From contig DATLZA010000153.1 in NCBI GenBank assembly GCA_035574235.1, positions 1-35,404 on the forward strand: 35,404 nucleotides of DNA, written 5' to 3'. Below, one piece after another: positions 1-35,404 of this stretch (position 1 is the stretch's first letter; each line of letters begins with the position of its first letter). Source of the DNA: Planctomycetota bacterium. Its GTDB lineage: Bacteria > Planctomycetota > MHYJ01 > JACPRB01. Below the pieces are notes generated by a model, which did not search any database, had not been told where the DNA came from, and saw nothing but the letters and a program-made list of their open reading frames with translations. The translations under genes and the position numbers were made by a program.

Positions 1-1
1 G

Positions 2-2356
2 GCCCCCGCCGAAGCCGCCGGTCGCACGGACTTCGACTTCTACGCGGCCCCGCAGGCCCGCCTGGCCTTCGAGCGCGAGCAGGAGATCATCCGCACGGGC
101 CAAGGCTACGCCGACGCCGAGGAGCAGATGATCAGCCGCGACGGGCGCGAGGTCTGGTTCTCGGTGACGAAGCTCCCCTTGCGCGACGCGGACGGCCGCA
201 TCGTGGGCACCTACGGCGTCTCCCGCGACGTCACCGACCAGAAGCGCCAGAAGGACCGGCTGCGGGAATCCGAAGCGCTCTACCACTCGCTCGTCGACAG
301 CCTGCCGCAGTGCATCTTCCGGAAGGACCTCGAGCTGCGGGTGACGTTCGCGAACAAGCGTCTGTGCGCGGCGCTCGGGCGTCCGCTCGAGGAGATCCTG
401 GGCAAGACCGACTACGACTTTTTTCCCCCGCACCTGGCCCGCAAGTATCAGGAGGACGACCGGCGCGTCATCCGCACGGGGCAGATCTTCGAGACGATCG
501 AGGAGCACCAGGATCCCGGCAAGGAACTCACGTACGTCCACGTCGTCAAGGTGCCGATTCTCGATTCCCGCGGGAACGTGGTGGGCGTGGAAGGCATCTT
601 CTGGGACGAGACGGAGCTCTACCGCGCCCGCCGGCGTCTGGAGGAGAGCGAGCAGCGGTACGCCCTGGCGCTCGAGGGGGCCAACGACGGCATCTGGGAC
701 TGGAACCTCGTGACGAACGAGGTCTACTACTCGCGGCGCTGGAAGGAGATGCTGGGCTACCGCGAGGACGAGATCGGCAAGAAGCTCGAAGAGTGGATGA
801 AGCGGGTCCATCCGGACGATCTTCCGGCGCTGCGGGCGGCCATCCACGCGCATCTGTCGGGCCGGACGGCCCACTTCCAGAGCGAGCACCGGGTGCTCCA
901 CAAGCAGAAGGCGTACCGCTGGGTGCTCAGCCGCGGTCTGGCCGTGCGCGACGCCGCCGGCAAGCCCGTGCGCATGGCCGGTTCGCAGACCGACATCACG
1001 GACCGCAAGCGCGCCGAGGAGGAGCTGACCCACCAGGCCTTCTACGACCCCTTGACGGATCTGCCCAACCGGGCGCTCTTCCTGGACCGCCTGAAGCACG
1101 CGATCCGCCGCGCCGGGCGGCGCGGCGAAGGGGAAGCGACCTTCGCGGTCCTCTTCCTCGACGTGGACCGCTTCAAGGACGTCAACGACAGCCTCGGGCA
1201 CATCGTGGGCGACGAGCTGCTCAAGGCGATGGCGCGGCGGCTGGAAGAAACGGTGCGTCCGGGGGACACGGTGGCCCGCCTGGGGGGCGACGAGTTCGCG
1301 ATCCTTCTCGAATCCCTTCGCAGCGCGGAGGACGCCCTGGACGTGGCCCACCGGATCCTGGAGAGCCTCCGGAAGCCCTTTTCGATCGCGGACCACGAGG
1401 TCTTTGCGACCGCGTCGATCGGGATCGTCCCGGGAACCCTCGAGGGGGGACCCGAGGACCTGCTGCGGGACGCGGACACGGCGATGTACCGGGCCAAGGA
1501 GCGCGGCCGCGCGTGCGCGGAGGTCTTCGACCGCGGCATGCACGCCCGGGCGGTGGCGCGCCTGCAGCTGGAAACCGATCTGCGCAAGGCGATCGAGCGC
1601 TCCGAGTTCCGGGTGTACTACCAGCCGATCGTGTCGCTGGCCGCCGGACGCGTGGTGGGCTTCGAGGCGCTGGCGCGGTGGCAGCACCCCGAGCGCGGGC
1701 TCGTGGGTCCCTCGGAGTTCGTGCCGCTGGCGGAGGAAACCGGGCTCATCATCCCGATCGACCTCTGGGTGCTCGACCAGGCGTGCCGCCAGACGCGGCG
1801 ATGGCAGGAGCGCTTTCCGTCGGATCCGCCGCTTTCGATCAACGTCAACCTCTCCAGCCGCCATTTCTCCCAGGCGGGGCTGGCCGCCCACGTCGAGGAG
1901 ATCCTCAAGGAGACCGGGCTCGACCCCTCGAGTCTGCGGCTGGAGATCACCGAGAGCGTGATCCTGGAGGACGTCAAGGCGATCTCGGACATGCTCCAGC
2001 GTCTCAAGGGGCTCAAGGTTCAGCTCTACCTCGACGACTTCGGGACCGGCTACTCGTCGCTCGGATATCTCCACCGGTTTCCGATCGACAGCCTCAAGAT
2101 CCATCACTCCTTCGTGGGACAGCTGGGAAAGGCGGAAGGGCAGGGGGAACTCGTGCGCACGATCACGACCCTGGCGGGGAACCTCCGCATGGGGGTCGTG
2201 GCGGAAGGGGTCGAGACGCTCGATCAGGTGCGCACGCTGCGGGAACTGCGCTGCGACCGCGTGCAGGGGTTCCTTTTCTCGCAGCCGCTGCCGCCGGAGG
2301 AGGCGGAGCGCCTCATCGGGCGGCCGCTCCTCGGGGACGGAAACGGCCGCGGATAG
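2..2356 (+). CDS. PAS-PAS-PAS-GGDEF-EAL cyclic-di-GMP synthase/phosphodiesterase (5' truncated by window edge)
   Basis: Bifunctional c-di-GMP turnover enzyme. The frame is open from base 2, where the end of a PAS domain is already readable (GRTDFDFYAAPQ), so the true start lies outside the window and the ATG at 128 is internal. Two more PAS domains follow (about 270-640 and 645-1020). The GGDEF domain (about 1030-1530) has an intact GGDEF motif at 1283-1297. An RPGD I-site lies exactly five residues before it, so product inhibition is expected. The EAL domain (about 1565-2330) keeps EAL at 1664-1672, NVNLSS, LEITES, DDFGTGYSSL, AEGVE and VQGF. The usual KIDRSF stretch reads KIHHSF at 2096-2113, with His for the conserved Asp. 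No membrane segment is visible, so sensing is probably cytoplasmic. It converges on the export lipoprotein gene with 12 bases between stops, a setting that suggests control of exopolysaccharide (inference). Confidence 0.95.
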   Translation, partial: APAEAAGRTDFDFYAAPQARLAFEREQEIIRTGQGYADAEEQMISRDGREVWFSVTKLPLRDADGRIVGTYGVSRDVTDQKRQKDRLRESEALYHSLVDSLPQCIFRKDLELRVTFANKRLCAALGRPLEEILGKTDYDFFPPHLARKYQEDDRRVIRTGQIFETIEEHQDPGKELTYVHVVKVPILDSRGNVVGVEGIFWDETELYRARRRLEESEQRYALALEGANDGIWDWNLVTNEVYYSRRWKEMLGYREDEIGKKLEEWMKRVHPDDLPALRAAIHAHLSGRTAHFQSEHRVLHKQKAYRWVLSRGLAVRDAAGKPVRMAGSQTDITDRKRAEEELTHQAFYDPLTDLPNRALFLDRLKHAIRRAGRRGEGEATFAVLFLDVDRFKDVNDSLGHIVGDELLKAMARRLEETVRPGDTVARLGGDEFAILLESLRSAEDALDVAHRILESLRKPFSIADHEVFATASIGIVPGTLEGGPEDLLRDADTAMYRAKERGRACAEVFDRGMHARAVARLQLETDLRKAIERSEFRVYYQPIVSLAAGRVVGFEALARWQHPERGLVGPSEFVPLAEETGLIIPIDLWVLDQACRQTRRWQERFPSDPPLSINVNLSSRHFSQAGLAAHVEEILKETGLDPSSLRLEITESVILEDVKAISDMLQRLKGLKVQLYLDDFGTGYSSLGYLHRFPIDSLKIHHSFVGQLGKAEGQGELVRTITTLAGNLRMGVVAEGVETLDQVRTLRELRCDRVQGFLFSQPLPPEEAERLIGRPLLGDGNGRG

Positions 2357-2368
2357 CGGCGGCGGAGG

Positions 2369-3316
2369 TCAGAAGATCCCGCGCTCGGGGACCCAGACCA
2401 CGTCTCCAGGCTGAAGGTCCAGATCCAGCTCGAGCCGTCCGTTGAGGATCGCGTCCAGGTCCACGGCGTATTTCCGGGTTTCCCCCGTGGGCGTCGTCCG
2501 CAGCACCATGACGCGCGAGGTGGCGGCGAACTTCGTGTAGCTTCCGGCGTGGCTGACGGCCATGGAGACGGTCATCCGGGCGCCGTTGGGGACCTCGACC
2601 TGGCCGGGCTTGTTGACCTGGCCCAGGACGTACGCCACGCGCACGGCCGAAGGGATGACGACGAGATCGTCCGGCCAGAGCTCCAGGTCGGCCTCCGGGT
2701 GTCCCTGGGCGAGGAGGCGTTCCACCTGGACGAGGTTGACGTGAAGGACCTCGCGTTCGGCGGGGCCGCGGCGCCGGACGACCTGGACGTACTCCTTGTA
2801 GGCGCGGTCGGTGAGCCCTTCGGCGGCGGCGATGGCCTGAAGCAGCGTCAGCCGGGAGGTGGGGAAGACCTCGTAGCCGCCGGGCTTGGTGACGCCCCCC
2901 ATGACGTAAACCTTCCGGGGGGCGTACTCCTTGACGGTGACGGTGACGGACGGATCGTGCAGGAAGTCTTTTTCGAGGCGCTGCTTGAGGGTCTGCTCCA
3001 GCTGCGCGGTGGTTTTTCCGGCGGCCTGGACGGGGCCGATGAGGGGATAGGTGATCTTGCCCTCCTGAGGAATGCGGACTTCGAGCTGGAGGTCGGGCTG
3101 GCGGAAGACGCTGATGGCCAGGAGGTCGCCCGGGGCGAGGACGGGGTCCGGGGCGGGGGCGCTGCGCGGAACGGCGGCGGGGGGAGCGTCCGCCGCGGGG
3201 GCGGCGGCGAAGGGGGGAACCGGGGTCGGCGGAACGTCGGCGCGGCGCGTTTCCGTTTCGGCGCCGCAGGCGGACACCGCCAGGAGCGCCGCCGCGCAGG
3301 CGAAGTGCGTTTTCAT
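2369..3316 (-). CDS. Wza-type polysaccharide export lipoprotein (Poly_export plus SLBB domains)
   Basis: Periplasmic or outer-membrane component of capsule/exopolysaccharide export. The frame extends upstream, but the ATG at 3316 is chosen because it gives a lipoprotein signal (MKTHFACAAALLAVSACG; lipobox VSAC, Cys17) and lies 8 nt after a -10 box. Residues 18-55 are an Ala/Pro-rich linker. Residues about 58-140 match the Poly_export domain (LAPGDLLAISVFRQPDL at its start). Two SLBB beta-grasp units follow (VYVMGGVTKPGGYEV and AYVLGQVNKPGQVEV are their first strands). The protein has 315 residues, shorter than E. coli Wza (about 380), and ends directly after the last SLBB at VWVPERGIF, without the C-terminal helix that forms Wza's outer-membrane pore. 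It may therefore be an adaptor or need a separate pore. No Shine-Dalgarno is visible. Confidence 0.9.
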   Translation of the reverse strand: MKTHFACAAALLAVSACGAETETRRADVPPTPVPPFAAAPAADAPPAAVPRSAPAPDPVLAPGDLLAISVFRQPDLQLEVRIPQEGKITYPLIGPVQAAGKTTAQLEQTLKQRLEKDFLHDPSVTVTVKEYAPRKVYVMGGVTKPGGYEVFPTSRLTLLQAIAAAEGLTDRAYKEYVQVVRRRGPAEREVLHVNLVQVERLLAQGHPEADLELWPDDLVVIPSAVRVAYVLGQVNKPGQVEVPNGARMTVSMAVSHAGSYTKFAATSRVMVLRTTPTGETRKYAVDLDAILNGRLELDLDLQPGDVVWVPERGIF

Positions 3317-3324
3317 GGAAGGCC

Positions 3325-3354
3325 ATGCTACGGATCGGGCGCCGGGCGAGTCAA
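3325..3354 (-). promoter_or_regulatory. Promoter of the export lipoprotein gene
   Basis: On the minus strand TTGACT (3349-3354), an 18-bp spacer and TAGCAT (3325-3330). The -10 box ends 8 nt before the ATG at 3316, so the expected transcription start is at or next to the start codon (leaderless). Confidence 0.6.
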
Positions 3355-3356
3355 GG

Positions 3357-3396
3357 GGGCCGACCGGAACCGTTTGACACCGCGGCCGCGGGGCGG
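3357..3396. repeat. 40-bp direct repeat, left copy
   Basis: Identical over 40 bases to 3949-3988; the flanking bases differ (3356 G against T at 3948; 3397 C against T at 3989). It contains TTGACA (3374-3379) and the perfect 12-bp palindrome CCGCGGCCGCGG (3380-3391). Together with the right copy it brackets the toxin-antitoxin genes at a period of 592 bp. Confidence 0.9.
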
Positions 3397-3402
3397 CCCT
3401 TC

Positions 3403-3430
3403 TTGCAACGCCCTTCCTTCGGGATACAAT
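3403..3430 (+). promoter_or_regulatory. Promoter of the antitoxin-toxin operon
   Basis: TTGCAA (3403-3408), a 16-bp spacer and TACAAT (3425-3430). The -10 box ends 6 nt before the antitoxin ATG at 3437. No Shine-Dalgarno lies in that gap, so the transcript should be leaderless. Confidence 0.6.
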
Positions 3431-3436
3431 GAAGTC

Positions 3437-3664
3437 ATGGAAGGAGCGGAAAAGATCCTCAAGGAAGCGTCCGATCTGCCCGTCGAAGAACGGGCCTTCC
3501 TTGTGGACTCCCTTCTGCGAACGCTGAACCGTCCGGATCCGGGAATCGATCGGCAATGGATCGCCGTTGTCCGTCAACGCCTCGCCGATCTGCGGGGGGG
3601 AGGCGTTCGGGCGATTCCCGCCGAAGACGTGTTTGCACGTCTTCGGGACCGCTTCGGGAGATGA
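3437..3664 (+). CDS. Putative addiction-module antitoxin (PF09720-like)
   Basis: A 75-residue protein beginning MEGAEKILKEASDLPVEER. The N-terminal helix with 'LPVEERAFLVDSLL' is typical of the 'putative addiction module component' antitoxin family, which is usually 65-80 residues and paired with a ParE/RelE-type toxin. The C-terminal half (IPAEDVFARLRDRFGR) would be the toxin-binding tail. The start is the ATG at 3437, fixed by a promoter whose -10 box ends 6 nt upstream. Its TGA overlaps the toxin ATG (ATGA at 3661-3664), giving translational coupling. Antitoxins of this kind normally repress their own operon; the only obvious palindrome nearby is CCGCGGCCGCGG at 3380-3391, just upstream of the -35 box, a candidate operator by inference. 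Confidence 0.8.
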   Translation: MEGAEKILKEASDLPVEERAFLVDSLLRTLNRPDPGIDRQWIAVVRQRLADLRGGGVRAIPAEDVFARLRDRFGR

Positions 3665-3969
3665 CCCTCTCGTTTCATCCCGAGGCGGCCGCGGAGCTTG
3701 AAGCAGCGACCGCCGCCTACGAGGATCGCGAGCCGGGGCTGGGACTGGACTTTATCCTTGAAGTACAGGCGGCGATCGAACGCATCGTCTCCTTTCCCGA
3801 GGCTTGGCCCATCCTGGACGGAGAGGTCCGCCGCTGCCTGGTGCACCGCTTTCCTTTCGGGATTCTCTACGCCTGCGAGGCATCCGGGATTCGTATCCTG
3901 GCGGTCATGCATCTCCACCGGGAGCCGGAGTATTGGAAACACCGCCGTGGGCCGACCGGAACCGTTTGA
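3661..3969 (+). CDS. ParE/RelE-superfamily toxin
   Basis: A 102-residue protein, MTLSFHPEAAAELEAATAAY at its N-terminus. The order of beta-strand, paired helices ('EAAAELEAATAAYEDREPGL', 'FILEVQAAIERIVSFPEAWP') and strand-rich end ('RCLVHRFPFGILYA', 'IRILAVMHLHREPEYWKHR') is that of the ParE/RelE toxin superfamily. Such toxins poison gyrase (ParE) or cut mRNA on the ribosome (RelE); which applies here cannot be told. Family members usually end soon after 'HREPEYWKHR'. Here six further residues (GPTGTV) and the stop are encoded inside the right copy of the 40-bp repeat, so the repeat supplies the 3' end. It starts within the antitoxin stop codon. Confidence 0.8.
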   Translation: MTLSFHPEAAAELEAATAAYEDREPGLGLDFILEVQAAIERIVSFPEAWPILDGEVRRCLVHRFPFGILYACEASGIRILAVMHLHREPEYWKHRRGPTGTV

Positions 3970-3988
3970 CACCGCGGCCGCGGGGCGG
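3949..3988. repeat. 40-bp direct repeat, right copy
   Basis: Identical to 3357-3396. It contains the last toxin codons and the toxin stop (3967-3969), a TTGACA box (3966-3971) and the palindrome CCGCGGCCGCGG (3972-3983). Confidence 0.9.
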
Positions 3989-3995
3989 TTCCAAT
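3966..3995 (+). promoter_or_regulatory. Possible promoter of the PD40 gene
   Basis: A perfect TTGACA (3966-3971) lying in the 40-bp repeat, an 18-bp spacer and TCCAAT (3990-3995). The -35 box overlaps the toxin stop codon. A start near 4002 would leave a short leader containing the Shine-Dalgarno of the gene at 4023. Confidence 0.4.
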
Positions 3996-4022
3996 AGGAA
4001 AGGGCGGCGGAGGGAGATTCGC

Positions 4023-5402
4023 ATGAACATCCTGCCGGCGGCAATCGCGATCCTCGCCTTCCCTTCCGTTCAGGATCCGAAGATCTCCTTCGAAGAAAAG
4101 CTCCTGGCGACCATCCCGGACGACGTCCATGTCAGCCGCATCGTCTTCAGCCGGGACGGACGCCACGTGGCCTACCGCGGCATGCGCGGCGGCCGCTTCT
4201 TCGTGGCCGTCAACGGCCAGAAAGGCCCCGACTTCGCGGGCGTGAGCGAGGATTTTCTCCTCGCGCCCGACGGCCGGCCCGTCTACCGTGCCTTCAACGG
4301 CGCCGCCTGGGTGGTCCAGTTCGGCGCCCAGCAGGTGGGGCCCGCGCTGGCCGCCATCGGCAAGGCCGTCCTCAGCCCCGACGGCAAGAAGGTGGCCTTC
4401 GACGGCACCCGCGGGGGCTCGGGCGCCCAGGACAAGACCGCCTGGGCCATGTACGTGGGCGGCCAGAAGCTCGGGACCGACTACTTCGCCTGCGGTCCGC
4501 CCCACTTCAGCGCCGACGGATCGGTCGTCGCCCACTCGGTGCGCCTGGGCAAATCCGGCGACGCGAACCGGCCGTTCCATACCGTCCACGCCATGGTCGT
4601 GGGCGGCAAGGTCGGCCCCGAATGCGACGAGGTTTCCCATCCGTTCTTCGCCCCCAAGGGCAAGGCCATGGCCTACCGGGCGCGGCACGACGCCACCTGG
4701 ACGATGGTCGTGGACGGGAAGTCCCAAGGCTCGTATGCGGAGCTGGGCGACCCGGTCTGGAGCCCGGACGGCAAGAGCCTGGCCTACCGCGCGGGCGGGG
4801 GCGCGAAGTGGACGGTGGTCGTCAACGGCAAGCCGGGCGAAGAGTACGCGTCCGTGGGCGATCCGGTCTGGAGTCCGGACTCCAAGAAGGTCGCCTTCCG
4901 GGCCATGCGCGGACAGGACGGCTTCATCGTCGTGGGAGACAAGGCGCTCGATCCGGCTCCCTACTTGGGCGATCCGACCTTCGGGCCGGACGGAACCGTG
5001 GTGGCCTACCCGGCCCGCAACGGCCCGCGCTGGGGACTCGTGGTCGGCGATCGCCGCCTTCCGGCGGACTATGACGTCCTGGAAGATCCCGTCTTCAGCC
5101 CGGACGGCAAGCGCGTGGCCTACCGGGCCATGTGGAAGTACAAGTGGATCATTGCGGTGGACGACGGCAAGGGCGAGATCTTCGACGCGGTGGGGGTGCC
5201 CGTCTGGAGTCCGGATTCCGCGAAGGTCGCCTACGCCGCCCAGAAGGACGGCAAATGGTACCTTGTGGCGGCCTACCGGCGCCTGGAACCGTTGGACGAG
5301 ATTCTCACCCCTCCGGTCTGGTCGCCGGACGGCCGTAAGGTGGCCTTCGGGGCGCGCAAGGGGCAGGACCTCTTCTGGAAGGTGCTCCAGGTGCAGGACT
5401 AG
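4023..5402 (+). CDS. Secreted PD40/TolB-like beta-propeller protein
   Basis: A 459-residue protein. The ATG at 4023 is preceded by GGAGGGAG (4009-4016) and gives a short hydrophobic N-terminus (MNILPAAIAILAFPSVQ) that resembles a signal peptide. The rest is built of about eleven units of roughly 40 residues, each with a 'W/FSPDGKxVAYRA' strand pair (LSPDGKKVAF, WSPDGKSLAYRA, WSPDSKKVAFRA, FSPDGKRVAYRA, WSPDGRKVAFGA), usually preceded by 'xWxxVVxGK'. This is the WD40-like PD40 repeat of TolB-type propellers. Eleven units exceed one normal 6-8 bladed propeller, so it may form two. No catalytic domain is visible; a periplasmic or surface binding role is the most that can be inferred. It stands alone, 64 bases before the pseudopilin operon. 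Confidence 0.75.
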   Translation: MNILPAAIAILAFPSVQDPKISFEEKLLATIPDDVHVSRIVFSRDGRHVAYRGMRGGRFFVAVNGQKGPDFAGVSEDFLLAPDGRPVYRAFNGAAWVVQFGAQQVGPALAAIGKAVLSPDGKKVAFDGTRGGSGAQDKTAWAMYVGGQKLGTDYFACGPPHFSADGSVVAHSVRLGKSGDANRPFHTVHAMVVGGKVGPECDEVSHPFFAPKGKAMAYRARHDATWTMVVDGKSQGSYAELGDPVWSPDGKSLAYRAGGGAKWTVVVNGKPGEEYASVGDPVWSPDSKKVAFRAMRGQDGFIVVGDKALDPAPYLGDPTFGPDGTVVAYPARNGPRWGLVVGDRRLPADYDVLEDPVFSPDGKRVAYRAMWKYKWIIAVDDGKGEIFDAVGVPVWSPDSAKVAYAAQKDGKWYLVAAYRRLEPLDEILTPPVWSPDGRKVAFGARKGQDLFWKVLQVQD

Positions 5403-5450
5403 AAAGGTCCGCGCCGCGCAATTCCCGGGGGAATAAAGGCTCCCGGTTTG

Positions 5451-5456
5451 TATTCT
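5451..5456 (+). promoter_or_regulatory. Possible -10 box of the pseudopilin operon
   Basis: TATTCT, with TTTAAT overlapping at 5456-5461; no convincing -35 box. An in-frame TAG (5461-5463) lies one codon before the ATG at 5467, so no longer start is possible, and the gap of about 10 nt holds only AGAGG touching the ATG. This fits a leaderless start. A short inverted repeat (ATTCCC/GGGAAT, 5421-5434) lies upstream. Confidence 0.35.
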
Positions 5457-5466
5457 TTAATAGAGG

Positions 5467-8400
5467 ATGGGTACCGGCGGGAGCACGGCTGGACGCGAAC
5501 GGGGTCTGGCCCTCGTTCTGGTCCTGACGGTCCTCTTGGCGCTCGCCCTGGTGGCGACCCCCTTCGTCCTGTCGATGCTCCTTCACGAGCAGAGCGGGGC
5601 GGCGTCGCGCTTCTTCTCCCAGGCCGACTACGGCGCGGAGGGGGCCCGCAACTACGCCGTCTGGCGGCTCATGGCGAGCCTCGATCCCGTCGAACGGCGC
5701 GCCGGGGCCGGAGCCGTCAACACCTATCACTTCGATCCCGCCCAGGAGTTCGACATCCGGCTGACGGACGCCTATCTCCGGCGCCTGGGGATCTCCGATC
5801 CGCGCGGGGCCATCTGGGGCCTGACCGTTCAGGACGAGCAGGGCAAGCTCAACGTCCGGAGCGTTCCGGAGCGGGCGCTGGTGACCCTGGCGCAGGCGGT
5901 GACCGGCCGGGCGATCTCGAGCCCCCTTCAGTTCGAAACCGCGAGTCTGGCGGCGCCGAAGGATTATCTCACGCAATACTCCGGCCGGGATTCGGCCTGG
6001 ATCTGCCCGCAGCGGATCCGCGAAGCCGGCGGTCCGGGAACTTCGGGCGCCTTCACGGTGGACAACCTTATGGTGCTGGGCCCGCGCGCGCGGATCCGCG
6101 CTTCGAAGCCGGGGCTGCGCCCGTTCGAGGGCCGGATCGCTTCCAACGCGATCCTCGGCAACGCCCCGGCGCCCGCCGGATTCACCACGGACCCGGCCCT
6201 TCCGCCCGGTTACGCCGACGGCGTGATCGAAGTCGAGATGCGCCACCCGGTCAATCTGAACACGGCGCGGCGGGAGACCCTGCTGGCGGTCTTCGAGGGG
6301 CTGGAGATTCACAACGTTCCTCAGAGCCGCGTGGACCGCGCCTCGGCGGCGCTCCTGGCCAACGCCTTCGTGGATCAGCGGATCGAGCGGCTCGATCAGT
6401 TCCTCCTGAAGCTTTCGGGCCTCGGGGGGCTGCGGCCCGAGCAGCGCCTGGCCGTGGCGATCAACGCGGTCTGTCCCACGGCGGCGCTCCTGGCGGGCTC
6501 CGGGACCGCGCCGTTCTGCTTCCGGTCGTACGACGTGTACACGGTGGAGGCCTTCGCCGCGGTGAACACGCCCGCGGGAACCGCGGCGGGATGGCGCGGG
6601 TTCCGCGAGGTGGCCAGCGTGTCCGCTCCTTCGCTCCTCACGCGGACGGTCGAGAGCGAGTATGACTTCGATCAGATGCTCAACCAGGGGGCGGACCTGG
6701 CGACGTACTTCCCCCGCGCGCGCGTCCTGGGAGGGTATCCCTTCGGCAGCCGGATGGTGACCTTCCCGCGGATCCCCGGCCCGGCCGGCGGGGAGCCCGG
6801 TCAGCTTTACGGTCCGAGCGACCTGGCGCTCAAGGCCCAGCAGCGGCCCGGTCCCGGCGGGAACGAAGCGTACGTGACGCTGGTGACGTCGCGGGACGAA
6901 CGGGGCCGCTCCGAGTGGGAAGCCGCGCTTCAGGGCTGGCCGAATCCCCACGCGCGGGACCATTTCGACGCCGCGATCGAGGGACGCCGGCTTCAGGGAA
7001 CGGCGCTGACCTATCCCTGGGGTCAGGTGTTCGTCACCCAGCCGCCCGCCACCGGCGGGGGCGGAGGGACAGGTCCGGAAGCATTCTTGTCGCCGGCGGG
7101 AATGCTTCCGGATGTCGCCGCCGGGGGCTTCGAGCTCTGGGTCCGCTTCGACGGTCCGCCCCCCAACCCCGTCACGATCTTCGATCTGCGCGAACAGGAC
7201 TTCACCAATCGGATGACGCTCCGGGTCGAGAACAACGAGATCATCTTCACCGTCTGCGACAGCACGATCGGCGCGGCCGACCATCCGATCGACAACGGCG
7301 CCGCCGAAGTGCGCCAGCCCTTCACCCCCGAACGGGACACCTGGTACCACCTGGCCGCGTACTGGGAGGGCACCCGGTACGCGGAGCTGGCGCTTCTCGT
7401 GGACGGCTTCGCGCACCCGCAGCAGAAGTTCTCGCACGTCAATCCCGAGGGGCAGACCGTCCTCACCCGCCTCACGGGGGCGATGACGGATACCTCCACC
7501 TCGATCGGCCTTCAGGACGACAGCTTCCTGCCGCAGAACGTCACGGCTTTCGTGGGCACCGCCGGGGACAGCCCGACCGTGACGCCGCTTCTGGTGGGCG
7601 ACGAGGTGATGATCTACGACCGCCCGGCCGGGACCCTCGTGCGCGGGGCGCGGGGGACGCGCCCGCAGCCGCATCCGGCCGGGGCGGCCGTCCAGATCTT
7701 CGGCTACTCCAGCCGCCTGCGGCGGGGAACCGTCCGGGTGGACGAGAATCCGCCGCGGTACCCGCCCTGCACGTACGACCGGCTGACGGCCGGAGGGGGC
7801 GCCGTCGCCTACGGGTTCGGCCCCGATCCCACCGCGACCGTCGCCGGAGACAAACAGGACGCCATGACCGGCGGCTGGTACGTGGACGCCTCGCAGTCGG
7901 ACATCGGCGTCAACAGTCCGGACATCATGGCCTTCCCCGACCAGGGCTACATCTTCATCGAAAACGAGGTGATTTTTTACACGGGCCGGGACGCGTCGTC
8001 GCCGGGCGGAGACCCTTCGGCCAACGCGCGGTTCACGGGCTGCGTCCGCGCCCAGCACGGCACCACCGGCGCGCGGCACGATTCGGGACGGCCCGTCCGC
8101 ATCTACGCCGTGCCGGTCACGGCGCTCGACGGATATCTTTCGCCCACGATCATCCAGGTGGGGGACGAGTGGTTCGGACCCGTCCAGCGCGATCCGGTGG
8201 GGCGTCCCTTCTGGACGTCGTTCGTGGTCAACGACAACGGGACGATGACGCCGCTGCCCCTGCGGCGCGGTCCGGCGGTCTTCGGCACGCCTCTGCAGGC
8301 CCACAGTCCCGGCGACCCCGTCCTGCCGACCTTTCTGGTGAGCGACACGAGCCTGTCGCCCACGCGATACAACCTGGGGCGCTACGATCGCGTGACGCTC

Positions 8401-9648
8401 GTGGATTCCTCCAACTACCGGGAGATGCACCGCGTGCGGCAGGCGGGGCCCCCGGTCGTCTGGTCGAACGCCACGGGGAGCTGGCAGCAGCAGATCTGGA
8501 CGGGGATGTCCATCCAGGTTTCCGGCGGAGCGGGCCAGATCGCCGCCCTGGAAAATCCGGTGGGGCGCGAATTTCCGGCCGACGAGCTTTACACGCGCGT
8601 CCTGAAGTTTCCGTCCGGCGAACTTCTGGGCCTTCAGTGGATTCAGGCGGTCAATCCCTCCTTCACGGTCGGTCCTCTGGGGGAAGCCACGGTGGACGAG
8701 GTGAAAGCTTTCGCGTCGCCGAAGCGGGCGCTGCGGCTGGCGGCGGAGGCGTCGACCGACGCGGCGCAGCTGACGCTCGGCGGGCCTCCGATCGCCGAAC
8801 GGGGCGGGCTTCTCAAGATCGGCGACGAATACGTCGGATACATGCGCGCCCAGGCCGGAGCGGTCACGCCGCTTCGACGCGGATGGCTGGGGTCGAACGC
8901 CCAGGTGCACGACGCCGGGGATTCCGTGATGGACCTGTACTTCATCCCCGTCTACGCGCTCCAGGGGGAGGTCGGGGCCACGGATCGGCGGATCCCGGTT
9001 CATCCGCGGCGGGGGGGCGGCGCCCTGCGGGATCTGCCGCCGCGGGGGTACGTGCTTCTCGATCAGGAAGTCGTCGGCTACGAATGGATCCAGGGCCAGG
9101 AGCTCGTGATGCCGCCCCGATGGGACGGCGTGACCGGACTCTACCGGGGGATGTTCGGAACCGCTCCGGCGTCCCATTCGGCGTCCTCGAGCCTGGCCTA
9201 TGCGATTCCCTTCCGCTACTTCGACGGCTACAAGCCGCGCGAGTTCGACAACACGATGCCGTACTTCCAGTGGTCCACGCGGATGGACCTGGCGCGGTGG
9301 AGCAGTCTCTGGTGGGACCAGGAAGTGCCGCTCAACGACCCGAACGTCGTCGTCCACGCGCTCGTGCGGATCGACGCTCGCGGCGAATTCTGGGACAGCC
9401 CGGGGCTTTCGGACCGGACGCTGCTTCTGGATTTCACGGCCCCGCGGACGAAAAATCCGATCAACCGCGTGGGCTATCTCGAGGAGGCGGGGCAGTTCGA
9501 CGTGAGGTTCCACGTGGAGTATCGTCCCGGGTCGTTCGACGCGACGCAGCCCTGGAACGCCCATTCCTGGAAGCGGGCGCCCAAGATCAAGGAGATCCGG
9601 GTGGACTATGACCGCCCGACGCAGACGCTTCACCGCGAAGACCGGTAA
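5467..9648 (+). CDS. gspK: Giant GspK-like type II secretion minor pseudopilin with LamG-like and repeat region
   Basis: N-terminal prepilin leader ending ERG13, then a hydrophobic helix (LALVLVLTVLLALALVATPF, 14-38), as in GspK. Residues about 40-390 follow the GspK pattern, including the helix-hairpin-helix entry 'HPVNLNTARRETLLAVFEGL' (about 258-277). GspK is usually 300-350 residues; this one has 1393. The added part holds a LamG/concanavalin-like domain (about 550-655: GGFELWVRFDG, WYHLAAYWEG, LALLVDG). Five degenerate copies of a motif follow, 'vGDExxxY ... LxRGxxGT ... HxxG' (about 707-750, 827-882, 895-958, 1115-1165, 1194-1252). Classical GspK caps the pseudopilus tip, so the extension would project from the tip (inference). 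It overlaps the next gene by 41 bases. gspD, E, F and G are not in the window. Confidence 0.8.
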   Translation: MGTGGSTAGRERGLALVLVLTVLLALALVATPFVLSMLLHEQSGAASRFFSQADYGAEGARNYAVWRLMASLDPVERRAGAGAVNTYHFDPAQEFDIRLTDAYLRRLGISDPRGAIWGLTVQDEQGKLNVRSVPERALVTLAQAVTGRAISSPLQFETASLAAPKDYLTQYSGRDSAWICPQRIREAGGPGTSGAFTVDNLMVLGPRARIRASKPGLRPFEGRIASNAILGNAPAPAGFTTDPALPPGYADGVIEVEMRHPVNLNTARRETLLAVFEGLEIHNVPQSRVDRASAALLANAFVDQRIERLDQFLLKLSGLGGLRPEQRLAVAINAVCPTAALLAGSGTAPFCFRSYDVYTVEAFAAVNTPAGTAAGWRGFREVASVSAPSLLTRTVESEYDFDQMLNQGADLATYFPRARVLGGYPFGSRMVTFPRIPGPAGGEPGQLYGPSDLALKAQQRPGPGGNEAYVTLVTSRDERGRSEWEAALQGWPNPHARDHFDAAIEGRRLQGTALTYPWGQVFVTQPPATGGGGGTGPEAFLSPAGMLPDVAAGGFELWVRFDGPPPNPVTIFDLREQDFTNRMTLRVENNEIIFTVCDSTIGAADHPIDNGAAEVRQPFTPERDTWYHLAAYWEGTRYAELALLVDGFAHPQQKFSHVNPEGQTVLTRLTGAMTDTSTSIGLQDDSFLPQNVTAFVGTAGDSPTVTPLLVGDEVMIYDRPAGTLVRGARGTRPQPHPAGAAVQIFGYSSRLRRGTVRVDENPPRYPPCTYDRLTAGGGAVAYGFGPDPTATVAGDKQDAMTGGWYVDASQSDIGVNSPDIMAFPDQGYIFIENEVIFYTGRDASSPGGDPSANARFTGCVRAQHGTTGARHDSGRPVRIYAVPVTALDGYLSPTIIQVGDEWFGPVQRDPVGRPFWTSFVVNDNGTMTPLPLRRGPAVFGTPLQAHSPGDPVLPTFLVSDTSLSPTRYNLGRYDRVTLVDSSNYREMHRVRQAGPPVVWSNATGSWQQQIWTGMSIQVSGGAGQIAALENPVGREFPADELYTRVLKFPSGELLGLQWIQAVNPSFTVGPLGEATVDEVKAFASPKRALRLAAEASTDAAQLTLGGPPIAERGGLLKIGDEYVGYMRAQAGAVTPLRRGWLGSNAQVHDAGDSVMDLYFIPVYALQGEVGATDRRIPVHPRRGGGALRDLPPRGYVLLDQEVVGYEWIQGQELVMPPRWDGVTGLYRGMFGTAPASHSASSSLAYAIPFRYFDGYKPREFDNTMPYFQWSTRMDLARWSSLWWDQEVPLNDPNVVVHALVRIDARGEFWDSPGLSDRTLLLDFTAPRTKNPINRVGYLEEAGQFDVRFHVEYRPGSFDATQPWNAHSWKRAPKIKEIRVDYDRPTQTLHREDR

Positions 9649-10714
9649 CGACCTCCGGGGGGGCATGACGCTCGTCGAGCTCCTGGTGGCGTTCGTCATC
9701 CTCCTGATGATCATCGGGGCGCTCGTGTCCCTGACGACGCGGAGCCTGGAGAGCTGGACGGAGGGGGAAACCCGGAAGGAACGATACGACCGGGCGCGGA
9801 CGGTCCTGGACGCGCTCGTGTCCGACCTGCGCAACCTCTACGTGGAAAACGAGATCTTTCTGGACGGCCAGAAGGTGCTCCTGCCGCCGATTCTCGCGTG
9901 CGACCTGGATCGGAACCGCGCGCCGCGGCTGCGGTTCGTCCGCTCGGGGCACCCGTCGGTGGTGAAGGTCCCGGGGGGGACGGGTGCCCCGGCTCGGCTC
10001 CTGCCGCCGATGTACTACGGAGCCACGTGGGAAATCGCCTACGTCCCCGATCCCGAGCCGGAGCGGGCCGTCCTCTGGCGGGCCGTGCGCCCCTTCGACC
10101 GCCAGCCGACGGCGGCGAGCCTGCTGCGCCCGCCGCCGCACTACAACCGCGCGTCGGACGGTTTCGGTTCGCGCTTCGTGCCGGTCGAGTCCGGAGTGCT
10201 CTGGGTCGGCTACCGCTTCTGGACGCAGTTCACGACGACGTGGGACGACGCCCATCCGGTGCGCCGCGTGGGGCCGCGCTCGCGGCAGCCTTCCGGGCCC
10301 GAGCGGCGGTGGGACTCCTGGCGCCGGGACGACAAGGAGTTCTTCTTCCACCGCCGGGCCTTCGATCCGACCAATCCGGACTTCGTCTACCCGGAGATCG
10401 TGGCGATCTCGGTCACGGTCGAAGGAGCGGGGCCGGAGACGCACGGGGTGAGGCTTCTGGAATCCTGCGACGAGCGCTCGAGCGTTCTGCGGCTGACGCA
10501 CACGCAGGGACTGCCGGATCCGCCGTCCTTCGTGAAGATCGGGGCCGAGTGGATCGAGTACGCGGGGAAGACCTCGACGGAGCTGACGGGGCTGCGGCGG
10601 GGGCGCCGGGACACCGCGGCCGCGCCGCATCCGGCCGGGGCGGCCGTGCGGTTCGGAGAGACGTTCACCACGGAGGTGCGCCTGCCGGTCTATCGGGAGG
10701 CGCAGGAGCCATGA
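9608..10714 (+). CDS. gspJ: GspJ-like minor pseudopilin with the shared repeat motif
   Basis: A 368-residue type II pseudopilin. The prepilin peptidase site is clear: LRGG19 followed by MTLVELLVAFVILLMIIGAL, with Glu at mature position 5. A long helix (SWTEGETRKERYDRARTVLD) comes next, then a beta-rich domain. GspJ is usually near 200 residues; the excess includes one copy of the motif seen five times in the preceding protein (about 308-352: VKIGAEWIEY, LTGLRRGRRDTAAAPHPAGA). The ATG at 9608 keeps the full leader; it lies inside the end of the K gene, suggesting translational coupling. The stop overlaps the next start (ATGA at 10711-10714). Assignment as J rather than H or I rests on position and length. 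Confidence 0.75.
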   Translation: MTARRRRFTAKTGNDLRGGMTLVELLVAFVILLMIIGALVSLTTRSLESWTEGETRKERYDRARTVLDALVSDLRNLYVENEIFLDGQKVLLPPILACDLDRNRAPRLRFVRSGHPSVVKVPGGTGAPARLLPPMYYGATWEIAYVPDPEPERAVLWRAVRPFDRQPTAASLLRPPPHYNRASDGFGSRFVPVESGVLWVGYRFWTQFTTTWDDAHPVRRVGPRSRQPSGPERRWDSWRRDDKEFFFHRRAFDPTNPDFVYPEIVAISVTVEGAGPETHGVRLLESCDERSSVLRLTHTQGLPDPPSFVKIGAEWIEYAGKTSTELTGLRRGRRDTAAAPHPAGAAVRFGETFTTEVRLPVYREAQEP

Positions 10715-11166
10715 GGCGCCGGGGGGACGGATTCACGCTCCTGGAGGTCCTGATCGCGATCTCGATTCTCGTGCTCGGGGTCGCCTCGATTCTGCCGCTT
10801 TACGCGGTGGGGTCGGCGTCTCACCGGCGGGGGATGGACCAGGCGCAGGTGGCGTGGCTGGCGCCCCGGATCGCCGCGCGGCTCCAGGAGCGCCTGGTGG
10901 ATCTGAACCCCAAGGACGTCCAGGGGTACGTGAAGCTTCTCGAGGACGGCGGAATCCTGGTGGACGACGCGGACGGACGCCTGAGCCAGGACCCCGCGGC
11001 CGCGTATTCCTTCCGCGCTTCCTTCGAGCCGATGATGCAGGTCGGGGACGCCCGGGATCCGATGCCGGCGGCGGCCTTTCTGCTCCGGGTCGAGATCCGC
11101 TGGCGGGACGGGCAGGAGCTTCTGGAGAAGTACGAGACGGTGGTGCTCCGGAAGCTCCTTCGTTGA
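10711..11166 (+). CDS. gspI: GspI-like minor pseudopilin
   Basis: A 151-residue protein with a class III signal: MRRRGDG7 followed by FTLLEVLIAISILVLGVASI, with Glu at mature position 5. The helix continues through about residue 45 ('SHRRGMDQAQVAWLAPRIAA'). A short C-terminal beta region (FLLRVEIRWRDGQELLEKYE) matches GspI in length (about 120-150) and layout. With K and J it would form the pseudopilus tip complex of a type II secretion system. The start overlaps the previous stop. Its TGA (11164-11166) lies inside the TTGACG -35 box of the next gene, which marks the end of this operon. Confidence 0.75.
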   Translation: MRRRGDGFTLLEVLIAISILVLGVASILPLYAVGSASHRRGMDQAQVAWLAPRIAARLQERLVDLNPKDVQGYVKLLEDGGILVDDADGRLSQDPAAAYSFRASFEPMMQVGDARDPMPAAAFLLRVEIRWRDGQELLEKYETVVLRKLLR

Positions 11167-11191
11167 CGCCGCCGGGCGCCCGTGACAGAAT
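11163..11191 (+). promoter_or_regulatory. Promoter before the outer-membrane protein gene and rsmA
   Basis: TTGACG (11163-11168, overlapping the gspI stop), a 17-bp spacer and CAGAAT (11186-11191). The -10 box ends 11 nt before the ATG at 11203 with no Shine-Dalgarno between, so the mRNA is probably nearly leaderless. Confidence 0.55.
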
Positions 11192-11202
11192 GGCGGCCCG
11201 TC

Positions 11203-11961
11203 ATGAAGAAGCGCGCGGCATGGGCGGCGTTCTGGGCGCTCCTGGCGGCTCCCGCCTGGGCGCTTCAGCAGGAGCGCGTGCCCGAGTCGGAGCCCGCCCG
11301 GCTCCCCGTGCGGTCCGCTCCTCCGGCGCGGCCCGAGGGGCTGTTCCTCAACTTCCTTCCGGCCGCCTTTCGGGGCGCCGCCGTTTTCGGCGGAGGGCTT
11401 TCGACGGGCCGGTTGCGCATGGATGTTCCCTTCGCGCTCGAGGTGGAAAGCGACGGCGTTCATCCGCCCGCCGAGTCCCGCCTGGAGTTCACCCGGATGG
11501 AATTCGACGCTCCCCTGGGGGGGATCGTGTTCGACTTCGATCTCGTGCGCGTCTCGGGACTTTTCTATCAGGGGCGGTGGGACGGCGAGGGGGTGCTGAC
11601 CGAAAGCGACGGCGTGCGGCCCCCGGAGAGCCGGCCGGTCGATCTCGAGGGCGACGTCTACGGGCTCCGGGCGGCGGTGGAATGGCCCCTGGTGCGGTAC
11701 CGGTCGGAGGGATTCGAGGCGTCGCTGGGGCCGGAATTCGGGCTCTTGTGGGTGCATCAGGAGCTGGAGCCGATTCCGGGCGCGGTGCGGCAGTTCGACG
11801 AGGATCCGGATCACATGGTGGGATCGCTGGGGCCGCGCCTGCGGGTGAAGGCGGTGCTGGGCGGCCTGGAGCTGTTCGCCGAGGGTTCGGCGGCCTACTG
11901 GTTCGACTCCCTGAAAGGCCGGGCGGTCGAGGCGGCGGTGGGGATCGGCTGGCGGCGCTGA
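11203..11961 (+). CDS. Exported protein of unknown function, possible outer-membrane beta-barrel
   Basis: A 252-residue protein not recognised as a named family. The ATG at 11203 gives a good Sec signal peptide (MKKRAAWAAFWALLAAPAWA, cleavage after Ala20); a GTG at 11182 would put seven polar residues in front. The mature part alternates polar and hydrophobic residues in strands with Gly-rich turns (GIVFDFDLVRVSGLFYQGRW, VYGLRAAVEWPLVRY, FEASLGPEFGLLWV, GGLELFAEGSAAYWF) and ends 'AAVGIGWRR', as in small outer-membrane barrels, although the last residue is not aromatic. It shares a transcript with rsmA (5 bases apart), but a functional tie is not evident. Confidence 0.6.
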   Translation: MKKRAAWAAFWALLAAPAWALQQERVPESEPARLPVRSAPPARPEGLFLNFLPAAFRGAAVFGGGLSTGRLRMDVPFALEVESDGVHPPAESRLEFTRMEFDAPLGGIVFDFDLVRVSGLFYQGRWDGEGVLTESDGVRPPESRPVDLEGDVYGLRAAVEWPLVRYRSEGFEASLGPEFGLLWVHQELEPIPGAVRQFDEDPDHMVGSLGPRLRVKAVLGGLELFAEGSAAYWFDSLKGRAVEAAVGIGWRR

Positions 11962-11966
11962 CGGGG

Positions 11967-12752
11967 ATGAAGGGGGGCCGCGCCGCGTTCGTGGCGCTTC
12001 TTCGGGAGCGGGGGATCCGGCCGCGCCGGGCGCTGGGGCAGAATTTCCTTCTGGACGTCAATTTCCTGGAGGCGCTCGCGCGGGACTCCGGGGCCGGTCC
12101 GTCCGACGGGGTGATCGAGATCGGCTGCGGGCCGGGCAATCTGACCGAACGACTGGCCGAACGGGCCGGTCGGGTCTGGGCGTTCGAAAAGGATCCACGG
12201 CTGGCGGCCCTGGCGCGGGAGCTTCTGGCGGATCGGGCGAACGTCACGGTTCTCGAAGCGGACGGGGCCGATTTCGAGGCGCACGTGGATGCCGCGGCGT
12301 GTCCGCGCTGGCGGGTGGTCTCCAATCTTCCGTATTCCGACTGGAAGCGGCTGCTCCTGGCGGCGCTTTCGGCGCGCCGGCCGGTGGAATCCTACACGTT
12401 CATGGTCCAGGAAGACGTCTACGACCGCCTGCGGGCGCGGCCGGGGACGAAGCGGTACGGTCCGGTGCCCGCGCTCCTTCAGGCGACCTGCGACCTTCGA
12501 TTCCTCCGGCGGGCGGGAAAGGAGCTTTTCTGGCCCGCGCCGCGGGTGGATTCGGCGGTGGTGGAAGTCCGGCGGAGAGAGGCGGGGCTGGACTATGCGG
12601 CGCTGGAGCGGCGTTTGAGGGATCTTTTCGCGCAGCGGCGCAAGAAATCCCGGGCGGCGGGGGGGCGGCGGGTGGAGGAGCTTTCTCCGCCGGAGCTTCT
12701 GGCCCTGGCGCGCGAGTCGGCTAACGCCGGAGGGGCGGAATCGTCTAAATAG
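11967..12752 (+). CDS. rsmA: 16S rRNA (adenine-N6,N6)-dimethyltransferase RsmA/KsgA
   Basis: Dimethylates the two adjacent adenosines in the 3'-terminal hairpin of 16S rRNA, using S-adenosylmethionine, late in 30S assembly. The 261-residue product has the family order: RRALGQNFL (residues 20-28), SAM motif I IEIGCGPGNLTERL (50-63), acidic motif II AFEKDPRLAALA, catalytic motif IV SNLPYS (Asn120-Tyr123), 'MVQEDVYDRLRARPGTKRYG', and a C-terminal helical lobe (FAQRRKKSRAAGG). Usual length is 260-290. The ATG at 11967 follows the previous stop by 5 bases, so it is probably translated from the same mRNA. dnaG and rpoD follow from their own promoter. Confidence 0.95.
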   Translation: MKGGRAAFVALLRERGIRPRRALGQNFLLDVNFLEALARDSGAGPSDGVIEIGCGPGNLTERLAERAGRVWAFEKDPRLAALARELLADRANVTVLEADGADFEAHVDAAACPRWRVVSNLPYSDWKRLLLAALSARRPVESYTFMVQEDVYDRLRARPGTKRYGPVPALLQATCDLRFLRRAGKELFWPAPRVDSAVVEVRRREAGLDYAALERRLRDLFAQRRKKSRAAGGRRVEELSPPELLALARESANAGGAESSK

Positions 12753-12774
12753 GGGCGTTTCCGGCATGTAGTGC

Positions 12775-12802
12775 TTGACACGGCCCCGGGCGGAACTATG
12801 CT
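12775..12802 (+). promoter_or_regulatory. Promoter of dnaG-rpoD
   Basis: Perfect TTGACA (12775-12780), a 16-bp spacer and TATGCT (12797-12802). A start near 12809 leaves a leader carrying GGGAGGGG (12816-12823), the Shine-Dalgarno for dnaG. This is the clearest sigma70 promoter in the window. Confidence 0.75.
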
Positions 12803-12826
12803 TTTTCAGTCTCGCGGGAGGGGCGT

Positions 12827-14614
12827 TTGGCGCTGATCGCGGACGAGACGATCCTTGAGATCAAGCGGGCCGTCGATATCGTCGAGATCGTCTCCGGCTA
12901 TTTTCCGCTCAAGCGGGCCGGGTCCAACTACAAGGCGCTCTGTCCGTTTCACGACGAAAAGACCCCTTCCTTCAACGTCAACCCCGAGCGGCAGATCTTC
13001 ATCTGTTTCGGTTGCGGCAAGAAGGGCGACGTGATCACGTTCGTCATGGAGCAGGAGCGGGTGGACTATCCGGAGGCGATCCGGATTCTCGCGGACAAGG
13101 CGGGGGTGCGGATCCGGTACCGGGACGGAAGCGGTCCGGAGGGGGTGGGCCGGGAGGATCTCTACCGGGTGAACGAATGGGCGGCGGGGGTGTTCCGCGC
13201 TCTTCTCAAAACGGCGCCGGAGGCCGGGGAAGCCCGGGCGTTCCTGGAACGCCGGGGGGTGAAGGAGGAGACGGCGGAACTCTTCCGGCTGGGGTTTTCG
13301 ATGCCGGCGTGGGAGGACCTTCTCGGCCGGGCCCGGCGGGCGGGGTTTTCGGAAGAGCTTCTGGTGGCGGCGGGACTGGCGGTTCCCCGGGAGGGGCGGG
13401 GAGGCTGCTACGACCGGTTCCGCGGGCGGGTGATGTTTCCGATCACGGCTCCGCAGGGGCGGGTGGTGGGCTTCGGGGCGCGGACGCTGGGAGAGGAGCA
13501 GCCCAAGTTTCTCAACTCTCCGGAGACGGCGGTCTTCTCGAAGGGCCGGGGGTTCTACGGGCTCTCGTGGGCGCGGGAGGAACTGGAGCGGACGCGGACG
13601 GTCTACATCGTGGAGGGCTATCTCGACGTCGTCGTTCCGTACCAGGCGGGGGTCCGGGGGCTGGTGGCGACGCTGGGGACGGCGCTGACGCGGGACCATT
13701 TGAAGGTGCTGCGGCGCTACGCGGACAAGGTGGTCCTGGTCTTCGATGCGGACGCGGCGGGGCAGAAGGCGAGCGAGCGGGGGCTGGATCTTTTGCTCTC
13801 GGAGAACATGGACGTTTTCGTGGCTGAGCTTCCCGCGGGGATGGATCCGGACGACGTGGTGCTCAAGCACGGTCCGGAACGGCTGCGGGAGTGTCTGGAG
13901 CGGCCGAGGGAGATTTTCGATTTCCTGATGGCGGCGCTTTCGGCGCGGCACGGGGAGGGGACGCCGGCGGCGAAGGCCCGGATCGTGGAGGAGATGATCG
14001 AGCGCCTGGGGCGGATTCCGGACCCGGTCAAGCGGGAGCTTCTGCTTCAGGCCCTGGCGGCGCGGTTCGGGCTGGAGGAGCGGACGCTGCGGGCGCGGCT
14101 GGAGCGGGCCGCGGCGGACGCGGAGTCCCGGGCGGGAGAAGGAGGAGATCGCGGGCCGGCGCCGGAGGGGGCGGAGCCGCCCGCCGCGCGGGCGGCGCGG
14201 GAGGCGCTGGCGTGCGCCCTGGCGGACCCCGGTTGCGCGGCGCGCCTGCGTCACGAGGTGCCGCCGGAGCGCTATCCCACGGAAACCCTGCGGAAGCTGG
14301 CGGAGGCGGCGTATGCGCTTTTCGACCGGACGGAAGCGATGGAAGGCCGGGAGCTTCTGGCGGCGCTTCGGGAGCCGGCCCTGATCGAGGAGGCCGCGGG
14401 GATTCTGGCGATCGAGGTGACGCGGGAGACGGCCCCGGGGCGGTTCCGGGGGGCCCGGGAGGCGCTCGAGCGGGAATTCTTCCTGGAAGAATCCCGGAGG
14501 CTGCGGGCGCGTTTAAGGAATGCGACGCCCGAGGAAGAGGTCGAGCTGCTCCGCCGGGTCATGGAGGCCCGACGGGCGCGTCCTCGGGATCACGGGCTTT
14601 TTCCGGGACGCTAG
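12827..14614 (+). CDS. dnaG: DNA primase DnaG
   Basis: Synthesises RNA primers at the replication fork. Starts at TTG 12827, 5 nt after GGAGG. The 595-residue protein has a CHC2 zinc finger (Cys39, His42, Cys60, Cys63), the RNA-polymerase-like N-lobe (VVGFGARTLGEEQPKFLNSP) and a Toprim core. In the Toprim core, Glu263 lies in VEGYLD and Asp307/Asp309 in FDADAAG; these bind metal. The remainder from about residue 430 is a variable helical domain corresponding to the DnaB-binding part, rich in Ala/Gly/Glu at 440-465. Length is normal (580-650). It is co-transcribed with rpoD after a 60-base gap, the core of the macromolecular synthesis operon; rpsU is absent and rsmA sits in front. Confidence 0.97.
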   Translation: MALIADETILEIKRAVDIVEIVSGYFPLKRAGSNYKALCPFHDEKTPSFNVNPERQIFICFGCGKKGDVITFVMEQERVDYPEAIRILADKAGVRIRYRDGSGPEGVGREDLYRVNEWAAGVFRALLKTAPEAGEARAFLERRGVKEETAELFRLGFSMPAWEDLLGRARRAGFSEELLVAAGLAVPREGRGGCYDRFRGRVMFPITAPQGRVVGFGARTLGEEQPKFLNSPETAVFSKGRGFYGLSWAREELERTRTVYIVEGYLDVVVPYQAGVRGLVATLGTALTRDHLKVLRRYADKVVLVFDADAAGQKASERGLDLLLSENMDVFVAELPAGMDPDDVVLKHGPERLRECLERPREIFDFLMAALSARHGEGTPAAKARIVEEMIERLGRIPDPVKRELLLQALAARFGLEERTLRARLERAAADAESRAGEGGDRGPAPEGAEPPAARAAREALACALADPGCAARLRHEVPPERYPTETLRKLAEAAYALFDRTEAMEGRELLAALREPALIEEAAGILAIEVTRETAPGRFRGAREALEREFFLEESRRLRARLRNATPEEEVELLRRVMEARRARPRDHGLFPGR

Positions 14615-14652
14615 GCAGGAGGCAGGCCCATTTCCCCTTCGAGCGAAAGATA

Positions 14653-14667
14653 CCCGCCGGAGGCGGG
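14653..14667 (+). promoter_or_regulatory. Hairpin covering the rpoD Shine-Dalgarno
   Basis: CCCGCC-GGA-GGCGGG forms a perfect 6-bp stem with a 3-nt loop. The only Shine-Dalgarno of rpoD (GGAGG, 14659-14663) occupies the loop and the first two bases of the 3' arm, so folding would hide it from the ribosome. Confidence 0.5.
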
Positions 14668-14674
14668 ACCGGAC

Positions 14675-16426
14675 GTGGAGGACGGCGACGTCGTGGCATC
14701 GGAGCGTAGATTCGAACCGCTGGCGGACGACATGAACGAGAAGCTCAGCCCGGAGGTCCGGAACCTCATCGAGGAAGGCAAGAAGCGCGGGTTCGTCACG
14801 TACGACGAGCTCAACAAGGTCCTTCCGGACGACATGGTCTCTCCCGACAAGCTCGACATGATCCTCCAGATGATGGACGACCTGGGGATCGAGATGGTGG
14901 AGACCGCGGCCGAGGGAGAGAAGGAGGCCTCGTACGACGACGAGGAGGAGCGCGAGTTCGAGGAGCCTCAGGAATTCGAGCCCAAGCGGGGCTCCGTCTC
15001 GGAGAAGATCGACGACCCCGTGCGGATGTACCTGACGCAGATGGGGGAGATCCCGCTTCTTTCGCGGGAGGACGAGCTGCGTCTGGCCAAGCGGATCGAG
15101 ATCACGCGCAAGCGTTTCCGCACGAAGGTCCTGGAGTCCCCGCTGGCCGTGATCGAGGCCATCCAGATCCTCGAGGACGTCAAAAACGGCGAGCTCGCGT
15201 TCGACCGGACGCTCAAGGCGGACAGCGCGATCGACGTCTCGAAGTTCGAGGTGCTCGACCGGCTCCCGCAGGTGATCGACCGCCTGCGGCAGCTCGTGTT
15301 CGACGCGCACGAGTGCTACGACAAGATCCTGCATCAGCGGCTGACGGCCAAGCAGCGGGCGCGCCTCCAGCGCCGGCTCCGCGAGGACCAGCGCAAGTGC
15401 GTGGTCATGCTCGAGGAGATGAACATTCAGTCCAAGAAGATCAAGCCGATGATGGAGAAGCTGGAGGTGCTCTCCCGCCGGATGGACGAGATCGCCCACG
15501 AGATCGAGGAGATCAAGGCGGGGCGGGGCCACCGGATGCGGCTGCCGGCGCTCAAGAAGGAGCTCGACCAGTGCATGATGCAGGCGCTGGAGTCGCCGGA
15601 CGAGCTGCGCGCCCGCGTGCGGGAGATCCGGGAGCGCTTCGAGGACTACGAGAAGACGAAGCGGAAGCTCTCCAGCGGGAACCTGCGGCTCGTCGTCTCG
15701 ATCGGCAAGAAGTACCGCAACCGGGGCCTTTCGTTCCTGGATCTCATCCAGGAGGGGAACACCGGCCTCATGAAGGCCGTGGAGAAGTACGAGTACCGCC
15801 GGGGCTACAAGTTCTCGACGTACGCCACGTGGTGGATCCGGCAGGCGATCACGCGGGCGATCGCCGACCAGGCGCGGACGATCCGCATTCCGGTCCACAT
15901 GATCGAGACGATGACGAAGCTGCGCAACGTGGCCAAGAAGCTCGCGCAGCGGCAGGGCCGGGAGCCGTCGCTGGAGGAGATCGCCAACGAGTCCCAGATC
16001 TCGCTCGAGGAGACCAAGCGGGTGCTCAAGATCGCCAAGCACCCGATTTCGCTCGACCGGCCGATCGGCGAGGGGGACGATTCCTATTTCGGCGACTTCA
16101 TCGAGGACGAAAGCGCCGAGAGCCCCGTGGCGGCCGCGACGCACGAGATGCTCAAGGAGAAGATCGAGACGGTGCTTCAGACGCTCTCGTTCCGCGAGCG
16201 GGAGATCATCAAGCTGCGGTACGGGATCGGGACGGGGTACACGTACACCCTCGAGGAGGTGGGGAGGATCTTCAAGGTGACCCGGGAGCGCGTGCGGCAG
16301 ATCGAGGCCAAGGCGATCCGCAAGCTTCAGCACCCGATCCGCTCGCGGAAGCTCGAAGGGTTCCTGGAAGGGCTCTTTCCCCGGCGGGCCGGCGAGGAAG
16401 TCCGGGACGGCGCGGAGCGGGAGTGA
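14675..16426 (+). CDS. rpoD: Primary RNA polymerase sigma factor RpoD (sigma70)
   Basis: A 583-residue housekeeping sigma factor. GTG 14675 follows GGAGG by 11 nt; GTG 14693 or ATG 14732 are alternatives. Region 1.1 (about 20-75: [20 protein letters not shown]) is followed by an acidic stretch and region 1.2 ([20 protein letters not shown]). A non-conserved insert of nearly 190 charged helical residues runs to about 330. Region 2 (331-412: [39 protein letters not shown]) is canonical for -10 recognition, region 3 is present, and region 4.2 ([20 protein letters not shown]) reads the -35. The promoters found here, TTGAC-type -35 with TA-N3-T -10, fit this protein. It is transcribed with dnaG. 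Confidence 0.97.
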
Positions 16427-16470
16427 GGAATCCGCCGCCGCCGGAATCGGATCGGAAATCGCGGGGCTTC

Positions 16471-16498
16471 TTGCCTCCGCGGCGCGGATGTGTATGAT
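16471..16498 (+). promoter_or_regulatory. Promoter of the zinc-ribbon coiled-coil gene
   Basis: TTGCCT (16471-16476), a 16-bp spacer and TATGAT (16493-16498), in the 107-base gap after rpoD. Confidence 0.5.
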
Positions 16499-16533
16499 GG
16501 GGGAGCCTTGAGACCCGCGATGGAAACGACCGG

Positions 16534-17283
16534 ATGGCTTCGCGCAAGATCGACGCTCTGATTCCGCTCCAGGAGCTGGATCTCCAGATCCATCGTCTCA
16601 GGGTCCAGCGCGCCGAAAAGCCCCGCCCGCTCGCCGCCTCGGAAGAAAAGCTCGCCCACGCCCGCCGGAATCTCGAGGCGCTGCAGGCCGAAATCAAGGC
16701 CCTGAAGCTCGAAGGTCAGAAGCGCGAGCACGCCGTCAAGGAGTACGACGAGAAGATCGCCAAGCTCCAGGCCCAGGCCCTCCAGGCGCGCAAGAACGAC
16801 GAATATCAGGCCTTCCAGAAGGAAATCTCCGGCGTCAAGGCCGACAAGGGACGCGTGGAGGACGGCCTGCTGGACATCTACATGCAGATCGACGAGAAGG
16901 CCAAGCTCGAGAAGGTCCGGCAGGAGGAGCTGCGCCAGGCCGAGTCCGAGCACGCCGCCGCCCGCAAGAAGGTCGAGGGGGAGATCGAGGAGCTCGACCG
17001 CCAGATCGAGGAGCTGCTCTCGCGCCGGCAGGGGGTGACCTCCGCCGTGGAGAAGGACGTGCTGCGGCTCTACGAGCGGATTCTCGAAGCCAAGGAGGAC
17101 GGGACGGCGCTGGCGGCGGTCGGGAAGTACGAGGTCGTGGAGGAGGAGGGGAAGGTCACCTACTGGCAGTGCGAGGGGTGCGGCGTGGGCCTCAACATGC
17201 AGGACGTCAACCTTCTCATGATCGGCAAGGATCTTCAGACCTGCCGCAACTGCTCCCGGATTCTCTTCCTCAAGCCCCAGTAG
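16534..17283 (+). CDS. Coiled-coil protein with C4 zinc ribbon (PF02591-like)
   Basis: A 249-residue cytoplasmic protein. Residues about 10-185 are almost unbroken charged heptads (LEALQAEIKALKLEGQKREH, EGEIEELDRQIEELLSRRQG), so two antiparallel long helices are likely. The C-terminus carries CEGCGVGLN and CRNCSRIL, a four-cysteine zinc ribbon. This is the layout of the widespread 'C4-type zinc ribbon domain' family, with a conserved 'ARKNDEYQAFQKEI' stretch. Chlamydial CdsZ belongs to this family and acts on the type III secretion ATPase; other members have no settled role. It has its own promoter. Its last 14 bases overlap the end of the convergent STAS-FHA gene. Confidence 0.8.
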   Translation: MASRKIDALIPLQELDLQIHRLRVQRAEKPRPLAASEEKLAHARRNLEALQAEIKALKLEGQKREHAVKEYDEKIAKLQAQALQARKNDEYQAFQKEISGVKADKGRVEDGLLDIYMQIDEKAKLEKVRQEELRQAESEHAAARKKVEGEIEELDRQIEELLSRRQGVTSAVEKDVLRLYERILEAKEDGTALAAVGKYEVVEEEGKVTYWQCEGCGVGLNMQDVNLLMIGKDLQTCRNCSRILFLKPQ

Positions 17284-17959
17284 CCCCCGGTCGGCATCCC
17301 GCCGGATAGAAGGCCAGCCTCACGTCGGCCACGCGGAAGACGTCCCGCGCGCGCAGCGGCTCGTCCGTCACGCGGCGATTCCCGATCCAGGTTCCGAAAC
17401 GGGTGCCCAGGTCCTTGAGGAAACAGGCGTCCCCGTTGCGGTACACCTCGGCGTGACGCGGATCCGCCTCGGGGTGCCGCACCACGATCGTGCAGCGGGG
17501 ATCGCTGCCCACCCGGAGGGACGTTCCGACGATGGGGAATTCGACGCCCTCCTCGGGCCCGTCGAGGGGCACCACCCGCGGCGACCGCTCCAGCCGCCCC
17601 GCCTGCGTGCGCAGGTAGGCGCGGGCGGCTTCCGCGCCGGCCTCGAAGCGGAAGTAGCTCTGCATGCCGAGATTGTTGAAGATCACCTTGACCTTGGGCT
17701 GGACGTCCACGAGCACCAGCGCCCCGCCGCGGCGCTCGAGGGTCGCCGCCAGGTCCATGAGATAGCCGAAGCCGGCGCTCGTCACGTAGGAGACGTTTCC
17801 CATGTGGATCGAGACGAACGTGGTGCGGGCGTCCAGAACGCGGTCCAGCCGCTCCTTGAGGAGCGCGGCGTTGGAGGCGTGGACGCCGCCCTCGACGAGG
17901 ATTTCCAGCGAGCGCGGCAGGTCCAGGATGGGCGAGGCGCGAAGGACGAGCTCGGGCAT
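17270..17959 (-). CDS. STAS domain-FHA domain protein
   Basis: A 229-residue cytoplasmic regulator. Residues 1-110 form a STAS (anti-sigma-factor antagonist) domain; SYVTSAGFGYLMDLAATL keeps Ser at the usual phosphorylation position, and LVLVDVQPKVKVIFNNLGMQ is the following strand-helix. Residues about 140-215 have an FHA fold (LRVGSDPRCTIVV, PRHAEVY, LKDLGTRFGTWIGN), but the phosphothreonine pocket looks altered: GR reads GS, the Ser of SRxHA is Asp, and the Asn of STNGT is Phe. STAS proteins are usually switched by an anti-sigma kinase; none is in the window, although two Ser/Thr kinases are. A TAGAAT -10 box ends 6 nt before the ATG. It overlaps the convergent zinc-ribbon gene by 14 bases. 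Confidence 0.85.
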   Translation of the reverse strand: MPELVLRASPILDLPRSLEILVEGGVHASNAALLKERLDRVLDARTTFVSIHMGNVSYVTSAGFGYLMDLAATLERRGGALVLVDVQPKVKVIFNNLGMQSYFRFEAGAEAARAYLRTQAGRLERSPRVVPLDGPEEGVEFPIVGTSLRVGSDPRCTIVVRHPEADPRHAEVYRNGDACFLKDLGTRFGTWIGNRRVTDEPLRARDVFRVADVRLAFYPAGCRPGATGA

Positions 17960-17965
17960 ACCCGA

Positions 17966-17987
17966 ATTCTATCCCGGGTCCCGGGAT
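17966..17987 (-). promoter_or_regulatory. -10 box and inverted repeat before the STAS-FHA gene
   Basis: TAGAAT (17966-17971) lies 6 nt from the ATG at 17959; no good -35 box. Directly upstream is a perfect 8-bp inverted repeat with a 1-nt spacer (ATCCCGGG T CCCGGGAT, 17971-17987), which touches the stop codon of the preceding gene. It could be an operator over the promoter spacer, or a hairpin in the upstream transcript. Confidence 0.4.
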
Positions 17988-19585
17988 CAGGGGAGGACCC
18001 TCGACGGATCCGCCTTGGGAACGAGGCGCCGGCCCAGACCCAGGCAGCTCCGGCACGCCCAGAGGACGTTCCGGAAGATCCAGCCCCGCCCCTCGCAGGC
18101 GGTGCAGGGCAGCTCCGTGCAGATCTCCTCCATCTCGGGGGGAGGCTTCGGGGCCTCGCACTGGCGGCAGTCGATGTACCCGTCGCGGCACTTCTCGCAG
18201 CGGACGAGCCTCTCGACGCCGGTGCTCTTGCAGGGCGGGCAGTTGTCCAGCTGGAAGCCCACCTTGTTGATCATGCGTCCGCTGCCCTTGCAGGCCTTGC
18301 AGACGAACTTGATCTCCTTCTTGCCGTGGCAGTTCGTGCAGCGGAGGCGACCCTCGCCGCCGCAGACGGAGCAGTTCGCGGCGGCGCGGATCGACTTGAC
18401 GAGCGCCGCCAGGTGCTCCCGCACGGCCGCCTCGGGCGCCCGGATGGACTGGAAGGCCTCCGCCGGACGCTCGAACCCCCGCTTCTTCTGATGAATCATT
18501 CGGAGCATCGCATAGGCCCAGACGTAGCGCACGAGGGGCGTGTCCACGGCGCGGTGCTCCTTAAGCCAGGCCAGCACGGCCAGGTCGAAGTCCCCGGCCG
18601 CGATCCAGCCCTGCAGGTCGCGCACGACGTGGCCTTCGGGGGTCCCCGGGATTCCGTTGCGGACGACGAGCCCCAGGATCTGGGCGGCCCGGTCGGTGTC
18701 GGGAGTGCGGGGCGCGTGGCCCAGATGCCCGGCGCCGAAAAGGGAGAGCGCCTCGGCCGCCGAGGAGGCGCCGGATTTCCGCAGCGCCGCGATCTGCTCG
18801 GCCAGGAACGCCACCGCGTTCTGGTGGAGCGCCGGCGTGAGCTTGAGAGGATCCCGCATCCAGGGCTGGGAGAAGTAAAGCTGGAGCTTTTCGAGGGAGG
18901 CGCCCTGGAGATCCCACTCGCGGTCGCTGCGGGAGAGGAAAAGCATCGCGGCCGTGGCCAGCTCGTAAATCTCCGGGTGGCGCGCGCGCTGGACGCGGAA
19001 AGCCTCCCGGGCGGCGAGCCGTTTGGCGTCGTCGGCCCGCTGGGCGGGGTTCAGGAGAACGCCGAAGGCTTCCTCCAGGGGGGGCGTTCCGGGAGGCGCC
19101 GGATCCGGGCGCGGCGCCGGCGCGGGCGTCTCCGGGCGGCGCGCGATCTCGCTGCCCAGACGGTCCCGGCAGAGACGCATGAGCTGCATGATGAGCATGA
19201 GCTTCTTTCCGAGAGCGTCGTTCTCGGGGAAGAGATCGACGACGCCCGCGTAAAGCTCGCGCGCCTGGGTCACCTTGGCGATGGCTTCCCGGATCCTGGG
19301 CTGCTGCTCGGCCACGGAGGAGAGGGCCATCGCCGCTTCGAAGTCTTTCTTGGCGGCTTCGTAAAGCTCGTCGGCGTTTCCGAGGAGTTCCCGGGGATCC
19401 TTGACGATCTTCTCGACCTCCTCCTTGAGAAAGGTCCGCAGGCCCGCGTCGGTGGCGACTTCGTAATGAGTCCCCTTGTCGGCCACGCGGCCGGCCACGC
19501 GGCCGCCGTCCTTGAGGACCACCACGTCCGCCGCCAGCGGAAGGGCCCCCAGGAGGAAAGACAGGATCAGAACGCCCCGGCGCAT
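17987..19585 (-). CDS. Exported protein with two DnaJ-type cysteine-rich modules and no J-domain
   Basis: A 532-residue protein. The ATG at 19585 is favoured over an upstream start by GGGGAGGG 6 nt before it and by a signal peptide (MRRGVLILSFLLGALPLAAD). The N-terminal part (VVVLKDGGRVAGRVADKG) is a small beta unit common at the start of exported proteins in planctomycete-like genomes. Helical, TPR-like sequence follows, with a Pro-rich linker near 185-205. Residues 405-516 hold eight CxxC pairs: CSVCGGEG, CTNC, CKACKGSG, CPPCKSTG, then CEKC, CRQC, CTACEGRG, CRSCLGLG. This matches two consecutive zinc-binding modules of the DnaJ central region, where they bind unfolded protein. No J-domain or catalytic motif is visible. 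A periplasmic chaperone-like or scaffold role is only inference. Confidence 0.75.
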   Translation of the reverse strand: MRRGVLILSFLLGALPLAADVVVLKDGGRVAGRVADKGTHYEVATDAGLRTFLKEEVEKIVKDPRELLGNADELYEAAKKDFEAAMALSSVAEQQPRIREAIAKVTQARELYAGVVDLFPENDALGKKLMLIMQLMRLCRDRLGSEIARRPETPAPAPRPDPAPPGTPPLEEAFGVLLNPAQRADDAKRLAAREAFRVQRARHPEIYELATAAMLFLSRSDREWDLQGASLEKLQLYFSQPWMRDPLKLTPALHQNAVAFLAEQIAALRKSGASSAAEALSLFGAGHLGHAPRTPDTDRAAQILGLVVRNGIPGTPEGHVVRDLQGWIAAGDFDLAVLAWLKEHRAVDTPLVRYVWAYAMLRMIHQKKRGFERPAEAFQSIRAPEAAVREHLAALVKSIRAAANCSVCGGEGRLRCTNCHGKKEIKFVCKACKGSGRMINKVGFQLDNCPPCKSTGVERLVRCEKCRDGYIDCRQCEAPKPPPEMEEICTELPCTACEGRGWIFRNVLWACRSCLGLGRRLVPKADPSRVLP

Positions 19586-19679
19586 TCGATACCCTCCCCG
19601 GATGAGGAACCGCAGACGCAAATTCAACACGTTAGACGCGCGGTGCGCGGCGAAGTTTGCGAAAAAAAGCGCGGAGATT

Positions 19680-20921
19680 TCACTTCTTCGGCTCGACACG
19701 GGGAGTCATGACGTCCCCCACGGGAGCCGTGCCGCGGCGCAGGAAAAGAAGCGCGTAGCAGGTATCCAGGACGTCCGTCGGAGGGATGTCGTCCCCGTTG
19801 TCCCACCGCCCGTCGGCCTGCTGTCCCTTCAGGAGAACTTCCGCCCCTTCCCGATACCACCAATGAGAACCCAGCTTCTCGTAAAGGCCCAGGGTTCCGA
19901 CGCGCTCGAGGCCGTAGAGGAAGTAATAATGGCGCGCCTTGCCGAGGCCCGGGTTCTCGGTCACCGACCAGTTCCGGACGAGCCAGGCGAATCCGTCGTA
20001 AATCGCGCGGTCCACGGACTCGGAAGCCTTCTTGCCGAGCTGCTTGCCGAGGATGGACTTGGCGATGATGAGGCTTCCCACTCCGGCGGAGGTCATCGAA
20101 CCCGTCACGCGCTCTTCCTCGGGCCGGCCGCCTTTGGCGATGTAAGCCCAGCCACGCGCGCGATCCTCGCCGGACGGAGCGTAGACGCTTCGCTCGCCCG
20201 CCTTGAAGTCCGGAGACCGGTCGAGCTTGGGGCCGTCCTTTTCCTGGGAGGAGATGATGAAATTCATGGCGCGAAGGACCGCCCCGGGATCCACGGCGAC
20301 CTTCATGCGCGTGGCGCTTTTGAGGCCGAAAAGAACGATCTGGGTGGCGGAGATGTCCTCGTCGCTTCCGACGTGCCCGAGCGGCTTGCCGTACCGCCAG
20401 CCGCCCTTTTCCGTCTGCTCTTCCAGGAGGGCGCGGACGATGCCCGACAGGAAGGCCAGATTCTGGGGGGAGGGCGTGTATTTGGGCTCCTTGAAGTCGC
20501 CGACCCGCTCGGAAAGTTTCAGGCCCTTCTTCTTCATAAGGTCGGCCTGGGCGGATTCGTGGAGCGCCTCGAACGCCATGAGGATCGCGGCCCGGTCGTA
20601 GTGGGTGATGATGTTGCCCCGCTGGCCGGCGTACTCCTTGAGGAAGGCAAAGCCCTTTTCGATCACCGGATCGTTGTGGGGCACGTCGCTCTTGAGGAGC
20701 GCCAGGAGCGAGAACGCCGCGAGGCCGGGTTTGTTGTGATAGCCCACCTTGCCGGGTTCGTAGGTGCGGCCGCCGCTGGATTCGCCGAAGTGGCCTTCGG
20801 GCTTCTGCTGCGCCTTGAGCCAGTCCACGCCCCGGCTGATGGCCTCATCCACTTTCTTGAGGAATTCGGCCGGCGTATCCTGCGAGGGCGAAAGAAGCAG
20901 ACAGAAGGCGAGAGCGCTCAT
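19680..20921 (-). CDS. Prenyltransferase/squalene-cyclase-repeat (alpha/alpha toroid) exported protein
   Basis: A 413-residue protein. The ATG at 20921 has GGAGG 8 nt upstream. A short hydrophobic N-terminus (MSALAFCLLLSPSQ) suggests export. The body repeats helix pairs typical of the alpha/alpha-toroid fold: ISRGVDWLKAQQKPEGHFGE, GLAAFSLLALLKSD, VIEKGFAFLKEY, TEKGGWRYGK, and 'LKGQQADGRWDNGDDIPPTD' followed by TCYALLFLRRG. It lacks the DxDD motif of squalene-hopene cyclases and the zinc ligands of prenyltransferases, so catalysis is unlikely. Many such proteins of unknown role occur in Planctomycetota. It precedes the DnaJ-type zinc protein by 94 bases on the same strand. Confidence 0.75.
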   Translation of the reverse strand: MSALAFCLLLSPSQDTPAEFLKKVDEAISRGVDWLKAQQKPEGHFGESSGGRTYEPGKVGYHNKPGLAAFSLLALLKSDVPHNDPVIEKGFAFLKEYAGQRGNIITHYDRAAILMAFEALHESAQADLMKKKGLKLSERVGDFKEPKYTPSPQNLAFLSGIVRALLEEQTEKGGWRYGKPLGHVGSDEDISATQIVLFGLKSATRMKVAVDPGAVLRAMNFIISSQEKDGPKLDRSPDFKAGERSVYAPSGEDRARGWAYIAKGGRPEEERVTGSMTSAGVGSLIIAKSILGKQLGKKASESVDRAIYDGFAWLVRNWSVTENPGLGKARHYYFLYGLERVGTLGLYEKLGSHWWYREGAEVLLKGQQADGRWDNGDDIPPTDVLDTCYALLFLRRGTAPVGDVMTPRVEPKK

Positions 20922-20958
20922 GGAAAGGACCTCCGGTTCTCCACACCTGTCGTTCCCG

Positions 20959-20971
20959 CTCCCGCCGGGAG
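20959..20971. repeat. Short inverted repeat upstream of the toroid gene
   Basis: CTCCCG-C-CGGGAG is a perfect 6-bp inverted repeat with a 1-nt centre, 38 bases upstream of the gene's ATG. It resembles an operator half-site pair. No clear -10 or -35 box was found beside it. Confidence 0.3.
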
Positions 20972-21116
20972 TGTTCCGCCTTTCCCGGGGCTCGCCCCCC
21001 CGAGGACGCCTAGATTATCCGTTCGGGCCTCGGGCAGGTAGGAAAATCACCCGACCCTCCCCGTCCGCCCCAGCCCCTCGGCGCCCCGCCCGGCGGGACA
21101 GCCCCGTCCGTCGAGG

Positions 21117-21207
21117 TGGTGGAGGGGGCGGGATTCGAACCCGCGAGTCGGCGGAACCGACTACCGGTTTTCAAGACCGGCCCAATCGACCGCTCTGGCA
21201 CCCCTCC
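21117..21207 (-). tRNA. tRNA-Ser (anticodon UGA), class II, CCA encoded
   Basis: Acceptor GGAGGGG (21201-21207) pairs with CCCCTCC (21121-21127). The anticodon stem CCGGT/ACCGG holds loop CTTGAAA with anticodon TGA. A long variable arm and T-arm GCGGG-TTCGAAT-CCCGC follow, and CCA is at 21117-21119. The discriminator (21120) is A, whereas the other two serine tRNAs here have G. Confidence 0.95.
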
Positions 21208-21232
21208 GGGGGCCGAGGGCGCCGCGGCGATC

Positions 21233-21261
21233 AGGCTATCGGAGGAGTCCCGGAGGGTCAA
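21233..21261 (-). promoter_or_regulatory. Promoter of tRNA-Ser(UGA)
   Basis: On the minus strand TTGACC (21256-21261), a 17-bp spacer and TAGCCT (21233-21238). The expected start is about 19 nt upstream of the mature tRNA, between the tadA stop and the tRNA. Confidence 0.6.
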
Positions 21262-21266
21262 GCGGA

Positions 21267-21728
21267 CTACGGCCGCGCCTCGCGCCGCGAGCGGAAGAAC
21301 GAGCGGATGAGGTCCGCGGCGCGCTCCGCCCGGACCCCCCGCACGACCGGAATCCGGTGGTTGAGCCGCTTCTCCGAGACGATGTTGAAGACGCTTCCGC
21401 AGGCCCCCGCGATCGGGTCGTCCGCCCCGTAGACGATCCGCGCCACGCGGGACAGCACCAGCGCCCCCGCGCACATCGGACAGGGTTCGATCGTGACGTA
21501 AAGCTCCGCCCCCTCCAGACGCCAGTTCGCGAGCGACTCCGCCGCCTGGGTGATCGCGATCATCTCCGCGTGCGCCGTGGCGTCCCGCAGGGTTTCGACC
21601 TGATTGTGCGCCCGGGCGAGGATCCGGCCGTCCTTGACGATCACGGCGCCCACGGGGACTTCGCCCGCCGCGGCGGCGCGCTCCGCCTGCCGCAGGGCCT
21701 CGTCCATGAAATGCTCGTCTACGTTCAC
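21267..21728 (-). CDS. tadA: tRNA-specific adenosine deaminase TadA
   Basis: Converts adenosine 34 to inosine in tRNA-Arg(ACG), allowing wobble decoding. About 153 residues, normal for TadA. The zinc/catalytic signature is intact: TAHAEMIAI (His ligand and catalytic Glu) and EPCPMCAGALV (two Cys ligands). The N-terminal 'FMDEALRQAERAAAAGEVPV' and C-terminal helix (ERAADLIRSFFRSRR) also match. An ATG at 21737 is in frame, but its first two bases belong to the TAGAAT -10 box (21736-21741), so a transcript from it would begin about at GTG 21728, which is chosen here as a leaderless start. ATG 21737 remains possible if transcription begins further upstream. Confidence 0.93.
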   Translation of the reverse strand: MNVDEHFMDEALRQAERAAAAGEVPVGAVIVKDGRILARAHNQVETLRDATAHAEMIAITQAAESLANWRLEGAELYVTIEPCPMCAGALVLSRVARIVYGADDPIAGACGSVFNIVSEKRLNHRIPVVRGVRAERAADLIRSFFRSRREARP

Positions 21729-21735
21729 GATTTCC

Positions 21736-21763
21736 ATTCTAGCGGTCCGGGAGAGGCGGACAA
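21736..21763 (-). promoter_or_regulatory. Promoter of tadA
   Basis: On the minus strand TTGTCC (21758-21763), a 16-bp spacer and TAGAAT (21736-21741). The -10 box overlaps the longest ATG and ends 7 nt before GTG 21728. Confidence 0.55.
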
Positions 21764-21771
21764 GGCGGCCT

Positions 21772-23112
21772 TCACGACCGCAGCAGAAGCCACGCGAAGG
21801 CCCCCGCGGCCGCCGCCGCCGCGGCCGCCCAGAGCGCGATCCTTAGCGGAGAGCGACCCGCGGCCTCCGGCCGGCTTCCTTCCGGCCCGACCGGAATCCC
21901 CACCGCCTTGCGCAAGGCCGCGATCGCCTCCGGCAGCGTCCGGTAGCGCTGCGACGGCTGCTTGGCGCAGATCTTCCGCAGGACGGACTCAAGCGCTTCC
22001 GGAACCTCCGGATTGTGCGGACGTACGGGCGGCAGCGGGTCGTGAATCTGCTTGCGCAAGGTTTCAACGAGGCTGCGGCCTTCGAACGGCTTGCGCCCCG
22101 TGAGCATCAGGTAGAGGAGAATCCCGCACGAATAGAGGTCCGCCGGGGGGCCCGCGGATTCGCCCATCGCCTGCTCCGGCGCCATGTAGGCCGGCGTTCC
22201 CACGACGTTGCCGGAAAGGGTCAGGATCGTGTTGGCCTCCGCGTCCTTGGCCAGCCCGAAGTCGATCACCTTCGCGCGTCCGTCCGCCGTCAGAAGCACG
22301 TTCGCCGGCTTCACGTCCCGATGCACGACGCCGCGGCCGTGCGCGTGATCGAGCGCCGAAAGAATGTCGCAGACGATTTCGACCGCCCGCCGCGGCGGGA
22401 GCTTCTTCTCCCGCACGATGAGGTCCACGAGGGACCCGCCCTCGACGTACTCGGACACGATGTACGTGTGCGGGCCGTCCTGGCCCATCTCGAACGTCTC
22501 GACGATGTTGGGATGCTGGAGCCGGAGGGTCGTGTCCGCCTCGCGCTTGAAACGCCCCTGGATGCCGGGCATCCGGCTGTACTCCTCCGTGAGGATCTTG
22601 ATCGCCACCTTCCGGCCGGTCTGGGCGTGTTCGCCCAGGTAGACGGCCCCCATGCCTCCCTTGGCGATCCGGCGGACGACGCGCCAGGTCCCGATCGTGC
22701 GTCCCTCGAAGGGATCCTTCCGCGCCGCCGCGGGCGCGGCCGCCGGGGCGGCCGGCGCCGGCGCCCCGCCGCCGCCCAGGATCTCCTCGGCCACGATCTC
22801 GAGATAGGCCCGGCAGGGCTCGCACTTGTAGCGGCGCTGCGCCTGGAAATCCGGAACGGTGAACCGCCGGCGGCACTGCGGGCACCGAAGGACCGCCGTG
22901 CCCTGATGAGCCACGACGCGCGCCACCTGCTCGGGCGGCGCCGCCCCCAGGTTCAGGACGACCTGGGCCAGCGTGAGCGACACTCCCTGGTCGCGGAAGC
23001 CCTTCTGCGTGGCCAGGCATTCCTGGAGCTTGGCCTCCGTGAGAACGCCCAGGCGCACGAAGAGCTCCGGCTCGGGTTCCCGGATTTCGGCCGTCGCCAT
23101 GGCGAGGCCCAT
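21772..23112 (-). CDS. Membrane-anchored Ser/Thr protein kinase with GspE-N-like and zinc-ribbon N-terminus
   Basis: A 446-residue Hanks-type kinase. Residues 16-75 (ELFVRLGVLTEAKLQECLAT ... LTLAQVVLNLGA) resemble the N-terminal domain of type II secretion/pilus ATPases (GspE/MshE-N). Cys77, 80, 97 and 100 form a zinc-ribbon-like knuckle. After an Ala/Pro linker, the kinase domain (141-400) has the Gly loop AKGGMGAVY, VAIK Lys172, HRDVKPAN (Asp266), DFG (Asp284-Gly286) and GTPAYMAPEQ, so it should be active. A C-terminal helix (LRIALWAAAAAAAAGAFAWLL, 423-443) anchors it as a tail, with the kinase in the cytoplasm and almost nothing outside. ATG 23112 has GGGAG 10 nt upstream; ATG 23100 is possible. 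It is divergent from the larger kinase, which shares the N-terminal domain. Confidence 0.9.
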   Translation of the reverse strand: MGLAMATAEIREPEPELFVRLGVLTEAKLQECLATQKGFRDQGVSLTLAQVVLNLGAAPPEQVARVVAHQGTAVLRCPQCRRRFTVPDFQAQRRYKCEPCRAYLEIVAEEILGGGGAPAPAAPAAAPAAARKDPFEGRTIGTWRVVRRIAKGGMGAVYLGEHAQTGRKVAIKILTEEYSRMPGIQGRFKREADTTLRLQHPNIVETFEMGQDGPHTYIVSEYVEGGSLVDLIVREKKLPPRRAVEIVCDILSALDHAHGRGVVHRDVKPANVLLTADGRAKVIDFGLAKDAEANTILTLSGNVVGTPAYMAPEQAMGESAGPPADLYSCGILLYLMLTGRKPFEGRSLVETLRKQIHDPLPPVRPHNPEVPEALESVLRKICAKQPSQRYRTLPEAIAALRKAVGIPVGPEGSRPEAAGRSPLRIALWAAAAAAAAGAFAWLLLRS

Positions 23113-23151
23113 GATATCGCCGCTCCCGCGCCCCTGTACATGGATTCCTCC

Positions 23152-23180
23152 TTCCCGGTCCCCGGAAGGTTCCGTATAAT
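23152..23180 (+). promoter_or_regulatory. Promoter of the large kinase operon
   Basis: Perfect TATAAT (23175-23180) with a weak TTCCCG -35 box (23152-23157) and a 17-bp spacer, in the 176-base divergent gap. A start near 23187 leaves about 100 nt of leader. Confidence 0.45.
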
Positions 23181-23288
23181 TCCTGATGGCCCAGGCGTCT
23201 CCGGGGGGGTAGGGCCCGCCGGCGCGGCATTTCCATCCGGACCGCGGTTCGTCGCCGACCGTCGCCTGCGGCCCGGTTGGAGCCGGAC

Positions 23289-26200
23289 GTGACGGAACTT
23301 CAAGGATCGGGAGATGTCGGCCGCCAGCTGCTCCTGGGCAAGAAGCTCCTGGAGCGCGGGTTTCTCACCCCCGATCAGCTCCGCGAAGCCCTGACCGAAC
23401 GCGCGCAGAGCCTTTCCCAGGGAAATCCCCGGCCGCTGGCGGCGATCCTTCTTCAAAAGGGATTCGTCACCGAAAGCCAGCTCCGGATCGCCCTGGACGA
23501 GACGTCCGGGCAGGCTTCCTCCCCCCGCGCTTCCTCCGCGTCCGCCGCCTCCGCGCCTCTTCTGGCCCCCGCTCCGACGGCCTCCGCTCCGGAACGGCTG
23601 GGGAAATACGAGCTCCTGCGCGAACTGGGCCGCGGCGGCATGGGCGTCGTCTACGAGGCGCGCGACGCGGACCTCGGCCGCAAGGTCGCCCTCAAGCTCA
23701 TGATCACGCCGGCCGGGGCCGATCCCAAGGAAGTCGCCCACGACGAGGAGCGCTTCGTTCAGGAAGCCCAGCTGACCGCCAAGCTCAAGCACCCCAACAT
23801 CGTCACCGTCTACGAGGCGGGGATCCTGGACGGCCGCCGCTTCATCGCCATGGAGCTCGTGGAGGGGTTGCCCTTCTCCCAATGGCGCAAACAGAGCGGT
23901 GCGTCCCTCAAGCAGCAGGTGGCGGTTCTGCGCGACGTGGCGCTGGCCGTCCATCACGCGCACGAGCAGGGGGTCCTCCATCGGGATCTCAAGCCGCGCA
24001 ACGTTCTCGTTTCCCCGGACGGGCATGCGTACGTCACCGACTTCGGACTGGCCAAGCCGCTGGGGACGAAGGTTCACGCCTCCCTCACCGGCTCCGGGGC
24101 GGTCGTCGGCACGCCCGCCTACATGAGCCCCGAGCAGGCTCAGAGCGGCCACCGGGTCGATTGGCGGACCGACATCTGGTCCCTCGGGGTCATGCTGTAC
24201 GAGATCCTGACGGACCGGACGCCGTTCACCGGGGAGTCGCCCCTCGAAATTCTGATGAAGGTGGTCAAGGACGACGTCGTTCCGCCCAGCCGGGCGGCCA
24301 CGGGCGCCGCGGCGCGCGAGATCGACAAGGCGATCGAGAACGTCTGCCTGAAGGCCCTGGCCAAGCGGGACCGGGACCGCTACCCGACCGCGCGGGCGTT
24401 CGCGGAAGATCTCACCCGGTGGCTTTCCGGCCAGGAAGTCCGCACCGTGGCGCCCCGGCCCGTCCGGAAGCCCTCCTACGTGCGGGCGGCCGTTCTGGGG
24501 GCGGCGATCGGCGTCGCCGGCGTCGGAGGGCTCATGCTGGCCGTCTCCGTGCGCCGCCCGTCGGTGACCGCGGAGCTCGCGGAGGCTCACCGGCACATGG
24601 ACGAGGAAAACTACACGGAGGCGCTGATCGCCTTCACCCGCGCGCTGGCCAAGGATCCGGAGAACGCCGGGGCGATCGAGGGGGAGCGCCGCGCCCGCGA
24701 GGCGCTCCGCCGGAAGTCCCTCGAGCGGGAACAGCAACTCCGGGCCGCGCTGGAGGCCGCCCGGGGGGACGCCGAACGCGCCCGGCGCGAGGCGGAAGAG
24801 AAGGCCCGCGCGGAGGAGCGGGCGCTTTCTCCCGAGGAGCGCGAAGCCCTGGCCGCCCAGCGTGCCGCCGCCGAGGAGCGCGCCCGCCGCGCCGAGGAGG
24901 AGGCGCGCCGGGCGGACGAGCAGCTGCGCCTCACCCGGGGCGTCCCCGCGGCGCGGCCGTCTCCCGGAACGGGCCCGGCGGACGACGCATGGAAGGACGC
25001 CGTCAACCTCCTGGGCGTCGTGGAGCTTCCCCGGAACGTCGTTTCCGGCACCTGGACCTGGAGGGAAGGGGCCCTCGCGTCCGGACGGGAACCCTTCGCG
25101 CGCGTGGAAATCCCGTACGTGCCTCCTGAGGAGTACGACCTGCGGGTCGTGTTCCGCCGGAAAACCGGGACGGACGCCGTGGCGCTCATTCTCGGCGCGC
25201 GGGGCGGCGCGCCGATCGTCTGGGCGCTCGGGGCCGCCGGGAATACCTCACTGGCGCTTCGCCCGCCGCCCGTCGAAGGGCCTCCTCCGGTCGGTCCGCC
25301 GGTCCTGGAGAACGACCGGCCGTACACCGCCGTGATCCAGGTGCGGCGGCAGCGCGTCCGGGCGCTTCTCGAAGGACGCCTCGTGGAGGAGCGCGAGGGA
25401 AGCTTGGAGGAACCGGCGTCGGATCCTTCCTGGAGGCTCGGGGGGGACGCGGTCCTGGGGCTCGGAAGCCATGAAAGCCCGGCCGTCTTCCAGCGGGTGG
25501 ATCTTCTGGAGGTCACGGGACGCGGGCGCCGCGCCGTTTCGGCGCCGATGCCGGTCTTCGTTCCGCCCTCCCGTTCCGGGGCGCCCCTTCGGCCGGGCCT
25601 GGTCGGCGAGTACTACTACGGGGCCAACTTCGAGGCGCTCGCCCTGCGCCGCGTGGATCCGGTGGTGAGCTTCGAATGGGGCGAGGGCCCGCCGTGGACG
25701 GGCGGTCCGAAGGACGCCTTCTCGGCTCGCTGGCGCGGGTACCTCCACGCCCCGCGTCCCGGCCGTTACACCTTCTCGGTGGAGGCCGACGACGGAGTGC
25801 GCGTCCGCCTCGACGGCCGGCAGATCCTGTCGAGCTGGGGGCTTCACGCGGAGCCGCCCAAGCCCGTGGCGTGCGTGCTCGAGGAGGGCTACCACCGCCT
25901 GGAGGTGGACTACTACGACCGCGCGTACCGGGCGTCGATCACCCTCCAGTGGGCGGAGGGATCGGGCGGTGCGGCCGCTCCCATCGGCGCGCGTTCGCTG
26001 TTCCACGACCCTTCCGAGTTTCAGCCCCTGCCCGTCCAGCGCGTGACGGAACTCATCGCCGTCCTGGCGGGGCACTCGAACGTCGTCACGGGCGTCGCCT
26101 TCGCTCCGGACGCGAGCTTCGCGGCGACGTCGGGCGAGGACCGCCGGGTGCGGATCTGGGATCCCGTGACGCGCCGCGAGGCGTCCTCGCTGGGCGCGAC

Positions 26201-26933
26201 GCCCTCGGGGCTTCTGGCGGTGGCGGTTTCGCCGGACGGCCGTTACGTCGCCGCGGCGGGGGCCGACGGGCGCGTGCGGGTGTGGGAGGGCGGCCGGGGG
26301 CCCGAGATCCGCGTGCTGGAGGGCCATGCGGGGCACGCGTCGTCGCTGGCGTTCCACCCTTCGGGGCGCCTGCTGGCCTCGGGCGGATACGACCGGAAGA
26401 TCCGGCTCTGGGAGGTGGACGGCTGGAAGCTGCGGCGCGAGCTGGAGGGCCACGGCGGCTCCGTGGACGGCCTGGCCTTCTCGCCGGACGGAACGATGCT
26501 GGCTTCGGGCGGCGCGGACCGGCGCGTGCGCGTCTGGGACGTGGAGTCCGGCCGGGAGCGGAAGGTCCTGGACGGGCACGCGGACGGGGTGACGGCCTGC
26601 GCGTTCAGCCCGGACGGGACGCTCATCGCGTCGGCGGGGCGCGACACGCTGGTGAAGCTGTGGGATCCGGAGACGGGACGCGAGCTGCGCCGTCTGCGGG
26701 GCCACACGGGGGAGGCGCTTTGCCTGGCCTTCAGCCCGGACGGGAGGCTTCTGGCCTCGGGCGGAGCGGACGCCATGGTGCGGCTGTGGGATCCCGCCAC
26801 GGGGAAGGAAGTCCGAATCCTTCCGGGACACGGGGACCGCGTGACCGGCGTGGCGTTTTCGCGCGTCGGGGCGCTCCTGGCCTCCGTCGGTTCGGACACG
26901 TCGGTCCGGCTCTGGGACGTGAAGTCCTGGTAG
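23289..26933 (+). CDS. Ser/Thr protein kinase with TPR, coiled coil, PA14 and seven WD40 repeats outside the membrane
   Basis: About 1214 residues. GTG 23289 is chosen because GGAG (23279-23282) lies 6 nt upstream; TTG 23277 is the longest alternative. Order: GspE-N-like domain (about 10-75: LLLGKKLLERGFLTPDQLRE, LLQKGFVTESQLRIAL); Ala/Ser linker; kinase (about 103-370) with GRGGMGVVY, VALK, HRDLKPRN, DFGLAK and YMSPEQ; transmembrane helix (about 397-421). Beyond the membrane come a TPR-like unit, a Glu/Arg/Ala coiled coil (about 470-552), a LamG/DUF1080-like beta domain (about 565-750), a PA14 domain (about 767-907: LVGEYYYGANF, YTFSVEADDGVRVRLDG) and seven WD40 blades (about 920-1214: LAFSPDGRLLASGGADAMVR). 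PA14 commonly binds glycans, so an envelope-sugar sensor is plausible (inference). A PilZ-HEAT gene follows after 14 bases. Confidence 0.92.
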   Translation: MTELQGSGDVGRQLLLGKKLLERGFLTPDQLREALTERAQSLSQGNPRPLAAILLQKGFVTESQLRIALDETSGQASSPRASSASAASAPLLAPAPTASAPERLGKYELLRELGRGGMGVVYEARDADLGRKVALKLMITPAGADPKEVAHDEERFVQEAQLTAKLKHPNIVTVYEAGILDGRRFIAMELVEGLPFSQWRKQSGASLKQQVAVLRDVALAVHHAHEQGVLHRDLKPRNVLVSPDGHAYVTDFGLAKPLGTKVHASLTGSGAVVGTPAYMSPEQAQSGHRVDWRTDIWSLGVMLYEILTDRTPFTGESPLEILMKVVKDDVVPPSRAATGAAAREIDKAIENVCLKALAKRDRDRYPTARAFAEDLTRWLSGQEVRTVAPRPVRKPSYVRAAVLGAAIGVAGVGGLMLAVSVRRPSVTAELAEAHRHMDEENYTEALIAFTRALAKDPENAGAIEGERRAREALRRKSLEREQQLRAALEAARGDAERARREAEEKARAEERALSPEEREALAAQRAAAEERARRAEEEARRADEQLRLTRGVPAARPSPGTGPADDAWKDAVNLLGVVELPRNVVSGTWTWREGALASGREPFARVEIPYVPPEEYDLRVVFRRKTGTDAVALILGARGGAPIVWALGAAGNTSLALRPPPVEGPPPVGPPVLENDRPYTAVIQVRRQRVRALLEGRLVEEREGSLEEPASDPSWRLGGDAVLGLGSHESPAVFQRVDLLEVTGRGRRAVSAPMPVFVPPSRSGAPLRPGLVGEYYYGANFEALALRRVDPVVSFEWGEGPPWTGGPKDAFSARWRGYLHAPRPGRYTFSVEADDGVRVRLDGRQILSSWGLHAEPPKPVACVLEEGYHRLEVDYYDRAYRASITLQWAEGSGGAAAPIGARSLFHDPSEFQPLPVQRVTELIAVLAGHSNVVTGVAFAPDASFAATSGEDRRVRIWDPVTRREASSLGATPSGLLAVAVSPDGRYVAAAGADGRVRVWEGGRGPEIRVLEGHAGHASSLAFHPSGRLLASGGYDRKIRLWEVDGWKLRRELEGHGGSVDGLAFSPDGTMLASGGADRRVRVWDVESGRERKVLDGHADGVTACAFSPDGTLIASAGRDTLVKLWDPETGRELRRLRGHTGEALCLAFSPDGRLLASGGADAMVRLWDPATGKEVRILPGHGDRVTGVAFSRVGALLASVGSDTSVRLWDVKSW

Positions 26934-26947
26934 AACGGAGGAGCGGG

Positions 26948-29839
26948 ATGAAAGGCGGGACGGAGCGGAGAAAGTATCCACGGTCGAAACCGGAACCCGG
27001 AACGTCGATCGCGGTGACGGCGGGAGACGGATCGGACGAGCCGAATCTGGCGCTGCGGCTGATCGACGTGAGCGCGATCGGCGCGTGCGTGGAGACGCCG
27101 CGGCCGCTGGCGGAGGGGGGCGAGGTTCGGGTCGAACTGATTCTTCCGGGCCCGGGCGGGGGGCGATTCTCAAGGCGCGGGACCGTCCGCTGGGCGCAGT
27201 CGCTCGAGGCGGGCGGAGCGCGCTCCCATGTGGCGGGGCTCGAGTTCGAGCCGCCGGTGGAGGCGCTGGCGGGCCGCGCCGGCGAGTCGGCGGTTCTCGA
27301 CGTGCTCCTGACGCTCCGGATCGCCGTGGCGCAGCTGCGGCTTTATCCCAAGGACAGTCCGCAGGTCCTCAAGGTGCTCACGGATTGCTACCACTCGGTT
27401 CATTCGTATCTGACGCACGCGGCGTCGCTGACGCTTTCGCGGACCGAGCGGGGGCTTCTGGTCAACGGCCGTCCGCTTCCTCCGGCCGGGACGGTGAGCG
27501 AATCGCTGGAGGCGGCGGCGCTCGGGCTTCTTTCGGACGCGCAGGTGAAGAGCGTGACTTTCTCGAAGGGGCTGACGCTGGAAGAGCTGGGGACCTTCCT
27601 GCACGCCCTGACGCGGAAGTTCTGGGACGTGAAGGACGGAAAGGAGATCAACCGGCGGCTGCGGGCGGAGCGGGTGCTGCGGGTGTCGGTGGACGAAGTG
27701 ACCTATGTGGCGCTGGGGGAAGGGGATCTGGTCATCCAGGACGCGGCCCGGAAGCTCGAGGGGTCGAAGACGGAGCTGGGGAGGCTTCTGGAAGGGCTCG
27801 ATCAGCTCGTGGAAGCCGCGGAACAGGGCGGTCACGGCGGGGAAGGGCGGATGCTTCTGGTGAAGCGTCTCCTCGAACGGGATCCGGGGCTTCTGGCGAG
27901 GGTGCAGGGAGGACCGACCGGGGAAGGCGGGGCGGGGGAAGGCGGGGCGGCGCCGGGGACCGGAAGGATTTCGTTCGAGGCGGCGCGGGACGCGCTGGGG
28001 GATCTGGCGCGGGTTCTGCCGTCGGCGCCGGAGAATCTCCGTCCGGTGCTTCGCCGGGTGGGGCGGACGCTGGCGGACGCCTTCCGTCACGATCCGAATC
28101 TGGCGGCGCTGATGGAGGGGCTTCTCGAGGAGGTTCGGGAGGAGCGGCCGGCCGCCGTGGAGTCCGGGGGATCGGGGGCGGAGCGTCGAGCGGGGGAGAT
28201 CCTGGCTCTGGCGGAGGACGAGCGGATCGCCGCGATGGCTCAGGAGGGGCCGGGGCTTCTGGACGAGCTGGCGGCGCTGGGGAAGCCCCAGGCGGTGCAG
28301 GGACTACTCGAGGCGCTTTCGGGGAGTCTGGCGGACCGCTCGGCGCGGCGGCGCCAGGCGGCGGCGCGGGCGCTCAACGGGCTCCGGAGGGCTCTCGAGC
28401 GTCACGCTCCGGAGGAGGCGCTCGAGGCGGTCGAGGTCATGGCGCGTTCGGCGCTGGACGGGGAGCGGGACGCGCAGGCGTACCCGGCGCTGGCGGATCT
28501 GGCGGGGTTTCTGGCGGATCTTCGGTTGCGGCGGGGGCGGCTCGAACGGGCGCGCGAGATGGTGGAGCTGCTGGAGCGGCACGACAAGATCCGCGACCCG
28601 TCGTTCCCCCAGCGGGGGAATTTCGCGTACATGGCGCTGGAGCGTCTGGCGCTGGGCCCGGGGTTCGCGGCGCTTTCGGATCGGATCCGAGGGGGAGACG
28701 CGGAGGCGTCGAGGCTCGTGGAGGCGCTGGGGGCGGCGGCGACGCGGTTTCTCCTGGGGCTCATGAAGCAGGCGGAATCGCCGGCGGAGCGGATGCGGCT
28801 GGCGGGGTTCATCGTGCGGGCGGGTCCGGGGGCGGCGGCGGTTCTGCTCGACGAGCTTCAGAAGACGGCGGCGCCGTCGGATGCGGTGCGGATGCTCGAA
28901 GCGATTCCGCACGCGATGCCGGCGGACATGGCGGAGATGGCGCTGGTGGGGCTCCTGCGCCATCCGGCGCTGATGGTGCGGCGGCGGGCGGCGGCGCTGG
29001 CGGCGGAGCAGGGGTATCCGCGCGCGGGGGCGGCGCTCCTGGAGGCGTACCACGCGGAGGAGGAGGCCGGGTCGCGGCGGGCGCTGGTCGAGTGCCTGGG
29101 GCGCGTGCGGTACCGGGGGGCGGTGGAAGACTTGGCGGCGACGGCGGAAGGGAGGACAAATCCCGCGGATCTGCGGGTGGCGGCGTGTCTGGCGCTCGGG
29201 AAGATCGGCGACGCGCGGGCGGTGCCGGTTCTGGCCCGGATCTGCCTGAAGGGCGAGAAGGGAATCACGGGGATTCTGCGGTCGGTGCCCGCGGAGGTGC
29301 GCGCGGCGGCGGTGCGGGCGCTTTCGCTTTTTCCGGACGACCGGGAGGCGCGGGAGGCGCTGCGGAGGGCCCAGGAGGATCGCGACCCGCAGGTGCGCGC
29401 GGCGGCGCTTCAGGCGCGGGTGGCGCCGTTTTTCGACGCCTTCGGCGCGGCCGCCGAGGGGGTCCGGGTGGTGGCTTCCGAGCGGGAGATCGACGGTGTG
29501 TCGGGAACGTTCGGGGGGACGCTCCGGGACGTGCCGTTCGCGGCGCTGTGCGGGCGCCTGGCGGGGCTGGAGCAGAGCGGGGGACTCCAGGTCGCGTGCG
29601 GCGGGTCCTCGGGGCGGATCTGGTTCGACGCGGGGCTTGTGATCGCGGCGGAGTTCGAGGGGCGCCGGGACGCGGAGGCGTTCGCGGCGCTGGCGGACCC
29701 GCGGCGGTCGGAGGGGCTCTTTCTCTTCCGCGGGGGGGAGATGCCCCCGGAGCGCCGGGTGCTTCTGACCGTCGAAGGGCTTTTCGAAGGGCTGCGGGAG
29801 CGGGGCGGAGGGCAGGGATCCTCATCGAGGTTCGTCTGA
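26948..29839 (+). CDS. PilZ-HEAT repeat-DUF4388 protein, candidate c-di-GMP receptor
   Basis: 963 residues. The ATG at 26948 follows GGAGGAG (26937-26943) by 4 nt, in an operon with the kinase. Residues about 5-105 form a PilZ domain with both c-di-GMP motifs, RRKYPR and DVSAIG. Residues about 110-260 are a conserved mixed region ([40 protein letters not shown]). A long Ala/Arg/Glu-rich alpha-solenoid follows, with HEAT-like units clearest at about 560-840 ([60 protein letters not shown]). The C-terminus (about 855-945) is a DUF4388/PATAN-type domain ([47 protein letters not shown]). Such domains act in surface-motility and polysaccharide signalling. No membrane segment is seen. A protein-protein scaffold read by c-di-GMP is inferred. 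Confidence 0.85.
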
Positions 29840-29863
29840 CGGGCGGGCGCCCGCGTGCCGGGG

Positions 29864-29953
<90 letters not shown>

Positions 29954-29987
29954 GTGGAACGCGATCGGGATCGCCGGCGGGCGCGCT

Positions 29988-30016
29988 ATTCTAGCAATAG
30001 ACCGGAAGGCTGTCAT
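29988..30016 (-). promoter_or_regulatory. Promoter of tRNA-Ser(GGA)
   Basis: On the minus strand ATGACA (30011-30016), a 17-bp spacer and TAGAAT (29988-29993), with the start expected about 28 nt before the tRNA. It interleaves with the plus-strand promoter at 29998-30026. Confidence 0.6.
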
Positions 30017-30026
30017 CAGATAGGAT
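29998..30026 (+). promoter_or_regulatory. Promoter of the Memo-family gene
   Basis: TAGACC (29998-30003), a 17-bp spacer and TAGGAT (30021-30026). The -10 box ends 9 nt before the ATG at 30036 with no Shine-Dalgarno, so the message is probably leaderless. It overlaps the divergent tRNA-Ser promoter by 19 bp. Confidence 0.5.
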
Positions 30027-30035
30027 GGCGGCGCG

Positions 30036-31250
30036 ATGCCGCTTCCGCCTTTGCGTCCGACCCTGCGCGTGGTTCCTTTCCGGCATGACGGGCGGGACGT
30101 TTTCCTGGCGATCGATTCCCACGAAGGGCTCATCGAACATCCCGTCGTTCTTCCTCCGCTGGCGTTCGTCGTGGCCTCCCTTCTGGACGGAACGCGCGAA
30201 GCGGCGGACGTGCGCCGCGAGATCGCCGCGAAGTTCCAGGGGCTGGAGCTGACGCCGGAGGAGATCGATGCGGTCGTGCGCGACCTGGACCGGCATTTTC
30301 TTCTGGAATCGGACCAGGTTCGGGACCGCCGCCGGGCGATCGAGGACGAGTATCGGGCGCTCCCGGCGAGGCCGCCCCGGTTCGTTCAGGGAACGCCGGA
30401 GGAGGTTCGGCGGGAGCTGGAGGGTTACTATACGGCGGAGGCGGGCGCGGGCCGTCCGGAGGCCCGGCGCGGCGAGCCTCTGGCCGGCATCCTCGCTCCG
30501 CACATCGACTTCCGGCGGGGCGGGCCGTGCTATACCTTCGCCTACCGGGAGCTGGCGGAGCGGAGCGAGGCGGATCTGTACGTGATTCTGGGGGTGGCCC
30601 ACGCGTCTCCGCCGAATCCGTTCGTGGTGAGCGCCAAGGATTACGAGACGCCGCTCGGAACGGTGTCCGTGGACCGGGAGGCGGTGGCGACGCTCGAGAA
30701 ACGGCTGGGGCGGCGGATCTACGAGCACGAGGCGACGCATCGTTCGGAGCATTCGATCGAGTTTCAGGCCGTGTTTCTCCGGCACGCCCGGCCGGACGAT
30801 CGGTTTACGGCGGTTCCGATCCTGTGTTCGTCGTTCGAGCCGTGGTGCGGGGACGCCAGCCCTTCGACGGCGCCGGAGATCGAAGAGTTTCTGGAGGCTC
30901 TCCGGGAGGCGACGGCGGGGCGGCGGGTGTGCTGGGTCGCCGGCGTGGACTTCGCCCACGTGGGGCCGGTGTTCGGCGACGATGTGGAGATCGACCAGGA
31001 ACTCGTGTCCTGGATGATGGCCGGCGACAACCGGAGCCTTCAGGCGTGCGCCGAGGGGAACGCGGAGGCGTTCTGGAATTCCGTGCAGTCGGACGGAAAC
31101 CGAAGGCACGTGTGCGGGCTGTCGGCGACGTATGCCTTCCTTCGGCTGCTCGGGCCGGCGGAGGGGAAGATTCACAAGTACGGCTTCGCGCCCGATCCGC
31201 AGGGCGGCCTGGTGAGCTTCGCGAGTCTCTCGTTCCGTCCGCGGACTTAG
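30036..31250 (+). CDS. Memo-family protein (AmmeMemoRadiSam system protein B) with PqqD-like N-terminal domain
   Basis: 404 residues. The C-terminal domain (about 125-400) is the Memo fold, related to class III extradiol dioxygenases: AGILAPHIDFRRGGPCY, YVILGVAHASP, THRSEHSIEFQAVFLRHA, GVDFAHVG and HVCGLSATYAFLRLL. The His of APHID, the His of GVAHAS and the Cys of HVCGLS correspond to the metal-site residues described for human MEMO1. The first 115 residues (LRVVPFRHDGRDVFLAIDSH ... DAVVRDLDRHFLLES) look like a PqqD-type winged-helix domain, which in other systems binds peptides for radical-SAM enzymes. The AMMECR1 and radical-SAM partners of the AmmeMemoRadiSam set are not nearby, and its substrate is unknown. 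Confidence 0.85.
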   Translation: MPLPPLRPTLRVVPFRHDGRDVFLAIDSHEGLIEHPVVLPPLAFVVASLLDGTREAADVRREIAAKFQGLELTPEEIDAVVRDLDRHFLLESDQVRDRRRAIEDEYRALPARPPRFVQGTPEEVRRELEGYYTAEAGAGRPEARRGEPLAGILAPHIDFRRGGPCYTFAYRELAERSEADLYVILGVAHASPPNPFVVSAKDYETPLGTVSVDREAVATLEKRLGRRIYEHEATHRSEHSIEFQAVFLRHARPDDRFTAVPILCSSFEPWCGDASPSTAPEIEEFLEALREATAGRRVCWVAGVDFAHVGPVFGDDVEIDQELVSWMMAGDNRSLQACAEGNAEAFWNSVQSDGNRRHVCGLSATYAFLRLLGPAEGKIHKYGFAPDPQGGLVSFASLSFRPRT

Positions 31251-31298
31251 GGAGGCGCCGTCCCGGGGGAGGTTTCCGCGCGGTCTCGGGGTTTGGGA

Positions 31299-31388
31299 TG
31301 GCGGAGAGGGTGGGATTCGAACCCACGGGCCCCTTGCGGAGCCACTCGCTTTCGAGGCGAGCCCGATCAACCGCTCCGGCACCTCTCC
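31299..31388 (-). tRNA. tRNA-Ser (anticodon CGA), class II, CCA encoded
   Basis: Acceptor GGAGAGG (31382-31388) pairs with CCTCTCC (31303-31309). The anticodon stem CTCGC/GCGAG holds loop CTCGAAA, anticodon CGA. A long variable arm and T-arm GTGGG-TTCGAAT-CCCAC are present. Discriminator G (31302); CCA at 31299-31301. Confidence 0.96.
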
Positions 31389-31410
31389 GCGGGAAGAAGG
31401 CGATTCGGCG

Positions 31411-31424
31411 CCCTTCCGGAAGGG
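31411..31424. promoter_or_regulatory. Perfect palindrome between divergent tRNA genes
   Basis: CCCTTCCGGAAGGG, 14 bp without mismatch, lies just upstream of the plus-strand -10 box and at the expected start of the minus-strand tRNA-Ser transcript. It could be an operator or a leader hairpin. Confidence 0.45.
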
Positions 31425-31428
31425 ACGT

Positions 31429-31456
31429 ATTATAATCGCTCGTGCGGCCCTGGCAA
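31429..31456 (-). promoter_or_regulatory. Promoter of tRNA-Ser(CGA), sharing its -10 box with tRNA-Leu
   Basis: On the minus strand TTGCCA (31451-31456), a 16-bp spacer and TATAAT (31429-31434). The palindrome ATTATAAT (31429-31436) also provides a perfect plus-strand TATAAT (31431-31436). Expected starts lie about 34 nt before tRNA-Ser and 36 nt before tRNA-Leu. The plus direction has no clear -35 box. Confidence 0.6.
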
Positions 31457-31478
31457 GGCCGAACCCGGGCCGCGGGAC

Positions 31479-31563
31479 GGGCGCGTGGCGGAACCGGCAG
31501 ACGCACCGGATTTAGGATCCGGCCCCGAAAGGGATGGGGGTTCGAATCCCTCCGCGCCCACCA
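31479..31563 (+). tRNA. tRNA-Leu (anticodon UAG), class II, CCA encoded
   Basis: Acceptor GGGCGCG (31479-31485) pairs with CGCGCCC (31553-31559). The anticodon stem CCGGA/TCCGG holds loop TTTAGGA, anticodon TAG. A variable arm (GCCCCGAAAGGGAT) and a T-loop (TTCGAAT) are present. Discriminator A (31560), then CCA. Confidence 0.95.
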
Positions 31564-31581
31564 CCGGGGTTCCGGCCCGCT

Positions 31582-32364
31582 TCACGCGCTTTCGCGGGCC
31601 TCGAGCTCGCGGAGCGTCCGGATGCGGCGGCGGATTTCGCCGAGATACTTCTGCGCCTCGTCCGGAGACCCCGCCAGGAGGTCCAGCACGAGGCGCGCCC
31701 GCAGGTCGTCGACGGCCACGACGCCGAACACCGCGGCGGCATCTTCCGCGTCCGCTTCGGCGGCGGCCTGCTTGAGCGCGGCGACGGCCGAGGCCCACGG
31801 GGGGCGGGCGGCCTCGAGGTGCCGGAGCAGCTCCTTGCGCCGCTCTTCATAGAGGGCGCTGTTGCCGGCTCCGTGGGCGCGGACGGCGTCGATCAGGATC
31901 TTGCGGACGGCCTCCTCATCGGCCAGAAGCGCCCGGGCGATTTCCCACGTTTCGTGCTTCTCGCGCACATCGGGGAAGACCTGCCGGGCGATTTCCGAAA
32001 GGCGCAACGCGTCGAGCGCGGCGCCGACCTGCTCGAGGAGCTGATCCTCGGAGGAATCCACGATGACGATCGCCTCGGGGCCTTCCTCCCGATCGAGGCT
32101 CGACAGGAGCTCCTGCCGCCGGCGGCGCATGGCTTCGAGGCCGCCTTCGATGAGTCCGGCCTGGCAGTCCGCCAGGAAGGATCGCGCCTCGGGGTCCAGG
32201 CACATGGCCACGCGGACCGTGAGCTGGATGATCTGCTGCCGGCGATCCGGCAATGCCAGGACCGCCGCCACGGCGTCCAGAGCCTCGGCCTTGTTTCGGA
32301 TGTAGATCAGGGGCGCCTCCCACTCGCCCCGGCCGACTCGCGGCGGGGTCCCCAAGTTTACCAC
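31582..32364 (-). CDS. Helical protein of unknown function
   Basis: 260 residues by the longest start (GTG 32364); no family is recognised. From residue 20 the sequence is almost entirely amphipathic helix (NKAEALDAVAAVLALPDRRQ, AMRRRRQELLSSLDREE, LLEQVGAALDALRLSEIARQ, ELLRHLEAARPPWASAVAAL), without Cys motifs, signal peptide or membrane segment, so it is cytoplasmic and perhaps an alpha-solenoid. The start is uncertain: GTG 32364 lacks a Shine-Dalgarno, whereas GGGAGG lies 5 nt before an in-frame CTG about 18 codons later, and the conserved-looking part begins there (LIYIRNKAEALD). Its 3' end is 18 bases from tRNA-Leu on the other strand. Confidence 0.6.
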   Translation of the reverse strand: MVNLGTPPRVGRGEWEAPLIYIRNKAEALDAVAAVLALPDRRQQIIQLTVRVAMCLDPEARSFLADCQAGLIEGGLEAMRRRRQELLSSLDREEGPEAIVIVDSSEDQLLEQVGAALDALRLSEIARQVFPDVREKHETWEIARALLADEEAVRKILIDAVRAHGAGNSALYEERRKELLRHLEAARPPWASAVAALKQAAAEADAEDAAAVFGVVAVDDLRARLVLDLLAGSPDEAQKYLGEIRRRIRTLRELEARESA

Positions 32365-32410
32365 ATGGAGAGCGGCCTGGGGAGGTTCCGGTTCGCGGAG
32401 GACCGAACCG

Positions 32411-32599
32411 CTACGAGCGGGGCCGGTCGGAATCGGCGGGGCGTCCAGGAGGGGGCGAAAGCGAGCGCAGCACCCGCCGGGGATCGAGCAGCAGCTGTTC
32501 CCAGCAGGATCGGCAGGCCGGGTGGAGTTCCTTTTCCAGACGGATGTAGCAGTCCTCCTGGCGCGTCGGGCGGCGGCAGACCAGGCACGTCCGGTCCAT
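32411..32599 (-). CDS. Small cysteine-rich (zinc-binding) protein
   Basis: 62 residues, MDRTCLVCRRPTRQEDCYIR at the N-terminus. CLVC and CRSC lie about 20 residues apart, with another Cys and a His ('ELHPACRSCW') between, as in small treble-clef zinc knuckles. The C-terminus (LSPPPGRPADSDRPRS) is disordered. Codons are strongly GC-ending, like neighbouring genes, which favours a real gene. No clear Shine-Dalgarno or promoter is visible. It is divergent from the S41 protease gene and runs in the same direction as the helical protein gene. Function unknown. Confidence 0.5.
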   Translation of the reverse strand: MDRTCLVCRRPTRQEDCYIRLEKELHPACRSCWEQLLLDPRRVLRSLSPPPGRPADSDRPRS

Positions 32600-32650
32600 A
32601 TGGGCGAAATGATAAGAATCGGTCGTCCGTCGGTTCCAGGGAAATCGTAA

Positions 32651-32680
32651 GCGACCCCGCGGGAGGGAATTTCGTATACT
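32651..32680 (+). promoter_or_regulatory. Promoter of the S41 protease gene
   Basis: TATACT (32675-32680) with a weak GCGACC -35 box (32651-32656) and an 18-bp spacer. The resulting leader would contain the AAGGAG Shine-Dalgarno before ATG 32705. Confidence 0.4.
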
Positions 32681-32704
32681 GGGGGGAGCGGGAAGGAGCG
32701 TCGT

Positions 32705-34354
32705 ATGAGGCGGTTCGGTCGGGCGGCGGCGTTGGCGGCGGCGGTTCTGGCGGGGATCGGGCTCCGGCCGGAACCGGAGGATCTCCGGAAGGCGCGGGCC
32801 TACCTGCGCGAGGTGCAGAAACATCTGCTGGAGTCTTACATCGAGCGCGAGCGGCTGGACCGGGACCGCCTCTCGGAGGCGGCGGTGCGGGGCATGGTTC
32901 GCGCGATGGACCATCGGGACTTCGCGGAGCTGGATCCGGCGGCGCGGGCGGCCGTCCGCCAGGCCGTGCGGGGAAAGGCCTCCATGGAAGAGGCGCTGGC
33001 GGCCGCCGCGGAGGCGGCGCCCGGCCTGGACCTCGTCAAGCTGGCCGATCACGCCGGCCGCGCGATGATCCGGGAGACGGGGGACCCCTTTTCACGACTG
33101 CTGACCGACCAGGACATGGCGCGGCTCATCAAGTCCCTTCAGGGCGAAGGCCGGGACGACTCGGCCGGCTGCGCCCTCAAGCCCGAGGGGGAGGCCGCGC
33201 GGGTGGTCTACGTCCAGTACGGCACCCCCGCCTACGAGGAAGGGATCGAGATGGGGGACGAGGTGCTCGAAATCGGGGGCCGTCCCGTGCGGGATCTCGA
33301 GGGCGAGGACTTGGCGGATCTCCTGCGCATTCCCCCGGGGGGCGTTCTGGACCTGAAGGTGCGCCGGTACGGCCGGGAATACCTCTTCCGGCTGCCGCCG
33401 CGACGGGCCCACATTCCGGACGTGCGCTTCCAGTATTTGGGCCGCGGCGTGGGGTACCTTCGGATGACGATCTTCGACACGGCGCTGGTGCGGCGGGCGC
33501 GGACGGCGCTCCACCAGATGGCCCGCGAGGGAATGAAGGGATTGATCCTCGATCTGCGCCACAATCCGGGAGGCGCGCTTCCGGCGTCCACCGGCGTGGC
33601 GGACCTCTTCCTGCCGCAGGGGCTGCTCATCACGCGGACGGTCTCGCACTATCGTCCGAATCTCTGGGGGCTCCGGCTGCCCGGTTTCTCCGGCGAGATG
33701 GAGTTTCAGTCCAAGGTGCCCAGCGCTTACGAAGAGATTCCGATGGTGGTGCTCGTCAACCGGGCGTCCGCCTCGGCGAGCGAGCTTCTGGCCGGGGCGC
33801 TTCAGGACCATGGGCGCGCCGTGCTCGTCGGGGAGCGCACGTTCGGCAAGGGGGTCGGCCAGGCGCCGATTCTCCTGAACTCCATGTTCCTCAAGCGGTA
33901 CCTCTATCTCACCGTTCTGCGGTACACGACGCCGCGCGGCCGGGAGGTGGAAGGGCGCGGCATCGAGCCGGACCTTCCGTGCGCCGAGGATCGGCCGGAT
34001 GCGGCGGCCTTCGAGGCGGTCTGGAAGCTTCGCCGGTCGGGAAAGCTCGAAAAGTATCTCGAGGCGAGGTGGGGTCCAGCGGTCCGGGCGCTGGCGGAGA
34101 CGGACGGGTTCGACGCCTCGAGGTGGGAGGGCTTCGAGGAGCTTTACGGGTCGCTCGACACGGCGCTCACGCGGGATCAGGTCCGCGAAGAGTTGCGCCG
34201 CGCGGCGCGGCGCCGCCGCGAGGCGGAAGGGCACGTCTGGGTCTGCGATCTGCAGACGGACGCGGTGCTCCAGCGCGGTCTGGTGGAGCTCCTGGACCGG
34301 CTGGGGGCGGCGGAGGACTGTCGCGGGCCGCTCCGCGTCGCCGCCGCGCGGTGA
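32705..34354 (+). CDS. S41-family carboxy-terminal processing protease (CtpA/Tsp-like)
   Basis: 549 residues. The ATG at 32705 has AAGGAG about 6 nt upstream and gives a signal-like N-terminus (MRRFGRAAALAAAVLAGIGL), so the enzyme acts in the periplasm. A helical region (25-150) is followed by a PDZ domain (about 155-235: VVYVQYGTPAYEEGIEMGDE, VLEIGGRPVRDLEGEDL) and the S41 catalytic core. The core has GYLRMTIFD, LILDLRHNPGGAL, the nucleophile motif NRASASASELLAGALQD and the general-base Lys in GERTFGKGVGQ, then TPRGREVEGRGIEPDL. Both catalytic elements are intact. Such proteases trim or degrade exported proteins from the C-terminus. The last 140 residues are an extra helical tail of unknown role. 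No partner gene is adjacent. Confidence 0.92.
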   Translation: MRRFGRAAALAAAVLAGIGLRPEPEDLRKARAYLREVQKHLLESYIERERLDRDRLSEAAVRGMVRAMDHRDFAELDPAARAAVRQAVRGKASMEEALAAAAEAAPGLDLVKLADHAGRAMIRETGDPFSRLLTDQDMARLIKSLQGEGRDDSAGCALKPEGEAARVVYVQYGTPAYEEGIEMGDEVLEIGGRPVRDLEGEDLADLLRIPPGGVLDLKVRRYGREYLFRLPPRRAHIPDVRFQYLGRGVGYLRMTIFDTALVRRARTALHQMAREGMKGLILDLRHNPGGALPASTGVADLFLPQGLLITRTVSHYRPNLWGLRLPGFSGEMEFQSKVPSAYEEIPMVVLVNRASASASELLAGALQDHGRAVLVGERTFGKGVGQAPILLNSMFLKRYLYLTVLRYTTPRGREVEGRGIEPDLPCAEDRPDAAAFEAVWKLRRSGKLEKYLEARWGPAVRALAETDGFDASRWEGFEELYGSLDTALTRDQVREELRRAARRRREAEGHVWVCDLQTDAVLQRGLVELLDRLGAAEDCRGPLRVAAAR

Positions 34355-34398
34355 AGAGCGCTTTCCGGTGGAGGGAACGGCCGCCGGACGGGGCCGGC

Positions 34399-34427
34399 TT
34401 GACTTCGGCCGGCGGGCCGGGTAGCCT
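34399..34427 (+). promoter_or_regulatory. Promoter of hemW
   Basis: TTGACT (34399-34404), a 17-bp spacer and TAGCCT (34422-34427). The -10 box ends 13 nt before ATG 34441 and no Shine-Dalgarno lies between. Confidence 0.55.
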
Positions 34428-34440
34428 CGCCGGTCCTCGG

Positions 34441-35404
34441 ATGCGCTGCGGAGTCTACGTTCACGTCCCCTTTTGCCGCCGGCGCTGTCCTTATTGCGCG
34501 TTCGTGCTGATCGAGTCGGACGGTTCGCTCCACGGGGCGTTCGTGGAGCGGGTGTGCCGCGAGATCGCGCGGGCGCGGGAGGCGCGGCCGTTCGAGGCGC
34601 GGACGGTCTACTTCGGGGGCGGCACGCCGTCGCTTCTATCGCCGAAGGAGCTGGAGCGGATTCTGCAGGCCGTGGGGGGCGCGCCCGAGGAGGTGACCGT
34701 GGAGTGCAACCCGGAGGGCCTGCGCCTGGAGGGATGGAGGGAGATCGGCGTCAACCGGATCACGCTGGGCGTGCAGGCGCTGGAGGACGGGCTTTTGCGG
34801 TTCCTGGGGCGGGAGCACGACGCGGAGGGGGCGCGCCGCGCGTGGCGGGAGGCGTCGCGGCGGTTCGACAACGTGTGCGTGGACCTGATCTTCGGGGTGC
34901 CGGGCCAGACGCTGGAGGGGTGGCGGCGGACGCTCCTGGAGGTGCGGGCGTGGCGCCCCGCGCACCTGTCGCTCTACGGTCTGACGTACGAGCCCGGCAC
35001 GCCGTTCGCGAAGATCCGGGACCGGCTTCCGGAGCGAACGGAGCGGGAGATGTACGAGACGGCGATGGATCTGCTCTCGGAGTATCACCACTACGAGATT
35101 TCGAACTGGGCGCTGCCGGGCCGGGAGTCGCGGCACAATCGAGGCTACTGGGAGGGGCGGCCGTACCTGGGGTTCGGTCCGGGGGCGCACAGCTACGTGT
35201 CTCCCGAGCGCTGGTGGAACGTGTCGAACGTCCGGGAGTATCTGCGCCGGGAGGATCCGGTGGGAGGGCGCGAGACGCTCACGGCCGAGCAGGAGCGGAT
35301 CGAGCGGCTGTTTCTGGGCCTGCGGCAGGACGCGGGCGTGGAGGGGGTGGAGGTGCCGCCGGGGCTGGAGCGGTTTCTGGAGCGGACGGAGGAGGGGCGG
35401 GTGC
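34441..35404 (+). CDS. hemW: HemW-type radical-SAM haem chaperone (3' end outside window)
   Basis: 321 codons are visible; the frame is open at the right edge. ATG 34441 starts MRCGVYVHVPFCRRRCPYCA. Cys12, Cys16 and Cys19 form the CxxxCxxC site for the 4Fe-4S cluster of radical-SAM enzymes. The residue two after the third Cys is Phe, whereas coproporphyrinogen dehydrogenase HemN has a fourth Cys there. The HNRGYW stretch is the HNxxYW signature of HemW. Also seen: VYFGGGTPSLL, INRITLGVQALEDG-type motifs (as VNRITLGVQALEDG), DLIFGVPGQTLEGW and GFGPGAHSYV. HemW binds haem and is thought to insert it into respiratory enzymes; it is not the AmmeMemoRadiSam radical-SAM protein. Full length is usually 370-400, so most is present. 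Confidence 0.93.
   Translation, partial: MRCGVYVHVPFCRRRCPYCAFVLIESDGSLHGAFVERVCREIARAREARPFEARTVYFGGGTPSLLSPKELERILQAVGGAPEEVTVECNPEGLRLEGWREIGVNRITLGVQALEDGLLRFLGREHDAEGARRAWREASRRFDNVCVDLIFGVPGQTLEGWRRTLLEVRAWRPAHLSLYGLTYEPGTPFAKIRDRLPERTEREMYETAMDLLSEYHHYEISNWALPGRESRHNRGYWEGRPYLGFGPGAHSYVSPERWWNVSNVREYLRREDPVGGRETLTAEQERIERLFLGLRQDAGVEGVEVPPGLERFLERTEEGRV

Follow-up and report, generated by a model that had tools for sequence, protein, structure and literature searches.

The giant GspK-type minor pilin K, encoded in the 35,404-nucleotide window of Planctomycetota DNA analysed here, belongs to a cassette for a type IV filament (the pilins G, H, K, J and I with PilM and a TPR protein) that is distinct from the ordinary type II secretion system (T2SS). 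Beyond its GspK core, K carries a LamG-like domain and five copies of a module of about 65 residues, of which a sixth copy lies in the adjacent pilin J, and the same module is found in phage tail proteins. The best reading of K, J and I is that they are a variant of the modular tip pilins, with a head that is in part lectin-like and in part phage-tip-like. The coordinates of the features are collected in Table 1.

Architecture of K, J and I

The N-terminus of K, RERG-LALVLVLTVLLALALVATPF, consists of a class III signal peptide and a helix that lacks Glu at position 5, as in GspK. This RERG-LALVL start is kept in relatives, and tip K subunits are described as lacking Glu5 (PMC9934059). The GspK core proposed in the sequence-only reading is matched in part by NCBIfam T2SS_GspK, at residues 11–137 (E 2.1e-5; 24.2 bits, far under the cut-off of 130), a model that is matched by 12 of 13 K relatives (best 8.4e-15), while Pfam T2SSK is matched by 4 of the 13. 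The core can also be aligned with the ordinary GspK that this genome encodes elsewhere (hhalign 3.3e-6, 126 columns), and the match to GspK in the PDB is weak (E 0.53). With 1393 residues against 437 in this paralogue, K is about 3.2 times as long; the earlier estimate was about four times the normal length. Unlike a GspK of normal size, K has an extra head with the LamG domain and five modules. A long antisense open reading frame at 5305–9834 was read as a by-product of the high G+C content and set aside.

The presence of a LamG-like domain, also part of the sequence-only reading, agrees with a match of Pfam Laminin_G_3 to residues 553–659 (E 8.9e-5, slightly under cut-off). A profile of the LamG domain in the H pilins aligns to K 553–654, and again to K 1072–1091 where the closing VDEV strand is located; the second match (E 0.0086) is weak alone. 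On the basis of these two matches, the simplest reading of the LamG in K is a single domain, split by a stretch of about 400 residues with modules 1–3 in it, and modules 4 and 5 and the C-terminal domain would then sit behind it. A single continuous head of repeats does not agree with this layout, where modules 1–3 appear to interrupt the LamG and modules 4 and 5 follow it. The LamG of K is degenerate. The pattern LKFPSGEL is conserved and was used to search for K relatives, and at the end of K, Trp1368 and Lys1369 are invariant in 13 relatives.

In the predicted model of the K head (residues 492–1393; pLDDT 88.3, pTM 0.87), a similar run of short strands is present in each copy of the module. 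Comparison of the whole head with solved structures returned LamG-type matches only, with large rmsd, and comparison with viral models returned long multi-domain matches with low TM. We take these whole-head matches as support for the LamG and for a mixture of domains like that in phages, and not as a fold assignment.

The K and J genes overlap by 41 bases, and the ATG start of I overlaps the stop of J (ATGA). The starts of J and I are of the ordinary pilin type, MTL/FTLxE. The model of J (pLDDT 87.8, pTM 0.84) has the GspJ fold, with XcpW as the best Foldseek matches, and the module, modelled at pLDDT 96–98, is predicted to be an insertion between the last two long GspJ strands, around P-EIV.I.V and GETF.TEVRLP. 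The module is kept in this fixed place, about 22 residues before the C-terminus, in 44 of 45 J relatives.

Table 1. Features of the K, J and I genes in the window
Feature	Position	Strand	Evidence
Giant GspK-type minor pilin K, 1393 aa	5467..9648	+	ORF; T2SS_GspK 2.1e-5; full-length Planctomycetota relatives
K residues 1–425: class III signal peptide, transmembrane helix without Glu5, GspK core with HPVNLNTA	5467..6741	+	T2SS_GspK, T2SSK, hhalign
LamG, first part, K 553–654	7123..7428	+	Laminin_G_3 8.9e-5; hhalign to H-pilin LamG 2.7e-5
Module copy 1, K 667–741	7465..7689	+	J-only profile 2.8e-5; iterated 5.1e-11
Module copy 2, K 806–876	7882..8094	+	J-only profile 0.015; iterated 1.8e-13
Module copy 3, K 882–951, weakest copy	8110..8319	+	Iterated 2.9e-6; groups with J module in tree
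LamG, last strands (LKFPSGEL ... VDEVKAF), K 1044–1084	8596..8718	+	hhalign to H-pilin LamG 0.0086; LKFPSGEL conserved
Module copy 4, K 1090–1152	8734..8922	+	J-only profile 2.3e-6; iterated 3e-10
Module copy 5, K 1164–1241	8956..9189	+	J-only profile 0.025; iterated 3e-16
C-terminal beta-rich domain of K	9199..9645	+	Conserved end; strands in predicted model
GspJ-type minor pilin J, 368 aa	9608..10714	+	N_methyl 2.0e-4; fold matches XcpW/GspJ, Foldseek 3.0e-5, prob 1.00
J module, J 282–346, 22 residues before C-terminus	10451..10645	+	Iterated profile 2.1e-16; model; 44/45 J relatives
GspI-type minor pilin I, 151 aa	10711..11166	+	N_methyl 3.6e-6; sequence and junction

The module in K and J and its phage tail relatives

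Five copies in K and a sixth in J had been counted in the sequence-only reading, and a profile built solely from the modules of J relatives finds four of the five in K. Copy 3 is missed by this J-only profile and is found with an iterated profile, for which K had supplied part of the training set and which is thus partly circular; counterparts of copy 3 in K relatives form a recognisable set in the module tree described below. Applied to 54 K proteins longer than 1100 residues, the J-only profile gave 147 matches at E <0.01, and zero in reversed and shuffled K proteins. The profiles of the J module and the K module align with an E value of 2.6e-21 (hhalign), and the models of J and the K head do not show the copies as unrelated folds. 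Homology of the copies in K and J is thereby supported, and the sharing of the module between the two proteins is old and conserved over the phylum. The string GDExxxY...RGxxGT...HxxG, by which the module was first described, is matched in full by some copies and not by others; the family consensus is looser, with near-invariant E, R, G, H and G residues.

In a search of the complete 4.06-Mb genome, K and J alone are matched by the K-module profile, and in 30 genomes (the source genome and relatives) nearly all matches fall in K or J frames. The exceptions are one frame of 8478 residues and a few other frames that the profile matches. The 8478-residue open frame, in a relative (L134 1–18001, G006:C88), contains at least three copies.

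A tree was calculated from 189 modules labelled as J or as copies 1–5. Within the limits set by few columns and long branches, the modules sort by position, with 14 label changes compared with 121.8 when the labels are shuffled, and the module positions are therefore old sets common to the phylum. The J module falls together with K copy 3 in a group with a support of 95, and these two have E-W, whereas a different residue follows E in the remaining copies. As to the history of the module, the sequences favour duplication and exchange within the operon rather than several captures from phages. An independent acquisition of the J module from phages was considered and dropped, as the tree groups J with K copy 3.

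The resemblance to phage tail proteins that the sequence-only reading had noted is borne out by profile searches. K is matched by the family phrog_1101 ('tail protein') at 1.4e-12, and J at 2.3e-6; of 26 J modules, the family matches 19, with a best value of 2.3e-8. Next come phrog_4406, phrog_2885 and tail fibre families. Among solved structures, the J-module profile places 8vjh, a minor tail protein of phage Chi, first (0.0026, in two places), and 8rk3, the tip protein gp53 of phage JBD30, fourth (residues 493–559, 0.027); taken singly, the phage structure matches are weak (E 0.0026 to 0.027). The two entries between them are haemagglutinin constructs and likely due to chance, being aligned only over 'p....yVr.dgEW', a stretch that we take to be a T4 foldon tag. 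With the K-module profile, nothing useful was found in the PDB, and tblastn of K and of one J module against phage genomes gave weak cyanophage matches only. In Pfam searches with single copies, only Rcc01698_C was matched, under cut-off, and the same domain matches a relative at 2.8e-5. The phage copies that were matched largely keep the E, R, G, H and G residues of the module. The identification of 8VJH as phage Chi follows PMC11945409.

For the JBD30 hub, PMC11445458 describes domain VI as a small six-stranded barrel that extends from a fibronectin-like domain, touches another domain, and stabilises the baseplate. This barrel may correspond to residues 493–559 of 8rk3. The module strands in the J and K models are compatible with a small six-stranded barrel, with weak Foldseek matches to F1-ATPase subunits (E 0.44).

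A filament cassette separate from the ordinary T2SS

In relatives, the giant K is part of a G-H-K-J-I cassette, present in about 35 loci and composed of a G-like pilin of ~205 residues, an H-like pilin of ~330 residues with an inserted LamG domain (1.6e-10 to 5.3e-9), K, J and I. In 26 loci a PilM relative lies close to K, and 13 have a large TPR protein there; among these loci, some are duplicates of one place. H pilins with an inserted LamG occur phylum-wide (L057 6661–7641 and about 35 other loci), and H, K and J are therefore all decorated subunits.

In the window, K, J and I are present without G and H. G and H, the latter with its LamG, are located on another contig, C76 (L124 9890–11505), together with PilM (1.5e-18), a TPR protein and a protein in the position of PilO, which means that the cassette is split in the source genome. 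Beside the split pilin operon on C76 (L128 1–20000, L124), genes that resemble glycosyltransferases, asparagine synthase and sugar epimerases were recognised by eye, suggesting a surface polysaccharide locus. Downstream of K-J-I are KsgA and DnaG, an arrangement common to about ten relatives. A PD40 beta-propeller repeat protein (3804–5402) is encoded directly upstream of K, and was not found near K in relatives. The window further contains a 371-residue frame (2549–3664), the end of which matches Unstab_antitox (1.2e-12), an addiction-module component; a 1218-residue frame (23277–26933) that combines a protein kinase domain with a PA14 domain and WD40 repeats; and, on the minus strand, a small protein (17270–17959) with a STAS domain joined to an FHA domain.

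An ordinary T2SS cluster with E, F, G, H, I, J and K is present on contig C128 of the source genome, where K has 437 residues (T2SSK 3.8e-13) and J 216 (T2SSJ 2.1e-8). A D-E-F-G-H-I-J set lies on contig C130, and no K was seen there. Near the giant K in the relatives checked, there was no secretin/GspD- or GspF-type gene, and a single GspE-type match (L078). The sequence-only reading had placed K and J at the tip of a T2SS pseudopilus. Because an ordinary T2SS with a normal K and J exists elsewhere, and the giant K is associated with PilM, the TPR protein and G and H pilins of its own, the giant K is not simply a T2SS tip, and the T2SS label is probably wrong.

Relatives of K are present in 198 of 292 Planctomycetota genomes at E 1e-3; with the limit set at E 1e-20, a hand count of the table gives about 155. 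The giant K is found in about half of the genomes sampled. Among 48 public loci with K relatives, nearly all are assigned to Planctomycetota or planctomycetes, and the rest to 'bacterium' without a phylum.

Proposed tip complex and alternative readings

Modular type IV pilins have been defined (PMC8179133), with LamG (PF13385) among their common architectures (PMC8179133, PMC9934059). As in PilB and PilC of Streptococcus sanguinis, whose module a complex of minor pilins displays at the filament tip (PMC8179133, PMC9934059), K combines a stalk with extra modules, but several differences are noted. The carrier is of GspK type and has a core domain of its own; the head consists of a LamG that is apparently split by three modules, with two more behind; the module recurs in the partner J; and a second LamG is present in H. 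The most extreme modular pilin named there has 860 residues (PMC8179133, PMC9934059), compared with 1393 in K and up to 2184 in the longest frames of its relatives. With GspI-GspJ-GspK (XcpV-XcpW-XcpX), the proteins share the subunit types, their adjacency, a K without Glu5 and the predicted J fold. Standard GspJ and GspK, however, have neither LamG nor module, and the cassette of the giant K lacks T2SS machinery genes and exists beside an ordinary T2SS. The module of about 65 residues (E...RG..T...H..G) is common to K, J and the phage tail-tip proteins (JBD30 gp53 8rk3, Chi 8vjh, the Rcc01698 C-terminal domain and phrog_1101); it is this small domain that is shared, and not the phage hub as a whole. 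There is also a pilin-type likeness to the Verru_Chthon cassette, where J matches protein C (TIGR02599) at 1.7e-7 (30.8 bits, cut-off 256.5) and protein A (TIGR02600) is matched at 0.0034 by two of the 13 K proteins, all of these matches being far under the cut-offs. In the open-licence papers searched, no description of these tip subunits was found.

To these observed parts, homologous, conserved, and nearly exclusive to K and J as the module is, we would add a tip position, a bracing role and ligand binding. We lean, if only slightly, towards a model where K-J-I forms the tip of a filament, K is a modular pilin, the modules brace a platform made of K and J, and the LamG face binds a glycan or a surface. 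K-J-I is seen as a trio that primes and caps the filament because of the analogy with GspI-J-K and with S. sanguinis PilA-B-C (PMC8179133, PMC9934059). Prepilin peptidase would trim K, J and I, and, as in the GspI-J-K complex, the three would join via their N-terminal helices and prime the filament, with K capping the tip. On the GspK core, the LamG would carry three modules in a loop and two more behind, and J would add one at its fixed site. By analogy with the small barrel in the phage hub, the modules would most likely build and brace the tip platform by packing K against J. The LamG face of K may be turned outward and bind a glycan or surface; in PilC of S. sanguinis, a ConA-like lectin on a tip pilin has been shown by test to bind glycans (PMC9934059). 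H could, via its own LamG, offer a second lectin-like face beside K.

The modules may instead be mere spacers that lengthen or stiffen K and J, without binding and without mutual contact, a possibility that we consider unlikely but not negligible. It would agree with the small JBD30 barrel, which PMC11445458 presents as stabilising and not as receptor binding, and with the E, R, G, H and G residues, which are largely kept in the phage copies and therefore resemble the signature of a fold more than a dedicated active site. The single J module, however, keeps its site in 44 of 45 relatives and is closest to K copy 3, and this fixed site and kinship favour a specific contact. That the head was captured recently as a phage tail fragment, or created by a chance fusion in the assembly, is in our judgement exceedingly improbable, even though the module is a phage tail domain. 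The same architecture, with full-length relatives, recurs across the phylum in a number of genomes well above one hundred, which disposes of the artificial fusion allowed for in the sequence-only reading; the base composition of the K region is like that of its surroundings, no phage genes were seen beside K, and the module tree makes the module positions older than the families compared. Both variants were rejected on account of the relatives and the tree.

Two further readings concern the system that K would serve. A tip of a real T2SS pseudopilus, with a head that recognises secreted proteins, is improbable: the names of K, J and I come from T2SS families or folds, and since no K was seen with the C130 set, the giant K could work there, but the genome has its separate ordinary cluster, and the companions of the giant K are PilM, the TPR protein and a G and an H of its own. 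Quite improbable, too, is a role in the export or assembly of surface polysaccharide, suggested by the name of the cyanobacterial Hps pseudopilins. J matches HpsC (NF038304) at E 6.6e-4, and G, H and PilM share C76 with the sugar-related genes noted above; yet the HpsC match is under cut-off and confined to the N-terminal helix region, the sugar-gene neighbourhood was seen in one genome only, and the cassette adjoins KsgA and DnaG in several relatives.

Returning to the preferred tip complex, a rather unlikely but attractive extension is that a Planctomycetota filament with a miniature-baseplate tip, formed by LamG and hub modules distributed over three subunits, captures large molecules such as polysaccharides, which would then be taken up into the enlarged periplasm. 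In two cultured planctomycetes, pili-like fibres have been observed with gold-labelled dextran on them (PMC5394234); the cassette is known here from other genomes. At the level of the proteins, a phage tail-tip domain has been used and multiplied in predicted filament tip subunits, phylum-wide and in two partner proteins at once, which extends the idea of the modular pilin to a GspK-type tip complex with several subunits decorated together. The complex is also a concrete, testable candidate for the means by which planctomycetes attach to surfaces or retain large molecules.

Follow-up and report, generated by a model that had tools for sequence, protein, structure and literature searches.

A PilZ-MID-HEAT-DUF4388 protein encoded next to a membrane Ser/Thr kinase in a planctomycete genome

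The locus and its two proteins

In the window (the whole stretch of 35,404 nucleotides that was analysed) a large membrane Ser/Thr kinase is followed on the same strand by the gene of a 963-residue multidomain protein (P0001), hereafter the scaffold, and a second kinase gene diverges from the pair. The features of this region, in window coordinates, are as follows.

21772-23112, minus strand: divergent Ser/Thr kinase, 446 aa (Pfam Pkinase, E 1.9e-56); the neighbour is in the same place in the related genome G001
23277-26933, plus strand: membrane Ser/Thr kinase, 1218 aa, with an MshEN-like N-terminus, kinase domain, transmembrane segment (by eye), PA14 and seven WD40 stretches (Pfam)
23331-23504, plus strand: MshEN-like tandem 24-residue motifs, kinase residues 19-76, Arg and Gln positions degenerate (NF053729 and motif scan)
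26937-26943, plus strand: Shine-Dalgarno sequence GGAGGAG, 4 bases before the scaffold ATG
26948-29839, plus strand: PilZ-MID-HEAT-DUF4388/PATAN scaffold (reading of the open frame, Pfam and AlphaFold2)
26963-27256, plus strand: PilZ domain, residues 6-103, RxxxR and DxSxxG intact (Pfam PF07238)
27263-27739, plus strand: MID, an unnamed alpha/beta domain of about 150 aa, residues ~106-260 (21-member and 86-member alignments)
28169-29437, plus strand: HEAT alpha-solenoid, residues 408-830 (Pfam HEAT_2, AlphaFold2, PDB alignment)
29516-29782, plus strand: DUF4388 (PATAN) without helical insertion, residues 857-931 (Pfam)
29864-29953, minus strand: tRNA-Ser(gga), convergent to the scaffold gene (ARAGORN)

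The TAG stop codon of the kinase occupies 26931-26933, so that the gap before the scaffold ATG at 26948 is exactly 14 bases (26934-26947), the spacing given in the original prediction, and the scaffold has its own Shine-Dalgarno sequence inside it. No further plus-strand gene joins the pair before tRNA-Ser(gga). The latter is one of three scattered tRNA-Ser genes on the minus strand (the others are tga, 21117-21207, and cga, 31299-31388); a tRNA-Leu(tag) lies on the plus strand (31479-31563), and spurious open reading frames overlie the tRNA genes of the window. Elsewhere in the window, a STAS-FHA fusion (17270-17959, minus strand) is a possible phosphopeptide-reading protein of the anti-anti-sigma-like type.

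The catalytic domain of the upstream kinase is well delimited (Pkinase, residues 111-371, E 1.7e-46; HRD, as HRDLKP, and DFG, the Hanks-type hallmarks, are readable in the sequence), and Pfam finds PA14 at residues 772-893 as well as WD40. Hanks kinases with a WD40 or PA14 sensor half abound in planctomycetes; few of their targets are known, as far as we are aware. The N-terminus scores 35.1 bits against NF053729, just under the cut-off of 38. According to the accessible text of PMC5013675, MshEN consists of two motifs of 24 residues each, in which Arg and Gln make the contacts, and of a 5-residue spacer, and these c-di-GMP receptor domains occur also beside Ser/Thr kinase domains. The window kinase likewise starts with two such motifs in tandem and keeps their hydrophobic frame, but both Arg and Gln are lost here and in the G001 counterpart, one Gly is replaced in the window kinase, and the spacers are 10 and 12 residues long. 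For these reasons we have rejected an intact c-di-GMP receptor at this end of the protein, and, with the Arg and Gln gone, c-di-GMP may have no binding site on the kinase itself. Pfam proposed DUF4388 instead of MshEN for the same stretch, with weak E-values that we have taken as a resemblance between helical hairpins. The N-termini of the window kinase and of the kinase at locus L042 weakly match both MshEN and the insert region of DUF4388; judged by this similarity, the helical insertion of PATAN and the hairpins of MshEN may be related.

The original prediction had described the scaffold as an intact PilZ signature, a long alpha-solenoid and a C-terminal DUF4388. The three domains are confirmed, but MID, the best-conserved one, had been overlooked, as had the MshEN-like N-terminus of the kinase, so that the description was right but incomplete. 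PilZ matches Pfam at E 2.7e-9 (37.7 bits, above the cut-off of 22.5), with R8xxxR12 and D40-V-S42-A-I-G45 both present. HEAT_2 is found at E 9.7e-16, and in the AlphaFold2 model residues ~410-830 form a HEAT solenoid (pLDDT > 90 for the most part), to which HEAT and alphaRep chains of the PDB align at Z ~21. In P0001 alone DUF4388 stays below its cut-off of 25 bits (19.8, E 8.6e-4, and 22.6); the assignment is nevertheless secure because all four members of the family match, the best at E 1.4e-17. DUF4388 is, we assume, the PATAN domain, of which an alpha-helical insertion is reportedly typical, as Makarova is said to have described in 2006. Here 75 residues match 95 profile positions (Pfam) and the AlphaFold2 model has no helix pair between strands at 878-903, and thus the scaffold ends in a short DUF4388 and not in a canonical insertion-bearing PATAN. 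The model of the whole scaffold (25-row alignment; mean pLDDT 78.7, pTM 0.50) is confident for MID and for the solenoid, intermediate for PATAN and poor for PilZ (pLDDT mostly 32-64).

Conservation of the gene pair and its family

We found an ortholog of the scaffold, at ~50% identity, in G001 (JAHFOZ01, Planctomycetota MAG nzgw515), a member of the family to which the window genome belongs, but of another genus. There the genes follow one another on contig C75 in the order seen in the window.

C75:6147-7550, minus strand: divergent kinase, with an N-terminus of the same kind as that of the window divergent kinase
C75 from 7833: PA14/WD40 kinase, its frame interrupted by a stretch of N in the assembled sequence
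C75, start 11591: PilZ-MID-HEAT-PATAN gene

The PA14/WD40 kinases are 52% identical over residues 14-660 and 45% over 653-1215, and the gap before the scaffold gene of G001 measures a few bases (in the coordinates of L010, the same locus, 1493 is the last position of the open frame before it and 1498 the first of the gene). The outer flanks differ between both genomes; in the window, a TadA-like gene (by eye) and a tRNA-Ser stand on one side, and on the other a second tRNA-Ser with a Memo-like gene. Between the orthologs, identity is 65% in MID, 52% in HEAT, 44% in PATAN and 43% in both PilZ and the linker.

A full-length relative of the scaffold appeared only in G001, among 59 genomes (the own and related ones), the 23 genomes of the class and a phylum sample of 392 genomes, the latter searched with the PilZ-MID segment. 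Among the matches listed for the class genomes (E <= 1e-60), a near full-length counterpart of the kinase was also found only in G001, the other genomes matching by the kinase region alone. Within the family (n=5), full-length counterparts of both genes are present in two genomes and neither gene in three (for the kinase, among the matches listed), these three being drafts 88, 91 and 64% complete. A single-protein scan of the genome contigs with the scaffold gave no match, nor did tblastn of P0001 against plasmids, and a search of the contigs with a 3-row alignment found two G001 loci only; the loci were read directly as open reading frames. Since the scaffold is present in only two genomes, the conservation of the pair rests on a single comparison. 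The loss of linkage in relatives had been proposed as a way to refute the pairing, and in G001, the only relative that has both genes, they are linked. Co-transcription of kinase and scaffold is very likely.

The label of orphan, under which the protein had been introduced, has to be dropped, because besides the ortholog there are two paralogs and the scaffold is better described as a rare protein that belongs to a small family.

G001, contig C628: MID-HEAT-DUF4388 paralog without PilZ
Own genome (G000), region C121:2114-6532 (L044): MID-DUF4388 paralog without PilZ and HEAT

The C121 paralog adjoins a GARS-like ATP-grasp gene and MotA/MotB-like genes, and upstream of an internal GTG its frame shows no ATG, GTG or TTG start codon. 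Near the MID-HEAT-DUF4388 paralog of G001 a similar protein was noticed by eye (L043:2678-3970).

That kinase, MID-HEAT and DUF4388 act together is best indicated, if indirectly, by proteins in which a kinase is fused to one of these modules. Genome G039 encodes a kinase-FHA-DUF4388 protein, and G091 has three kinase-GGDEF-AAA16-MID-MID-HEAT proteins of 1768-2135 aa with a weak GGDEF, two of them confirmed by Pfam.

L168:3597-10001, minus strand: kinase-GGDEF-AAA16-MID-MID-HEAT protein
L170:4465-9798, plus strand: kinase-GGDEF-AAA16-MID-MID-HEAT protein
L170:9961-15264, plus strand: kinase-GGDEF-AAA16-MID-MID-HEAT protein

We thus have good confidence that the kinase and the scaffold are partners.

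The MID domain

MID, as we have named scaffold residues 106-260 in the present analysis, is the most interesting part of the protein and the element most worth following. It had no Pfam match in P0001, and among the 21 members of the alignment no Pfam or NCBIfam family recurred (any one Pfam family appeared in at most 2 of the 21, with E up to 1, and any one NCBIfam family in at most one), while PDB sequence matches were at chance level only. The AlphaFold2 model built from 86 MID sequences is confident (mean pLDDT 89.9, pTM 0.84) and has the predicted order H-H-E-E-H-E-H-H-E. Searched with this model, Foldseek gave no PDB match at E <= 0.001 (best E 0.29), a BFVD search gave none at the same threshold, and the best VIA-align hit (Z 6.4) covers 49 residues, which belong to the helical hairpin. 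Some weak Foldseek rows were GAF-like, one of them being the c-di-GMP receptor PelD; at E 0.29 to ~1 and TM ~0.2 we have not accepted them as homologues.

The 21-member alignment was used as a profile (A2), against which P0001, itself a seed row, scores 170.6 bits (E 4.4e-50). With it, MID was detected in 77 of the 392 planctomycete genomes of the phylum sample (E <= 1e-6), about a fifth. To describe its company we have taken a census of 67 distinct open reading frames, left from 127 copies after removal of duplicates; they come from fetched loci (40 hand-chosen regions and earlier ones), are a subset of all profile matches, and some are cut by contig ends. Their domains were assigned by home-made profiles with Pfam-confirmed seeds. 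MID proved commonest in GGDEF-AAA-MID-MID-HEAT and MID-REC-SpoIIE proteins: GGDEF, AAA16 and MID occur together in 22 of the 67 (three of these with an N-terminal kinase), MID with REC and/or SpoIIE in 23, and AAA16-MID without a detected GGDEF in five. The remainder are MID-HEAT (4), PilZ-MID-HEAT-DUF4388 (2), MID-HEAT-DUF4388 (1), MID-DUF4388 (1) and proteins with no other domain detected (9). An [A/G]GDEF signature is kept in only 9 of the 22 GGDEF-bearing proteins, and many of these cyclase domains may therefore be inactive. The window genome itself encodes a GGDEF-AAA-MID-MID-HEAT protein (contig C27), in which the signature scan found no GGDEF-type signature.

We know of no name for either the GGDEF-AAA16-MID-MID-HEAT or the MID-REC-SpoIIE proteins of Planctomycetota; similar 'LYPPGHP' N-termini presumably exist in bacteria outside the phylum. 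The scaffold shares MID with both classes and HEAT with the first, and differs from both in having PilZ and PATAN.

A possible c-di-GMP-gated partner of the kinase

Judged by its gene content, the window genome makes and reads c-di-GMP, with 11 GGDEF, 10 PilZ, 12 DUF4388 and 13 T2SSE profile rows. The original prediction had invoked a GGDEF-EAL protein in the same window. The protein is real (2-2356), but ~24.6 kb separate it from the scaffold and the genome has 11 GGDEF rows in all, so its presence says little and we have rejected it as evidence of linkage. PilZ domains that do not bind c-di-GMP usually lack RxxxR and DxSxxG. Both motifs are intact in the scaffold and in its G001 ortholog, and from this signature the PilZ domain of the scaffold probably does bind c-di-GMP. 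An intact motif is not unusual here, since a profile picked up eight distinct stretches of PilZ in the nine loci looked at, and six of them fit RxxxR...[DN]xSxxG.

The scaffold is a multidomain PilZ effector of a known kind, with a new combination of domains. PlpA, PixA and PixB of Myxococcus are reportedly PilZ effectors with added output domains. The PilB-PilZ-FimX complex of Xanthomonas is, in the accessible part of PMC11580455, another PilZ effector system. The window protein resembles all of these in its PilZ (here with intact motifs) and in a plausible control of pilus motors; it adds MID, the HEAT solenoid and PATAN in one polypeptide and is linked to a transmembrane kinase. A second comparison is offered by the PATAN-REC regulators PixE, PixG and LsiR of Synechocystis, of which PixE binds the motor ATPase PilB1, as far as the accessible text goes (PMC9090330, PMC7690835). 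The scaffold has PATAN/DUF4388 in common with them, but has no receiver, carries PATAN at the C-terminus without helical insertion, and would take its input from c-di-GMP and a kinase instead of a phosphorelay. Literature searches found no description of PilZ with DUF4388, of PilZ and HEAT with c-di-GMP, or of PilZ and c-di-GMP in planctomycetes; among the papers listed on c-di-GMP in planctomycetes, and among those on PilZ, threonine kinases and c-di-GMP, none dealt with this combination, judged by title.

The Synechocystis precedent and a group of genes in the own genome point to a pilus or secretion motor as the likeliest target of the scaffold. This group (C24:1-12187, L087, ~12 kb) comprises an MglA-like GTPase, Roadblock/LC7, TPR, a 1044-aa DUF4388 protein that also has TPR and a PQQ propeller, a weak PilZ, a PilB-like protein (MshEN and T2SSE) and a PilT-like one, and is possibly a polarity/pilus control cluster. 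The window operon, however, is not beside pilus genes, and its PATAN is a short one. By analogy, an output on a type IV pilus or secretion motor through PATAN is a plausible assignment that we hold with some reserve.

Kinase and scaffold would then form a two-gene signalling unit. The MshEN-like and catalytic half of the kinase would be cytoplasmic, and its PA14/WD40 half, on the outside, might sense contact with a surface or matrix. The scaffold would be soluble, its PilZ reading c-di-GMP, as its motif suggests; MID, which recurs beside GGDEF, receiver, phosphatase and kinase domains, may couple it to other signalling proteins or to itself; and the predicted HEAT solenoid would carry binding surfaces. 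The output machine on which the C-terminal PATAN would dock is most likely a motor ATPase of the PilB type, serving type IV pili or secretion, as suggested by the cyanobacterial PATAN proteins and by DUF4388, PilZ, MglA/MglB-like and PilB/PilT-like genes found together in the genome. The scaffold is probably a substrate or a binding partner of the kinase, so that the output would fire when the surface signal and c-di-GMP are both present. Taken as a whole, this mechanism is a tentative proposal.

It is unlikely, although a serious alternative, that the unit is real and its PilZ binds c-di-GMP but the output is a flagellar-type stator or surface polysaccharide/secretion. PilZ proteins act on many outputs, the PA14 and WD40 of the kinase are compatible with cell-surface sensing, and the MotA/MotB-like neighbours of the C121 paralog suggest a different motor; that paralog, however, is without PilZ and HEAT. 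As for the surface polysaccharide of the original prediction, a Pfam scan of 17 window proteins revealed none for polysaccharide synthesis, and PATAN points, by analogy, rather to type IV pilus or secretion motors.

Rather less probable is a PilZ that serves for protein contacts only, the scaffold being a phospho-regulated HEAT scaffold of its kinase. Family members without PilZ keep MID, HEAT and DUF4388, PilZ is much less conserved than MID between the orthologs, and its model is of low confidence, but the motifs that non-binders usually lose are intact in both proteins. We also consider it improbable that MID-HEAT is the core and MID a homotypic docking domain gathering GGDEF-AAA-MID-MID-HEAT and MID-REC-SpoIIE proteins and bringing cyclase, phosphatase, kinase and PilZ reader into one complex: the tandem MID of the GGDEF-AAA proteins, the REC-SpoIIE class, the C27 protein of the same genome and the conservation of MID speak for it, whereas the C27 partner is without a GGDEF-type signature and MID has no fold match suggesting dimerisation. 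Finally, an accidental adjacency or housekeeping co-expression without functional contact, compatible with the one comparison genome and with a kinase family very large in the class (dense kinase matches among those listed), is hardly credible when three genes stay together at ~50% identity with changed flanks and the kinase is fused elsewhere to MID-HEAT and to DUF4388.

If the preferred reading of a c-di-GMP-gated scaffold partnered with its kinase is true, the pair would join Hanks-kinase and c-di-GMP signalling in a manner for which our literature searches found no description, and the kinase would gain a concrete candidate substrate in its conserved, probably co-transcribed neighbour, itself a probable reader of c-di-GMP. 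MID has no name in the searched libraries and mostly accompanies signalling modules, and it offers a way into a whole class of regulators that lack annotation. It is conceivable, though we would hold this wider picture only loosely, that in MID the Planctomycetota have a common signalling domain not yet described, wiring together c-di-GMP enzymes, receiver-phosphatases, kinases and PilZ readers, and that the window operon is a compact circuit of two proteins, the transmembrane WD40/PA14 kinase and the PilZ-MID-HEAT-PATAN scaffold, which would gate together a motor of type IV pili or of secretion.
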